From: Acidaminococcaceae bacterium
Lineage (GTDB): Bacteria; Bacillota; Negativicutes; Acidaminococcales; Acidaminococcaceae
Direction of reading: 5' to 3'
Length of the DNA: 47,477 nt
NCBI GenBank assembly: GCA_029004715.1
Contig: JAQVYX010000004.1
Span: 1-47,477 of the forward strand
Shown here: in pieces, positions 1 through 47,477 of the stretch
Position numbering within the stretch: position 1 is the first letter of the stretch
Layout of the letters: the number at the start of each line of letters is the position of its first letter
Position numbers and translations under genes: made by a program
Notes under the pieces: model-generated
What the model saw: only the letters and a program-made list of their open reading frames with translations
Database searches by the model: none
What the model was told of the DNA's origin: nothing

Positions 1-112
1 CACTATTATGAAAAATACCGTGGCTACCTTGCAGTATTTTGATACTAAAGAAAAAGGCGGCGAAAGCCGCAAGGATCAAAGAATTTGGTCTGACATAACC
101 ATCACCTTCTAA
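1..112 (+). CDS. C-terminal end of an outer-membrane beta-barrel protein (partial)
   Basis: Only the last 36 codons are inside the window, read in the frame that starts at base 2 and ending with TAA at 110-112. The peptide alternates polar and hydrophobic residues and finishes ...WSDITITF, so its last residue is phenylalanine. A terminal aromatic residue on an alternating strand is the signal used by the Bam machinery for outer-membrane porins and receptors. This points to a diderm host, fitting Negativicutes. Which barrel family it belongs to (porin with an S-layer homology domain, TonB-dependent receptor or other) cannot be told from this fragment. The next gene is a cobaltochelatase 98 bp downstream; no clear terminator lies between them. 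Confidence 0.6.
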   Translation, partial: TIMKNTVATLQYFDTKEKGGESRKDQRIWSDITITF

Positions 113-210
113 CTTTTGTATAGTTGTTTTTTACTTCTATAACTTAATTTTCCCCACGAATATTTCCCATAATACTATTTTTCGCCAAAATTTAAACGAG
201 GTATCAACAT

Positions 211-1092
211 ATGAGAAGATTTTTAAAGCTAATGCTAAAAATATCCTTAAGCATTTTTGGCCTCGGAGCTACGATTACAGAACCAACTAAAAAAAATACC
301 AAGGCGGTTGTTGTGGTCAGCTTTGGCACTACCGTTCAGGATGCACGCATCAGTGATCTTGGTGGGATTGAAAACGCTATAAAAAGTGCCTTCCCTACAC
401 ATACTTTCTTCAATGCCAATACTTCTTATATTGTTATGAAACGCAATGCTCAAAATGGCATTCAAATTAAAGATTTACCCACTACTTTATGTGAACTAAA
501 AAAATCTGGTTATAAGGATGTTTTAGTACAGCCAACTCACCTATTGCACGGCGAAGAATATGAAAAAAAGGTTTTGGAAACTGTTAATAAATTTCAAAAG
601 GATTTTACGCGGTTAGTTGTTGGTAAGCCACTAATTTCTAAAAAAGAAGATTATGCACTGACAGCTTCCGCCGTTGCCACCCAATTTCCTTTATTACAAA
701 AAAATGAAGGTATTGTTCTTATGGGCCATGGCTCTCCTCGTAACAACAATCAATCTTTTGGAAATACTTACAACAATTTGCAAGCAGCATTTGATGCTAT
801 GCGGCTTCCCGTTATTGTAGGTACCGTAGAAGAATTTGATTCGCCCAATATTTTTAGCGTTCTAAAAATTTTAGCAGACCGTGGCTACAAACAAGTACAT
901 ATGTATCCATTAATGCTAGTTGCCGGTGACCATGCCATTAACGACATGTATGGTGACAACGCTGATTCTTGGAAAAACAAAATTGAAAAAACTGGTGTAA
1001 AAACTATTGGTCACATGGTTGGTCTAGGCCGCAATACAGCTATACAAGGTCTTTATGTAACTCACGCCCTTACAGCTAGCACTGATGCTTAA
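211..1092 (+). CDS. cbiK: Sirohydrochlorin cobaltochelatase, CbiK family, with N-terminal export-like extension
   Basis: This 293-residue protein belongs to the CbiK branch of class II chelatases, which insert Co2+ into sirohydrochlorin in anaerobic cobalamin synthesis. Family motifs are visible: VVSFGTT near residue 34, PTHLLHGEE at 108-116, MGHGSP with H173, GTVEE at 204-208 and VAGDH with H241. H173 and H241 correspond to the two metal-binding histidines of the Salmonella enzyme (H145, H207). The protein has about 28 residues before the chelatase fold: MRRFLK, then a hydrophobic stretch, then TEPTKK. This looks like a signal peptide or membrane anchor, as in the periplasmic CbiK-P proteins of Desulfovibrio, although no clear cleavage site is seen. 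The start is supported by GAGG 11 bp upstream. No other cobalamin gene is in the window, so a role in metal or tetrapyrrole handling outside the cytoplasm is possible. Confidence 0.88.
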   Translation: MRRFLKLMLKISLSIFGLGATITEPTKKNTKAVVVVSFGTTVQDARISDLGGIENAIKSAFPTHTFFNANTSYIVMKRNAQNGIQIKDLPTTLCELKKSGYKDVLVQPTHLLHGEEYEKKVLETVNKFQKDFTRLVVGKPLISKKEDYALTASAVATQFPLLQKNEGIVLMGHGSPRNNNQSFGNTYNNLQAAFDAMRLPVIVGTVEEFDSPNIFSVLKILADRGYKQVHMYPLMLVAGDHAINDMYGDNADSWKNKIEKTGVKTIGHMVGLGRNTAIQGLYVTHALTASTDA

Positions 1093-1178
1093 ACGTTATT
1101 TGTTCGCTATATTTTGTTGCCACATTCAAAAAACTTATGGCACTTCATATATCCTCCATATTACATGCTGCCATACTA

Positions 1179-1220
1179 AAAACAAACCCCGAAAAAAATT
1201 TTCGGGGTTTGTTTTTTTTT
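1179..1220 (+). terminator. Rho-independent terminator after cbiK
   Basis: AAACAAACCCCGAAAA pairs with the matching arm TTTTCGGGGTTTG and is followed by nine T residues. It ends the cbiK transcript about 90 bp after the stop codon. Confidence 0.9.
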
Positions 1221-1292
1221 AATTATTCTACTATGTTATAATGTAATTATATTTAGTAAGTAATTGAATTTTGAAAGGTAAAAAGTGCTCTC

Positions 1293-2651
1293 ATGCTTAC
1301 TTTGGCTATTAACTACAGTAAAAAAAACAAAGGAATGCCTGTATATCAGCAACTAGCGGATTATTTCAAGAATGAAATCCGGCTAGGCCATTTGCAAGCA
1401 AAAAACAAACTTCCCTCTATCAGAAAGTTATCTACCGACCTAAACCTTAGCCGTACAACTGTTGAAACCGCTTACAATATCTTAGTTTCAGAGGGTTATC
1501 TCATAAGCCGTCCTCAAAGTGGTTATCAAGTATGCCCATTGCTTATACCCACTAGTTCACTAAACATCACTTCGCCCCCCAAAAAATCTGCTCCAAGCAA
1601 GCCTATTCGCTATAATTTTTCCAATAATTACATTGATAGCTCCACTTTTGATTCTGCACTCTGGCGACGTTTTATAAACAAAACTTTACATGACCCAGCT
1701 GCTATTACCGGCTATGGTGAAACACAAGGAGAATTTGCTTTACGCAAAACATTAGCCCAATATAGTTATACAGCTCGTGGCGTAGTATGCACGTCTGAGC
1801 AAATAATTGTAGGTGCCGGCATTCAAAGCCTTTTAGCTATTTTATTAAACCTTTTACCCCTGGGGAAAAAAGCTGTTGCCTTAGAAGCTCCTGGTTTTCC
1901 TCAAGCTGAGAAAACATTTACCGATCACGGCTGGGCGGTAACCAAGTTTGATGCTGAAAACATTACCTCCGACCTACCATCGCTACTTTTAGTTAGTCCT
2001 TCTAATCCTTATAAAGGTAAAGCTCTTTCAGCCGATGAGCGCCGTAACCTTTTGGCTTGGTCGTCCCTAACAGGCGGCTACATATTAGAGGATGATTATA
2101 ATGGAGAGTTTCGTTATTTTTCTCGTCCAGTGGCCTCTCTACAAGGCATGGCTAACGGCGAACGAATTGTTTATTTAGGCTCTTTTTCCCGTTCTCTTAT
2201 TCCTTCTTTACGTATTAGCTACATGGTTCTACCTCAGAATTTATTACCAGCTTATTATGCCTCAGCAAATCTCTATAATCAGACTTCTTCTACTATAGAG
2301 CAATTAGCTTTGGCAGAATTTATAGCACAAGGACATTTACAACGACATGTAAAAAAATTGCGTAAGCTATACAGCAAAAAAAATGATTTATTGCGTGCCG
2401 CTTTGCTTAAAATTTTCGCAAAAAAAATAACTATTTTAGATTATGCTTCCGGGTTGCACCTCCGTGTGTCACTCCACTATTCCGGCACCTCTAAAACAAT
2501 TGCTGGCAAAGCACTTAAAAAAGGTGTTAAGATTATACCCGTCAGCACAGAGACTACACCTTATCCTGAAATTCTCCTTTCTTTTGCCGGCATTGCCGCT
2601 TGTGATATTGAAGCTGGAGTAAAAGCACTAAAAGAAGCTTTAGACAATTAA
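1293..2651 (+). CDS. MocR/PdxR-family regulator (GntR wHTH fused to aminotransferase-like domain), PLP lysine replaced
   Basis: This 452-residue fusion has an N-terminal GntR winged helix (about 10-80; PSIRKLSTDLNLSRTTVETAY, wing SRPQSGYQV) and a fold-type I aminotransferase-like domain (about 110-450). The aspartate that contacts the PLP pyridine nitrogen is present in LEDDYNGEFRY. The motif that normally reads S-K-x-L-x-P-x-L-R-x-G-Y, where the lysine forms the Schiff base, reads FSRSLIPSLRISY here, so the lysine position is R300 (codon CGT at 2190-2192). Known MocR proteins of this type activate pdxST, respond to GABA or control aminotransferase genes. Loss of the lysine suggests non-covalent PLP or another ligand. 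No pdxST or gabT neighbour is present, so the target is unknown. AAAGG lies 13-17 bp before the ATG and TATAAT at 1237-1242 is a likely -10 element. Confidence 0.85.
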   Translation: MLTLAINYSKKNKGMPVYQQLADYFKNEIRLGHLQAKNKLPSIRKLSTDLNLSRTTVETAYNILVSEGYLISRPQSGYQVCPLLIPTSSLNITSPPKKSAPSKPIRYNFSNNYIDSSTFDSALWRRFINKTLHDPAAITGYGETQGEFALRKTLAQYSYTARGVVCTSEQIIVGAGIQSLLAILLNLLPLGKKAVALEAPGFPQAEKTFTDHGWAVTKFDAENITSDLPSLLLVSPSNPYKGKALSADERRNLLAWSSLTGGYILEDDYNGEFRYFSRPVASLQGMANGERIVYLGSFSRSLIPSLRISYMVLPQNLLPAYYASANLYNQTSSTIEQLALAEFIAQGHLQRHVKKLRKLYSKKNDLLRAALLKIFAKKITILDYASGLHLRVSLHYSGTSKTIAGKALKKGVKIIPVSTETTPYPEILLSFAGIAACDIEAGVKALKEALDN

Positions 2652-2692
2652 AAATACTGACAAGACTTTGCTAGTCTTGTCAGTATTTTTTT
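2651..2692. terminator. Bidirectional terminator between the MocR-type gene and feoB
   Basis: A perfect 16-bp stem (2652-2667 with 2673-2688) has a 5-nt loop and T-runs on both strands. It lies between two convergent genes and touches the feoB stop codon. Confidence 0.92.
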
Positions 2693-2693
2693 A

Positions 2694-4706
2694 TTATAGT
2701 CTGGAACCAACTTGGTAAATTATTGCGGCTAGTAAATAAGCCAAGCCTGTTTGATAACCCACCGCAAACAAAGTCCATTTCCAGCTACCCATCTCACTTC
2801 TAATTGCACCTACAGCCGCACAACACGGCGCTGCTAAAAGAGTGAAAATCATAAATGCATAGGCACTAGCAGGAGTAAATATTGTTTGTAGCGTAAGAAC
2901 AAGGTCTGCTTTACTGCCAGCACCATCACCGCTACCGGCCAAAATAGCAAAGGTAGAAACTATAGCTTCTTTAGCTAAGAAACCTGTAATTGCAGCAAAT
3001 GCAGCCTGCCAATTGCCGAATCCTTGAGGTAAAAAAACAGGGGCTAAAAAATGTCCTATATCTGCCAACATACTCTTTGTCGGTTCTACCAAAACCAAGG
3101 ACGTATTAAAGCTTTGCAAAAACCAAACTAGAACCGAGGCAGCAAACACGATAGTACCAGCCTTTAAAATAAAAGACTTGACCTGTTCCCAAGTATGTTT
3201 CAGCACCGTTCTCGAACCCGGCATATGATAAGCCGGCATTTCCATAACAAATGGTGCCGGTTCCCCAGCAAAAGGCGATGTTCTTTTTAAAAGCATGCCA
3301 GAAACAACCACCATTATAATACCCCAAAAATACATAGAAGGTCCCACCCAGCTATGCTTTGGAAATAATGAAGCCGCGAATAGGACAAATACAGGCATTT
3401 TAGCACTACAGGGAATAAAAGGTGTCAACATAATAGTCAGTCTGCGGTCTTTTTCATTTTCAATAGTTCTAGTAGCCATAATGCCCGGCACAGAACACCC
3501 AGTCCCAACCAACATAGGAATAAAAGATTTTCCTGATAATCCGAATTGGCGAAAAGCCCTATCCATAATGAAAGCAGCCCTAGACATATAGCCACAATCC
3601 TCTAAAAACGAAAGGAACAAAAATAAAATTGTAATCTGAGGCACAAACCCCAGCACTGCCCCCACACCACCAATAACGCCATCTACGATAAGACTTTGTA
3701 TGGTGAGAGATACCCCACCAATAACCATTAGGTTGGTTAGCTGCTCGCTAATAAAACCAAATACTGCTTGCATACTTTCAACAGACATACTGCCTAAAGT
3801 TTGAATAGCAATGTAGTAAACTGCCCACATAATAATAAAAAAAATTGGTAGTGCAAGCACTCTGTTCGTTACTATATTGTCTATTTTATCAGAAACACTA
3901 AGTTCCCATGTCCGCAGTTTCTTCTTGATACAATCCCGCAAGGTGCTAGTAATATAGCGATATCTAGCATTTATAACAATACTTTCAGCATCGTCTTCCT
4001 CTGCCTTTTCGCACCCATTACGTAATGCATCCATGCGAGCTAATAAATTACTACTTATCTTTATTTGCTCAAACACTTTGGGATCTCGTTCGAAAATTTT
4101 AATAGCCAGCCAGCGTTTCAACTGGGTTGACTCTCTATCTGGCAACAAACGCTCAATACCACGTACAGCAATTTCCTCAGTATCATTAAATATAGGTAAT
4201 GCTTGATTAGAAACTTTTTCTTTAGCAACCTCTACTGCAAGCTTAATTAATTCATCTACACCTGATCCGTTAATAGCAGCTATAGGAACCACTTTGCAGT
4301 TAAGTTCTTTAGCTAATCGCGCTATATCAATTTCATCACCATTGGAATTTACAACATCCATCATATTCAGCGCCAAGACTACAGGTATTTCTAACTCTAA
4401 TAATTGAGTTGTTAAATAAAGGTTACGCTCTAAATTGGAGGCATCCACTATGTTAATAATCACACTGGGATGTTCATTAACCAAAAAATCTCTAGTTACT
4501 ACCTCTTCTAAGGTATATGGTGACAAAGAATAAATACCCGGTAAATCAACTACCTCACAATCAGGATGGTTTAAAAGCATTCCGCCTTTTTTAGCAACAG
4601 TTACTCCCGGCCAGTTACCCACATACTGGTCACTACCTGTTAAGCTATTAAACATGGTAGTTTTACCGCAATTAGGATTTCCTACCAACGCAAGTACTGT
4701 AATCAT
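2694..4706 (-). CDS. feoB: Ferrous iron transporter FeoB (GTPase-coupled membrane permease)
   Basis: This 670-residue inner-membrane Fe2+ importer has an N-terminal G domain and a polytopic C-terminal part. The G domain shows G1 GNPNCGKT (9-16), the G2 region VAKKGG, G3 DLPGIYSL and G4 NMMD. A helical spacer (about 170-260) follows, then paired Gate domains with GTGCSVPGIMATR and a second cysteine-containing segment near the end (AAPCCAAVGAIR). Length is slightly short but normal for Firmicute FeoB without a long C-terminal tail. GGAG precedes the ATG at 4704-4706. It follows feoA by 67 bp on the same strand, so the pair forms a feoAB operon. Expression is probably controlled by the DtxR-type regulator encoded divergently at 5208, through the palindrome at 5050-5065. 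Confidence 0.96.
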   Translation of the reverse strand: MITVLALVGNPNCGKTTMFNSLTGSDQYVGNWPGVTVAKKGGMLLNHPDCEVVDLPGIYSLSPYTLEEVVTRDFLVNEHPSVIINIVDASNLERNLYLTTQLLELEIPVVLALNMMDVVNSNGDEIDIARLAKELNCKVVPIAAINGSGVDELIKLAVEVAKEKVSNQALPIFNDTEEIAVRGIERLLPDRESTQLKRWLAIKIFERDPKVFEQIKISSNLLARMDALRNGCEKAEEDDAESIVINARYRYITSTLRDCIKKKLRTWELSVSDKIDNIVTNRVLALPIFFIIMWAVYYIAIQTLGSMSVESMQAVFGFISEQLTNLMVIGGVSLTIQSLIVDGVIGGVGAVLGFVPQITILFLFLSFLEDCGYMSRAAFIMDRAFRQFGLSGKSFIPMLVGTGCSVPGIMATRTIENEKDRRLTIMLTPFIPCSAKMPVFVLFAASLFPKHSWVGPSMYFWGIIMVVVSGMLLKRTSPFAGEPAPFVMEMPAYHMPGSRTVLKHTWEQVKSFILKAGTIVFAASVLVWFLQSFNTSLVLVEPTKSMLADIGHFLAPVFLPQGFGNWQAAFAAITGFLAKEAIVSTFAILAGSGDGAGSKADLVLTLQTIFTPASAYAFMIFTLLAAPCCAAVGAIRSEMGSWKWTLFAVGYQTGLAYLLAAIIYQVGSRL

Positions 4707-4773
4707 GATGTGTTATCTCCTCTGTCATATTTAAATAAGTATAGTAACAAAAAATAAAATCCTTGTCCGAGTA

Positions 4774-4995
4774 CTACTCAACAAGAATTTTTTCAGCATC
4801 TTCTTTACGAAGAAACAATTCATAATCTCTAACTTTAAGTTCTATTGGATCACCTAAAGGGGCTATTTTTCGCACAAAAACAGTAGTGCCCTTGGTAATG
4901 CCCATATCCATAATTCTGCGCTTTATTGCACCTGTTACTTCTATTTTAACTACTGTAACCGTCTGTCCTACAGCAACCTCTTTTAAATTTCTCAT
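4774..4995 (-). CDS. feoA: FeoA, SH3-like accessory protein of ferrous iron transport
   Basis: This 73-residue protein has the FeoA SH3-like fold pattern: basic loop GAIKRRIMDMGI, then GTTVFVRKIAPLGDPIELKVRDYELFLRKEDAEKI. FeoA is a small cytoplasmic partner of FeoB and is often needed for full Fe2+ uptake. GGAGGT is 6 bp before the ATG. It is the first gene of the feoAB operon, with a good sigma-A promoter at 5076-5105 read on the minus strand and a DtxR-like palindrome just after the predicted transcription start. Confidence 0.95.
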   Translation of the reverse strand: MRNLKEVAVGQTVTVVKIEVTGAIKRRIMDMGITKGTTVFVRKIAPLGDPIELKVRDYELFLRKEDAEKILVE

Positions 4996-5049
4996 TTTAC
5001 TACCTCCAGCTTAAACCATTAACCTTTTACCTTTTTCTTTCTTAAAGGC

Positions 5050-5065
5050 GTTAGCTTCAGCTAAC
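5050..5065. promoter_or_regulatory. Candidate DtxR/IdeR-type operator
   Basis: GTTAGCTTCAGCTAAC is a perfect inverted repeat with 7-bp arms and a 2-bp centre. It resembles the core of the DtxR/IdeR iron box (TTAGGTTAGCCTAACCTAA). It lies about 5-20 bp downstream of the predicted feoA start site and between feoAB and a gene for a DtxR-family protein. Iron-dependent repression of feoAB is the simplest reading, by inference. Confidence 0.6.
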
Positions 5066-5075
5066 ATGCAGAAGA

Positions 5076-5105
5076 ATTTTACCATTTTTTTGCTCATTTT
5101 GTCAA
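5076..5105 (-). promoter_or_regulatory. feoAB promoter
   Basis: On the minus strand, TTGACA (5100-5105) and TAAAAT (5076-5081) are separated by 18 bp. Transcription would start near 5069, immediately upstream of the palindrome at 5050-5065. Confidence 0.65.
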
Positions 5106-5207
5106 TGGTTTAAGAAAACAACTTGTGAATAATTGTATTTCATTGGAGAATATGATAAAATTACATCGATTGTACTTTATTTATTTTTCATAGGAGGTAT
5201 AGCCTTT

Positions 5208-5570
5208 ATGATTTTACAAGAATCCGGCGAGAATTATTTGGAAATGATTCTTGTGTTGCAAAAGAAAAATGGTACTGTCCGTTCCATTGATATAGCAAAT
5301 GCTTTTGAATTCACAAAAGCTAGCGTCAGCCGCGCCATGAGTATCCTAAAAAAAGAAAATCTTATTCTCATGGAACCAAATGGTAATATTACACTTACTG
5401 AATCAGGTTTAAATAAAGCTAAGGGTGTCTTAGAAAGACATTTAATTATAACTAAACATTTAGAAAAATTGGGTGTAAGTGCTGAAATTGCCGAAAAAGA
5501 CGCTTGCCGTATAGAACATATTATTAGTCCCGAAACATTTGCGGCTATTAAAACAACGGTGGGCAAATAA
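5208..5570 (+). CDS. Short DtxR-family metal-dependent repressor, iron-type ligand set
   Basis: This 120-residue protein has an N-terminal winged helix (about 1-65; VRSIDIANAFEFTKASVSRAM) and a DtxR dimerisation and metal domain, but no C-terminal SH3-like domain. The metal site reads ERH (H78) and DACRIEH (C100, E103, H104). Cys at the first position of this motif matches DtxR/IdeR (C102, E105, H106), not MntR, which has Glu. This favours Fe2+ sensing. A longer reading frame begins at 5133, but GGAGGT at 5193-5198 places the start at 5208, after removal of 25 upstream codons. It is divergent from feoAB and its TAA overlaps the crcB start codon (TAATG), so the two are translationally coupled. 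Confidence 0.85.
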   Translation: MILQESGENYLEMILVLQKKNGTVRSIDIANAFEFTKASVSRAMSILKKENLILMEPNGNITLTESGLNKAKGVLERHLIITKHLEKLGVSAEIAEKDACRIEHIISPETFAAIKTTVGK

Positions 5571-5938
5571 TGATAATTGAAACATTAGCGGTTGCTTGTG
5601 GCGGAGCTTTAGGGGCAACTTTGCGATATTATATCTCTGTCGGTATTCACTCGAAATTAGGAGTTGCCTTTCCTTATGGCACTTTAACCGTTAATATGGT
5701 TGGCTGCTTGCTTTTAGGCTTAACAGCAGCCTTTTGCTTACGACATCCGGAAATGCCCTTACCTGTAAAACTATTTTTAATTACCGGTCTTTTGGGCGGT
5801 CTTACTACCTTTTCAACTTTCAGTCTAGAAACTTTTGAGCTTTTGCTAAATAATACTGTATTTGGTTTTATAAATATTGCGCTTAGTCTTATTGGTGGGT
5901 TAACCTTGATTGCAATTGGCATGCGACTAGGAGCTTAA
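5570..5938 (+). CDS. crcB: Fluoride channel CrcB/Fluc
   Basis: This 122-residue, four-helix inner-membrane protein is a Fluc-type F- channel, which works as a dual-topology dimer and lowers cytoplasmic fluoride. Diagnostic residues are visible: GGALGATLRY (11-20), N41 in TVNMVG, and GGLTTFSTFS (76-85), containing the two pore phenylalanines F81 and F84 and the central Na+-binding turn. One gene of usual single-Fluc length is present, so a homodimer is expected. It overlaps the DtxR-type gene by one base and has no promoter or ribosome-binding site of its own beyond that gene's 3' end. I found no fluoride riboswitch in 5000-5207. A terminator follows at 5998. Confidence 0.95.
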   Translation: MIIETLAVACGGALGATLRYYISVGIHSKLGVAFPYGTLTVNMVGCLLLGLTAAFCLRHPEMPLPVKLFLITGLLGGLTTFSTFSLETFELLLNNTVFGFINIALSLIGGLTLIAIGMRLGA

Positions 5939-5997
5939 CGGATGGTGAAAATATGAAAAAAATATTTTCTGCTAAGCTCTCGCACAATTTAAAATGC

Positions 5998-6033
5998 TTA
6001 AGACTTCCTTAACACTAGGGAAGTCTTTTTTTG
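5998..6033 (+). terminator. Terminator after crcB
   Basis: AAGACTTCC (6000-6008) pairs with GGAAGTCTT (6019-6027) and is followed by a run of T residues. Confidence 0.85.
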
Positions 6034-6075
6034 CCTTGAATTACTCTTTTATGAATTCTGTATACTTAATATCAA

Positions 6076-6104
6076 TTGCTTGTAAAATATGTCCGCAATA
6101 TATA
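6076..6104 (+). promoter_or_regulatory. Probable pyc promoter
   Basis: TTGCTT (6076-6081) and TATATA (6099-6104) are 17 bp apart, about 35 bp upstream of the pyruvate carboxylase start codon. Confidence 0.5.
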
Positions 6105-6137
6105 GAATAAAAGAAGTGACTATTAGGAGGTCTAACT

Positions 6138-9100
6138 ATGAAAAAAATTGAGTCTGTCTTAGTTGCCAATCGTGGTGAAATTGCTATTCGCGTATTTCGA
6201 GCTTGTAATGAGCTTGGCATTCGCACTATAGCCATTTATTCAAAAGAAGACACCCTGTCCTTGCATCGCAACAAGGCTGACGAAGCGTATATAGTAGGAA
6301 CCGGCAAAAGTCCTATTGATGCCTACTTAGATATTGAAGACATTATACGTATCGCTCATGAGCATCATGTTACCGCCATACATCCAGGTTATGGTTTTTT
6401 ATCGGAAAACAGTACTCTAGCTAAGCGTTGTGAAGAAGAGGGTATTATTTTTATTGGTCCCAAACTAGAACATTTAATTATGTTTGGTGACAAATTAAAT
6501 GCTCGTAAGCAGGCTGAGCTTGCCAACATTCCTATGATTCCTGGCAGCAATGGCAAAATAGAAACTATTGAAGAAGTAGAGGATTTTGCCAAAAAATATG
6601 GCTACCCTATTATAATAAAAGCCGTTAATGGCGGCGGTGGACGCGGCATGCGTATGGTGCATAAATCCGAAGAATTAGAAGATGCCTATTATCGTGCTAA
6701 GTATGAAGCACTTAAAGCTTTTGGCAGTGACGACATCTATCTGGAAAAATATTTAGAAAACCCTAAACATATTGAAGTACAAATAATTGGTGATACTAAG
6801 GGCAATATCGTACATTTGTACGAACGCGACTGTTCTGTGCAACGTCGTCACCAAAAGTTGGTTGAAATTGCCCCGGCCTTTTCCTTGAAACCGGAATTTC
6901 GCCAAGAAATATGTGCTGCTGCTGTAAAATTAATGAAAAATGTTAACTATATAAGTGCCGGTACAGTAGAATTTTTAGCCACACCTGCTGGCCGTTTCTA
7001 TTTTATTGAAGTAAATCCTCGTATTCAGGTCGAGCATACAGTTACAGAAATGATAACAGGTATTGATATCGTACAAACACAAATTAAAATCGCTGAAGGC
7101 TACGACCTGCATAGTGAAGAAGTGGCGATTCCTGAACAAGAGAAAATCTATTGTCATGGTCACGCTATCCAGTGTCGTATTACTACTGAAGATCCTTCTA
7201 ATAATTTTATGCCCGATACCGGCAAATTAATTGCTTACCGCAGTGGTGGAGGTTTCGGCATTCGCTTAGATGGTGGTAACGCTTTTACAGGTTCAGTAAT
7301 TACTCCCTACTATGATTCTCTCTTGGTTAAAGCCACGGCGTGGAGTTTAACACATGAAAACGCCATATCAAAAATGCTGCGTTGCCTCAAAGAATTCCGT
7401 ATTCGCGGAGTCAAAACCAACATCCAATTTTTAGAAAACGTACTAAATAATCCCTCTTTCATTAAGGGCTCCTATGATACCTGTTTTGTGGATGAAACAC
7501 CCAGTCTATTTAACTTTCCCAAAATTTCCGATCGTGGCACAAAGCTTCTAAACTACATTTCCGATGTAAGCATTAACGGTTATGCGAGCGTAGGAGTACA
7601 GCCTAAACCAGACTTTGCCCCACTTAAAATGCCACTTTATAAACACACAAAAATTGATAGTGGCACTAAACAAATGTTAGACAATCAAGGTCCCAACGCT
7701 GTAGCTAAATGGGTTTTAGCACAAAAAGAAGTGCTTTTTACTGATACTACTTTCCGTGATGCTCATCAATCTTTATTTGCTACCCGTTTGCGCACTGCAG
7801 ACATGCTGAGAATAACCGAGCAGACTGCCGCTAAACTGCCAAAACTTTTTTCCTTTGAATGTTGGGGCGGAGCTACTTTTGATGTCGCTTATCGCTTCTT
7901 ATATGAAAGTCCTTGGGATCGTCTACGCCAAATGCGTGAAAAAGCACCTAATATTTTGTTTCAAATGCTTTTGCGTGGGGCTAACGCCGTCGGTTACACA
8001 AGCTATCCGGATAATGTTGTCAAGGAATTTATTAAAACCGCCGCTAAAAATGGTATAGACGTTTTTCGCGTTTTTGACAGCTTAAATGGTCTTGATAACA
8101 TGCGTCTATCCATTAATACTGTTTGCGAATGTAATAAAATTGCTGAAGCCGCGTTGTGTTACACCGGTGATATTTTAGACTCCAGACGTGATAAATATGA
8201 TTTGAAATATTATGTAAATATGGCTAAAGAATTAGAAAAAGCCGGCGCCAATATAATCGCTATTAAAGATATGGCGGGGCTTCTAAGACCTGAAGCAGCT
8301 TACCAATTAGTTGCAGCCCTCAAAGATTCCGTGGCAGTACCTATTCACTTGCATACTCATGAAGGCAGCGGCAACGCTATTTATACCTATGCTAAAGCTA
8401 TTGACGCCGGTGTCGACATTGTTGATGTGGCTTTTTCAGCCATGAGCTGTGGCACATCGCAACCCAGCAGTTCCAGTCTTTATTATGCACTAAGCGGAAA
8501 TCCGCGTCAGCCAAAGCTAAATCCTGATGCTTTAAACGAGCTTTCTCGCTACTGGGAAACAGTACGTCCCTATTACAAAGCCGCAGATAAAACAGAACTA
8601 ACCCCTAATCCTGAAGTTTACATGCACGAAATGCCTGGTGGTCAATATACTAATTTGAAACAACAATCTTTAGCCTTGGGTCTTATTGATAAGTGGGAAG
8701 AAATTAAAATTATGTATCACAAGGTAAGCATGATGTTTGGTGATTTAATCAAAGTCACTCCTTCTTCAAAAATTGTAGGGGATATGGCCTTATTCATGGT
8801 ACAAAATGAATTAACCGAAGAAGATATTTATAAATCCGGTGACACCTTAGATTTCCCTTCTTCCGTTATTGGCTTCTTCGAAGGCAATATCGGCGTACCT
8901 TATCAAGGCTTCCCAGAAAAACTACAAAAAATAATACTAAAAGGGAAAAAACCTATAATTGGTCGTCCAGGTGATACTTTACCACCAATGGACTTCACTA
9001 TTGTTAAAAAACATCTTGCTGAAATAGGGGGGCCGACTTCCCCAGAAGCAATTAGTTCCTACTGTTTGTATCCCAAAGTCTATGAGGATTGGGTTAAATT

Positions 9101-9593
9101 CACCAAGGAGTTTGGTGATGTCTCAGTTCTGGACACCCCTACCTTTTTCTTTGGTTTAAACCCCGGCGAAGAAACCCGCGTTATGATTGAAACCGGAAAA
9201 ATGTTAATCATCAAATTAATTCACATTGGTGAAGCTAACGAAAGCGGTATGCGAACCGTAAGTTTTGAATTCAATGGGTTACCTCGTGAAATTGAAATAA
9301 AAGATAGAAATATCAAAGCTACTAATATCGCCCGCAAAAAAGCCGATAAAAATAACCTTGGTGAAATTGGTGCTACTCTTTCCGGGTCCGTAGTGAAAAT
9401 TCTAGTAAACAAAGGGCAGCAGGTAACCAAGGGTGATGCTTTAATTGTTACAGAAGCCATGAAAATGGAAACCACTATTTCTGCTCCTATAGACGGTATT
9501 GTTGCGGCAATTCATGTTAATCCTACTAGTCACATTGAAAGTGGCGACTGCTTGCTGGAAATTGATATGAATGCTCAAATTGCTGTTAAATAA
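6138..9593 (+). CDS. pyc: Pyruvate carboxylase
   Basis: This 1151-residue single-chain biotin enzyme makes oxaloacetate from pyruvate, bicarbonate and ATP. Domains in order: biotin carboxylase with an ATP-grasp fold (about 1-455; glycine loop GGGGRGMR near 165-172, EVNPRIQVEHTVTE), carboxyltransferase (about 530-800; DTTFRDAHQS, metal-binding HLHTHEGSG), allosteric linker, and C-terminal biotinyl domain with EAMKMET, where K1109 is the biotin attachment site. Length matches the family's 1145-1180 residues and all active-site motifs are intact. AGGAGG is 9 bp before the ATG. It stands alone between a terminator and a double hairpin. With aspartase nearby it suggests an oxaloacetate/fumarate/succinate fermentation branch. 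No biotin ligase gene is in the window. Confidence 0.98.
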   Translation: MKKIESVLVANRGEIAIRVFRACNELGIRTIAIYSKEDTLSLHRNKADEAYIVGTGKSPIDAYLDIEDIIRIAHEHHVTAIHPGYGFLSENSTLAKRCEEEGIIFIGPKLEHLIMFGDKLNARKQAELANIPMIPGSNGKIETIEEVEDFAKKYGYPIIIKAVNGGGGRGMRMVHKSEELEDAYYRAKYEALKAFGSDDIYLEKYLENPKHIEVQIIGDTKGNIVHLYERDCSVQRRHQKLVEIAPAFSLKPEFRQEICAAAVKLMKNVNYISAGTVEFLATPAGRFYFIEVNPRIQVEHTVTEMITGIDIVQTQIKIAEGYDLHSEEVAIPEQEKIYCHGHAIQCRITTEDPSNNFMPDTGKLIAYRSGGGFGIRLDGGNAFTGSVITPYYDSLLVKATAWSLTHENAISKMLRCLKEFRIRGVKTNIQFLENVLNNPSFIKGSYDTCFVDETPSLFNFPKISDRGTKLLNYISDVSINGYASVGVQPKPDFAPLKMPLYKHTKIDSGTKQMLDNQGPNAVAKWVLAQKEVLFTDTTFRDAHQSLFATRLRTADMLRITEQTAAKLPKLFSFECWGGATFDVAYRFLYESPWDRLRQMREKAPNILFQMLLRGANAVGYTSYPDNVVKEFIKTAAKNGIDVFRVFDSLNGLDNMRLSINTVCECNKIAEAALCYTGDILDSRRDKYDLKYYVNMAKELEKAGANIIAIKDMAGLLRPEAAYQLVAALKDSVAVPIHLHTHEGSGNAIYTYAKAIDAGVDIVDVAFSAMSCGTSQPSSSSLYYALSGNPRQPKLNPDALNELSRYWETVRPYYKAADKTELTPNPEVYMHEMPGGQYTNLKQQSLALGLIDKWEEIKIMYHKVSMMFGDLIKVTPSSKIVGDMALFMVQNELTEEDIYKSGDTLDFPSSVIGFFEGNIGVPYQGFPEKLQKIILKGKKPIIGRPGDTLPPMDFTIVKKHLAEIGGPTSPEAISSYCLYPKVYEDWVKFTKEFGDVSVLDTPTFFFGLNPGEETRVMIETGKMLIIKLIHIGEANESGMRTVSFEFNGLPREIEIKDRNIKATNIARKKADKNNLGEIGATLSGSVVKILVNKGQQVTKGDALIVTEAMKMETTISAPIDGIVAAIHVNPTSHIESGDCLLEIDMNAQIAVK

Positions 9594-9611
9594 TAATCCC
9601 TTAAAACCATC

Positions 9612-9698
9612 TTTTTGCACAAAAAACATTTAAACCGCCAGCGCATATTATTTTGCGCTGGCGGTTTAACATACTATTTTTTGTGCAAAAATAGTATG
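9612..9698. terminator. Nested and overlapping hairpins between pyc and the next gene
   Basis: Three perfect pairings are visible: 9630-9645 with 9654-9669 (16 bp, GC-rich, 8-nt loop), an outer 15-bp pairing 9612-9626 with 9677-9691, and a separate 12-bp hairpin 9670-9681 with 9687-9698. The last two share bases and cannot form together. The structure probably terminates pyc, but the mutually exclusive pairing is more elaborate than a simple terminator. The 3' hairpin ends just before the -35 box at 9701. Confidence 0.75.
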
Positions 9699-9700
9699 TT

Positions 9701-9728
9701 TTGGCATTTTTCTATTTCGTGCTATAAT
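9701..9728 (+). promoter_or_regulatory. Promoter of the 526-residue helical protein
   Basis: TTGGCA (9701-9706) and TATAAT (9723-9728) are 16 bp apart. Transcription would start near 9735, so the in-frame ATG at 9737 would have almost no leader. The ATG at 9758, behind TGAGGT, is the likelier start. Confidence 0.65.
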
Positions 9729-9757
9729 TATATACCATGAAGATTAATGAGGTAACT

Positions 9758-11338
9758 ATGAAAAAAAAAATAACTCCCTGGTTGAAGGGACAAAGCATTT
9801 TTAACTATGTTAAGCAACATATAGATACTAATGGGGTTTTCCCCGGCAAAATTTTACCTGACCGTATCATAGCTTCTTCCGATCCCAATTTTTCTTTAGA
9901 GTTGGGAACCACTGATGCATATCTATCTATGTCTTCTGCCATAGATAATAAACAAATACGAGATACTATTTACCAGGCAGTTATGATTTTTTGCGCAAAT
10001 CCCTCCTCACAAAATGAAGCTCAACTATATAAAACCGTCTGCAACTATCAATGCATTGCCTACTGTGAAACTTTAGTAGACCGCTTAGCACAAGAAGAAT
10101 TACCCCTCGCACTTATGCATTTGGCTGAAGATTGGTTATATAATGCCCCCCAGCGCGAAGCAGTGAAGCTTGCCATTATTATCTGTGGTCTCTTTAATTT
10201 AGAAACCATGGAGCGTTCCTATAAAATCGCTGTTAAAAAAGATTTGATGTTACTTGCTCGTTGCGAAGAGTTTACCTTTTATGTCATTTTTGCATTAGAC
10301 ATGAGCAATATAACTACTGATGATGATTTATGGGAAATAATTACACATACACATGGTTGGGGAAAAATTCACGCCATGGAATCCTTTGATTATGATTCCA
10401 CTGCTAAACGTGATTGGCTTTTATCCTATGGCAGCGATCTTTCCGTTACTTATCCAGGCATTGCTCTTTTAGGCGTCCAAGAAGGACATATATTAGACTT
10501 TTTACTACGGCCTAAATTGACACGCAACTTGTACCACGGAATACTTAAAACTATAAATAATTATGTTCTTTTCCTAATTGACTATGATAGCGAAAATGAA
10601 AATGATCCTGAATTACCTTTTTGTGACACTTATACTTTAATTAAAAACTTATTACGCCACGCCAAAACCTACAATGAAACTCTAGAAGATGTAGCGCCAC
10701 TAATTAATTTATCTCAAGAACTTAAGGCTCTGGCTGACAACGAAAATTGGCAGGCAATCAGCGCAAATAATTGCCATCTACTTATTAGTGCTACAGAGAA
10801 ACTTATTTTTCACAAAGACTGGCTGCCTGAAATTACTGCCAAACTAATTAACAAGGATAGCACAATTAGTTACTTAGCTGTTAGCTTTGCTTTTGCGGTA
10901 AAAGTTAATATTCATCCCCAACTCTTTCGCCTATTGAAAAAAGATCCTTTGCGTACTGGACTTTATGAATTTTTATTGCTAACTAATAATAAAAAAAGCT
11001 TTAATACCGTATTGAATTTTGCCCGTAAAAATCTAAACATTTACCTTAAAAGCGAACATACTCTCGACTCCTTATTACTAGCATTGTCTAAAAAAAATGG
11101 TGTTGGCGAAGATATTGTTATTGCTGGGCTCACATCTATTTATGACAGCCCTCGTTCCTATGCGCTAAACGTTTTAGAAGGCTGGGACGACCAATACATC
11201 ACTCCAGAAATTAAAGCTGCTCTAATGCGTGCTAAGGCCATGAGCCAGCATCCTTTTTTACCCTTGCGCATAGATGCCTTATTGAAAAAAGAAATCCTTG
11301 ATTTAACAAGCTTTATTAGTTCCTTAGCCAATATGTAA
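9758..11338 (+). CDS. Uncharacterised alpha-helical protein, possibly the family auto-labelled limonene hydroxylase
   Basis: This 526-residue soluble protein has no signal peptide or membrane segment. It consists of many amphipathic helices with repeated Leu-rich spacing, suggesting a HEAT/TPR-like solenoid, though I cannot define repeat units with confidence. A recognisable segment is THGWGKIHAMES at 198-209, followed by a DWLL motif. A similar HGWG(R/K)IH-x-VE segment occurs in a Firmicute protein family that databases often call limonene hydroxylase; that name has doubtful biochemical support and I do not adopt it. Cysteines cluster at 79-103 (FCA, VCNYQCIAYC). Although an in-frame ATG exists at 9737, TGAGGT 5 bp upstream supports 9758. 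The gene is monocistronic with its own promoter and terminator. Function unknown. Confidence 0.7.
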   Translation: MKKKITPWLKGQSIFNYVKQHIDTNGVFPGKILPDRIIASSDPNFSLELGTTDAYLSMSSAIDNKQIRDTIYQAVMIFCANPSSQNEAQLYKTVCNYQCIAYCETLVDRLAQEELPLALMHLAEDWLYNAPQREAVKLAIIICGLFNLETMERSYKIAVKKDLMLLARCEEFTFYVIFALDMSNITTDDDLWEIITHTHGWGKIHAMESFDYDSTAKRDWLLSYGSDLSVTYPGIALLGVQEGHILDFLLRPKLTRNLYHGILKTINNYVLFLIDYDSENENDPELPFCDTYTLIKNLLRHAKTYNETLEDVAPLINLSQELKALADNENWQAISANNCHLLISATEKLIFHKDWLPEITAKLINKDSTISYLAVSFAFAVKVNIHPQLFRLLKKDPLRTGLYEFLLLTNNKKSFNTVLNFARKNLNIYLKSEHTLDSLLLALSKKNGVGEDIVIAGLTSIYDSPRSYALNVLEGWDDQYITPEIKAALMRAKAMSQHPFLPLRIDALLKKEILDLTSFISSLANM

Positions 11339-11343
11339 ATGTA

Positions 11344-11377
11344 AACAAGCAGAGCCCCTTTATCGGTTCTACTTGTT
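11344..11377 (+). terminator. Probable terminator after the helical-protein gene
   Basis: ACAAGCAGAGCC pairs with GGTTCTACTTGT across an 8-nt loop with one mismatch and one wobble pair. The following T-run is weak. Confidence 0.6.
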
Positions 11378-11414
11378 TGTCTATTGCTTGCTAAACAAAA
11401 AACACTACATACAA

Positions 11415-11443
11415 TTGACTTTACCTATGCAACTTGCTACAAT
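11415..11443 (+). promoter_or_regulatory. aspA promoter
   Basis: TTGACT (11415-11420) and TACAAT (11438-11443) are exactly 17 bp apart. The transcribed leader contains three tandem copies of ATACAAA (about 11452-11473) just before the ribosome-binding site. Confidence 0.75.
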
Positions 11444-11493
11444 GAACTTGAATACAAAATACAAAATACAAAATTTAAGAGGAGGCAAAAAAA

Positions 11494-12906
11494 ATGCGTA
11501 AAGAACATGATTTTTTAGGCGAAATGGAAATTCCTGATGACATTTATTATGGCGTACAAACTTTGCGTGCTTTGGAAAATTTTCAAATTACCGGTCGTAT
11601 GGCTGATCCATTTTTCATACACGCCATGGGAATGGTAAAAAAAGCTTGTGCCTTAGCCAACAAAAAAACCGGACGTTTAGACCCAACTATTGCTGATGCT
11701 ATCGTCAAAGCTTCTGAAGAAGTAATTTCCGGTAAATTAGATGATCAATTTCCTCTAGATGCTATACAAGGTGGTGCCGGTACTTCCTTTAATATGAATG
11801 CTAATGAAGTTATTACTAATAGAGCACTAGAAATTCTAGGTCATCCTCGTGGTGATTATGCTTATATATCACCAAACAATCATACTAACATGGCCCAATC
11901 TACCAATGATGTAGTTCCTACGTCTATTCGTATTTGTGCTTTAATGCGCACTCAGCTCTTTACTGAAGCTTTAACAGCTTTGGCAAAATCTTTCGATGCT
12001 AAAGGAGATGAATTTAAAAATGTTTTAAAAATGGGGCGTACCCATTTACAAGATGCTGTTCCTATAACCTTAGGCGGAGAATTCAAAGCTTTTGCTTGTT
12101 CTATGCGTCGCAGTGTACATCGTATGGAAAATAATACTTATGGTCTGCATATAATGAACATGGGAGCTACTGCCGTGGGAACCGGACTAAATGCTGACCC
12201 TGAATATATAAAAGTCGTTGCTGATGAACTTAGCCAAGTTACCGGCTTTAAGATGACTACAGCTGAAAATTTAATTGATGCTACTAGCAACACGGATATC
12301 TTCACTGATATTTCCGGAGCTCTACGCGTCACGGCCTTAGCCTTAATTAAAATCTGTAATGACTTACGTTTAATGGCTTCTGGTCCACGTGCTGGTTTTA
12401 GCGAAATTTTCTTACCCCCGCGCCAACCAGGGTCTTCTATTATGCCTGGTAAAGTAAACCCTGTTATTCCTGAAGTAGTAGACCAAGTTTGTTACCAAGT
12501 AATTGGTAATGACTTAGCTGTCACTTTGGGCGTGGAAAATGGGCAATTTCAATTAAACGTCATGGAACCTGTTATGGCTCATAATATATTTGCCTCTTTC
12601 CGCTATATTACCAACGCCGTCACCACTTTAAAAAATCTTTGCATTGATGGTATTAAAGCTAATGAAAAAATGTGTACTTTCTGGTTTGATAGAAGTGTAG
12701 GTATCATTACTGCTTTGCTTCCTCACATTGGTTACGAAAAATGCTCTGCTTTAGCTAAAGAAGCCCTAGCCAATGATCGTCAAATCAAAGACCTGTTATT
12801 GGAAAAAAACATTATGAGTAAAGAAGACTTGGATATCATCCTAGCTCCTGAACAAATGACCCATCCTGGCATTGCGGGCAAAGAACTACTAACAAAATTA
12901 GAATAG
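11494..12906 (+). CDS. aspA: Aspartate ammonia-lyase (aspartase)
   Basis: This 470-residue member of the fumarase/aspartase superfamily interconverts L-aspartate with fumarate plus ammonia as a cytoplasmic homotetramer. The signature loop G-S-S-I-M-P-G-K-V-N-P starts at G313 and contains the catalytic serine. GGAGTSFNMNANEV (about 91-104), SPNNHTNMAQSTNDV and GRTHLQDAVP match aspartase rather than fumarase C. Length is typical. The start is supported by AGAGGAGG 8 bp upstream. It has its own promoter and a terminator shared with the convergent V-ATPase operon. With pyruvate carboxylase upstream it supports fumarate-based anaerobic metabolism; no fumarate reductase gene is in view. Confidence 0.96.
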   Translation: MRKEHDFLGEMEIPDDIYYGVQTLRALENFQITGRMADPFFIHAMGMVKKACALANKKTGRLDPTIADAIVKASEEVISGKLDDQFPLDAIQGGAGTSFNMNANEVITNRALEILGHPRGDYAYISPNNHTNMAQSTNDVVPTSIRICALMRTQLFTEALTALAKSFDAKGDEFKNVLKMGRTHLQDAVPITLGGEFKAFACSMRRSVHRMENNTYGLHIMNMGATAVGTGLNADPEYIKVVADELSQVTGFKMTTAENLIDATSNTDIFTDISGALRVTALALIKICNDLRLMASGPRAGFSEIFLPPRQPGSSIMPGKVNPVIPEVVDQVCYQVIGNDLAVTLGVENGQFQLNVMEPVMAHNIFASFRYITNAVTTLKNLCIDGIKANEKMCTFWFDRSVGIITALLPHIGYEKCSALAKEALANDRQIKDLLLEKNIMSKEDLDIILAPEQMTHPGIAGKELLTKLE

Positions 12907-12919
12907 TATCAAATACAAA

Positions 12920-12956
12920 AAACAGGGCTTCCTTAAAAGGAAGTCCTGTTTTTTTC
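12920..12956. terminator. Bidirectional terminator between aspA and the V-ATPase operon
   Basis: AACAGGGCTTCC pairs with GGAAGTCCTGTT (one wobble pair), followed by T residues on the plus strand and preceded by A residues that give T on the minus strand. Confidence 0.85.
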
Positions 12957-12971
12957 AATTTTATTGTACAG

Positions 12972-13637
12972 TTACATTGCCTTTTTCTGCTCTGCTGCCT
13001 TAGCTTTAACCTCAGCTTTGGCCATCATTTCCTTCGCTTTCATCAAACGCACCGTACTTGCTCTGTCGTTTTCTTCAAGCTTCATAGTAATATACTTAAT
13101 GCTTTCTTGCATTTCCGGAATCATAACATATTCTAAAGCATTTACACGACGTCTAGTTTTTTCTATCTCTGCTGCTAAAAGATTACAAATCTTTTCTACC
13201 TCTGCTAATTCCAATAATTTGGGTAAATATTGAGACAGTTCCATAACAGCATTATCTAAAGAACTAGATGTAAAAGTAAAAGCGTACGGAATATCTGCAA
13301 CATCCTCACCACCGGTATATTTAACTGTCGGAACATCCACACTCATAACATTGTGGACTCCCACTTCAAAAACGGCCGCTCTGGCAGGGTATAAAAGTGA
13401 TTCGGAAATACGCAAAACACCCATTTGTGCCTTTGCTAAACTAAACCGACTAGCAACTTCTTGCAAAGCCTTTTCTACTTCTAAACGCAAATCATAATTG
13501 CGACGAATATGTAGCATAAACTGCCGCACCATTTCATCGCGTTTATCCTTTAAGAGCTTATGGCCTCGCACTGCCGTATTTAAGCGCTTTTTCAAGCGTG
13601 TCAGCTCCATACGCGTAGGGTTCACATTTGTAGCCAT
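12972..13637 (-). CDS. ntpD: V-type ATPase subunit D (central rotor shaft)
   Basis: This 221-residue protein has the long antiparallel coiled coil of the V/A-ATPase D subunit: the N-terminal helix begins NPTRMELTRLKKRL, and the C-terminal helix contains ALEYVMIPEMQESIKYI. Subunit D links the catalytic A3B3 head to the membrane ring through subunit d/C. The C-terminus ends in an Ala/Lys-rich tail. It is the last gene of the nine-gene operon, 3 bp after subunit B, with GAGGGGG before the ATG. Confidence 0.95.
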   Translation of the reverse strand: MATNVNPTRMELTRLKKRLNTAVRGHKLLKDKRDEMVRQFMLHIRRNYDLRLEVEKALQEVASRFSLAKAQMGVLRISESLLYPARAAVFEVGVHNVMSVDVPTVKYTGGEDVADIPYAFTFTSSSLDNAVMELSQYLPKLLELAEVEKICNLLAAEIEKTRRRVNALEYVMIPEMQESIKYITMKLEENDRASTVRLMKAKEMMAKAEVKAKAAEQKKAM

Positions 13638-13640
13638 GTG

Positions 13641-15038
13641 CTATTCCCCCTCTGTTCCTTCCGTTTCAGCCGGTACATAATATTTATCCAAGTAAGCATC
13701 ACGAATACGTTTCAGTTCCGCCCTTGGCAATACCCCCAAAAGTTTCCAACCTAAATCCAGTGTTTCCTCAATTGTACGATTAGTTTCATAGCCTTGAGAA
13801 ACATATTCTTTTTCAAAACGATCAGCGAATTTGGCATAAAGTTTATCAACCTTAGATAGTGCTGCATCGCCCAAAATTGTTGCTAATTCCTTCGCTTCCT
13901 TACCACGAGCATAAGCAGCAAACAATTGGTTCATTGTATCTGCATGATCTTCTCTAGTCTTACCCTCGCCAATACCTTTATCCTTTAAACGCGACAGGGA
14001 AGGCAATACATCAATAGGTGGAGTCAAATTCTTACGATATAACTCACGAGATAATATAATCTGTCCTTCTGTAATATAGCCTGTCAAATCCGGGATAGGA
14101 TGTGTTTTATCATCTTCCGGCATAGACAAAATTGGAATCTGTGTAATAGACCCTTTTTTACCTTTAATACGTCCGGCACGTTCGTACATACTCGCTAGAT
14201 CTGTATATAAGTACCCAGGATAACCACGACGTCCCGGCACTTCTTTACGAGCTGCAGAAATTTCACGTAACGCATCAGCATAGTTAGTAATATCGGTTAT
14301 AATGACCAAAACATGCATACCAAGACCATAGGCCAAATATTCAGCAGCAGTAATTGCCATACGCGGAGTAGCGATACGTTCTACAGCTGGGTCGTTAGCT
14401 AAATTAATAAACATAACAGCACGTTCCAGTGCACCTGTACGATTAAAGTCATTCATAAAAAAGTTCGCTTCTTCAAAGGTAATACCTACAGCCGCAAACA
14501 CAACAGCAAAACCTTCTCCTGTACCACGCACCTTTGCTTGTCGAGCAATTTGTGCTGCTAATTGCGCATGTGGTAACCCGGAGCCTGAAAACACCGGCAA
14601 TTTTTGACCACGGACCAAAGTGTTTAAACCATCAATGGCACTAACACCTGTTTGAATAAACTCTGCAGGGTAATCACGAGCGGCAGGATTCAAAGGTTCA
14701 CCGTTAATATCGCGGTATTCGTCAGGAATAATTTCTGCTCCACCATCTTTGGGTCTGCCCATTCCGTCAAATACTCGACCCAACATAGCAGGAGAAACGC
14801 CTAAACGAATACCATGACCTAGGAAACGAGCTTTAGCGTCAGATATTTTAAGTCCTTGAGAACTTTCAAATAACTGCACTAAGGCTTTATCACCATCAAT
14901 AACTAAAACTTTACCACTACGAATTTCTCCGTTAGCTTGTTGAATTTCTACCAATTCATCATACTTAACGCCTTCAACTTCTTCCACCATCATTAGCGGG
15001 CCAACTACCTCGCGTATTGTTTTATAATCTTTACGCAT
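13641..15038 (-). CDS. ntpB: V-type ATPase subunit B (non-catalytic nucleotide-binding subunit)
   Basis: This 465-residue subunit has the beta-barrel N-terminal domain, the RecA-like core and a C-terminal helical bundle. The position of the P-loop is degenerate ([18 protein letters not shown]), as expected for the non-catalytic subunit. [20 protein letters not shown] is a strongly conserved B-subunit segment; the arginine finger region lies in [16 protein letters not shown]. The start codon overlaps the end of subunit A by 8 bp and GAGGAGGG lies within the A-gene end. With A it forms the hexameric head. Confidence 0.97.
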
Positions 15039-16803
15039 CTAAGTCACCCTCCTCTGTTAATGCCGTGAATGCCTCATCTAAAGCCTTAAAAAGTGCGGCA
15101 AATTTATCTTTGCGTTCCGTCTCAGGAATATATTTTGCACGTCCGATCTGTTCGCGAATCGGCATTTCAATAAGTTTATCAAGATGTACATGTTGCTCTA
15201 AAGCCACAAGAGCTTTTTCGTACCAAGTAATAATTAATTTCAACATAGCATATTGTTTTTCCAGAGAAGTGTAAGTATCTACATCATCAAAAGAGTTTTG
15301 ATGTAAGAAATCTTCACGAATAGAACGTGCACACTCCATGGTAATACGATCCTTGAAGCCCAAGGCATCTATACCAACCAAACGTACGATTTCTTCTAAT
15401 TCCGCTTCTTCCTGCAAAATCCTCATGGTGTTGCTCACAAGTGAGGACCAATCAGGAGCAACAGAAGCATTATAGTAAGCTCTTAAGCGATCAGAATACA
15501 AGGAATAGCTTTGTAACCAATCAATAGCAGGGAAATGACGGCGGTAAGCAAGGGAAGCAGACAAACACCAAAATACTTTAACAATACGTAAGGTAGCCTG
15601 AGATACCGGTTCAGAGATATCACCACCTGGGGGAGAAACTGCCCCAATGGCTGATACAGCACCTATTCTTCCGTCACTGCCAATACAAGTTACAATACCG
15701 GCCCGTTCATAAAATTCTGCTAAACGAGAAGCTAAATAAGCAGGATAACCTTCTTCACCTGGCATTTCTTCCAAACGAGAAGACATTTCCCTCAAGGCCT
15801 CTGCCCAACGTGAGGTAGAATCAGCCATAATAGCAACCTTATAACCCATATCACGGAAATATTCCGCAATAGTAATTCCTGTATAAATAGATGCTTCACG
15901 TGCTGCCACAGGCATATCAGAAGTATTAGCAATAAGTACCGTTCGTTTCATTAGAGGTAAGCCGGTACGAGGATCTTTCAGTGCCGGAAACTCCATCAAA
16001 ACATCAGTCATCTCATTACCACGTTCACCACAACCTACATAAACTATAATATCCGCATCAGCCCACTTTGCTAACTGATGTTGAATAACGGTTTTACCTG
16101 AACCAAACGGACCAGGAACAGCAGCAACACCACCCTTAGCAATAGGGAACAAGGTATCAATAACACGCTGCCCTGTAATCATAGGCTCTTCCGGAGCTAA
16201 TTTTTCCAAATAAGGACGACTCCTACGTACTGGCCAGATTTGCAACATAGGATATTCTGCTATCTTGCCTTCTTCATCTCTAATTTTGTAGATAATATCT
16301 GTAATTGTTGCCTCACCGGCAAAAACCCATTCTACAGTACCCTTAACATCAGCTGGGAGCATAATTTTATGCAATACTGCCGGTGTTTCTTGCACGGTGC
16401 CAATAATATCACCGCCAATAACTTTATCACCAACACCAACACTGGGGTCGAATTTCCATTTCTTTTCTCTATTCAACTTAGGTACTGAAATACCACGTGT
16501 AATACGATCGCCAAATTGCTCATAGATAACATCTAGAGGACGTTGAATACCATCAAAAATCCCCTCAATCAATCCAGGAGCTAATTCTACGGACAATGGA
16601 AAACCAGTAGACTCTACCGGTTCCCCCGGCCCAAGTCCAGCTGTTTCTTCATATACCTGAATGGAGGCCTTATCGCCTCTCAATTCAATTACTTCACCAA
16701 TCAGATGCTTTTCGCTAACACGCACAACGTCGTACATTTGTACATCGGCCATACCTTCAGCTACAATCAGCGGGCCTGATACTTTTACAATAGTTCCACT
16801 CAT
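15031..16803 (-). CDS. ntpA: V-type ATPase catalytic subunit A
   Basis: This 590-residue catalytic subunit hydrolyses or synthesises ATP. The Walker A loop GPFGSGKT is at 231-238. The A-subunit-specific non-homologous insert (about 110-190; [19 protein letters not shown]) lies before it. Walker B and switch residues are in [18 protein letters not shown], and the conserved [19 protein letters not shown] is intact. Length matches bacterial V-type A subunits. It follows subunit F by 11 bp and overlaps subunit B by 8 bp. Nothing is missing from the active site. Confidence 0.98.
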
Positions 16804-16814
16804 CGGCTATTTCC

Positions 16815-17141
16815 CTACCCTTCCTTGAATAGAATATCTGCGCCAACTGCTTTTTCCACATTTGCTTTTAACTGCTTCATTCCTAATCCTAAAGAACCCG
16901 TGTCCGAAGGAATCGGAATGATTGCCGGAAATGTCGCAGTTGCATACATAGCAATAGCTTCTTGTACTTGTATTGCAGCTTTTTCAGTAATATAAATTAC
17001 TGCATAATTGTTATCTGCCAGATAATGAATTCTACGTTCTATCTTTGCCGGCTGTTCTTCATAAAAAACATCTAAACCAATGGCTTTGAAAATCATTACC
17101 GAGCTCGGATCTCCAATTACTGCTATTTTTCTTTTTTTCAT
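16815..17141 (-). CDS. ntpG: V-type ATPase subunit F (NtpG)
   Basis: This 108-residue protein has the Rossmann-like F-subunit fold (KIAVIGDPSSVMIFKAIG at the N-terminus, IPIPSDTGSLGLG near residue 76-88). The F subunit binds subunit D and modulates rotation. AGGGGG precedes the ATG. It sits between subunits C and A, the classical place in the Enterococcus ntp operon. Confidence 0.93.
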   Translation of the reverse strand: MKKRKIAVIGDPSSVMIFKAIGLDVFYEEQPAKIERRIHYLADNNYAVIYITEKAAIQVQEAIAMYATATFPAIIPIPSDTGSLGLGMKQLKANVEKAVGADILFKEG

Positions 17142-17198
17142 TCTTTTGCCCCCTATAATAACGAGTCAATGTCATCATCGGCTCCTACATAGTCTTAT

Positions 17199-18191
17199 TT
17201 ATGCATAAAGTTCAGGCAACTCAGCTTCAAAACCACCACGCTTTGCGCCGAAAATAACGCGAAGGGCTTTGGCCTCTGCTTCACGAGCCATAAGATATCC
17301 TATAATCGGTCCTAATGTGAAGGTATCCCATTTTACACCGCGTAAAACATTCATAAGTGCTGTTTCCATTTTGCGTTTTAAAACTGATGGATCCTTTGTA
17401 GAAACATATTCTTCAATAGTTTGAGAAATTACTTTACCATGCTTGCCATGATTTAATTTGGCACCCAACTGCTCAAACGGCGTTTCCATGGCCTCCAAAA
17501 ACAAGCTATGTTCAATGTCTCCGCATTCTAAAAGTAAAGGTTTTAATTTATCAGCTTCCCAATGCAACAAACGTGAGCGAACAACACTCCTTGCGTTTTG
17601 AAAATCTGCCATGAGCCCAAAATACTCGCGTACAAAGCTATTATCATGTTTTTCGTCTAGAACAGTTTTGATGTGTTTAAACATTGCTCCATCAAGTTCT
17701 GCACTAAAGCGAAGAGGGTCAACATTGTGTTGTAATTCTACTTCTATCTTATCCATTGCCACTCTAAAAGCACTAGGCATATCACCGTAATATTTATTAG
17801 TAATAGCATCATGCAAAAAATCTAAGGGGAAAATACCTCCCTCAATTAAAACATCAGGAGCATCAACACCTAAAAGGCGTGCTTTTAATAAAGTCTTGAT
17901 ATTATGCACATCAACTTGTAATAAAAATAGACTAGTTAATTCCGGTGCCGGCGTTAATTCCCAAATTTTTTGTCTGGATATCTGCAATTGAGCTCGAATA
18001 ACATAATCTATCTCTTGCGTGTTAATCTGCCCAGCCGACAAATTCCCGCCGTAGCCTGTTTCTAATAATAAAGCCAATGCTTCTGCCTCACTGGCTGCTT
18101 CTGAAATCCTTCTTATTTGTGACGCGTCTAACATTTTAGTGAACAATACACTTACTCGGCCTACTGCATATTCATAGCTTGCTTGAGGCAT
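17199..18191 (-). CDS. ntpC: V-type ATPase subunit C/d (rotor-to-ring adaptor, NtpC)
   Basis: This 330-residue protein matches the V/A-ATPase C (d) subunit, an all-helical funnel that sits on the K-ring and receives the D-F shaft. Recognisable segments are YEYAVGRVSVLFTKML at the start, DVHNIKTLLKAR (about 113-124), and the C-terminal PIIGYLMAREAEAKALRVIF. It starts one base after subunit E ends. Length is typical (320-350). Confidence 0.95.
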   Translation of the reverse strand: MPQASYEYAVGRVSVLFTKMLDASQIRRISEAASEAEALALLLETGYGGNLSAGQINTQEIDYVIRAQLQISRQKIWELTPAPELTSLFLLQVDVHNIKTLLKARLLGVDAPDVLIEGGIFPLDFLHDAITNKYYGDMPSAFRVAMDKIEVELQHNVDPLRFSAELDGAMFKHIKTVLDEKHDNSFVREYFGLMADFQNARSVVRSRLLHWEADKLKPLLLECGDIEHSLFLEAMETPFEQLGAKLNHGKHGKVISQTIEEYVSTKDPSVLKRKMETALMNVLRGVKWDTFTLGPIIGYLMAREAEAKALRVIFGAKRGGFEAELPELYA

Positions 18192-18192
18192 A

Positions 18193-18801
18193 TTACTTCA
18201 CCTCCGAGCCAAATAACATTTCCGCTACTTCCCGCTCAGATTTTATGCGGACTTCGCGTAAAATTGTAGCAAAAGAACCATCGAAATCGCTGTGTTCACC
18301 AATAAGCATAACGCCACCGGTAAATTTGGCCGGTTCGTCAGCCAAAGTAAGTTCGCCTTTTTTACCCTCCGCTATAAGAGCTGCGTTAAGTTTGGCAAGC
18401 ATTGTTTCTTTATATTTCTCAACATCTGCTGCTGGCACGCATAATTTTTCTTTTCCTGTTTCACTAGCTGCTAAAACAGTTTTTGTTATAAGACTTTCCC
18501 ACTTATCTTGTGGTAATTGCACAAGCTCTTTTTCTGCTTTTGCAAAAGCTTCTTCAATAACTTTCCGTTTACTATCCAAGGCATTCTTACGAGCTTCCAG
18601 CTCTGCAATTAATACTTGGCGACGGGCTGCTTCATCGGCATCAGCCACAGCTTGGCTATTGATTTCTTCCACCTTTGCCTTTGCAGCGTTAGTAATTTTA
18701 GCACCGGAGGCTGCTGCCTTTTTTTTGGCGGCTGCAAGCATAGTTGCAACTTCTTGAGCGGCTTCCTCACGTATTTTTAAAATAATCTTATTTGCTGCCA
18801 C
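18193..18801 (-). CDS. ntpE: V-type ATPase subunit E (peripheral stalk)
   Basis: This 202-residue protein has an Ala/Lys/Glu-rich N-terminal coiled coil (about 5-95) and a globular C-terminal domain that binds the top of the A3B3 head (LTLADEPAKFTGGVMLIGEHSDFDGSF splits across 155-181). The E subunit pairs with the short H/G coiled coil to form the stator stalks. It lies between K and C in the operon, with GGGAGG before the ATG. Sequence is less conserved than that of the head subunits, but context settles it. Confidence 0.92.
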   Translation of the reverse strand: MAANKIILKIREEAAQEVATMLAAAKKKAAASGAKITNAAKAKVEEINSQAVADADEAARRQVLIAELEARKNALDSKRKVIEEAFAKAEKELVQLPQDKWESLITKTVLAASETGKEKLCVPAADVEKYKETMLAKLNAALIAEGKKGELTLADEPAKFTGGVMLIGEHSDFDGSFATILREVRIKSEREVAEMLFGSEVK

Positions 18802-18818
18802 CGAATTTACCTCCCTGT

Positions 18819-19331
<513 letters not shown>

Positions 19332-21188
19332 TTATTTAGTAACATCGACATATTTAGTGCGAATAGCTAAGGGTACAAAAGCCTTGCCACCAGCCTCGTA
19401 AAACTTACTGAAAAATTCAATGTACTGCAACCTACTAGTATGTACGAAAGAACCCAACACATTAATTAAAATGTTGAAAATATGCCCACCCACAAGTACG
19501 AATACGGCAATTACAACACCGGCAGGTCCTGTTTCCCACAGCATTTTAGCAATGGTGTTAATTACCATGGCAATAACTCCTGTCGCTAAACCTAGAGCGA
19601 AAAGTCTGGAATAACTCAGAAGATCACTTACATAACCACTTATGTTATAAAGTGAAAGAAGTCCTCCGAAAAATTTTGCAATAACATTCTTTTTCTCGCG
19701 GCCACCCGTAAGCACAATAGTACCGGCACCGACAATAGCCATATCTCTACCAATTTCTCCCGGCAAGAGAGCCATTAAAAATAACCCTGCAAATAGAACT
19801 AACCAAGATACCTCATCAAAAATCGCGGCCCAAACCTGTCCACGCTTAACAAGCAAGTATATTTTCATGCACATACCTGTAACCAAATGCAAGGCTCCCA
19901 GACCAAAACACAATGCCAACATCTTTAAGGGCTCTTTCATAGGTACAAACAACAATGGTCTCCATTCTAGGCCAAACCATCCACCAAACAAAATTCCCCA
20001 CAAAACAGTAGAAACACCACCAAAAAGGATTACAGTAATTAGTTTTTCTGCAGAATCACGTGGTTTAAAGAGCTTAAGCACGGCATAAAGCAAAATAGTC
20101 AAAACAAGCCCATAGCCGGCATCTGAAAGCATCATACCAAAAAAAATGAAATGGAAAGGCGCCATCATGAAATCCGGATCCAAAGAACCTATTTTAGGTC
20201 GGGAATACAATTCTGTAACAAATTCATAGGGACGGGAAAATTTGCCGTTTTCCATTACCGAAGGTGGAATTTCTCCCTCTTCCGGCTCGACAAAATTTAA
20301 ATCATACGCAGAAGTTACCTCTGCAACGGCCTTGGTAACAACTTCAGTTTTATCCGCTCTTACCCAGCCTTGTACAAAAAATGTCTTCTGCGTTTCTACT
20401 CCACTTAAAGCCATGCGCTCTTGTTTAGCAACCAATTGGTCATAGTAAAGGTATAACTCTTCTTTTCTATGAGCTATTTTTTTTACTTCTTCTTCCAAAT
20501 TATCAGCTAATGATTCTTTCATTTTAGCCGCATCTGTTAAATCTGTTGCTATTTCTTTTGCTAATCCTACCCTTTTGGGAAAAACAACATCAGTAAAATC
20601 GTGGGCCTTAAGAAAATGTTTAACATCCGCACTAGCACTCTTATGGGCAAAGACAACAATTGCTCTGCCCTCCGGTACCTCTTCTAAAATAATTGCCTCT
20701 GCAGTCAACTCTTTGATTTCTTCTAGGAATTCATCTTTAGCCAATTCCGGCAAATAGCCGGCAAAATAGACCGTGGATGTAGTAGCAGCCAATTTTTCTA
20801 AAGGGATATCTAACCCCAACCAAGGCTTTAGTGCCCCTGCTTGGGCACGCATAGTTAAAGCTTCATTGCGTAAAGACCCTATTTTATCCTCCAATGTTGC
20901 TACTTGTTCTGCCAAATCCGCTGCTACAGGCGTATCTTGAAGAAATTTGTTATAAGCGACCGGCGTACGTGGTGTCAAAAAAGAACTTTTCCCTGCATGC
21001 ATCGTGATAAACTTAATTGCACCATTTGTTTTTTCTGCCTCATTGCCGACATTTTCTGCGCCTGGAAGTGCCGCTTCGTCTGCTGACGGTATTAACATTA
21101 CATTGCCATCTCGCTGTAAAGCCAAGAGAATCGAATCACGGTCTTCTTTAAGTGCATATAGTGTCGCTTTTTTCATTTGAACTAACAT
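19332..21188 (-). CDS. ntpI: V-type ATPase subunit I/a (membrane stator)
   Basis: This 618-residue subunit a/I has a cytoplasmic coiled-coil N-terminal half (about 1-320) and a C-terminal half with about seven or eight transmembrane helices. The segment LYNISGYVSDLLSYSRLFAL contains the conserved arginine that faces the ring ion site, and the Y(I/V)EFFSKFYEAGGK element near the C-terminus is typical. The frame opens with TTG at 21200, but the ATG at 21188, directly after the preceding stop codon, is the likely start. It couples ion passage to ring rotation. Confidence 0.95.
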   Translation of the reverse strand: MLVQMKKATLYALKEDRDSILLALQRDGNVMLIPSADEAALPGAENVGNEAEKTNGAIKFITMHAGKSSFLTPRTPVAYNKFLQDTPVAADLAEQVATLEDKIGSLRNEALTMRAQAGALKPWLGLDIPLEKLAATTSTVYFAGYLPELAKDEFLEEIKELTAEAIILEEVPEGRAIVVFAHKSASADVKHFLKAHDFTDVVFPKRVGLAKEIATDLTDAAKMKESLADNLEEEVKKIAHRKEELYLYYDQLVAKQERMALSGVETQKTFFVQGWVRADKTEVVTKAVAEVTSAYDLNFVEPEEGEIPPSVMENGKFSRPYEFVTELYSRPKIGSLDPDFMMAPFHFIFFGMMLSDAGYGLVLTILLYAVLKLFKPRDSAEKLITVILFGGVSTVLWGILFGGWFGLEWRPLLFVPMKEPLKMLALCFGLGALHLVTGMCMKIYLLVKRGQVWAAIFDEVSWLVLFAGLFLMALLPGEIGRDMAIVGAGTIVLTGGREKKNVIAKFFGGLLSLYNISGYVSDLLSYSRLFALGLATGVIAMVINTIAKMLWETGPAGVVIAVFVLVGGHIFNILINVLGSFVHTSRLQYIEFFSKFYEAGGKAFVPLAIRTKYVDVTK

Positions 21189-21189
21189 G

Positions 21190-21489
21190 CTAGACCACAA
21201 CCTTTTCTACTATGTATGCTACTGCAGCTGCCAACTTTTCTCTGGCAACCTGCGCTTGGGCACGATCAGAACGCGCTCTCTCATCTACTAAGGCTCTGGC
21301 CTTTATTTTAGACTGAGCTTCTGCTGCAGCTATCTTTTCTTTAGCTGCTTTACGTGCTGCAGTCAACATAGCCTCAGCTGTTTTTGCAGCCTCGTCCTCA
21401 GTTTCTCGCAACATGTTTCTCGCCGTCAAATTTGCCTCATGCTTAGATGTTGTCGCTGCTTCTTCTGCAGCTTTTATTTCTTCCAACAT
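21190..21489 (-). CDS. ntpF: V-type ATPase subunit H/G-like coiled coil (NtpF)
   Basis: This is a roughly 99-residue, almost wholly helical protein rich in Ala, Glu and Lys with no Pro or Gly breaks, as expected for the stator partner of subunit E. It is the first gene of the operon, as ntpF is in Enterococcus. The start is uncertain: ATG at 21489 (MLEEIKAAEE) or TTG at 21495, which is better spaced from AAAGGTGG; the upstream GTG codons overlap that ribosome-binding site and are unlikely. The stop lies one base before the subunit I ATG. Confidence 0.85.
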   Translation of the reverse strand: MLEEIKAAEEAATTSKHEANLTARNMLRETEDEAAKTAEAMLTAARKAAKEKIAAAEAQSKIKARALVDERARSDRAQAQVAREKLAAAVAYIVEKVVV

Positions 21490-21507
21490 AGACAATTTTC
21501 TCACCAC

Positions 21508-21743
21508 CTTTTATCTTCATACATAATTAACAAATATCATATAAGCGCACAAAATACCGTTTTCACGTCACAGTGAAACCGGTATTTCGATGTTAATATT
21601 TGTGAAATTCCTTCTCTTAAGGCATATACAATCATTTTAGCGTTCCTCTCATACTGTCCTTGACGTATTTACGGCAATTCCCGGTGAGACCGCCTAGAAT
21701 TTTTCTAGCTGCTCAATAAAATAACATATTACTAATTACACAA
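21508..21743 (-). promoter_or_regulatory. Structured leader of the V-ATPase operon (candidate cis-regulatory RNA)
   Basis: This stretch has no convincing large gene. Read on the minus strand it contains a CTAGAA/TTCTAG hairpin (21698-21711), a CGGT-CTC-ACCG hairpin, and near its end a 15-bp hairpin with one mismatch (21552-21566 with 21573-21587), followed by four T residues. A 32-codon ORF (21537-21635) behind GAGAGGA starts between them. The layout, structured element then weak terminator then operon, resembles an attenuated leader. No known riboswitch consensus was recognised by eye. Confidence 0.4.
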
Positions 21744-21775
21744 AAATCTGAAAACTCCTGCTTTTTTTCTGATTT
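21744..21775 (-). terminator. Probable murI terminator
   Basis: On the minus strand, AAATCAGAAAA pairs with TTTTCAGATTT with one central mismatch and is followed by T residues, just after the murI stop codon. It would separate murI from the V-ATPase transcript. Confidence 0.55.
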
Positions 21776-21776
21776 T

Positions 21777-22577
21777 TTATTTTAAGTTGATTAGCTCAAA
21801 GGTACACTTGATATGTGGAAGCATGTAATTTGCTAGCCGGCTTCCTCTTTCTAAGTCTGCGGTAAAACAAATTTTCGTCTTTCCTTCACCATTCTTCTTA
21901 ACCAAACTAGCTGTTTCTAAGATTTTAAGTGCATTTCTAGCCGTCTCTTCCGCCGGATCAATAACAACTACATCTTTACCCAAGGCATTTTCTATTTCGT
22001 TTTTTATAAAAGGATAATGTGTGCAAGATAAAATAAGCGTATCCACACCTTTAGTCTTCAATTTGTCTGTATATTCAATAACAGCCTCATTTAGCTCAGG
22101 TGAACCAAACTTTTCCCCCTCAATAAGGGGTACAAACTTGGGACAAGCTATGGGCAGAACTGATGCCTTGGCATCTATTGCTAAAACAGCCTTTTTATGA
22201 GCACCCGTTCCAATAGTAAACTCGGTAGCGAAAACCCCTATATTCTTCTTCTTACTGGCCGCTAAAACCAAACTAGCACCCTTGGACATTCCAACAAGAT
22301 GAAATTTGTGCTTTTTTTTCAATGTATCAACGCCCAACACCGTAAGAGTATTACAAGCAACAACAACCAATTTAACTCTTTGCTCATCAAAAAAACATAA
22401 CATCTGTTCCACAAAGGCACGCACTTCTTCTTCTTTTCTCGGTCCATAAGGAGTACGAGCTGTATCGCCCAAATAAATAAAATCCTCTGACGGCAACATT
22501 GTACGCAAACATTTCAAAACGCTTAGACCACCAACACCGGAATCTAAAACACCTATAGGCATATTCTCATTCAACAT
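21777..22577 (-). CDS. murI: Glutamate racemase
   Basis: This 266-residue cytoplasmic enzyme makes D-glutamate for peptidoglycan. The two catalytic cysteines are C75 (ACNTL) and C185 (SCTHYP); the substrate loop LDSGVGGLSV (11-20) and the segment LGDTARTPYG (36-45) are intact. The ATG at 22577 has only a weak upstream purine run, and a second ATG at 22562 (MPIGVLDS) is an alternative start. The gene lies upstream of, and on the same strand as, the V-ATPase operon but appears to have its own terminator. Confidence 0.96.
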   Translation of the reverse strand: MLNENMPIGVLDSGVGGLSVLKCLRTMLPSEDFIYLGDTARTPYGPRKEEEVRAFVEQMLCFFDEQRVKLVVVACNTLTVLGVDTLKKKHKFHLVGMSKGASLVLAASKKKNIGVFATEFTIGTGAHKKAVLAIDAKASVLPIACPKFVPLIEGEKFGSPELNEAVIEYTDKLKTKGVDTLILSCTHYPFIKNEIENALGKDVVVIDPAEETARNALKILETASLVKKNGEGKTKICFTADLERGSRLANYMLPHIKCTFELINLK

Positions 22578-22715
22578 AATCTAACCCAGCTTTCTGCGTA
22601 TTAGTTCATATGCTAAACACACTAATATTATACTATGAAATTGAAGAATCTTACATATTTAAGCAAAAAATATGCTAAACTATTTATTGTAGATATTAAT
22701 AGGGGGCGATAACCC

Positions 22716-23243
22716 GTGACGGGGAAAAGTTTATCAAAAATAGCCTGGTTACGATTTTGGGCCAGAATGTTTGATTATTTTCTATTTGGCTTCATTTTTC
22801 TTGTTTTAGCATCCCATATTCCTAACTTTGAACAATATCCTGCAATTTTTTTCTTTGTGCAAATCCTTTTTCTCATTAGTTCTGAAGCTATGTTCATAGC
22901 CAAAACCGGTACTACTCCGGGGAAAAAGTTTTTAGGGATACACGTTGTGGGCAAAAATGTTCGTACGCTCTCTTTTAAAAAAGCTTGGTATCGGACTTTT
23001 TGGGCCTATGTTAAGGGTATTTGGTTAGGTCTGCCTGTTGTTATGTTCGTACCAGCTTGGTTTAGTAAAAAACGTTTCATACAAGATGGTACTACAATTT
23101 GGGATGAAGCAGCTCAAACAGAAATCATTTTGTCCCCCAGTAATTTTTTTCGCAAGGTAATGTTCGTGCTAGTATTTTTACTAATAATGTTCTTAATTGG
23201 CAATTATAGTTTATTGCAACAAGCCATGCAACAAGCAAAATAA
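22716..23243 (+). CDS. RDD-family integral membrane protein
   Basis: This 175-residue protein has an RDD domain: the first helix begins WARMFDYFLFGFIF (the R and D positions), the second conserved block is KTGTTPGKKFLGIHVV, and there are about four membrane segments including one near the C-terminus. RDD proteins are widespread and mostly uncharacterised; some have been linked to ion exchange. The start codon is GTG, chosen because AGGGGG lies 9 bp upstream. It is monocistronic, divergent from murI, and followed by a strong terminator. Confidence 0.85.
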   Translation: MTGKSLSKIAWLRFWARMFDYFLFGFIFLVLASHIPNFEQYPAIFFFVQILFLISSEAMFIAKTGTTPGKKFLGIHVVGKNVRTLSFKKAWYRTFWAYVKGIWLGLPVVMFVPAWFSKKRFIQDGTTIWDEAAQTEIILSPSNFFRKVMFVLVFLLIMFLIGNYSLLQQAMQQAK

Positions 23244-23289
23244 AAGTTAAAGCCTCTGTAGATATATCTGCAGAGGCTTTAGCTTTTGT
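23243..23289. terminator. Terminator between the RDD gene and ecfT
   Basis: AAAGTTAAAGCCTCTGTAGAT pairs with a near-perfect complementary arm ending at about 23285. The convergent arrangement suggests it serves both strands. Confidence 0.8.
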
Positions 23290-23325
23290 TATATAAAAAA
23301 CAAAAGACAAATATATCTCTAATTA

Positions 23326-23994
23326 TTATATATATTTAGACCATAAAGGATAAAGGCTAAGCAGCATAACAAGAAACAACACTAAATAATCAGCAAAACA
23401 TAATCTTTGTGGCGTCATGTTTTGGTAAGTATTAGCACCAAAACCCTTTAGTTCCATGGAAAGCGCTAAGGTGTCTGATTTTGCTACTGCTCTCATGACT
23501 AATGGCTTTACAACTGCCAAATAAGAATAGAAGCGTTTGAATACATTACCACGATTAGAATAACCACGACAAGACTGAGCATCTAAAGTTGTTGCACTAT
23601 CAGTTAGAAAATCCGGAACAAAACGCAAAGCAGTGGTCAACATAAAGGCATATTCACAGGGCAAATGAAATTTTTCAACTAAAGCCTGTGCAATATCTTG
23701 AATCTTTGTTGCTGCCAAAAGACATAAAAATGCAGTAGTCATAACAAACATACGCAAACCACCGGTTAATGATACACTTAAAGGAGAGCCAAATATAAGC
23801 TGCAGTAAAATCATCATTCCCGTAAATACTGTCAGTGCCCCAATAGCAGCCATAGTTAGGCGGTCATGTTTAATATATAGTAACAGCGCTAATTCTAAGA
23901 CTAAAATTATAGCTACTGCAGGTACCGGCAAAAGGAATACCCACGTAGTTACTGCTAAAACTGTTATTAACTGAGTAAAGGCAGTTATTTTCAT
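23326..23994 (-). CDS. ecfT: ECF transporter T component (EcfT/CbiQ family)
   Basis: This 222-residue membrane protein has about five hydrophobic helices, followed by the coupling region with the two short signature motifs that contact the ATPases (QSCRGYSNRG, about 153-162, and LSMELKGFG, about 186-194). EcfT joins the ATPase pair to the substrate-binding S component in energy-coupling-factor importers. It overlaps the upstream ATPase gene by 4 bp (ATGA). It is the last gene of an S-A'-A-T operon. Confidence 0.9.
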   Translation of the reverse strand: MKITAFTQLITVLAVTTWVFLLPVPAVAIILVLELALLLYIKHDRLTMAAIGALTVFTGMMILLQLIFGSPLSVSLTGGLRMFVMTTAFLCLLAATKIQDIAQALVEKFHLPCEYAFMLTTALRFVPDFLTDSATTLDAQSCRGYSNRGNVFKRFYSYLAVVKPLVMRAVAKSDTLALSMELKGFGANTYQNMTPQRLCFADYLVLFLVMLLSLYPLWSKYI

Positions 23995-24800
23995 CGTTCA
24001 CCACCTTCTTTAAGACACAATTTTTCGCAAAAATCTTCTACGGTAGGAGCAGAAATAATAAATGCCGCCGATAAGATAGCCATTATTGGTTGGGTTAAAC
24101 CCCATTCTTTAAGATCTCTGACCCCATTATAAAGGTCTTGCGTTGTCCCATCAAAAACCAAATTACCATCGTTTAAGACTATTGCTCTCTTAGCATACTG
24201 CCTAGCAATATTCATATCATGTGTAATAAGGATAATAGTAATTCTTTTCTCTTTGTTAAGTTTTTGCAAATAATCCATCATATTATCTTTTTCTTGTTCA
24301 TCTTGTCCATTAGTTATTTCATCCAAAATTAAGGTGCGTGGATTAAGTGCCAAGGCTGCGGCGACACCCAGCCTGCGTTTTTGTCCAAACGACAGTGTGC
24401 GCGGGTAAGCATCTGCCAAATTTTCTAACCCCATAGCCTGCAAAGCAGCTTGTACTTGCTCTTTAATAGCAGTTTCAGAAAGTTTTTTGCACCTAGGACC
24501 ATAAGCCACTTCAGCAAAAACTGTATCTTCCAAAATTTGCAAATCAGGGTTTTGAAAAACATAACCTACTTGATGGGCCAAATCTGCCGGCTCAAGCTTT
24601 TCAATATTATCTCCATCCACAAAGATATCTCCGCTGCGTGGGTGCACTAGTGCCATAAATAGACGACTTAAAGTGGTTTTACCACTACCATTGTGACCCA
24701 ACAAGGCCACGAATTCACCATCTTCTATTTTACATGTTATGTCGTTAATAACAGGTTCACCACGATGATAGGCGAAATTAACTGCTTTTGCTTCAATCAC
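23991..24800 (-). CDS. ecfA: ECF transporter ATPase A
   Basis: This 269-residue ABC ATPase has Walker A GHNGSGKTT (35-43), Q-loop VFQNPDLQI, signature LSFGQKRR and Walker B LILDE. The residues after Walker B read ITNGQD where most ECF ATPases have PTxGLD. The H-loop ITHD is present. The C-terminal extension (about 230-269) is typical of ECF ATPases and contacts EcfT. It overlaps both neighbours by 4 bp, indicating tight translational coupling. Confidence 0.92.
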   Translation of the reverse strand: MIEAKAVNFAYHRGEPVINDITCKIEDGEFVALLGHNGSGKTTLSRLFMALVHPRSGDIFVDGDNIEKLEPADLAHQVGYVFQNPDLQILEDTVFAEVAYGPRCKKLSETAIKEQVQAALQAMGLENLADAYPRTLSFGQKRRLGVAAALALNPRTLILDEITNGQDEQEKDNMMDYLQKLNKEKRITIILITHDMNIARQYAKRAIVLNDGNLVFDGTTQDLYNGVRDLKEWGLTQPIMAILSAAFIISAPTVEDFCEKLCLKEGGER

Positions 24801-25660
24801 CCTAGAGCACCTCCCACAAATTTTTCCTTTAATTCTTCAAGTGCCTCTGCTTCCTTACGCCACGCTCTCAAAGATATACCAAAACGTTGTTCTAAATTAA
24901 GTTTTACTTGCCATAACTCTGGCAGGTTACGCCTAAGTTCAGGTATTGCATAGGTCATTGCTGCTGCTTCTTCAAAAAATCCTTGCGCCGCTACGCGGCC
25001 TTTATTCATGACAATCATATCTGTAACATAGGGCAGCAAAAAGTTGATATTATGTTCTACAACTACCACTGTCATATTGTACTCTTTATAAATTTTGTAC
25101 AACAATTTATAAAGTGCGTTAGCACCATCTGGATCCATGGCTGAAACCGGTTCATCCAAAACCAATACCTCTGGATGCACCGCTAATACAGACGCTAAAA
25201 GCAAACGCTGCCTTTGTCCGCCTGACAATTCATCTAATTGATAATTCTCACGTCCTGGCAAGCCAACGTCCATCAAAACTTGCTTTGTCCGCGCTTCTAC
25301 TTCCTCAGCGGCAAACCCATGATTAAGTAAGCTAAACGCTATTTCTTCCCCCGCCGTAAGAGAAACCAACTGGCTTTCGTAATCGTCCAGCATAAGTCCT
25401 ATACGCATAGCTAAATCGGATACACGCTTGCCTTTTGTCGTTACCCCCAACACTTCAACATCGCCGGCATAACGTCCTCCATAATAATACGGAATTATAC
25501 CAGCCATAGCTTTGCACAAAGTTGTTTTTCCCGCTCCGCTAGGTCCGGAAATGATAGTAAAAGAACCTTTGCGAACATCTAAGTTAATATTATGTAAAAT
25601 TATGTCGCTGTTAATATACCCATAATGAAAATTCGTAAACTTAATCGCTGTTTCATTCAT
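24797..25660 (-). CDS. ecfA2: ECF transporter ATPase A'
   Basis: This 287-residue ABC ATPase has Walker A GPSGAGKTT, signature LSGGQRQRL, Walker B VLVLDEP and VVEHN as H-loop. An upstream in-frame ATG at 25705 exists, but the ATG at 25660 follows GGAGG at the right distance and starts at the conserved domain (MNETAIKFTNF), so the shorter form is preferred. It overlaps the S-component gene by 8 bp. It pairs with the next gene as a heterodimeric motor. Confidence 0.9.
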   Translation of the reverse strand: MNETAIKFTNFHYGYINSDIILHNINLDVRKGSFTIISGPSGAGKTTLCKAMAGIIPYYYGGRYAGDVEVLGVTTKGKRVSDLAMRIGLMLDDYESQLVSLTAGEEIAFSLLNHGFAAEEVEARTKQVLMDVGLPGRENYQLDELSGGQRQRLLLASVLAVHPEVLVLDEPVSAMDPDGANALYKLLYKIYKEYNMTVVVVEHNINFLLPYVTDMIVMNKGRVAAQGFFEEAAAMTYAIPELRRNLPELWQVKLNLEQRFGISLRAWRKEAEALEELKEKFVGGALG

Positions 25661-26228
25661 GTCTTTTGCCCTCCTGCATAAAAAACAATTTTTGCACCGG
25701 AGCAAAAAGTGCCTGTGTAATTACACCATTTAACCCCCCTACAACCATAACTACAGGAAGCATAGCATTAGTCCATACATTTAAAGGTAAATTTAAAATT
25801 ATTTTTAGAATAAAAGTAAAAACTCCGCCACTAACAACAGTAGCAAAAAAACCGGTAATAAAAGGCCGAAACCTAAAATCGCGCAATCCCATATAAAACA
25901 TAGCCTTAACTAAAATTGCAGCAGTCAAAGCACCACAAATTTCACTAGCCACATTCCCCAATGGAAACGCTGATTTTGACGACGGAACTATGGTCAATCC
26001 TGCTATAAACCCAATCCCCAAAGCACGTGAAAGACTGGGATTGGTCAGGCCGATTGTAATAGAATACATAGCAATAGTCCAATTAGGTGTTACTCCTCCA
26101 ATATTGGGACTAATGGTATGCAAAATAACGCCAATAGCCAGCAACAATGCCGTTACTGCCACCCAGCGGTGGCTATCTTTAGCTGCCGGTAGCTCTATAA
26201 ATTCAGGTTGTTCATTATCCATATCCAT
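25653..26228 (-). CDS. ECF transporter S (substrate-binding) component, possibly tryptophan type
   Basis: This 191-residue membrane protein has about six helices and an N-terminal polar stretch. The pattern ALLLAIGVILHTISPNIGG, then PNWTIAMY, and the later AFPLGNVASEICGAL resemble the TrpP tryptophan-transporter group of S components. I see no biotin, thiamine or folate S-component signature. The specificity is an inference from pattern memory and is weak; no tryptophan gene or T-box lies nearby. It is the first gene of the operon, behind a good promoter. Confidence 0.7.
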   Translation of the reverse strand: MDMDNEQPEFIELPAAKDSHRWVAVTALLLAIGVILHTISPNIGGVTPNWTIAMYSITIGLTNPSLSRALGIGFIAGLTIVPSSKSAFPLGNVASEICGALTAAILVKAMFYMGLRDFRFRPFITGFFATVVSGGVFTFILKIILNLPLNVWTNAMLPVVMVVGGLNGVITQALFAPVQKLFFMQEGKRHE

Positions 26229-26267
26229 TTCTGCTCCTTATCGTAAAAAATTAGACTTATAGTTAGA

Positions 26268-26296
26268 AGTTTAAAAGCTAAAAGGCAATGTGTCAA
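26268..26296 (-). promoter_or_regulatory. Promoter of the ECF operon
   Basis: On the minus strand, TTGACA (26291-26296) and TAAACT (26268-26273) are 17 bp apart, about 40 bp upstream of the S-component start. Confidence 0.6.
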
Positions 26297-26303
26297 TATT
26301 ATT

Positions 26304-26331
26304 TTGCTTTTCCGCCTTTTTATACTATAAT
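26304..26331 (+). promoter_or_regulatory. Probable promoter of the Rrf2 gene
   Basis: TTGCTT (26304-26309) and TATAAT (26326-26331) are 16 bp apart. A second TATAAT at 26353-26358 lacks a good -35 box. Confidence 0.45.
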
Positions 26332-26394
26332 AAGCATAGGAAAGCAGTATGATATAATTTGGTCGAATACACCATATAGAAGGAAGGTATTATT

Positions 26395-26826
26395 GTGAAA
26401 ATTTCTACCAAAGGTCGCTATGCATTGCGTCTCATGTTAGACTTAGCGGTTAATTGTACCGGTGATTATATTACTATTAAAAATATTGCCAAACGTCAAG
26501 AAATTTCCGAAAAATATTTAGAACAGATTATCACCCAACTCAACAAAGCCGGTTTTGTAAAAAGTGCACGAGGCGCTCAAGGTGGTTACATGCTTGCCAA
26601 GCCCCCGGAAGAATACACCGTAGGAGAAATTTTACGCACCATGGAAGGCAATTTAGCTCCTGCCCCTTGTGTAGGTGACATGCAGTGCCTTAGAGCAAAC
26701 GAGTGCGTAACTTTAGAAATCTGGCAGCAACTGCAAACCGCCATTAATAGCGTAATAGATAATATAACGCTGGCAGATTTAGTAACAAGGCAAAAAGAAA
26801 AAACACCCTTAGATTATAGTATTTAA
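26395..26826 (+). CDS. Rrf2-family regulator with IscR-type Fe-S cysteines
   Basis: This 143-residue winged-helix repressor begins KISTKGRYALRLMLDLA, the Rrf2 signature. The effector loop carries C92, C98 and C104 with C-x5-C-x5-C spacing, the same positions that hold the [2Fe-2S] cluster in E. coli IscR; CymR-type cysteine regulators lack these residues. It therefore likely senses Fe-S status, although the downstream gene is cysteine synthase rather than iscS/iscU. GTG is the start codon, behind AAGGAAGG. A strong terminator follows immediately. Confidence 0.88.
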   Translation: MKISTKGRYALRLMLDLAVNCTGDYITIKNIAKRQEISEKYLEQIITQLNKAGFVKSARGAQGGYMLAKPPEEYTVGEILRTMEGNLAPAPCVGDMQCLRANECVTLEIWQQLQTAINSVIDNITLADLVTRQKEKTPLDYSI

Positions 26827-26869
26827 AAATACTGTCAAGCAAAAAAAAAGCTTGACAGTATTTTTTTTT
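26826..26869 (+). terminator. Terminator after the Rrf2 gene
   Basis: AAAATACTGTCAAGC (26826-26840) pairs perfectly with 26850-26864 across an A9 loop, followed by T residues. Confidence 0.92.
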
Positions 26870-26892
26870 GATAGTACAATTATTTTAAGTTA

Positions 26893-26915
26893 ATTCATAG
26901 TAATGCTATATGAAT
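26893..26915. promoter_or_regulatory. Inverted repeat upstream of the cysK leader ORF
   Basis: ATTCATA and TATGAAT are separated by 9 bp, overlapping or just following a candidate promoter (TTGATA 26868-26873, TAATTC 26891-26896). It could be an operator, for example for the Rrf2 protein encoded just upstream; this is inference. Confidence 0.35.
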
Positions 26916-26934
26916 ATAGTGAAAGGTGATAAAG

Positions 26935-26967
26935 ATGACACTTCTAACAGTTAATAAACGATGTTGA
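26935..26967 (+). CDS. Tiny leader ORF ending in cysteine, upstream of cysK
   Basis: ATG ACA ... CGA TGT TGA encodes the 10-residue peptide MTLLTVNKRC. AAAGGTG lies 6 bp before the ATG. The last sense codon is Cys (TGT) and the frame ends 74 bp before cysK. Its place directly ahead of a cysteine synthase gene suggests a cysteine-sensing leader peptide. I see no clear terminator hairpin between it and cysK, so the mechanism is unclear and chance is possible. Confidence 0.35.
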   Translation: MTLLTVNKRC

Positions 26968-27041
26968 CACTAATTAGTAAGCAAAAATCCTAAAATATTT
27001 CTGACCCCCAAAAAAAATATAACTGAAAAGAGGAAATCATT

Positions 27042-27974
27042 ATGAGAAAAATAGTAAATAGTTTAATTGAGTTAATTGGAAATACCCCATTACTTCGCCT
27101 AAATAACTTTGACAAAGAATATGCTCCTAATGCTAACATAATTGCCAAACTAGAATATTTTAATCCTGCCGGCAGTGTAAAAGATAGAATTGGCAAAGCT
27201 CTTATTGAAGATGCCGAAGCCAAAGGCCTTCTAAAACCAGGCTCAACAATTATTGAACCAACAAGTGGTAACACAGGCATAGGTCTTGCATCCGTAGCAG
27301 CCGCCAAAGGTTACCGTGCTATTTTAACTATGCCGGAAACTATGAGTGTAGAAAGACGCAATCTACTTAAAGCCTACGGAGCCAAAGTTGTTTTAACAGA
27401 CGGCACTAAAGGCATGAAAGGTGCCATTGACAAAGCTGAAGAACTTGCAAAAAAAACTCCTAACTCCTTTATTCCGGGTCAATTTGTTAATGAAGCTAAT
27501 CCTAAAGCCCATTTTGCTACTACCGGTCCTGAAATTTGGGCTGACACTGAAGGCAACGTAGATATTTTTGTGGCAGGCGTAGGCACTGGTGGTACAATAA
27601 CCGGCGTAGGCAAATTCTTGAAAACTAAAAACCCCAATGTTAAAATCATTGCTGTTGAACCGGCTTCCTCTCCTGTTCTTTCCGGTGGAACCAGCGGTCC
27701 TCATAAAATTCAGGGAATAGGTGCTGGTTTTATTCCTAAAATTCTTGATACTACAGTTTATGATGAAATTTTGCCAATCGAAAACGAAGATGCTTTTGCC
27801 ACTGTTAAAGCCTTAGCTAAAACAGAAGGTATATTAGTTGGTATTTCCAGTGGAGCTGCAATATTTGCTGCTACTGAAATAGCTAACCGTCCTGAAAATC
27901 ATGGAAAAAACATTGTAGTATTATTACCCGATACCGGTGATCGCTATCTCTCTACGCCGGGCTTTGTAGATTAA
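27042..27974 (+). CDS. cysK: Cysteine synthase A (O-acetylserine sulfhydrylase)
   Basis: This 310-residue PLP enzyme makes L-cysteine from O-acetylserine and sulfide. The PLP lysine is K47 in AGSVKDRIG; the substrate loop TSGNTG is at 74-79; the phosphate-binding glycine loop GTGGTITG is near 178-185. The C-terminal part ISSGAAI contacts the PLP ring nitrogen. Length is typical. AGAGGAAA precedes the ATG. A leader ORF and inverted repeat lie upstream and a strong terminator downstream, so it is monocistronic. No cysE is seen in the window. Confidence 0.96.
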
Positions 27975-27993
27975 CAATACAGATTTTATATAA

Positions 27994-28036
27994 ACAAGGG
28001 CAGTGCTCACAATAGTAGCACTGCCTTTGTTTTTTT
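27994..28036 (+). terminator. Terminator after cysK
   Basis: ACAAGGGCAGTGCT pairs with AGCACTGCCTTTGT (one wobble pair) across 9 nt, followed by T7. Confidence 0.9.
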
Positions 28037-28088
28037 ACCAAAACTAAAATAAGACAATAGAAAAACATGATTTATTTTAAAACAGACA

Positions 28089-28117
28089 TTGCAACAAAAC
28101 TTCTGTTGTACTATAAT
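28089..28117 (+). promoter_or_regulatory. tRNA-Ala promoter
   Basis: TTGCAA (28089-28094) and a consensus TATAAT (28112-28117) are 17 bp apart; transcription would start about 3 bp before the tRNA. Confidence 0.8.
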
Positions 28118-28126
28118 CTAACCCAT

Positions 28127-28202
28127 GGGGACGTAGCTCAGCTGGGAGAGCGTTCGGTTCGCATCCGAGAGGTCGAGAGTTCAATCCTCTTCGTCTCCAC
28201 CA
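28127..28202 (+). tRNA. tRNA-Ala (anticodon CGC)
   Basis: A 76-nt cloverleaf is complete with encoded CCA. The acceptor stem GGGGACG/CGTCTCC has the G3-U70 pair that identifies alanine tRNA. The D arm is GCTCAGCTGGGAGAGC, the anticodon stem TTCGG/CCGAG encloses loop TTCGCAT (anticodon CGC, reading GCG), and the T arm is GAGAGTTCAATCCTCTT. It stands alone with its own promoter and terminator. Confidence 0.96.
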
Positions 28203-28247
28203 TATTAAAACAAAAGAGTACAAGAAAAAATGATTTTTATTTAAAGC

Positions 28248-28287
28248 AACGAAGGATTCTGTCATACGACAGAATCCTTCGTTTTTT
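28248..28287 (+). terminator. Terminator after tRNA-Ala
   Basis: A perfect 16-bp stem (28248-28263 with 28268-28283) with loop ATAC is followed by T residues. Confidence 0.9.
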
Positions 28288-28316
28288 ACAATTTATACAA
28301 ATTTAAACACAACTGC

Positions 28317-29228
28317 TTATCTGGTATTAGCTACTTTACTATAGGCTTTAACCTTATTTCTGCCTGAAGTTTTAGCTTGATAAAGGGCAAAATCCGCAGT
28401 TTTTACAAGTTCCTCCGCATTTATATCGGCCGAAGGAATCATCGAATTTAGACCTACACTAATAGTAACATAGGGATAAGAATTTTCTTTACCTGACGGT
28501 ATTTTTAAGTTGGCAACAGCATTGCATATATCTTCCCCAACTTTTATAGCTTCATCTATCGAAGTATTTGACATTACTACTACGAACTCTTCTCCTCCGT
28601 ATCTCGCCGCAAAATTACCTAAGCTGCTTAGTTGACCAATAATAGTAGCTGCTATATGTCGTAAGCACTCATCACCTGCTTGATGTCCATAAGAATCATT
28701 ATAATCTTTAAAAAAATCAACATCTATTAAAACCAACGAAACCGCTATTTGTTCTCGCAAACAATGTCTCCATTCTTTATCTAACAACTCATCAAAGGAG
28801 CGTCTATTTGCTATGCCTGTAAGCCAATCCAAAGCAGAAAAAAGTGTAAGTTGCTTATTAGCCTTTTCCAAAGCCTCTGTACGATTTTTCAACTGCCTTT
28901 TTAAGATTCCAACTAGTAAAATCATAGAAATAGTCGCTATACAAATAACGACCATCTTATAGAGATTTTCCTGTGTATACGTCATCAAGTTTCCCCGTAT
29001 AGAAAAAAAATAACCACAATACAAAATAGTCAAAAACCCACTAACGCTACCACACACAAAACCCCCTACGAAAGTAGCCAACACAATAGCAACAAAACAA
29101 ACAACAGCCGGATTCGGAACCTTTAAAGAAATGTTAATTATAATCGCTAATATAGTTATGAGTAAACTTATTGCAAAACAATTTTTTTGTATGTAATCGT
29201 ATTTAACTTTAACTGAACGCCTAGACAC
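28317..29228 (-). CDS. Membrane-bound diguanylate cyclase (GGDEF)
   Basis: This 303-residue protein has four or five N-terminal transmembrane helices (about 17-110), a short coiled linker (111-130) and a GGDEF domain (about 131-300). The active site is intact: RYGGEEF with GGEEF at 211-215, IDVDFFKDYNDSYGH for metal and substrate. The position of the RxxD inhibitory site (202-205) reads SLGN, so product inhibition through that site is not expected. The membrane part has no recognised sensor fold. The start is GTG with AAGGAGG upstream. It probably makes c-di-GMP in response to an envelope signal. It is monocistronic and no c-di-GMP riboswitch is seen upstream. Confidence 0.9.
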   Translation of the reverse strand: MSRRSVKVKYDYIQKNCFAISLLITILAIIINISLKVPNPAVVCFVAIVLATFVGGFVCGSVSGFLTILYCGYFFSIRGNLMTYTQENLYKMVVICIATISMILLVGILKRQLKNRTEALEKANKQLTLFSALDWLTGIANRRSFDELLDKEWRHCLREQIAVSLVLIDVDFFKDYNDSYGHQAGDECLRHIAATIIGQLSSLGNFAARYGGEEFVVVMSNTSIDEAIKVGEDICNAVANLKIPSGKENSYPYVTISVGLNSMIPSADINAEELVKTADFALYQAKTSGRNKVKAYSKVANTR

Positions 29229-29481
29229 ACTTTAGTTCCTCCTTCTATATAAATCATCCCGTTTAAAAGATGCGGTCCTCTTTTGTAATAACTACACGTT
29301 ACCCTAATTTAAGTACTTATTGGAAACATTATGTACAAATGTCTATCCCAATAATTATACTGCAATTAATATAATAATTAAACAATATAATTAATAAGTT
29401 TATAAATGTTTTATTTTTTCCCTAACATTGTATCATGTCGTTTATTTTTTACACTGACACAAATACTTCCTAATAATTTGT
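29229..29481. other. AT-rich intergenic region without a gene
   Basis: Very AT-rich spacer between the divergent GGDEF gene and the yqhD operon. It has a weak candidate minus-strand promoter and a small AAAAGA/TCTTTT hairpin (29265-29285), but no ORF with a ribosome-binding site and no recognised riboswitch. Confidence 0.6.
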
Positions 29482-29510
29482 TTGACAATTAAAATGACCA
29501 GTCGTATAAT
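29482..29510 (+). promoter_or_regulatory. Promoter of the yqhD operon with a possible TetR-type site
   Basis: Consensus TTGACA (29482-29487) and TATAAT (29505-29510) are exactly 17 bp apart. The spacer contains TGACCAGTCG (29495-29504), an imperfect GAC-CA-GTC dyad placed where a repressor would block polymerase. The NemR-like repressor encoded at the end of this operon is the natural candidate to bind it. Confidence 0.7.
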
Positions 29511-29560
29511 AGACAAAAGAAGTAAGTTTATAACAACAAAAAACAAAGGAGTTGAATTTT

Positions 29561-30721
29561 ATGAACAATTTTCAATTTGTAAATCCTACAAAAATTATCT
29601 TCGGTAAAGACGAAATTGTAAAATTAACGAAAGAAATCCCTTCCGGCAGTAAAGTTTTATTAATTTATGGTGGCGGCAGTATTAAGAAATTTGGTTTGTT
29701 AGACAAAGTTAAAAACACCTTAAAAGAATATAATCTCGGTGAATTTGGCGGTATTGAACCCAATCCAACATACGAGACATTGATGAAAGCGGTTGACTTC
29801 ATTCGCAAGGAAAAATATGATTTTCTGCTAGCAATTGGTGGTGGTTCCGTTATTGATGGTACTAAATTCATAGCTGCTGCTGTACCCTTCACCAACGATG
29901 ATCCTTGGAAACTTATTGTTGAACAACTACCAATTAAAAACGCCTTGCCTTTCGGTACGGTACTAACCCTACCGGCAACCGGTTCGGAAATGAATAATGG
30001 CGCTGTGGTAACTAGAAAAGCTATAAATGCCAAATTACCTTTTAGAAATCCAGCCCTATTTCCTAAATTTTCGATCCTTGACCCGGTTTATACATATACT
30101 TTACCTAAAAAACAAATCGCTAATGGCGTTGTTGATGCCTTTATTCACGTTATGGAACAATATATGACCTACCCTGTTGCCGGCATGGTACAGGATCGTT
30201 TTGCAGAAGGATTGCTGTTAACTTTAATTGAAGAAGGGCCTAAGGCTTTAGAAACTCCGGAAGACTATAATGTTCGCGCCAATATTATGTGGGCAGCGAC
30301 CTTAGCATTAAACGGCCTAATTGGTAGCGGAGTCCCACAAGATTGGTCAACACATATGATTGGGCATGAAATCACGGCTTTATATGGCTTGGATCATGCA
30401 CAAACCTTAGCCATTGTTTTCCCCTCCATGCTGAAGATTATGCAAAAAGATAAAGCTGAAAAAATTCTTCAGTATAGCGATAGGATTTGGAATATACCCA
30501 AGAATATATCCGATGCAGATAGAATTGCCCTGGCTATTACAAAAACTCAGGACTTCTTTGAAACCATGGGTGTCAAAACACGTTTTTCTGATTATGGCTT
30601 AGGTCAGGAAGTTATAGAAAAAATTGTAGCAGGTCTAAAAGCACATAACATGGTTAAGCTGGGCGAACGCGGTGCAGTAACACCGGAAGTCGCCGGCAAA
30701 GTATTGGCATTGAGCTTATAA
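29561..30721 (+). CDS. yqhD: NADPH-dependent iron-containing alcohol dehydrogenase / aldehyde reductase, YqhD type
   Basis: This 386-residue group III metal-dependent alcohol dehydrogenase aligns with E. coli YqhD nearly position by position. The cofactor loop GGGS is at 37-40. Metal ligands D192, H196, H265 and H279 match D194, H198, H267 and H281 of YqhD. YqhD reduces short-chain and reactive aldehydes with NADPH. A TTG codon lies 9 bp further upstream in frame, but the ATG at 29561 is correctly spaced after AAAGGAG. It is first in a three-gene unit with an Old Yellow Enzyme and a TetR regulator, indicating detoxification of aldehydes and electrophiles. Confidence 0.94.
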   Translation: MNNFQFVNPTKIIFGKDEIVKLTKEIPSGSKVLLIYGGGSIKKFGLLDKVKNTLKEYNLGEFGGIEPNPTYETLMKAVDFIRKEKYDFLLAIGGGSVIDGTKFIAAAVPFTNDDPWKLIVEQLPIKNALPFGTVLTLPATGSEMNNGAVVTRKAINAKLPFRNPALFPKFSILDPVYTYTLPKKQIANGVVDAFIHVMEQYMTYPVAGMVQDRFAEGLLLTLIEEGPKALETPEDYNVRANIMWAATLALNGLIGSGVPQDWSTHMIGHEITALYGLDHAQTLAIVFPSMLKIMQKDKAEKILQYSDRIWNIPKNISDADRIALAITKTQDFFETMGVKTRFSDYGLGQEVIEKIVAGLKAHNMVKLGERGAVTPEVAGKVLALSL

Positions 30722-30735
30722 AAGGAGCTTTTATT

Positions 30736-31869
30736 ATGGAAAAGAATTTAAAAGAAAAAAATACTAACTTGGATATTTTATTTAATCCTGTAACAATAGG
30801 TAAGCTAAAATTAGCTAATCGAATTGTCATGGCTCCTATGACTAGAGGGTTTTCGCCTAACGGTGTTCCCGGTGATAACGTGGCCGCGTATTACCAACGT
30901 CGTGCTGAAAATCAAGTTGGCCTAATTATTACCGAAGGCACTTTAATAAATCACCCTGCCGCCGCTGAAGGTTTGGGACGCCCCAATTTTCATGGCGAGG
31001 CTGCACTAAATGGTTGGTCCCAGGTGGTGAAGTGTGTTCACCAAGCAGGTGGCAAAATAATGCCTCAATTATGGCATGTTGGCACTGCGCGCAAAACTAA
31101 TGCCAGCAATCCTAATCCTGAAACTTTACCCATTGGTCCTTCCGGCCTTGATGTCGTGACCGGAGAAAAAGTAAATAAACCTATGGACATCGAAGAAATC
31201 GAAGAAATCATTCAAGCATTCGCTACTGCAGCCCTTGCTGCAAAAAAACTGGGCTTCGATGGTATTGAAATTCATGGTGCACATGGTTACTTAATTGATC
31301 AGTTCTTTTGGGAAAAAACAAACCAGCGCCACGATAAATATGGTGGTAATATGAAGGCTCGTTCTCAGTTTGCTGTGGAAATAATAAAAGCATGTCGTAG
31401 TGCCGTAGGGTCTGATTTTCCTATAGTATTTCGTTATTCTCAATGGAAAATGGGAAGTTACCAAGCAAAATTAACAAATACCCCTGAAGAATTAGCCGTT
31501 TTTCTAGAACCCCTAGTAGAAGCAGGTGTGGATATTTTTCATTGCTCAACTCGCCGCTATTGGAAACCCGAATTTGATGGTTCTACATTAAACTTGGCCG
31601 GGTGGACTAAAAAAATAACAGGCAAACCAACTATCACTGTTGGTTCCGTTGGTCTTGACACTAACTTTATAGATTTCTTTACTCAAGGAAAAGGTGCCAA
31701 AACGACTAGTTTACTCCCCCTTATTGAGAGATTAGAAAATAAAGAGTTTGACTTAGTGGCCGTTGGAAGAGCTTTACTTGCAGACCCTGCTTGGGTCGTT
31801 AAAATACGTGAAAATAGGAGTAATGAACTTATTCCCTTTGAACCCGGTGCAGAAAAAACATTATCTTAA
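30736..31869 (+). CDS. Old Yellow Enzyme family NAD(P)H:flavin oxidoreductase, NemA-like
   Basis: This 377-residue FMN-dependent TIM-barrel ene-reductase reduces activated C=C bonds or nitro compounds. N-terminal FMN-binding motif APMTRG (33-38), the substrate-binding H180/H183 pair with Y185 (IHGAHGYLIDQF) and VGRALLADPAW near the C-terminus are intact. It lacks the C-terminal Fe-S and NADPH domains of 2,4-dienoyl-CoA reductases, so it is a short OYE. GGAG is present before the ATG, 14 bp after yqhD. The pairing with a NemR-like repressor parallels E. coli nemRA. Confidence 0.93.
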   Translation: MEKNLKEKNTNLDILFNPVTIGKLKLANRIVMAPMTRGFSPNGVPGDNVAAYYQRRAENQVGLIITEGTLINHPAAAEGLGRPNFHGEAALNGWSQVVKCVHQAGGKIMPQLWHVGTARKTNASNPNPETLPIGPSGLDVVTGEKVNKPMDIEEIEEIIQAFATAALAAKKLGFDGIEIHGAHGYLIDQFFWEKTNQRHDKYGGNMKARSQFAVEIIKACRSAVGSDFPIVFRYSQWKMGSYQAKLTNTPEELAVFLEPLVEAGVDIFHCSTRRYWKPEFDGSTLNLAGWTKKITGKPTITVGSVGLDTNFIDFFTQGKGAKTTSLLPLIERLENKEFDLVAVGRALLADPAWVVKIRENRSNELIPFEPGAEKTLS

Positions 31870-31928
31870 CATTAAGCCACCTCAGCAACAAAAGCTCAAT
31901 GCGTTACTAAAATATGAGGAGATTATAA

Positions 31929-32534
31929 ATGTCTAGGAAAAAAAGTGCAGACTTAGAAAAAACAAAACAAGACTTATTAGAAGTTGGCCTCGCTCTATTT
32001 GAACGCAAGGGCTTTAATGCTACAGGTATCCAAGAAATTGCTACTTCTGCCGGTATTCCTAAGGGCTCCTTCTATAACTATTTCGCCAGCAAAGACGATT
32101 TTGGCGTAGCCGTGATAAATTACTATACCGAATTTAATACGAAAATTTGGCAAGACCTGCTAAGCGAAAAAAACAAAGAAGACCCCTATGAGGCTCTGAG
32201 TAATGCTTTTTTATCTATTGCGGATAAATATGGTTGTGCCGAGGTGAAAAAAGGCTGCCTACTGGGTAATCTAGCAGCAGAAATCAGCGATGCCAGCGAA
32301 AAATGCCGACTCGCATTACTGTCTTCTGTAAGCCTCTACAAAACCATCTTGGCTGAAAGAATACTAATGGGGCAAAAAATCGGTAAAGTTAGGACTGATT
32401 TATCCTCCCAACTCTTAGCAGATTTCGTTTGGGATTGCTGGCAAGGGAGCTTACTCCGTATGAAAATCGAAAAGTCCATTGTGCCCATCAACAATAATTT
32501 GGAACTGCTTTTTAAACATTTTTTATTGCCCTAA
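31929..32534 (+). CDS. TetR-family repressor, NemR-like
   Basis: This 201-residue regulator has an N-terminal TetR helix-turn-helix (about 10-60; IQEIATSAGIPKGSFYNYFASKDDFG). The ligand-domain segment KKGCLLGNLAAEISD, with C110, corresponds to the region of NemR that contains the redox- and electrophile-sensing C106; a second cysteine, C103, is close by. It likely releases DNA when C110 is modified by aldehydes, quinones or chlorine species, by analogy. It is the last gene of the yqhD operon and probably autoregulates it through 29495-29510. Confidence 0.88.
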   Translation: MSRKKSADLEKTKQDLLEVGLALFERKGFNATGIQEIATSAGIPKGSFYNYFASKDDFGVAVINYYTEFNTKIWQDLLSEKNKEDPYEALSNAFLSIADKYGCAEVKKGCLLGNLAAEISDASEKCRLALLSSVSLYKTILAERILMGQKIGKVRTDLSSQLLADFVWDCWQGSLLRMKIEKSIVPINNNLELLFKHFLLP

Positions 32535-32547
32535 AAATAACTTTAAC

Positions 32548-32592
32548 AAAGGGAGGTATAGCAGCATTTTATTTGCTGTTATACCTCCCTTT
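32548..32592. terminator. Bidirectional terminator between tetR and the acetolactate decarboxylase gene
   Basis: A 19-bp stem (32548-32566 with 32574-32592) has one wobble pair and a 7-nt loop, with A/T runs on both sides between convergent genes. Confidence 0.9.
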
Positions 32593-32624
32593 TACTTTCT
32601 TTGCCATAATGATAGCTTTAAAAA

Positions 32625-33407
32625 TTATTTAGATTTTTCAACTATATTAAGCTCTTTGCTATAATCTTTATTTAAGGCCGCATTTTGAAAAGCCATACTA
32701 CTTGGCAAAATCATTTTGAACTCGCGCACACGGGCAACTTGCACTTTCCCCGTTCTGATTGCTCCGCTCAAAATATGTCCTCCGCTTTTACGGTCAGCCG
32801 AAATAAAATGCAAATGATACCCTGTTACATTAATCCCTTGAATATAGTCCGGACACCAAAAGCCTACAATCGTTCCTTTAGTATTTTGAATATCAAACAC
32901 AGATTGTGTCTTGGCGGCCTCCATTAATGATGGATAGGGTTGCTCTTTTGCCGGAATACTGCGAGTTTTTCCTGTAAAAGTACCATCAATACGAATAGCA
33001 TAAATATAATTTTTATCTTCAATAATAGCATCTAATTGTTTTTCTAATTCAGAAAAATTTCGTGCCCAGGCAATTTCTCCCACCTTATCTGCTTTAAAAT
33101 TTATAACGTTAGCAAAAGGTGTTTCCATTTCCGCCTTTAAAAGCTCGATTTTTCCTGTAGATTTTACTTGATAAAATTTTCCATCAACAACAACCATTTC
33201 ACCATCTAAACCGTTTAGCGTTCCAATTCCAAAATCACCCTGTTCCTGCAAAGTTTTTATTGTAACATCGCCGTCATAAACCCCCTGCATTAAAGCATTT
33301 ATGGTTGAAACTTGATACATAGAATTCAGATTTTTTGCACTAGCTGAAACTGTAAATAAAATGAATACGATAATAAAAAGGACACTTCGTTTAAATATTT
33401 TAACCAT
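32625..33407 (-). CDS. Alpha-acetolactate decarboxylase with signal peptide
   Basis: This 260-residue protein matches AlsD/BudA, which converts (S)-2-acetolactate to acetoin. The zinc ligands H198, H200 and H211 (GYHLHF...GGH) keep the spacing of the Brevibacillus enzyme (H194, H196, H207) and E70 matches its E65. The N-terminus, MVKIFKRSVLFIIVFILFTV then SASA, is a classical signal peptide with a predicted cut after ASA (about residue 24). The mature enzyme would therefore act in the periplasm or outside. No acetolactate synthase or butanediol dehydrogenase gene is near. Moderate ribosome-binding site GAGGTG 6 bp before the ATG. Confidence 0.9.
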   Translation of the reverse strand: MVKIFKRSVLFIIVFILFTVSASAKNLNSMYQVSTINALMQGVYDGDVTIKTLQEQGDFGIGTLNGLDGEMVVVDGKFYQVKSTGKIELLKAEMETPFANVINFKADKVGEIAWARNFSELEKQLDAIIEDKNYIYAIRIDGTFTGKTRSIPAKEQPYPSLMEAAKTQSVFDIQNTKGTIVGFWCPDYIQGINVTGYHLHFISADRKSGGHILSGAIRTGKVQVARVREFKMILPSSMAFQNAALNKDYSKELNIVEKSK

Positions 33408-33492
33408 ACGTTCACCTCTAATTTTCTGATTTATTTAATTACACGAGCAAATTCTACATATAAACTAATTCTATGCTTTTGCAAAAATACCT

Positions 33493-33521
33493 TTTATATT
33501 TAAGTGGTTAGTTTTTGACAA
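33493..33521 (-). promoter_or_regulatory. Candidate promoter of the acetolactate decarboxylase gene
   Basis: On the minus strand, TTGTCA (33516-33521) and TATAAA (33493-33498) are 17 bp apart. A second possible promoter (TTGCAA, then TATGTA) lies closer to the gene. Confidence 0.5.
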
Positions 33522-33603
33522 AAATTGCAATAATTGTCCCTTTTAGTTAGATGTTTTTGTTGTTATAATTAATGACAGTAGTTAAAAGAAATGAGGTTAT
33601 ATT

Positions 33604-34425
33604 ATGAATAATACAATGTATAAAGCTCTAACTATAGCCGGCTCTGATACTAGTGGCGGTGCGGGAATGGAAGCAGATTTAAAAACCATGGAAGAATTAG
33701 GAGTATATGGAATGGTAGCATTGACAGTTATTGTAGCACAAAATCCGCAAAATAACTGGTCCCATGATATTTTTCCTATTTCCCTCGATGTTATTGAAAA
33801 ACAGTTAAATACTGTTTTAGATGGTATAGGCGTAGACGCTATGAAAACCGGTATGTTAGGCAGTTCTGATTTAGTAGAATTAGTTGCTAAAACTGTTGAT
33901 AAATATCACTTGAAAAACGTAGTAATAGACCCCGTTATGGTCTGCAAAGGCGTGGACGCCATTATGGTTCCTGAAGCCGCAGCAGCCACTAAAGAGCTTT
34001 TAGTAAGTCGTGCTGATGTTGTTACGCCAAATCTTTTGGAAGCTGCTTATTTGACTGATATGCCAACTGTCGCTACCTTGGAAGATATGAAAGAAGCAGC
34101 CGGCCGCATCGTTGAAATGGGCGCAAAATTCGTTGTAATAAAAGCAGGAGAACGCTTGCCCGGTGATAATGCTGTAGATGTTCTTTATGATGGCAAAGAG
34201 TTTAGCGTCAGCACCGCTCCCAAAATCCCAGGAGCTTTCAACAATGGTGCCGGTTGTACCTTTTCAGCTGCGATTACATCTTGTCTAGCAAAAGGCATGA
34301 GCATGCCTGAAACCATGGCGTTAACCAAAAAATTTATGACAGAAGCGCTAAAAGGTTCCTTTAGAATCAACAAATGGGCAGGAGCAACAAAACATATCGC
34401 TTATCGCGAAACACTAAATAAATAA
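33604..34425 (+). CDS. pdxK: Pyridoxine / hydroxymethylpyrimidine kinase, PdxK-ThiD family
   Basis: This 273-residue ribokinase-fold enzyme phosphorylates pyridoxine/pyridoxal or [21 protein letters not shown] (11-28) forms the substrate region, DPVMVCKG (109-116) is conserved, and GAGCTFSAA with C218 holds the anion hole and catalytic aspartate region; Cys here is characteristic of the Bacillus-type pyridoxal kinase (ThiD-like PdxK). It is monocistronic with TATAAT at 33564-33569 but a weak -35, and has its own terminator. No thiamine genes or TPP riboswitch are near, which favours the B6 role. Confidence 0.88.
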
Positions 34426-34473
34426 AACTATCAAAACAGAAACGCAATACATAAAATCATATCTAAGCAATAC

Positions 34474-34525
34474 AAAAGACGTCCGCTAAATGTTAAAGAA
34501 ATAACATTGTGCGGACGTCTTTTTA
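34474..34525. terminator. Terminator between pdxK and the vdcD-like gene
   Basis: AAAAGACGTCCGC (34474-34486) pairs with GCGGACGTCTTTT (34511-34523); an inner ATGTTA/TAACAT pair extends the stem. The genes on both sides are convergent. Confidence 0.88.
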
Positions 34526-34538
34526 TAAAACATATAAT

Positions 34539-34748
34539 TTATTTGGATTTTAAGGGTGGAATTGGCGGAATATGCTGTAATTTGCAAATATCTTCCGGTT
34601 TCAATTTAAAAACATCATGAACGTTTATATCTTCAGTGGATCTCCAAGAATAACAACAAGTGTCACAAACATATACTTCCCAAACATCTCCTACCGGAGA
34701 TTTAGTCATTACTCTTACTGTATCAGAATCACAACGTGGACATTTCAT
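34539..34748 (-). CDS. vdcD: Small subunit/partner of non-oxidative hydroxyarylic acid decarboxylase, VdcD/BsdD family
   Basis: This 69-residue protein has a zinc-ribbon-like pair of CxxC motifs: C3-P-R-C6 and, after WEVYVCDTCCYSWRSTE, a second set. The C-terminal tail ends IPPIPPL, as in Bacillus BsdD and Streptomyces VdcD. These proteins accompany VdcC/BsdC in vanillate and 4-hydroxybenzoate decarboxylases; their exact role is not settled. It follows the UbiD gene by 26 bp on the same strand. GAGGAGG precedes the ATG. Confidence 0.93.
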   Translation of the reverse strand: MKCPRCDSDTVRVMTKSPVGDVWEVYVCDTCCYSWRSTEDINVHDVFKLKPEDICKLQHIPPIPPLKSK

Positions 34749-34774
34749 ATGTATTACCTCCTCTTTTTATATTA

Positions 34775-36214
34775 TTATTTGGCACTAGCCGCCATTAAGT
34801 TTTTTATAATTTCTTCCCATTTAGGAGTTTCAGGAGATGGCTTTAACAACTCTACAGAACGCGGATTTGGTTCCGGTGCTACAGGTGTTGTTGCATCAAT
34901 AATTAACTTATCATGCATACCGGCAGGATTGGAGGATGGATCCAAAGGCATACCGGCACAGTTTTGAATAACAGTAACATCCTTACTAGGTTTAACCCTA
35001 GTTGTTAGAGCCCACATTACTTGGTCTAAATCAAACGGATCTACAAACTCATCAACCAAGATAATAATCTTGGCATAAGCTGTACCGTGGGTCGTACATA
35101 ACATACGGAAAGCTGCTGATTTAGCAAAACCACCATAACGAGATTTCACAGAAATAATTTCTCCAATACCATGAGTATACATAGAATTAACAGCCTGTAC
35201 TTCAGGAATAGTTTCTTTTAGTTGTTTATACATAGGAACAGAAGTGTTTAGTGCCATCAAATAATCTATCTCTGTCCATGGCATACCTAAATACAAGTTT
35301 TCAAATATAGGATTATTACGATGCGTAATTCTAGTAATTTTTATTTCGCACTGTAATCTAGCTCCGGAATATGACCCGGGAAATTCACCAAATGGACCTT
35401 CACAGGTGCGAACACGCGGCATAATATAACCTTCCAAAACAACTTCAGCGTGTGCAGGAACATATAGGTTGTCAGCAGTATCAGCCTTAGTAATTTCCGT
35501 TGGCACTCCATCTTGCAACGCTCCCACAAATTCATATTCATTTTGAATATATGATACAGGCGTTGAGGCCATAAAAGTTACTAACGGAGCATTGCCTAAA
35601 GCAATAGCTATAGGTAAGGGTTCATTAACTGCCTCTGCTTTTGCTAATTGAATGGCAATATCATGAAACGGCAAAGCTTGAATACCTACACGGTCCACAT
35701 CTTTAACTTGAATACGATAAGTACCAACATTAAGTTTATTGGAATCATTAGGGAATTCAGGATCGGCAGTTATTACTGATGCCTTAGATAAGAAAAAGCC
35801 ACCATCTTGGTCATTAATTCTATATAGCGGAAGCACTTCAAAAAGATTAATATTTTCGGTAATAGTATTTTCTTTGCACGCTGCTTTTTCACGCGGAACA
35901 ACAACCGGTGGTACCGGAAATTTATCCCAACGGCGATTTAATTCAAAAAATTGTTCTTTAATAGTTGCATCTTTAGGCATGCCAAGCATTAAAGCATGAT
36001 TTTGCCAAGACCCATGTACATTAGTAACTACTGAGTATTTATAACCTTTAACCTTTTCAAATAAAACAGCTGGCTTACTCTTCATATTTGCACAGGCCCG
36101 GCCTGCCGCCCCAATAGATGGTTCAGGATTAACTTCTTCTTTAATTTTTACCAATTGACCTTCTTTTTCAAGTGTAGCAAGAAATTCTCGTAAATCTTTG
36201 TACGCTTTTGCCAT
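34775..36214 (-). CDS. vdcC: UbiD-family hydroxyarylic acid decarboxylase, VdcC/BsdC type
   Basis: This 479-residue prenylated-FMN enzyme removes CO2 from a phenolic acid such as vanillate or 4-hydroxybenzoate, or runs in reverse. UbiD catalytic residues are visible as R167 (GTYRIQ), E272 and E277 (CEGPFGEFPG), the E-R-E network of the fold. A longer frame starts at 36352, but AAGGAGGT 8 bp before the ATG at 36214 and the conserved N-terminus MAKAYKDLREF fix the start. It forms an operon with vdcD. Promoter TTGCTA-N17-TATCAT lies upstream, next to the LysR box at 36350. prFMN would come from the UbiX encoded 2 kb away. Confidence 0.95.
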   Translation of the reverse strand: MAKAYKDLREFLATLEKEGQLVKIKEEVNPEPSIGAAGRACANMKSKPAVLFEKVKGYKYSVVTNVHGSWQNHALMLGMPKDATIKEQFFELNRRWDKFPVPPVVVPREKAACKENTITENINLFEVLPLYRINDQDGGFFLSKASVITADPEFPNDSNKLNVGTYRIQVKDVDRVGIQALPFHDIAIQLAKAEAVNEPLPIAIALGNAPLVTFMASTPVSYIQNEYEFVGALQDGVPTEITKADTADNLYVPAHAEVVLEGYIMPRVRTCEGPFGEFPGSYSGARLQCEIKITRITHRNNPIFENLYLGMPWTEIDYLMALNTSVPMYKQLKETIPEVQAVNSMYTHGIGEIISVKSRYGGFAKSAAFRMLCTTHGTAYAKIIILVDEFVDPFDLDQVMWALTTRVKPSKDVTVIQNCAGMPLDPSSNPAGMHDKLIIDATTPVAPEPNPRSVELLKPSPETPKWEEIIKNLMAASAK

Positions 36215-36265
36215 ATAAATTACCTCCTTATGCGTTCCACTATTTTTGTGAAACTTTACATTTAC

Positions 36266-36294
36266 ATGATAAAATCTTTTTATGTACATAGCAA
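36266..36294 (-). promoter_or_regulatory. Promoter of vdcCD
   Basis: On the minus strand, TTGCTA (36289-36294) and TATCAT (36266-36271) are 17 bp apart. GGAAATTCC (36325-36333), about 70 bp upstream of the predicted start site, may be an additional regulator contact. Confidence 0.6.
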
Positions 36295-36349
36295 TTCGAT
36301 TACCTCTTCCATTAATTCGCAAAAGGAAATTCCAAAAAGGCAACTGTGA

Positions 36350-36367
36350 CATTCCCTATTGGAATAG
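36350..36367. promoter_or_regulatory. Shared LysR-type box, copy A
   Basis: CATTCCCTATTGGAATAG contains the dyad ATTCC-N5-GGAAT with T-N11-A geometry. It sits between divergent vdcCD and the first lysR gene and matches copies B (40049) and C (40111). Confidence 0.6.
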
Positions 36368-36375
36368 CACTATTA

Positions 36376-36404
36376 TGATAAAAAATGTAGAATAATACTA
36401 TAAT
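36376..36404 (+). promoter_or_regulatory. Probable promoter of the first lysR gene
   Basis: TATAAT (36399-36404) with a weak -35 TGATAA (36376-36381) at 17 bp. Box A is centred about 53 bp upstream of the predicted start. Confidence 0.45.
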
Positions 36405-36457
36405 ATATGTATGATGTGATAAGTAGGAATTGTTTTTTAGGAAAGGAGGCCGTTGAT

Positions 36458-37360
36458 ATGAATATCAATCAAATACGCTACTTCCTTGCCATTGCAAAAA
36501 CCGGTAATTTTTCTAATGCAGCGTTTGACTGTTATATATCTCAATCCTCTATTTCCAAACAAATCAAAGCCTTGGAAGATGAATTAGGAGTTAGTCTCTT
36601 CACCAGAGAACATTCTAAAGTTAGATTAACTAATGCCGGAAAAACTTTTAATAAATATGCCCAAGCCTATTTTGAATATTACCAAGATATGTTAGTATCA
36701 CTAGAATATTACCAAAACTGCAAGCAGGCAATTATCAGATTAGGGTCCATTCCTATTGTATCTTCTTATGGCATTGCCAATAAAATTGCTCTTTTTACCA
36801 AACAGTTCTCTAATAACAATATATGCATTGACATGTATGAAAATACGCAATTTGATGTTGTGAATGCTATAAAAAATGATGTTGTTGATTTAGCTTTTTT
36901 GCGCTTAGAATTTCTGGAAAACATTGAGCTCTATGACATTAGCATCTTTGCCCAAGATAGCATGGTACTCGTTTGTCATAAAGATAATGAACTTGCGGCT
37001 AAACCGGCAGCTTCATTACAGGAAGTTGCTAACTATCCTTTAATGCTGCTAGATCCACATTCCTCCATTAATCTTATAATTCATAATGAATTTGACAAAC
37101 TTAATTTGCCTTTAAAAATACAGTGTGTAACTACCAGACATAAAATTTTAATGGAAATACTTTCTACTAACTCTGCCATTACGCTGCTTCCTGAAAATCT
37201 CGTAGACTTAACACTCTTCCCCAATCTTAAAATTATTCCTTTAAAAAACCCTATATATAGTAAAGTAGCTTTAGTGAAATTAAAAACTAAAAAATTAAAC
37301 AAAATATCTAACAATTTTTGGAAATACTGGCAGGAACAATGCACTCCAAATAAAACATAG
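36458..37360 (+). CDS. LysR-family regulator, paralogue 1 of the UbiD island
   Basis: This 300-residue regulator has the LysR winged helix (1-60; FLAIAKTGNFSNAA, SQSSISKQIKALEDELGVSLF) and a two-lobed periplasmic-binding-like effector domain (about 90-290). The in-frame ATG at 36407 is rejected because AAAGGAGG is 9 bp before 36458 and the conserved MNINQIRYF starts there. It is divergent from vdcCD, the usual place for a LysR regulator of its neighbour. Its DNA-binding domain is very like that of the LysR at 40218, including a 29-bp stretch identical in DNA, so the two probably recognise the same boxes. Confidence 0.92.
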   Translation: MNINQIRYFLAIAKTGNFSNAAFDCYISQSSISKQIKALEDELGVSLFTREHSKVRLTNAGKTFNKYAQAYFEYYQDMLVSLEYYQNCKQAIIRLGSIPIVSSYGIANKIALFTKQFSNNNICIDMYENTQFDVVNAIKNDVVDLAFLRLEFLENIELYDISIFAQDSMVLVCHKDNELAAKPAASLQEVANYPLMLLDPHSSINLIIHNEFDKLNLPLKIQCVTTRHKILMEILSTNSAITLLPENLVDLTLFPNLKIIPLKNPIYSKVALVKLKTKKLNKISNNFWKYWQEQCTPNKT

Positions 37361-37440
37361 AAATGGACTAATGATAAGGGCAAAAAAATGGCCTTCATTT
37401 TACATAATGAAACTGTTATAGAATTAGTAGAAGAATAAAA

Positions 37441-37474
37441 AAATCCGTCGCTGTTAAAAGCGACGGATTTTTTT
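37441..37474. terminator. Bidirectional terminator between lysR and lpdD-like genes
   Basis: AAATCCGTCGCT (37441-37452) pairs with AGCGACGGATTT (37459-37470), flanked by A-run and T-run. Confidence 0.9.
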
Positions 37475-37498
37475 AATTATGGAGAAATAAGAATTTTT

Positions 37499-37891
37499 CT
37501 AAAAGTAAAGTTTTTGAATCAATAGCCATTTTTCAATTTCAACAATAATTGCCTCAAAATTGGTTTGCAGTTTTTCTATATCTTCCGTAGTTGCATTGTC
37601 CAAGTGCAACCCTACTGAAACTACAACATTAACGTTAAATTTGCTTGCCAAGCGTAAAGCTGCTGCTCGAGCCAAAAGATCATCTTTATGGCCCAAAACG
37701 CAAAGCACAGAAACAGACGCCGAAACCACATCTTTATTTTGCAAACTTGGCCGTGGGGATGCCAGCCCCATTGCTCCTATGTGTGACTTTTCCCCACCGC
37801 CAATAATAACAGCAACATCAATTCCGCAAAGGATAACTGTAGCTGAAATTTTATATACATCCATGCCTTTAACAAATTGCTGTGTTTCCAT
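37499..37891 (-). CDS. lpdD: LpdD-like prenylated-flavin chaperone
   Basis: This 130-residue protein matches the LpdD family, small proteins linked to UbiD-type gallate decarboxylases and thought to help deliver or mature prenylated FMN. Visible family segments are GGGEKSHIGAMGLASPRPSL near 32-51, VLGHKDDLLARAAALRLAS and VGLHLDNATTEDIEKL. A TTG start 9 bp upstream is possible, but the ATG at 37891, one base after the ubiX stop and 11 bp after GGAAAGG, is preferred. It is last in the transporter-ubiX-lpdD transcript. Confidence 0.82.
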   Translation of the reverse strand: METQQFVKGMDVYKISATVILCGIDVAVIIGGGEKSHIGAMGLASPRPSLQNKDVVSASVSVLCVLGHKDDLLARAAALRLASKFNVNVVVSVGLHLDNATTEDIEKLQTNFEAIIVEIEKWLLIQKLYF

Positions 37892-37892
37892 C

Positions 37893-38456
37893 TCAATCAA
37901 TGCCTTTCCACGCTATAAACTTCTCATAATCAATACCAAACTGCATTAAAACCTTACCAATAATATGATTGATTTGTTTTTCTACAGAATTAGAACCATT
38001 ATAAAAAGTCAACATGGGAGGCACGACTATACAACCATTGTCTGCTGCTTCCTTTATGTTTCTCAAATGGATGCGACTTAGCGGCATTTCCCTGGGAACA
38101 ATAACTACTTTTCTGCTTTCCTTAAGACAAACATCTACCGCTCGTAAAAGTAAATTTGCAGCAAACCCCGAAGCAATTCCGGACACTGTTTTCATGCTGC
38201 AAGGAATGACTATGATGCCATCTGTTTTAAAAGAACCACTGGAAATACTTGCAGCCATATTTTTATTACTATGGTTATAATCAGCTAGTGCTATAACGTC
38301 CTCGAGTGTTATATCTGTTTCACACGCAAAATTTTTAACAGCACCTTCTGTAACTACAAGATGTACTTCAATATCAGGTATTTGCTTTAATACTTTTAAC
38401 ATCTGATATCCCATAACAACTCCACTGGCGCCGGATATTCCTACTATAAGACGCAT
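37893..38456 (-). CDS. ubiX: Flavin prenyltransferase UbiX
   Basis: This 187-residue flavodoxin-like enzyme transfers a dimethylallyl group to FMN to make prenylated FMN, the UbiD cofactor. The FMN-binding start VGISGASG, the segment VIPCSMKTVSGIASGFAANL (about 93-112) and the VPREMPLSRIHLRN segment, which contains the prenyl-phosphate-binding arginines, are intact. It is not next to a catalytic subunit but lies between transporter and chaperone, placing cofactor supply at the centre of an island with two UbiD enzymes. AGGAG is present before the ATG. Confidence 0.95.
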   Translation of the reverse strand: MRLIVGISGASGVVMGYQMLKVLKQIPDIEVHLVVTEGAVKNFACETDITLEDVIALADYNHSNKNMAASISSGSFKTDGIIVIPCSMKTVSGIASGFAANLLLRAVDVCLKESRKVVIVPREMPLSRIHLRNIKEAADNGCIVVPPMLTFYNGSNSVEKQINHIIGKVLMQFGIDYEKFIAWKGID

Positions 38457-38500
38457 AAGGCAGCTCCTTTTGATTTATCCAAATCACATTTTTTAAATAC

Positions 38501-39883
38501 TCACCACAAACCGCAGAACTTCCACCAAGGAACCTCTATCGCTACAGTCACGATATAAATAACGATAATGAACGGAACCCCAAACCTAATACACTCTTTC
38601 TGCGAATACATGCCATTGTCATCTCCTAGGCCAACCAACATATTCAAATGTTGGAAAGGCAACACATAATGCGCTGCAACAGCCGTATAAGCAAGTAACG
38701 CCGGAACTAACGGATTAATATCCATGGAACTAGTAAACGCAATCATGGCTGGAATAACAATCCCCATTACCGCGATAACACTGCCCAATAACATATGTAT
38801 AATAATTGCTACGGTTGTAATAAAAGCCGCTAAAATATACGGATTAGTTGGCACTGCAGCAGGAAGAATTGTTGTTGCAATCCAAGCATTCATTCCGGTC
38901 GCGCCACCAACACGGCCTATTGCTACTGCCGCTGTCAAAAACACTAAAACATGCACCGGCACTCCGTTCCAACTTGCAGGCGTTAAAATTTTCCCCACAA
39001 TCGGCATCGCCATCATCATAGCAATAAAAACCGTAACCCAACCAATATCTATACCATGGATAGTGTCAGTCATCCACAGAATTATCGCCAATATAATCCA
39101 AAAAGCAGTTCTTTTTTCTTTACCTGTCATAGGTCCCAACTCTATAAGTTTTTTCTTCATATCTTCTTTATCAACATGTACTTCTTGAGATGGCTTAAAC
39201 AACATCAGAATCATAAAACAAGCAAGTACACTTGCTACTATAGACGGAGGCCCCATTAATTTGAACCAGCCCATCCAACCCAAAACTTGTCCTGAAGATT
39301 GAATTGCTAACGGACTAATCGTAGCATCACCTGTTAAGAAAATAAGCGAAACCGGAACTGAAGATGCAAATACTGTAAATCCAATCTTAATAGCATCTTC
39401 TTTGGGAATATTTGCGCTTTTGATCACAACCGCCATAACTGACATAATAATAAATGCACGCGGCCATGGATGTGGAATTAATAAGCTTAGTACGAAAGTT
39501 AGAATAAAAATACCAATAATAATACTCTTAAATGAAGAAACATACTTTATTATGTACTTGTATGCTATTCGTTCTCCAAGTCCTGATTCTTTAACCGCCC
39601 CAGCTATCATAAAAGCACCTATAATCAACCACATCATAGAGGCAGACCACACGCTAAATATTAGTGTAGATTTTGCCACCCCAAAAACTGTTAGTAACAC
39701 CAAATACAAACCTGAAGTATAACCTGGTTGCGCAATTTGAAATGCCCAAAAAATAATCGTCATAAAGGAAAAGGCCATACATAATTGTCCAGGTCTCGCC
39801 AATCCAGGAAGATTAATATTTGCAACTAGCAGTGCAACTATAATGCCCAAGATGAAACCTATTTTGGGTTTGTTTTTTCCCAT
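38501..39883 (-). CDS. DASS/SLC13-family anion:Na+ symporter or antiporter
   Basis: This 460-residue inner-membrane protein has 11-12 hydrophobic helices and DASS-like features: an inverted two-part repeat, helical hairpins, and the motif region LTAAVAIGRVGGATG with a following conserved hairpin, plus SVIAVMGIVIPAM. The family carries di- and tricarboxylates with Na+ or by exchange. Here it is co-transcribed with ubiX and lpdD, so its likely cargo is the phenolic acid decarboxylated by the island; this is inference. The ATG at 39904 is rejected because AGGAGG lies between it and the ATG at 39883. Confidence 0.85.
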   Translation of the reverse strand: MGKNKPKIGFILGIIVALLVANINLPGLARPGQLCMAFSFMTIIFWAFQIAQPGYTSGLYLVLLTVFGVAKSTLIFSVWSASMMWLIIGAFMIAGAVKESGLGERIAYKYIIKYVSSFKSIIIGIFILTFVLSLLIPHPWPRAFIIMSVMAVVIKSANIPKEDAIKIGFTVFASSVPVSLIFLTGDATISPLAIQSSGQVLGWMGWFKLMGPPSIVASVLACFMILMLFKPSQEVHVDKEDMKKKLIELGPMTGKEKRTAFWIILAIILWMTDTIHGIDIGWVTVFIAMMMAMPIVGKILTPASWNGVPVHVLVFLTAAVAIGRVGGATGMNAWIATTILPAAVPTNPYILAAFITTVAIIIHMLLGSVIAVMGIVIPAMIAFTSSMDINPLVPALLAYTAVAAHYVLPFQHLNMLVGLGDDNGMYSQKECIRFGVPFIIVIYIVTVAIEVPWWKFCGLW

Positions 39884-39999
39884 TTGAACTAACCTCCTCG
39901 TCATTTACTAAAAGAATGTTCGCACGTTCTCTACTTATCCTTGTTCTACCCTCTTTTCTCCAGCAAACAATTTGCATAGTAACTTTTTATCCCTAATTC

Positions 40000-40028
40000 A
40001 TATTATGATGATTGCTAAAAAGTTGCAA
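40000..40028 (-). promoter_or_regulatory. Promoter of the transporter-ubiX-lpdD operon
   Basis: On the minus strand, TTGCAA (40023-40028) and TAATAT (40000-40005) are 17 bp apart; start near 39993. LysR box B is centred about 64 bp upstream, the usual recognition position of LysR activators. Confidence 0.65.
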
Positions 40029-40048
40029 TTCAGATACTGCAACCATTC

Positions 40049-40066
40049 CATTCGGTTTTCGAATAG
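40049..40066. promoter_or_regulatory. Shared LysR-type box, copy B
   Basis: CATTCGGTTTTCGAATAG has the dyad ATTCG-N5-CGAAT and the same flanks as box A. It is placed at about -64 of the transporter promoter. Confidence 0.6.
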
Positions 40067-40110
40067 TATTTCTTACAAAAAATATTCCTATTCTTTTCTG
40101 GCAAACCGTG

Positions 40111-40128
40111 CATTCCTATTTCGAATAA
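40111..40128. promoter_or_regulatory. Shared LysR-type box, copy C
   Basis: CATTCCTATTTCGAATAA has the same spacing as copies A and B. It overlaps the -35 region of the second lysR gene (-10 TATACT at 40149-40154), a position suited to autorepression. Confidence 0.55.
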
Positions 40129-40217
40129 CGAATTTTATTACAACATGTTATACTGAAAATGCAAAGGGATTTCGCACATCCTCTAAATTTCATCCCCTAA
40201 AGGAGATCTAATCGCAA

Positions 40218-41123
40218 ATGAATTTCACGCAGATATCTTACTTTCTAGCCATACTTAGAACCGGTACTTTTACTGGTGCCGCTGATGACTCTTTTATCTC
40301 ACAATCTTCCATGTCCAAACAAATCAAAGCCTTGGAAGATGAGCTTGGTGTTAAGTTATTTAAGCGCGAACATTCCAAAGTTTATCTTTCAGAGGCAGGT
40401 TATGAATTTTTTGCTTTCGCCGAAAAAGCTGCTTCCGATCGTCTTGATTTAGAAGCCAGCATGAAGCGGTTTTCCTCTAAACACCAAGGAACTATTATTA
40501 TAGGTTCCATTCCTGTAGTTACTGCTTACGGCATTTCAGGAATGTTTGCCAAATTTCAGGTAGAAATGCTCAAAAAAGGTGCCAATATTAATTTTGATCT
40601 GTACTCTGAAGAGCAAAATACTGTTTTTCACGCCTTAAAAAACAATAGGATTGATTTAGCTTTCCTAAGGCCGCCTTATTTATCCAAGGACTTATATGAA
40701 AGCATTACTGTTGCTGTGGATGATTTCGTTTTTATTTGTCACAAAGACAATCCTCTAAGCAAAGCCCTTTCCCTTGACATTAAGTGCCTGAAAAACGAAC
40801 GAATTATTCTCTTAACTCCGCGTTCAACGTTATACCAAGTCTGCATTGCCGAACTTGGTCGCAACGGTCTAAAAGATAATGTTGTTGCCACCACAGGCCG
40901 CCATGCTGTAATCCTTGAAATGGTCAGTAACAAACTAGGCGTTACCTTGTTGCCAAGAAAACTTCTTAACAATGCCGCTTTCCCTAATTTACGCACAGTA
41001 GAATTAACATCACCAATTAAAACTGAATTAGTACTAACAAAACAAAAAGATAAAACATTTAATCCTACAACCATGAAATTTTGGGAATTTGTAAAAAAGA
41101 ATTACGAAATAAATAAAACATAA
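40218..41123 (+). CDS. LysR-family regulator, paralogue 2 of the UbiD island
   Basis: This 301-residue LysR protein has winged helix 1-60 (FLAILRTGTFTGAA, SQSSMSKQIKALEDELGVKLF) and an effector domain thereafter. The recognition region is almost the same as in the 36458 protein (SQSS-x-SKQIKALEDELGV, REHSKV), while the effector halves diverge more, suggesting a shared operator but different inducers. It is 13 bp upstream of the LpdC-type gene, so the regulator and its enzyme are one transcript, divergent from the transporter operon. GGAG lies about 13 bp before the ATG. Confidence 0.92.
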   Translation: MNFTQISYFLAILRTGTFTGAADDSFISQSSMSKQIKALEDELGVKLFKREHSKVYLSEAGYEFFAFAEKAASDRLDLEASMKRFSSKHQGTIIIGSIPVVTAYGISGMFAKFQVEMLKKGANINFDLYSEEQNTVFHALKNNRIDLAFLRPPYLSKDLYESITVAVDDFVFICHKDNPLSKALSLDIKCLKNERIILLTPRSTLYQVCIAELGRNGLKDNVVATTGRHAVILEMVSNKLGVTLLPRKLLNNAAFPNLRTVELTSPIKTELVLTKQKDKTFNPTTMKFWEFVKKNYEINKT

Positions 41124-41136
41124 TTTAGGAGGCTAT

Positions 41137-42615
41137 ATGATGAAAAATATTAATGATTTGCGTTCAGCTCTTGATTTACTAAAAACTATACCGGGACAAT
41201 ACATTGAAACAGACGTAGAAGCAGATCCTCGTGCTGAAATTTCCGGTATTTACCGTTACGTTGGTGCCCGTGGCACTTGCATGCGCCCCTCCCCGTTAGG
41301 ACCTGCTATGGTTTTTAATAATGTAAAAGGTCATCCTGATGCTCGCGTAGCGATTGGCGTTCTTTGTGACCGTGCTCGTGTTGCTACCTTACTTGGCTCT
41401 ACTCCAGAAAAACTTGGGTTTCTTTTAAAAGACTCCGTAAGCAATGTTATTGCTCCTGTTGATGTGGAAAGTAAAACTGCCCCTTGTCACGAAGTAGTAC
41501 ATCTAGCAACAGATCCTGATTTTGATATCAGAAAATTAATTCCTGCCCCTACAAACACTGAAGAAGATGCCGGTCCCTACATTACTATGGGCTTATGCTA
41601 TGGCACAGACCCTGACAATGGAGACAAAGATATAACAATTCATCGTCTATGTTTACAAAGTAAAGACGAAATTTCTATGTATTTCGTGCCGGGTCGTCAT
41701 CTAGATAGTTTCCGCCAAAAATATGAAAAAGCAGGAAAACCAATGCCAATTTCCATTAATATTGGCGTTGATCCTGCTATTGAAATTGCAGCGTGTTTTG
41801 AACCGCCTACCACCCCACTCGGCTTTAATGAATTAGGCATTGCCGGCGGTATCCGTGGCGAAGGTGTAGCCGTTACTGATTGTTTAACTATTCCTGAAAA
41901 ATGTATCGCACGTGCCGAATATGTAATTGAAGGAGAACTTCTTCCTGATGTAAGAGTACGTGAAGATCAAAATACTAACACCGGAAAAGCGATGCCTGAA
42001 TTTCCTGGTTATACCGGTAACATGCAGCCTGCAATTCCTCTTATTAAAGTAAAAGCCGTAACGCACCGTCTGCATCCAATTATGCAAAGCTGTATCGGGC
42101 CTTCTGAAGAACATGTTAATATGGCTGGTATTCCTACAGAAGCTTCCATTCTTACTATGTGTGAAAAAGCCTTACCGGGTAATGTTAAAAATGTATACGC
42201 CGCTACTCCCGGTGGTGGCAAATATATGGCCGTCATTCAATTTAGCAAAACAAAACCTGTTGATGAAGGTCGCCAACGCCAAGCTGCTCTCTTAGCCTTC
42301 TCTGCTTTTTCAGAATTAAAGCATGTAATTCTTGTAGATGAAGATGTTGATTTATTTGATATGAATGATGTTGTTTGGGCAATGAATACTCGTTTTCAGG
42401 GGGATGTTGATATCATTACCATTCCAGGAGTACGTTGCCACCCTTTAGACCCTTCTAGCGATCCTACTATGAGTCCCAGTATTCGTGACCACGGCATTGC
42501 TTGCAAAACAATTTTTGACTGCACCGTTCCTTTCACATTAAAAGCTCATTTTCAACGTAGTAAATTTAAAGAAGTTGATCCAGCAAAATGGGTGCCTGAA
42601 TTGTTCAAAAAATAA
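41137..42615 (+). CDS. lpdC: UbiD-family decarboxylase, gallate decarboxylase LpdC type
   Basis: This 492-residue prenylated-FMN decarboxylase closely resembles Lactiplantibacillus LpdC, which converts gallate to pyrogallol and protocatechuate to catechol. Shared segments include YRY(V/I)GA near the start, GPAM-x-FNNVKG (55-65), PAPTNTEEDAGPYIT (137-150), GKAMPEFPGY and GPSEEHV-x-MAGIPTEAS. Likely catalytic residues are R170 (TIHR), E276 and E288. Compared with the VdcC protein in this window there is a longer stretch between the two glutamates. AGGAGG precedes tandem ATG codons at 41137 and 41140. Substrate by homology; not proven. Confidence 0.93.
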   Translation: MMKNINDLRSALDLLKTIPGQYIETDVEADPRAEISGIYRYVGARGTCMRPSPLGPAMVFNNVKGHPDARVAIGVLCDRARVATLLGSTPEKLGFLLKDSVSNVIAPVDVESKTAPCHEVVHLATDPDFDIRKLIPAPTNTEEDAGPYITMGLCYGTDPDNGDKDITIHRLCLQSKDEISMYFVPGRHLDSFRQKYEKAGKPMPISINIGVDPAIEIAACFEPPTTPLGFNELGIAGGIRGEGVAVTDCLTIPEKCIARAEYVIEGELLPDVRVREDQNTNTGKAMPEFPGYTGNMQPAIPLIKVKAVTHRLHPIMQSCIGPSEEHVNMAGIPTEASILTMCEKALPGNVKNVYAATPGGGKYMAVIQFSKTKPVDEGRQRQAALLAFSAFSELKHVILVDEDVDLFDMNDVVWAMNTRFQGDVDIITIPGVRCHPLDPSSDPTMSPSIRDHGIACKTIFDCTVPFTLKAHFQRSKFKEVDPAKWVPELFKK

Positions 42616-42629
42616 TCAGATTTTATTGT

Positions 42630-42661
42630 AAAACGACACTGCCTAAAGGCAGTGTCGTTTT
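42630..42661. terminator. Bidirectional terminator between lpdC and the Crp-type gene
   Basis: A perfect 14-bp stem (42630-42643 with 42648-42661) with loop TAAA; it overlaps the stop codon of the minus-strand gene. Confidence 0.9.
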
Positions 42662-43322
42662 ATTTTTTGAAAATAAATTTATTTTTATTGAATTCCAATA
42701 TTCCCGCATCTCGCAACTTACAAAGCGTTGCCGACATGGCACTGCGATCTACGGCCAGGTAGTCAGCTAACTGCTGTCTGTTAAAAGGGATTGTAAATGC
42801 TGAAGTGTTTTGCCTTTGAGACTCTGCCGACAGATATGACAGCAATTTATCCTTTGTCGTACGTTGAGACAAATATTCCATTTTTCGCGTAAGCATTAAG
42901 TTTTTTTGGGCCAAAATAGTTAAAAGATTTTTGATCAATACTAAATTACTATTTCTACCTATGACCCCATCACTCATTAACCTGCGCACATCTAAAAACA
43001 GAACCTCTGTGGGCTCAATAGTAAGAACACTAACCTCGAGTAATACATTATCCAAAAAGCTGTAATTTTCAGCAAAAAGCCCTCCTGCCACTACTTCCGT
43101 TAGTATATCTCTATTCCCCCAAAAATCTTCTTTGATAACATGTACTGCTCCCGTAAGTACCATGCCCATATTTATAGTTTGCTCACCTGCGTGATAAATA
43201 AATTCTCCTCTTTGGTATACTTTTTTGCTAGCTCCTAAGTTAGTCAATAGTGTTTCTATTGCCGCACTTTCTAGACCTTTAAAGAGCTTTGTCTTTTGTA
43301 AAATTTCTAAATTTTTTTGCAT
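42660..43322 (-). CDS. Crp/Fnr-family regulator next to hcp
   Basis: This 220-residue regulator has an N-terminal cyclic-nucleotide-binding-like beta roll (about 10-120; RGEFIYHAGEQ) and a C-terminal winged helix (about 150-218; NRQQLADYLAVDRSAMSATLCKL). It has only one cysteine, so it is not an FNR-type Fe-S sensor; haem or another ligand is possible. The in-frame start at 43385 is rejected: the ATG at 43322 follows AAAGGCGG and begins the domain. It is divergent from the ferredoxin-hcp unit, as HcpR-type regulators of hcp are. Confidence 0.88.
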   Translation of the reverse strand: MQKNLEILQKTKLFKGLESAAIETLLTNLGASKKVYQRGEFIYHAGEQTINMGMVLTGAVHVIKEDFWGNRDILTEVVAGGLFAENYSFLDNVLLEVSVLTIEPTEVLFLDVRRLMSDGVIGRNSNLVLIKNLLTILAQKNLMLTRKMEYLSQRTTKDKLLSYLSAESQRQNTSAFTIPFNRQQLADYLAVDRSAMSATLCKLRDAGILEFNKNKFIFKK

Positions 43323-43335
43323 ATTTCCGCCTTTC

Positions 43336-43349
43336 GTTGTTTTTGCAAC
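43336..43349. promoter_or_regulatory. Small dyad upstream of the Crp-type gene
   Basis: GTTGTTTTTGCAAC (TTG-N6-CAA, extended to GTTG/CAAC) lies in the leader, about 10-25 bp after the predicted transcription start. It resembles a Crp/Fnr-type site in geometry and could mediate autoregulation. Confidence 0.3.
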
Positions 43350-43364
43350 ATCTTTTATATTTTG

Positions 43365-43393
43365 AGCATAGTACAATACAAGCAAGAAGTCAA
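43365..43393 (-). promoter_or_regulatory. Promoter of the Crp-type gene
   Basis: On the minus strand, TTGACT (43388-43393) and TATGCT (43365-43370) are 17 bp apart. Confidence 0.65.
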
Positions 43394-43429
43394 GAATTTT
43401 ACCCCCGCTTGTTGAGAGGAGAAAATATT

Positions 43430-44125
43430 ATGAAAAGAAAAATTATCGAAATTAACCATGAAAAATGTAATGGCTGCGGTGCTTGTGCTGCTGCTTGTCA
43501 TGAAGGTGCAATTGGTATGATAGAAGGTAAGGCTACCCTATTACGTGACGACTATTGTGATGGCCTAGGTGACTGTTTACCAACATGCCCTACCGGTGCG
43601 ATTACCTTTGTAGAACGTGAAGCTGCTGCTTATGATAAAAAGGCTGTGCAAAACAATCAAAGACAAAAACAAGACACCCCCCTTCCCTGTGGCTGTCCAG
43701 GCACTCAATCAAAAACACTCACGCATTCTACCTCCACCCCTGCAAATACTTGCATACAAGAAAGTCAGCTGCAACAATGGCCTGTGCAAATTAAATTAGT
43801 TCCGTTGAATGCACCTTATTTTGAAAATGCTAATTTGCTTATAGCTGCAGATTGTACTGCCTATGCCTATAATAATTTCCATGAACGTTTTATGAAAAAT
43901 CACATAACCTTAATTGGCTGTCCTAAACTAGACAGTGGAGATTATAGTGAAAAATTAACGGAAATAATCAAAAACAATAATATTAAAAGCGTAACTATTG
44001 TGAAAATGGAAGTTCCTTGTTGTGGTGGCATGGAACACGCAGCCAAGACAGCTTTACAAAATAGCGGAAAATTTATTCCTTGGCAAGTAATAACAATTTC
44101 CACTGAAGGCACAATCTTAGAATAA
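43430..44125 (+). CDS. Ferredoxin-like 4Fe-4S protein, partner of hybrid cluster protein
   Basis: This 231-residue protein begins with a ferredoxin module: C13-x2-C16-x2-C19-x3-C23, then a second set C43-x5-C49-x3-C53-P that has only three cysteines in line. A Gln/Pro-rich linker (about 70-110) with CGCPG follows, then a C-terminal domain with GCPKLD and PCCGG cysteines of its own. Such proteins commonly stand before hcp and probably pass electrons to it. The longer frame from 43289 is rejected; GAGAGGAG precedes the ATG at 43430. It is 85 bp upstream of hcp. Confidence 0.85.
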   Translation: MKRKIIEINHEKCNGCGACAAACHEGAIGMIEGKATLLRDDYCDGLGDCLPTCPTGAITFVEREAAAYDKKAVQNNQRQKQDTPLPCGCPGTQSKTLTHSTSTPANTCIQESQLQQWPVQIKLVPLNAPYFENANLLIAADCTAYAYNNFHERFMKNHITLIGCPKLDSGDYSEKLTEIIKNNNIKSVTIVKMEVPCCGGMEHAAKTALQNSGKFIPWQVITISTEGTILE

Positions 44126-44160
44126 AATATTGTGCGGTAAGTTAAATTTAGCCATTCGGG

Positions 44161-44181
44161 CAACGTTAAACAGTAACGTTG
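44161..44181. promoter_or_regulatory. Perfect dyad upstream of hcp
   Basis: CAACGTTA-N5-TAACGTTG is an 8-bp perfect inverted repeat, about 30 bp before the hcp start. It has no following T-run, so it may be a binding site or an mRNA hairpin rather than a terminator. Confidence 0.4.
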
Positions 44182-44210
44182 AACCCAATTTTATAAAAGG
44201 AGAAATTATT

Positions 44211-45773
44211 ATGAACAAAATGTTTTGTTTTCAATGCGAACAAACTGCTATGAGCACTGGGTGTACTGGTAATGCCGGCGTCTGCGGCAAGAAATTTGAT
44301 ACCGCAAATTTGCAAGATAAATTAACCGGCGCTCTAATTGGCCTAGCCAGGGGGGTTGATAAAGCAACTACAACCGCTGCCACCGATAAGCTTATGTTAG
44401 AAGGATTATTTACAACTATCACAAATGTTAATTTTAATAATGAAACCATCAGCGAGTTAATTGAGCAAATAGCTAAAGAAAAAGCAACGTTAGCAAATAA
44501 TTGCACCGACTATGATATGAAAAATTTATGGGAAGCTCAAGAAGATATCCGCTCGTTAAAATCCCTTATTCTTTTTGGCCTCAGAGGTGTTGCTGCCTAT
44601 GCCTATCATGCCATGGTTCTTGGCTACAAAAATGAGCAGGTTAATCAATTTTTCTATGAAGGATTGAGAGCAGTTGGTGATTCTAACGCTACCGTAGATA
44701 GCTTGTTACCCTTAGTTCTAAAAACCGGCGAAATAAATCTTACATGTATGACTTTATTGGATAAAGCCAATACTGATAGTTTTGGTACCCCTACCCCCAC
44801 AACAGTATCTTTGACTATTGAAAAAGGTCCCTTTATCGTTATAACCGGACATGATCTTTATGACTTAAAGCTTTTATTGGAACAGACAGCAGGCAAAGGC
44901 ATTAATATCTATACACATGGAGAAATGCTACCTGCACACGCTTATCCCTTATTAAAAAAATATTCCCATCTAAAAGGCAATTTTGGTACTGCATGGCAGA
45001 ACCAGCAAAAAGAATTCGACAACCTTCCGGCTCCGATTCTATTCACTACCAATTGTTTGATGCCTGTACGCCCTAGTTATGCAGACCGAGTATTTACAAC
45101 AGAGGTGGTTTCTTATCCCGAACTAGTCCATATTGGTGAAAGCAAAGATTTCGCCCCTGTTATTGCTAAAGCCTTAGAACTAGGTGGTTATGCAGAAGAT
45201 AAAGTGTTAACCGGAATTAATGGAGGCAACAATGTAACCACTGGGTTTGGCCATGGCACAATTTTAAGCGTGGCAGATAAAGTAGTTGATGCGGTAAAAA
45301 CTGGCGCTATTAAGCACTTTTTCCTAGTTGGTGGTTGTGATGGCGCTAAAACCGGGCGCAACTATTATACCGACTTTGTTAAACAAGCCCCCAAGGATTC
45401 CATAATTTTGACTCTTGCCTGCGGTAAATATCGTTTTAATGATCTTGATCTTGGGACCATTGGCGGACTTCCACGCATTATGGATATGGGCCAATGCAAT
45501 GACGCCTATGGCGCAATTAAAGTAGCTATCTCTTTGTCAGAAGCTTTTAATTGCAGTGTCAACGAACTGCCCTTATCCATCGTGCTTTCTTGGTACGAGC
45601 AAAAAGCTGTTTGTATTTTGTTGACACTTTTACATCTAGGTATAAAAAACATTTACCTAGGACCAACTCTACCTGCGTTCCTTTCCCCTAACATTCTTAA
45701 TTTCTTAGTAGAAAATTATAATATTTCTCCTATTTCTACCCCCGAAAAAGATTTGAAAAAAATTCTAGGATAA
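44211..45773 (+). CDS. hcp: Hybrid cluster protein (hydroxylamine / NO reductase)
   Basis: This 520-residue protein carries an N-terminal [4Fe-4S] motif C6-x2-C9-x8-C18-x6-C25 and the hybrid-cluster ligands further on, including the ATNCLMP-like segment (TTNCLMPVRPSY), GGCDGAKTGRNY and the glutamate in NELPLSIVLSWYEQKA. Hcp reduces hydroxylamine in vitro and acts as a high-affinity NO reductase or S-nitrosylase in anaerobic nitrosative stress. The frame opens at 44130, but AAAGGAG puts the start at 44211. It follows the ferredoxin-like gene and is divergent from a Crp/Fnr regulator. The Cys spacing and length match the class without the large insertion. Confidence 0.96.
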   Translation: MNKMFCFQCEQTAMSTGCTGNAGVCGKKFDTANLQDKLTGALIGLARGVDKATTTAATDKLMLEGLFTTITNVNFNNETISELIEQIAKEKATLANNCTDYDMKNLWEAQEDIRSLKSLILFGLRGVAAYAYHAMVLGYKNEQVNQFFYEGLRAVGDSNATVDSLLPLVLKTGEINLTCMTLLDKANTDSFGTPTPTTVSLTIEKGPFIVITGHDLYDLKLLLEQTAGKGINIYTHGEMLPAHAYPLLKKYSHLKGNFGTAWQNQQKEFDNLPAPILFTTNCLMPVRPSYADRVFTTEVVSYPELVHIGESKDFAPVIAKALELGGYAEDKVLTGINGGNNVTTGFGHGTILSVADKVVDAVKTGAIKHFFLVGGCDGAKTGRNYYTDFVKQAPKDSIILTLACGKYRFNDLDLGTIGGLPRIMDMGQCNDAYGAIKVAISLSEAFNCSVNELPLSIVLSWYEQKAVCILLTLLHLGIKNIYLGPTLPAFLSPNILNFLVENYNISPISTPEKDLKKILG

Positions 45774-45792
45774 AAATATTGCTCAACATAAC

Positions 45793-45835
45793 AAAAGACT
45801 CGGAATATACTTTAGTATATTCTGAGTCTTTTTAA
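45793..45835. terminator. Bidirectional terminator between hcp and folD
   Basis: A stem of about 18-19 bp (45793-45811 with 45814-45832, one wobble pair) with A-run and T-run between convergent genes. Confidence 0.88.
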
Positions 45836-45843
45836 TTTTTATG

Positions 45844-46674
45844 TTATAAATTTTTAGTCAAAGTCTCCATAACCATAGCATTGGAAATTATTCCAATACC
45901 ACCAGGCACCGGTGTAAAAGCGCTGGCTTTAGCGGCAACAGCAGCATCCACATCGCCAACAAGGCCGTTAACGGAAGCATTAATACCAACATCAACTATT
46001 ACCACGCCTTCTTTCACCATAGCGGGTTTAACAAAGTTTGCTACGCCAATTGCCGCCACAATAATATCTGCCTCACGCAAAACAGCCGGCAATTCAACGG
46101 TACGAGAATGACAAATAGTAACAGTGGCATGCTGCTGCAAAAGTAAAAGAGCAACTGGTTTTCCTACCACGTTACTACGCCCTAGAACCACAACTTTTTT
46201 ACCCTTTAGCGCAATATCATAATATTGTAATGCCGCCATGCAGGCCCTAGGCGTACAAGGTCCCCAAGGATTGGTACCCAAATAAAACTCTCCTGCATTT
46301 AAAGGACTAAGACAATCCATATCTTTTGACGGTGCAATTAAAGCGCATATCGCTTGAGCATCTAAATGTTTCGGCAAAGGCATCATAGGCAAGATGCCTT
46401 TTATATTTATATCCGTGTTTAACTGAGTAACAATTTTTATAACCTTGTCCTGACTTACATTGGCCGGCATTATAACTGTACGCACTTGGGCACCCAAACT
46501 CTCGGCTAATTTCCCTAGACGTTTTGTATATACGGCGGAAGCCTCATCACCTTCCACAAGTATAATAGCCAAGCCCACAATTTCCCCTCGTTTAGCCGCA
46601 AGGGAAATTTTTTGAGCAATTTTTTCTTTGACAGCATCTGCAACGGGTTTGCCCCGCATAATAATTGTTTCCAT
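45844..46674 (-). CDS. folD: FolD-like methylenetetrahydrofolate dehydrogenase/cyclohydrolase with altered active site
   Basis: This 276-residue protein has the FolD fold: catalytic domain (1-120, 255-276) and NADP-binding Rossmann domain (about 140-250; VVLGRSNVVGKPVALLL). Y49 of the Y-x3-K motif is present, but the lysine four residues on, essential for cyclohydrolase in E. coli (K54) and human (K56) FolD, is L53, with no indel in the region. The QLPLP motif reads MMPLP (M97 for Q98), and GGVGPMT reads GGIGIIS. D120 of KD-x-D is kept. It may therefore lack cyclohydrolase, or both, activities, or use an altered mechanism. Its ATG overlaps the fhs stop (TAATG). Confidence 0.88.
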   Translation of the reverse strand: METIIMRGKPVADAVKEKIAQKISLAAKRGEIVGLAIILVEGDEASAVYTKRLGKLAESLGAQVRTVIMPANVSQDKVIKIVTQLNTDINIKGILPMMPLPKHLDAQAICALIAPSKDMDCLSPLNAGEFYLGTNPWGPCTPRACMAALQYYDIALKGKKVVVLGRSNVVGKPVALLLLQQHATVTICHSRTVELPAVLREADIIVAAIGVANFVKPAMVKEGVVIVDVGINASVNGLVGDVDAAVAAKASAFTPVPGGIGIISNAMVMETLTKNL

Positions 46675-47477
46675 TAGAATAACCCTGAAATTACACCATT
46701 GTCATCTACGTCTATTTTCTCTGCTGCCGGACGTTTGGGAAGACCAGGCATGGTCATAATATCTCCCGTCAAAACCACGATAAAACCGGCCCCAGCAGAA
46801 ATACGAGCATTAGTTACTGTAATTTTAAATCCTTGAGGCCTGCCTAAAAGCAAAGGATTATCAGATAAAGAATATTGTGTCTTAGCCATACAAACAGGAA
46901 AATTACCATAGCCTAATTTTTCAAAATCAGCAAGAGCCGTATTAGCTGCTTTTTCGTATTCTACACCATCAGCGCCATAAATTTCCTTAGCAATAGTTTC
47001 TATTTTTTCTTTCAAACTCATGTTGTCAGGATAAATAGGCGCAAAATTAGCTGTTCCACCTTCTACCAAACCGACAACTTCTCTAGCTAAGGCTTTACCG
47101 CCTTCGCCACCCTTAGCAAAAACATCTGACAACGCAACATTAACGCCATGTTTAGCACAATAAGCACGAACTGTTTCCAGCTCTTCTTGTGTATCATTAG
47201 CAAAAATATTAATAGCCACAACTACAGGAACATGATACTTCTTTAAGTTTTCAATATGTTTCTCTAAATTTACAACACCTTTTTTTACCGCGTCTACATT
47301 AGGTTGCGTTAGTTCTGTTTTGGGAACGCCACCGTGCATTTTAAGAGCACGCACCGTTGCCACTAAAACTACTGCATCCGGTTTTAAGCCTGCATGACGG
47401 CATTTAATATCAAAGAATTTCTCTGCTCCAAGATCAGCACCAAAACCGGCTTCCGTAACTGTATATTTTGCCAGTTT
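46674..47477 (-). CDS. fhs: Formate-tetrahydrofolate ligase, C-terminal part (runs off the window)
   Basis: The last 267 residues of Fhs are present and the frame stays open to the right edge. Visible are [30 protein letters not shown], the tetrahydrofolate-binding C-terminal core and the end [16 protein letters not shown]. Fhs makes 10-formyl-THF from formate, THF and ATP. Full-length family members have about 555 residues, so roughly half lies outside. The stop codon shares one base with the folD ATG, so the two are translated together as a one-carbon unit. Confidence 0.96.

Follow-up and report, generated by a model that had tools for sequence, protein, structure and literature searches.

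On the minus strand of the window (the whole stretch of 47,477 nucleotides that was analysed, from a 2.0 Mb genome whose nearest named relatives are Acidaminococcaceae), a leader lies between murI and a V-ATPase operon. Of the recognised genes upstream of the leader, the glutamate racemase gene murI (21777..22577; PF01177) lies closest to it; farther upstream, at 23326-26228, the window holds genes resembling those of an ECF-type transporter (EcfT, two ATPases and a membrane component, named by eye from the translations). The first gene of the operon (21190..21495) is without a Pfam match and encodes a putative small stalk subunit, ntpF/H-like. Its start is likely TTG at 21495 rather than GTG at 21507, judging from the ribosome-binding site AAAGGTGGTGA (21501..21511, minus strand) and from relatives, in which GGTGGT is found 3' of the hairpin described below (8/8 clusters of hairpin leaders). 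The operon continues on the same strand with ntpI, encoding subunit I (19332..21200; PF01496), and ntpK, encoding the Na+-type rotor subunit (18819..19295; PF00137). Subunit K can be aligned with the structure of the sodium ATPase K ring (2bl2; 137 bits), with matches at LPGTQG, QGK and MVET, so that the assignment of this V-ATPase to the Na+ type, proposed in an earlier note on this DNA, is sound. These three motifs contain the Na+ ligands, and 2bl2 is the protein of E. hirae.

Near the end of the leader lies an inverted repeat with arms of 15 nt (21552-21566 and 21573-21587; 93% complementary, 6 nt apart). On the minus strand, this repeat (21552..21587) gives the terminator-like hairpin UACCGGUUUCAC-loop-GUGAAAACGGUA, in which a G x A mismatch interrupts the stem. 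The 45-nt minus-strand stretch around it folds at -19 kcal/mol, compared to a shuffle mean of -8.42 (z = -4.77, 0/200 shuffles as good), so that the 15-bp stem of the earlier note is a real repeat. The TTTT that had been placed after this stem is present at 21551-21554, but the 15-nt arm already includes three of these four T, and the run is 3' of the stem only if the stem is taken as 12 bp. The U-rich tail of the hairpin reads UUUUGUG (21548..21554). The 279-nt leader as a whole folds at -58.2 vs. -51.91 for shuffles (z = -1.48, 18/200 as good), which leaves the several hairpins that had been read in it without support as a significant property.

Between the window and a sister species of the same genus (G001), the stem arms are identical at 30/30 positions and the loop at 2/6. 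The 5' block of the leader (21633..21711, minus strand), which is recognised within the genus only, is 77.6% identical in DNA between the two genomes, vs. 74.4% for murI and 72.4% for the first ntp gene; between these two members its conservation is close to that of coding DNA, and it could be a genus-specific structured element.

Conservation and rarity of the hairpin

We identified the hairpin at one place each in 11 genomes from 7 genera of Acidaminococcaceae. Standard pairs occupy 95.8% of the pair cells across the 11 members, compared to 32.5-48.5% in slid controls, and RNAalifold recovers the same stem. The covariation score was 0.286 vs. 0.201 in shuffled alignments (0/500 reach it) and at most 0.149 in slid ones, as calculated from 11 partly related rows, in one of which (G017) MAFFT misplaced a gap, lowering the pair counts. 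Given that further pair types were no more numerous than in shuffles (276/500 reach the observed number), this covariation is only moderate. Alignment of related genomes, which the earlier note had put forward as a check, yields a conserved hairpin with changes on both sides in 4/11 pairs, that is, moderate covariation across genera of the kind that characterises conserved structured RNA. Within the conserved stem sequence, which includes CCGGUUUCAC, positions C8, C9, G10, G11, T13, T14 and C15 of the 5' arm are invariant in the 11 members.

Folding energies of the hairpin range from -14.7 to -26.5 kcal/mol in 10/11 members (G007, a near copy of G020, was omitted here and from the terminator-criterion counts given below), and 5-8 T occur among the 9 bases 3' of the stem in 11/11 members. 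The feature of intrinsic terminators and attenuators, a stable 5' leader hairpin with a U-rich tract behind it, is thus present; the U-tract is weak in part of the members, for example UUUUGUG in G000 and UUCUGUUUG in G022.

A covariance model gave 39.3-53.5 bits at the 11 hairpins and at most 34.4 bits elsewhere in 380 genomes of the class. Because the model was built from the same 11 sequences, with 16 first-look candidates scored per genome, this search supports the single copy and the rarity of the hairpin and is evidence of uniqueness only, not an independent discovery. The matches at 34.4 bits or less were taken for ordinary terminators, given that many match on both strands; at seven loci with such matches, of which two (G005 and G343) were read, tblastn found none with murI, ntp or mrpE. 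A relaxed pattern applied to the 380 genomes matched five of the eleven members and seven other genomes, which, without regard to their context, were taken for chance matches. Patterns and model find the hairpin at one place per genome, and a common genomic repeat was therefore rejected.

Two Na+ exporters behind one leader

The hairpin is found ahead of ntp genes in four genomes (G000, G001, G009 and G014) and ahead of mrpE, of the Mrp antiporter, in seven (G003, G007, G010, G017, G020, G022 and G033). At all 11 loci, the closest upstream match is to MurI and lies on the strand of the hairpin; the MurI proteins of hairpin loci outside the genus are 52-65% identical to that of the window. The distance from the end of murI to the hairpin is roughly 160-320 nt in ten loci and about 600 nt in G009, where the gap contains no ORF longer than 51 aa. 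Directly after murI in G014 and G009, and before the promoter motif, reading by eye shows another terminator-like hairpin that has its own T-run, indicating that the leader hairpin is not the terminator of murI itself. The element is real, conserved and attenuator-like, with an exchangeable Na+-export cargo.

Of the 49 ntp and mrp loci, 47 were included in the counts of the hairpin and of neighbouring genes. Among these 47, 36 lack the hairpin, and MurI lies upstream of 31, including 20 of the 36 hairpin-less loci (the flanks being short). At one locus, L040 (G011), the ntp operon begins about 30-40 nt after murI, which leaves no room for this leader, and the two are probably co-transcribed. 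Among 59 genomes of the family, 27 contain V-ATPase subunit I and 21 contain MrpE, and none contains both, several of these genomes being incomplete; if the two were independent, the chance of no overlap would be 2.5 × 10−8, a value that ignores kinship and incomplete genomes. In a tree of MurI with 30 rows (30 of the 31 loci with murI, L069 being omitted), hairpin-bearing loci are spread over several lineages, and weak support (84/85) places G003, an mrp case, together with the four ntp cases. This tree fits an old element that would have survived one or more changes of cargo and been lost repeatedly; gain of the hairpin by transfer is also possible.

Promoter motif and the attenuator reading

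Upstream of the hairpin, a putative sigma-H-type promoter, AGGA-N17-TAAT, can be read on the minus strand, with a -35-like element at 21756..21759 and a -10-like element at 21735..21738. The published SigH motif of the Negativicutes (Sporomusa) consists of AGGA and GAAT with 17-18 nt in between (PMC12456013). The motif described here shares the AGGA, the spacing and a -10 of the NAAT type, and differs in that the -10 is TAAT, one base off the published GAAT, both in the window and in 7/11 hairpin leaders; the start site is a predicted one. The genome of the window encodes SigH (TIGR02859, 356 bits vs. a cut-off of 294.8). A sigma-H-like motif (AGGA, 17-18 nt, NAA) upstream of the hairpin was found in 11/11 leaders by reading and in 8/11 by a strict scan, which missed G014 and G022, the motifs of which end in GTCTAAA. 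Motifs of the AGGA-N17-TAAT type occurred at 0.4% per region in mononucleotide shuffles, the motif having been set after the leaders had been read. Only two sites in the genome match a tighter pattern (GCAGGA, 14-15 nt, GTCNAAT), neither of them the window promoter, so that the promoter is called sigma-H-like on the basis of its form and of the relatives. The sigma-H-like -35 overlaps an inverted repeat after murI in the window (21742-21777) and, as seen by eye, in L009 (G003) and L045 (G018), as if the promoter and the murI terminator were interleaved.

Three members of genus g17 that are without the hairpin (G071, G072 and G027) carry this promoter motif only 51-52 nt upstream of the start codon, in a scan in which start codons were not located for 11/35 hairpin-less loci. 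This distance suggests that the stretch holding the hairpin is a dispensable leader and that, elsewhere, the hairpin is inside the transcript. The tail of the hairpin lies 45-85 nt upstream of the start codon across members, and a hairpin with a U-rich tail at this distance, downstream of a promoter motif, has the layout of an attenuator. We consider it moderately probable that a sigma-H-type promoter located after murI drives transcription of the V-ATPase operon, with this region as the 5' untranslated leader, and that the intrinsic-terminator-like hairpin near its end acts as a transcription attenuator, at which part of the polymerases would stop while the remainder would read into the Na+ export operon. 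The hairpin would have been inherited with the murI locus and would have stayed there while the exporter alternated between the Na+ V-ATPase and the Mrp Na+/H+ antiporter. The hairpin is probably a real control point, and the conservation of its stem sequence makes recognition by a specific factor plausible.

Since relatives carry this hairpin ahead of another type of Na+ exporter, a tie between attenuation and Na+ export is a fair hypothesis. The more far-reaching proposal is that a single inherited element in the RNA responds to a signal linked to Na+ (Na+, pH or membrane energy), directly or via an RNA-binding factor that recognises the conserved stem, and was retained as the control of Na+ export while an unrelated pump took the place of the one it controlled; this is tentative, and we regard it as unlikely. 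Some lineages have Na+ transport genes under RNA control. That the conserved attenuator-like hairpin keeps its locus whichever of the two unrelated Na+ exporters follows it ties the element to a physiological job rather than to a gene, and makes it a small RNA amenable to testing.

Genome scans have yielded numerous attenuators that work by premature termination, some of them ahead of non-homologous genes (PMC2965389). The leader resembles these conserved 5' terminators, for many of which no sensor has been characterised, but differs from them in that a single inherited leader has, at the same locus, either of two unrelated Na+ exporters as its cargo. The main text of PMC2965389 contains 0 occurrences of sodium, antiporter, V-type and ATP synthase. 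A literature search of titles and the starts of abstracts, with most subscription papers outside its scope, found no paper describing the leader. Judged by the literature found, the leader is thus a new member of a kind, the attenuator, that is already known.

Alternative readings and the search for a sensor

One alternative is a constitutive terminator that ends a short RNA or stray upstream transcription, with the operon promoter located downstream of the hairpin. The position of the hairpin between two genes would agree with this, as would the fact that no regulatory partner was found, whereas no sigma-70-like promoter turned up on the minus strand in a consensus scan of 21300-22000, and the sigma-H-like motif lies upstream of the hairpin in all leaders as read. 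By inference, the retention of CCGG..UUC across 7 genera is also unexpected for a stem without a further role, and we consider a constitutive terminator unlikely. The hairpin could, instead of terminating transcription, act post-transcriptionally, as the binding site of an RNA-binding protein or as an mRNA-stabilising hairpin. This would account for the conserved sequence of the 5' arm, including a G whose partner position holds A, G, C or no base, and for the weak tails in part of the members, but not for the hairpins of G020 and G033, which resemble ordinary terminators with long U-tracts; we take such a role to be improbable.

In enterococci and clostridia, V-type ATPase genes are among those linked to Na+ riboswitches, and the riboswitch that was tested works by means of an intrinsic terminator (PMC9337991), so that the analogy with Na+ riboswitches drawn in the earlier note is apt. 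A new riboswitch responding to Na+ or another ion, with the hairpin as its expression platform, would explain why two unrelated Na+ exporters share the hairpin and why the 5' block in genus g1 is about as conserved as coding DNA. The Na+-I riboswitch (DUF1646 motif, RF03071 'Sodium') likewise precedes Na+-related operons, including those of V-type ATPases. In contrast to that class, the leader has no match to the model, which found nothing in the window genome at E ≤ 1 (with stricter search filters) and exceeded the gathering score of 40.5 bits in 0/59 family genomes, and no shared aptamer-like sequence was found. A cmscan of the window at gathering score returned a single tRNA and no hit in the leader, and only irrelevant sub-threshold names were obtained in 21300-21900 at E ≤ 10 and in nine loci of relatives at E ≤ 5 or E ≤ 1; the Rfam search that had been suggested as a check thus gave no relevant match, in agreement with the failure to match a known class by eye. 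Between promoter and hairpin, the 5' parts of the leaders, compared with one sequence for each of 8 clusters, share no words across genera beyond chance (words of 6 nt matched exactly, or of 7-9 nt with one mismatch), and the leaders vary in length from 170 to 295 nt. No antiterminator was found by a simple duplex folding test, in which the best upstream pairing was no better than in shuffles in 11/11 leaders (lowest fraction 0.185). A riboswitch is therefore a doubtful explanation, and a genus-specific aptamer is possible. What stands of the ion-controlled attenuation originally envisaged is the covarying terminator-like hairpin in the leader of a Na+-type V-ATPase operon, not the ion-responsive aptamer; ion sensing by the leader is possible but unsupported.

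Leader-peptide attenuation, in which a translated upstream ORF would control the hairpin, is very improbable. An ORF of 32 codons is present in the window as first described (21537..21635, minus strand), but its Shine-Dalgarno sequence, GAGG, is modest rather than good. ORFs with a Shine-Dalgarno sequence reach the hairpin in 9/11 leaders, compared to 6.83 expected from shuffles, and frame and peptide vary even within the genus: the body of the ORF is 57.8% identical to G001, with gaps and in another frame, and is the least conserved stretch after the loop. The frequency of such ORFs is not clearly above chance, so that a conserved translated leader ORF was rejected and the ORF was judged incidental; conservation is that of the hairpin and not that of a coding ORF alone. 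A palindromic DNA operator for a dimeric repressor, which the near-perfect dyad with conserved half-sites might suggest, is hardly credible, given that the half-sites are 6 nt apart in the window vs. 11 nt in genus g10, where the extra bases extend the stem, and that G-U pairs occur.

By a terminator criterion of our own, written after the leaders had been read, 20 terminator-like hairpins were found in 24 leaders vs. 2.6 expected, ten of the 24 leaders having been chosen for having the hairpin. Among the hairpin-less leaders tested (14 of 36, those with a placeable sigma-H-like motif), 7/14 contain another terminator-like hairpin vs. 0.94 expected, of a shorter type that starts 12-20 nt into the leader. 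As terminator-like hairpins are over-represented also in leaders without the conserved one, attenuation ahead of Na+ exporters may be a habit of the family. The leaders with this second, promoter-proximal type of hairpin are L096, L098, L105 (g16), L097, L106, L037 (g13) and L045 (g18).
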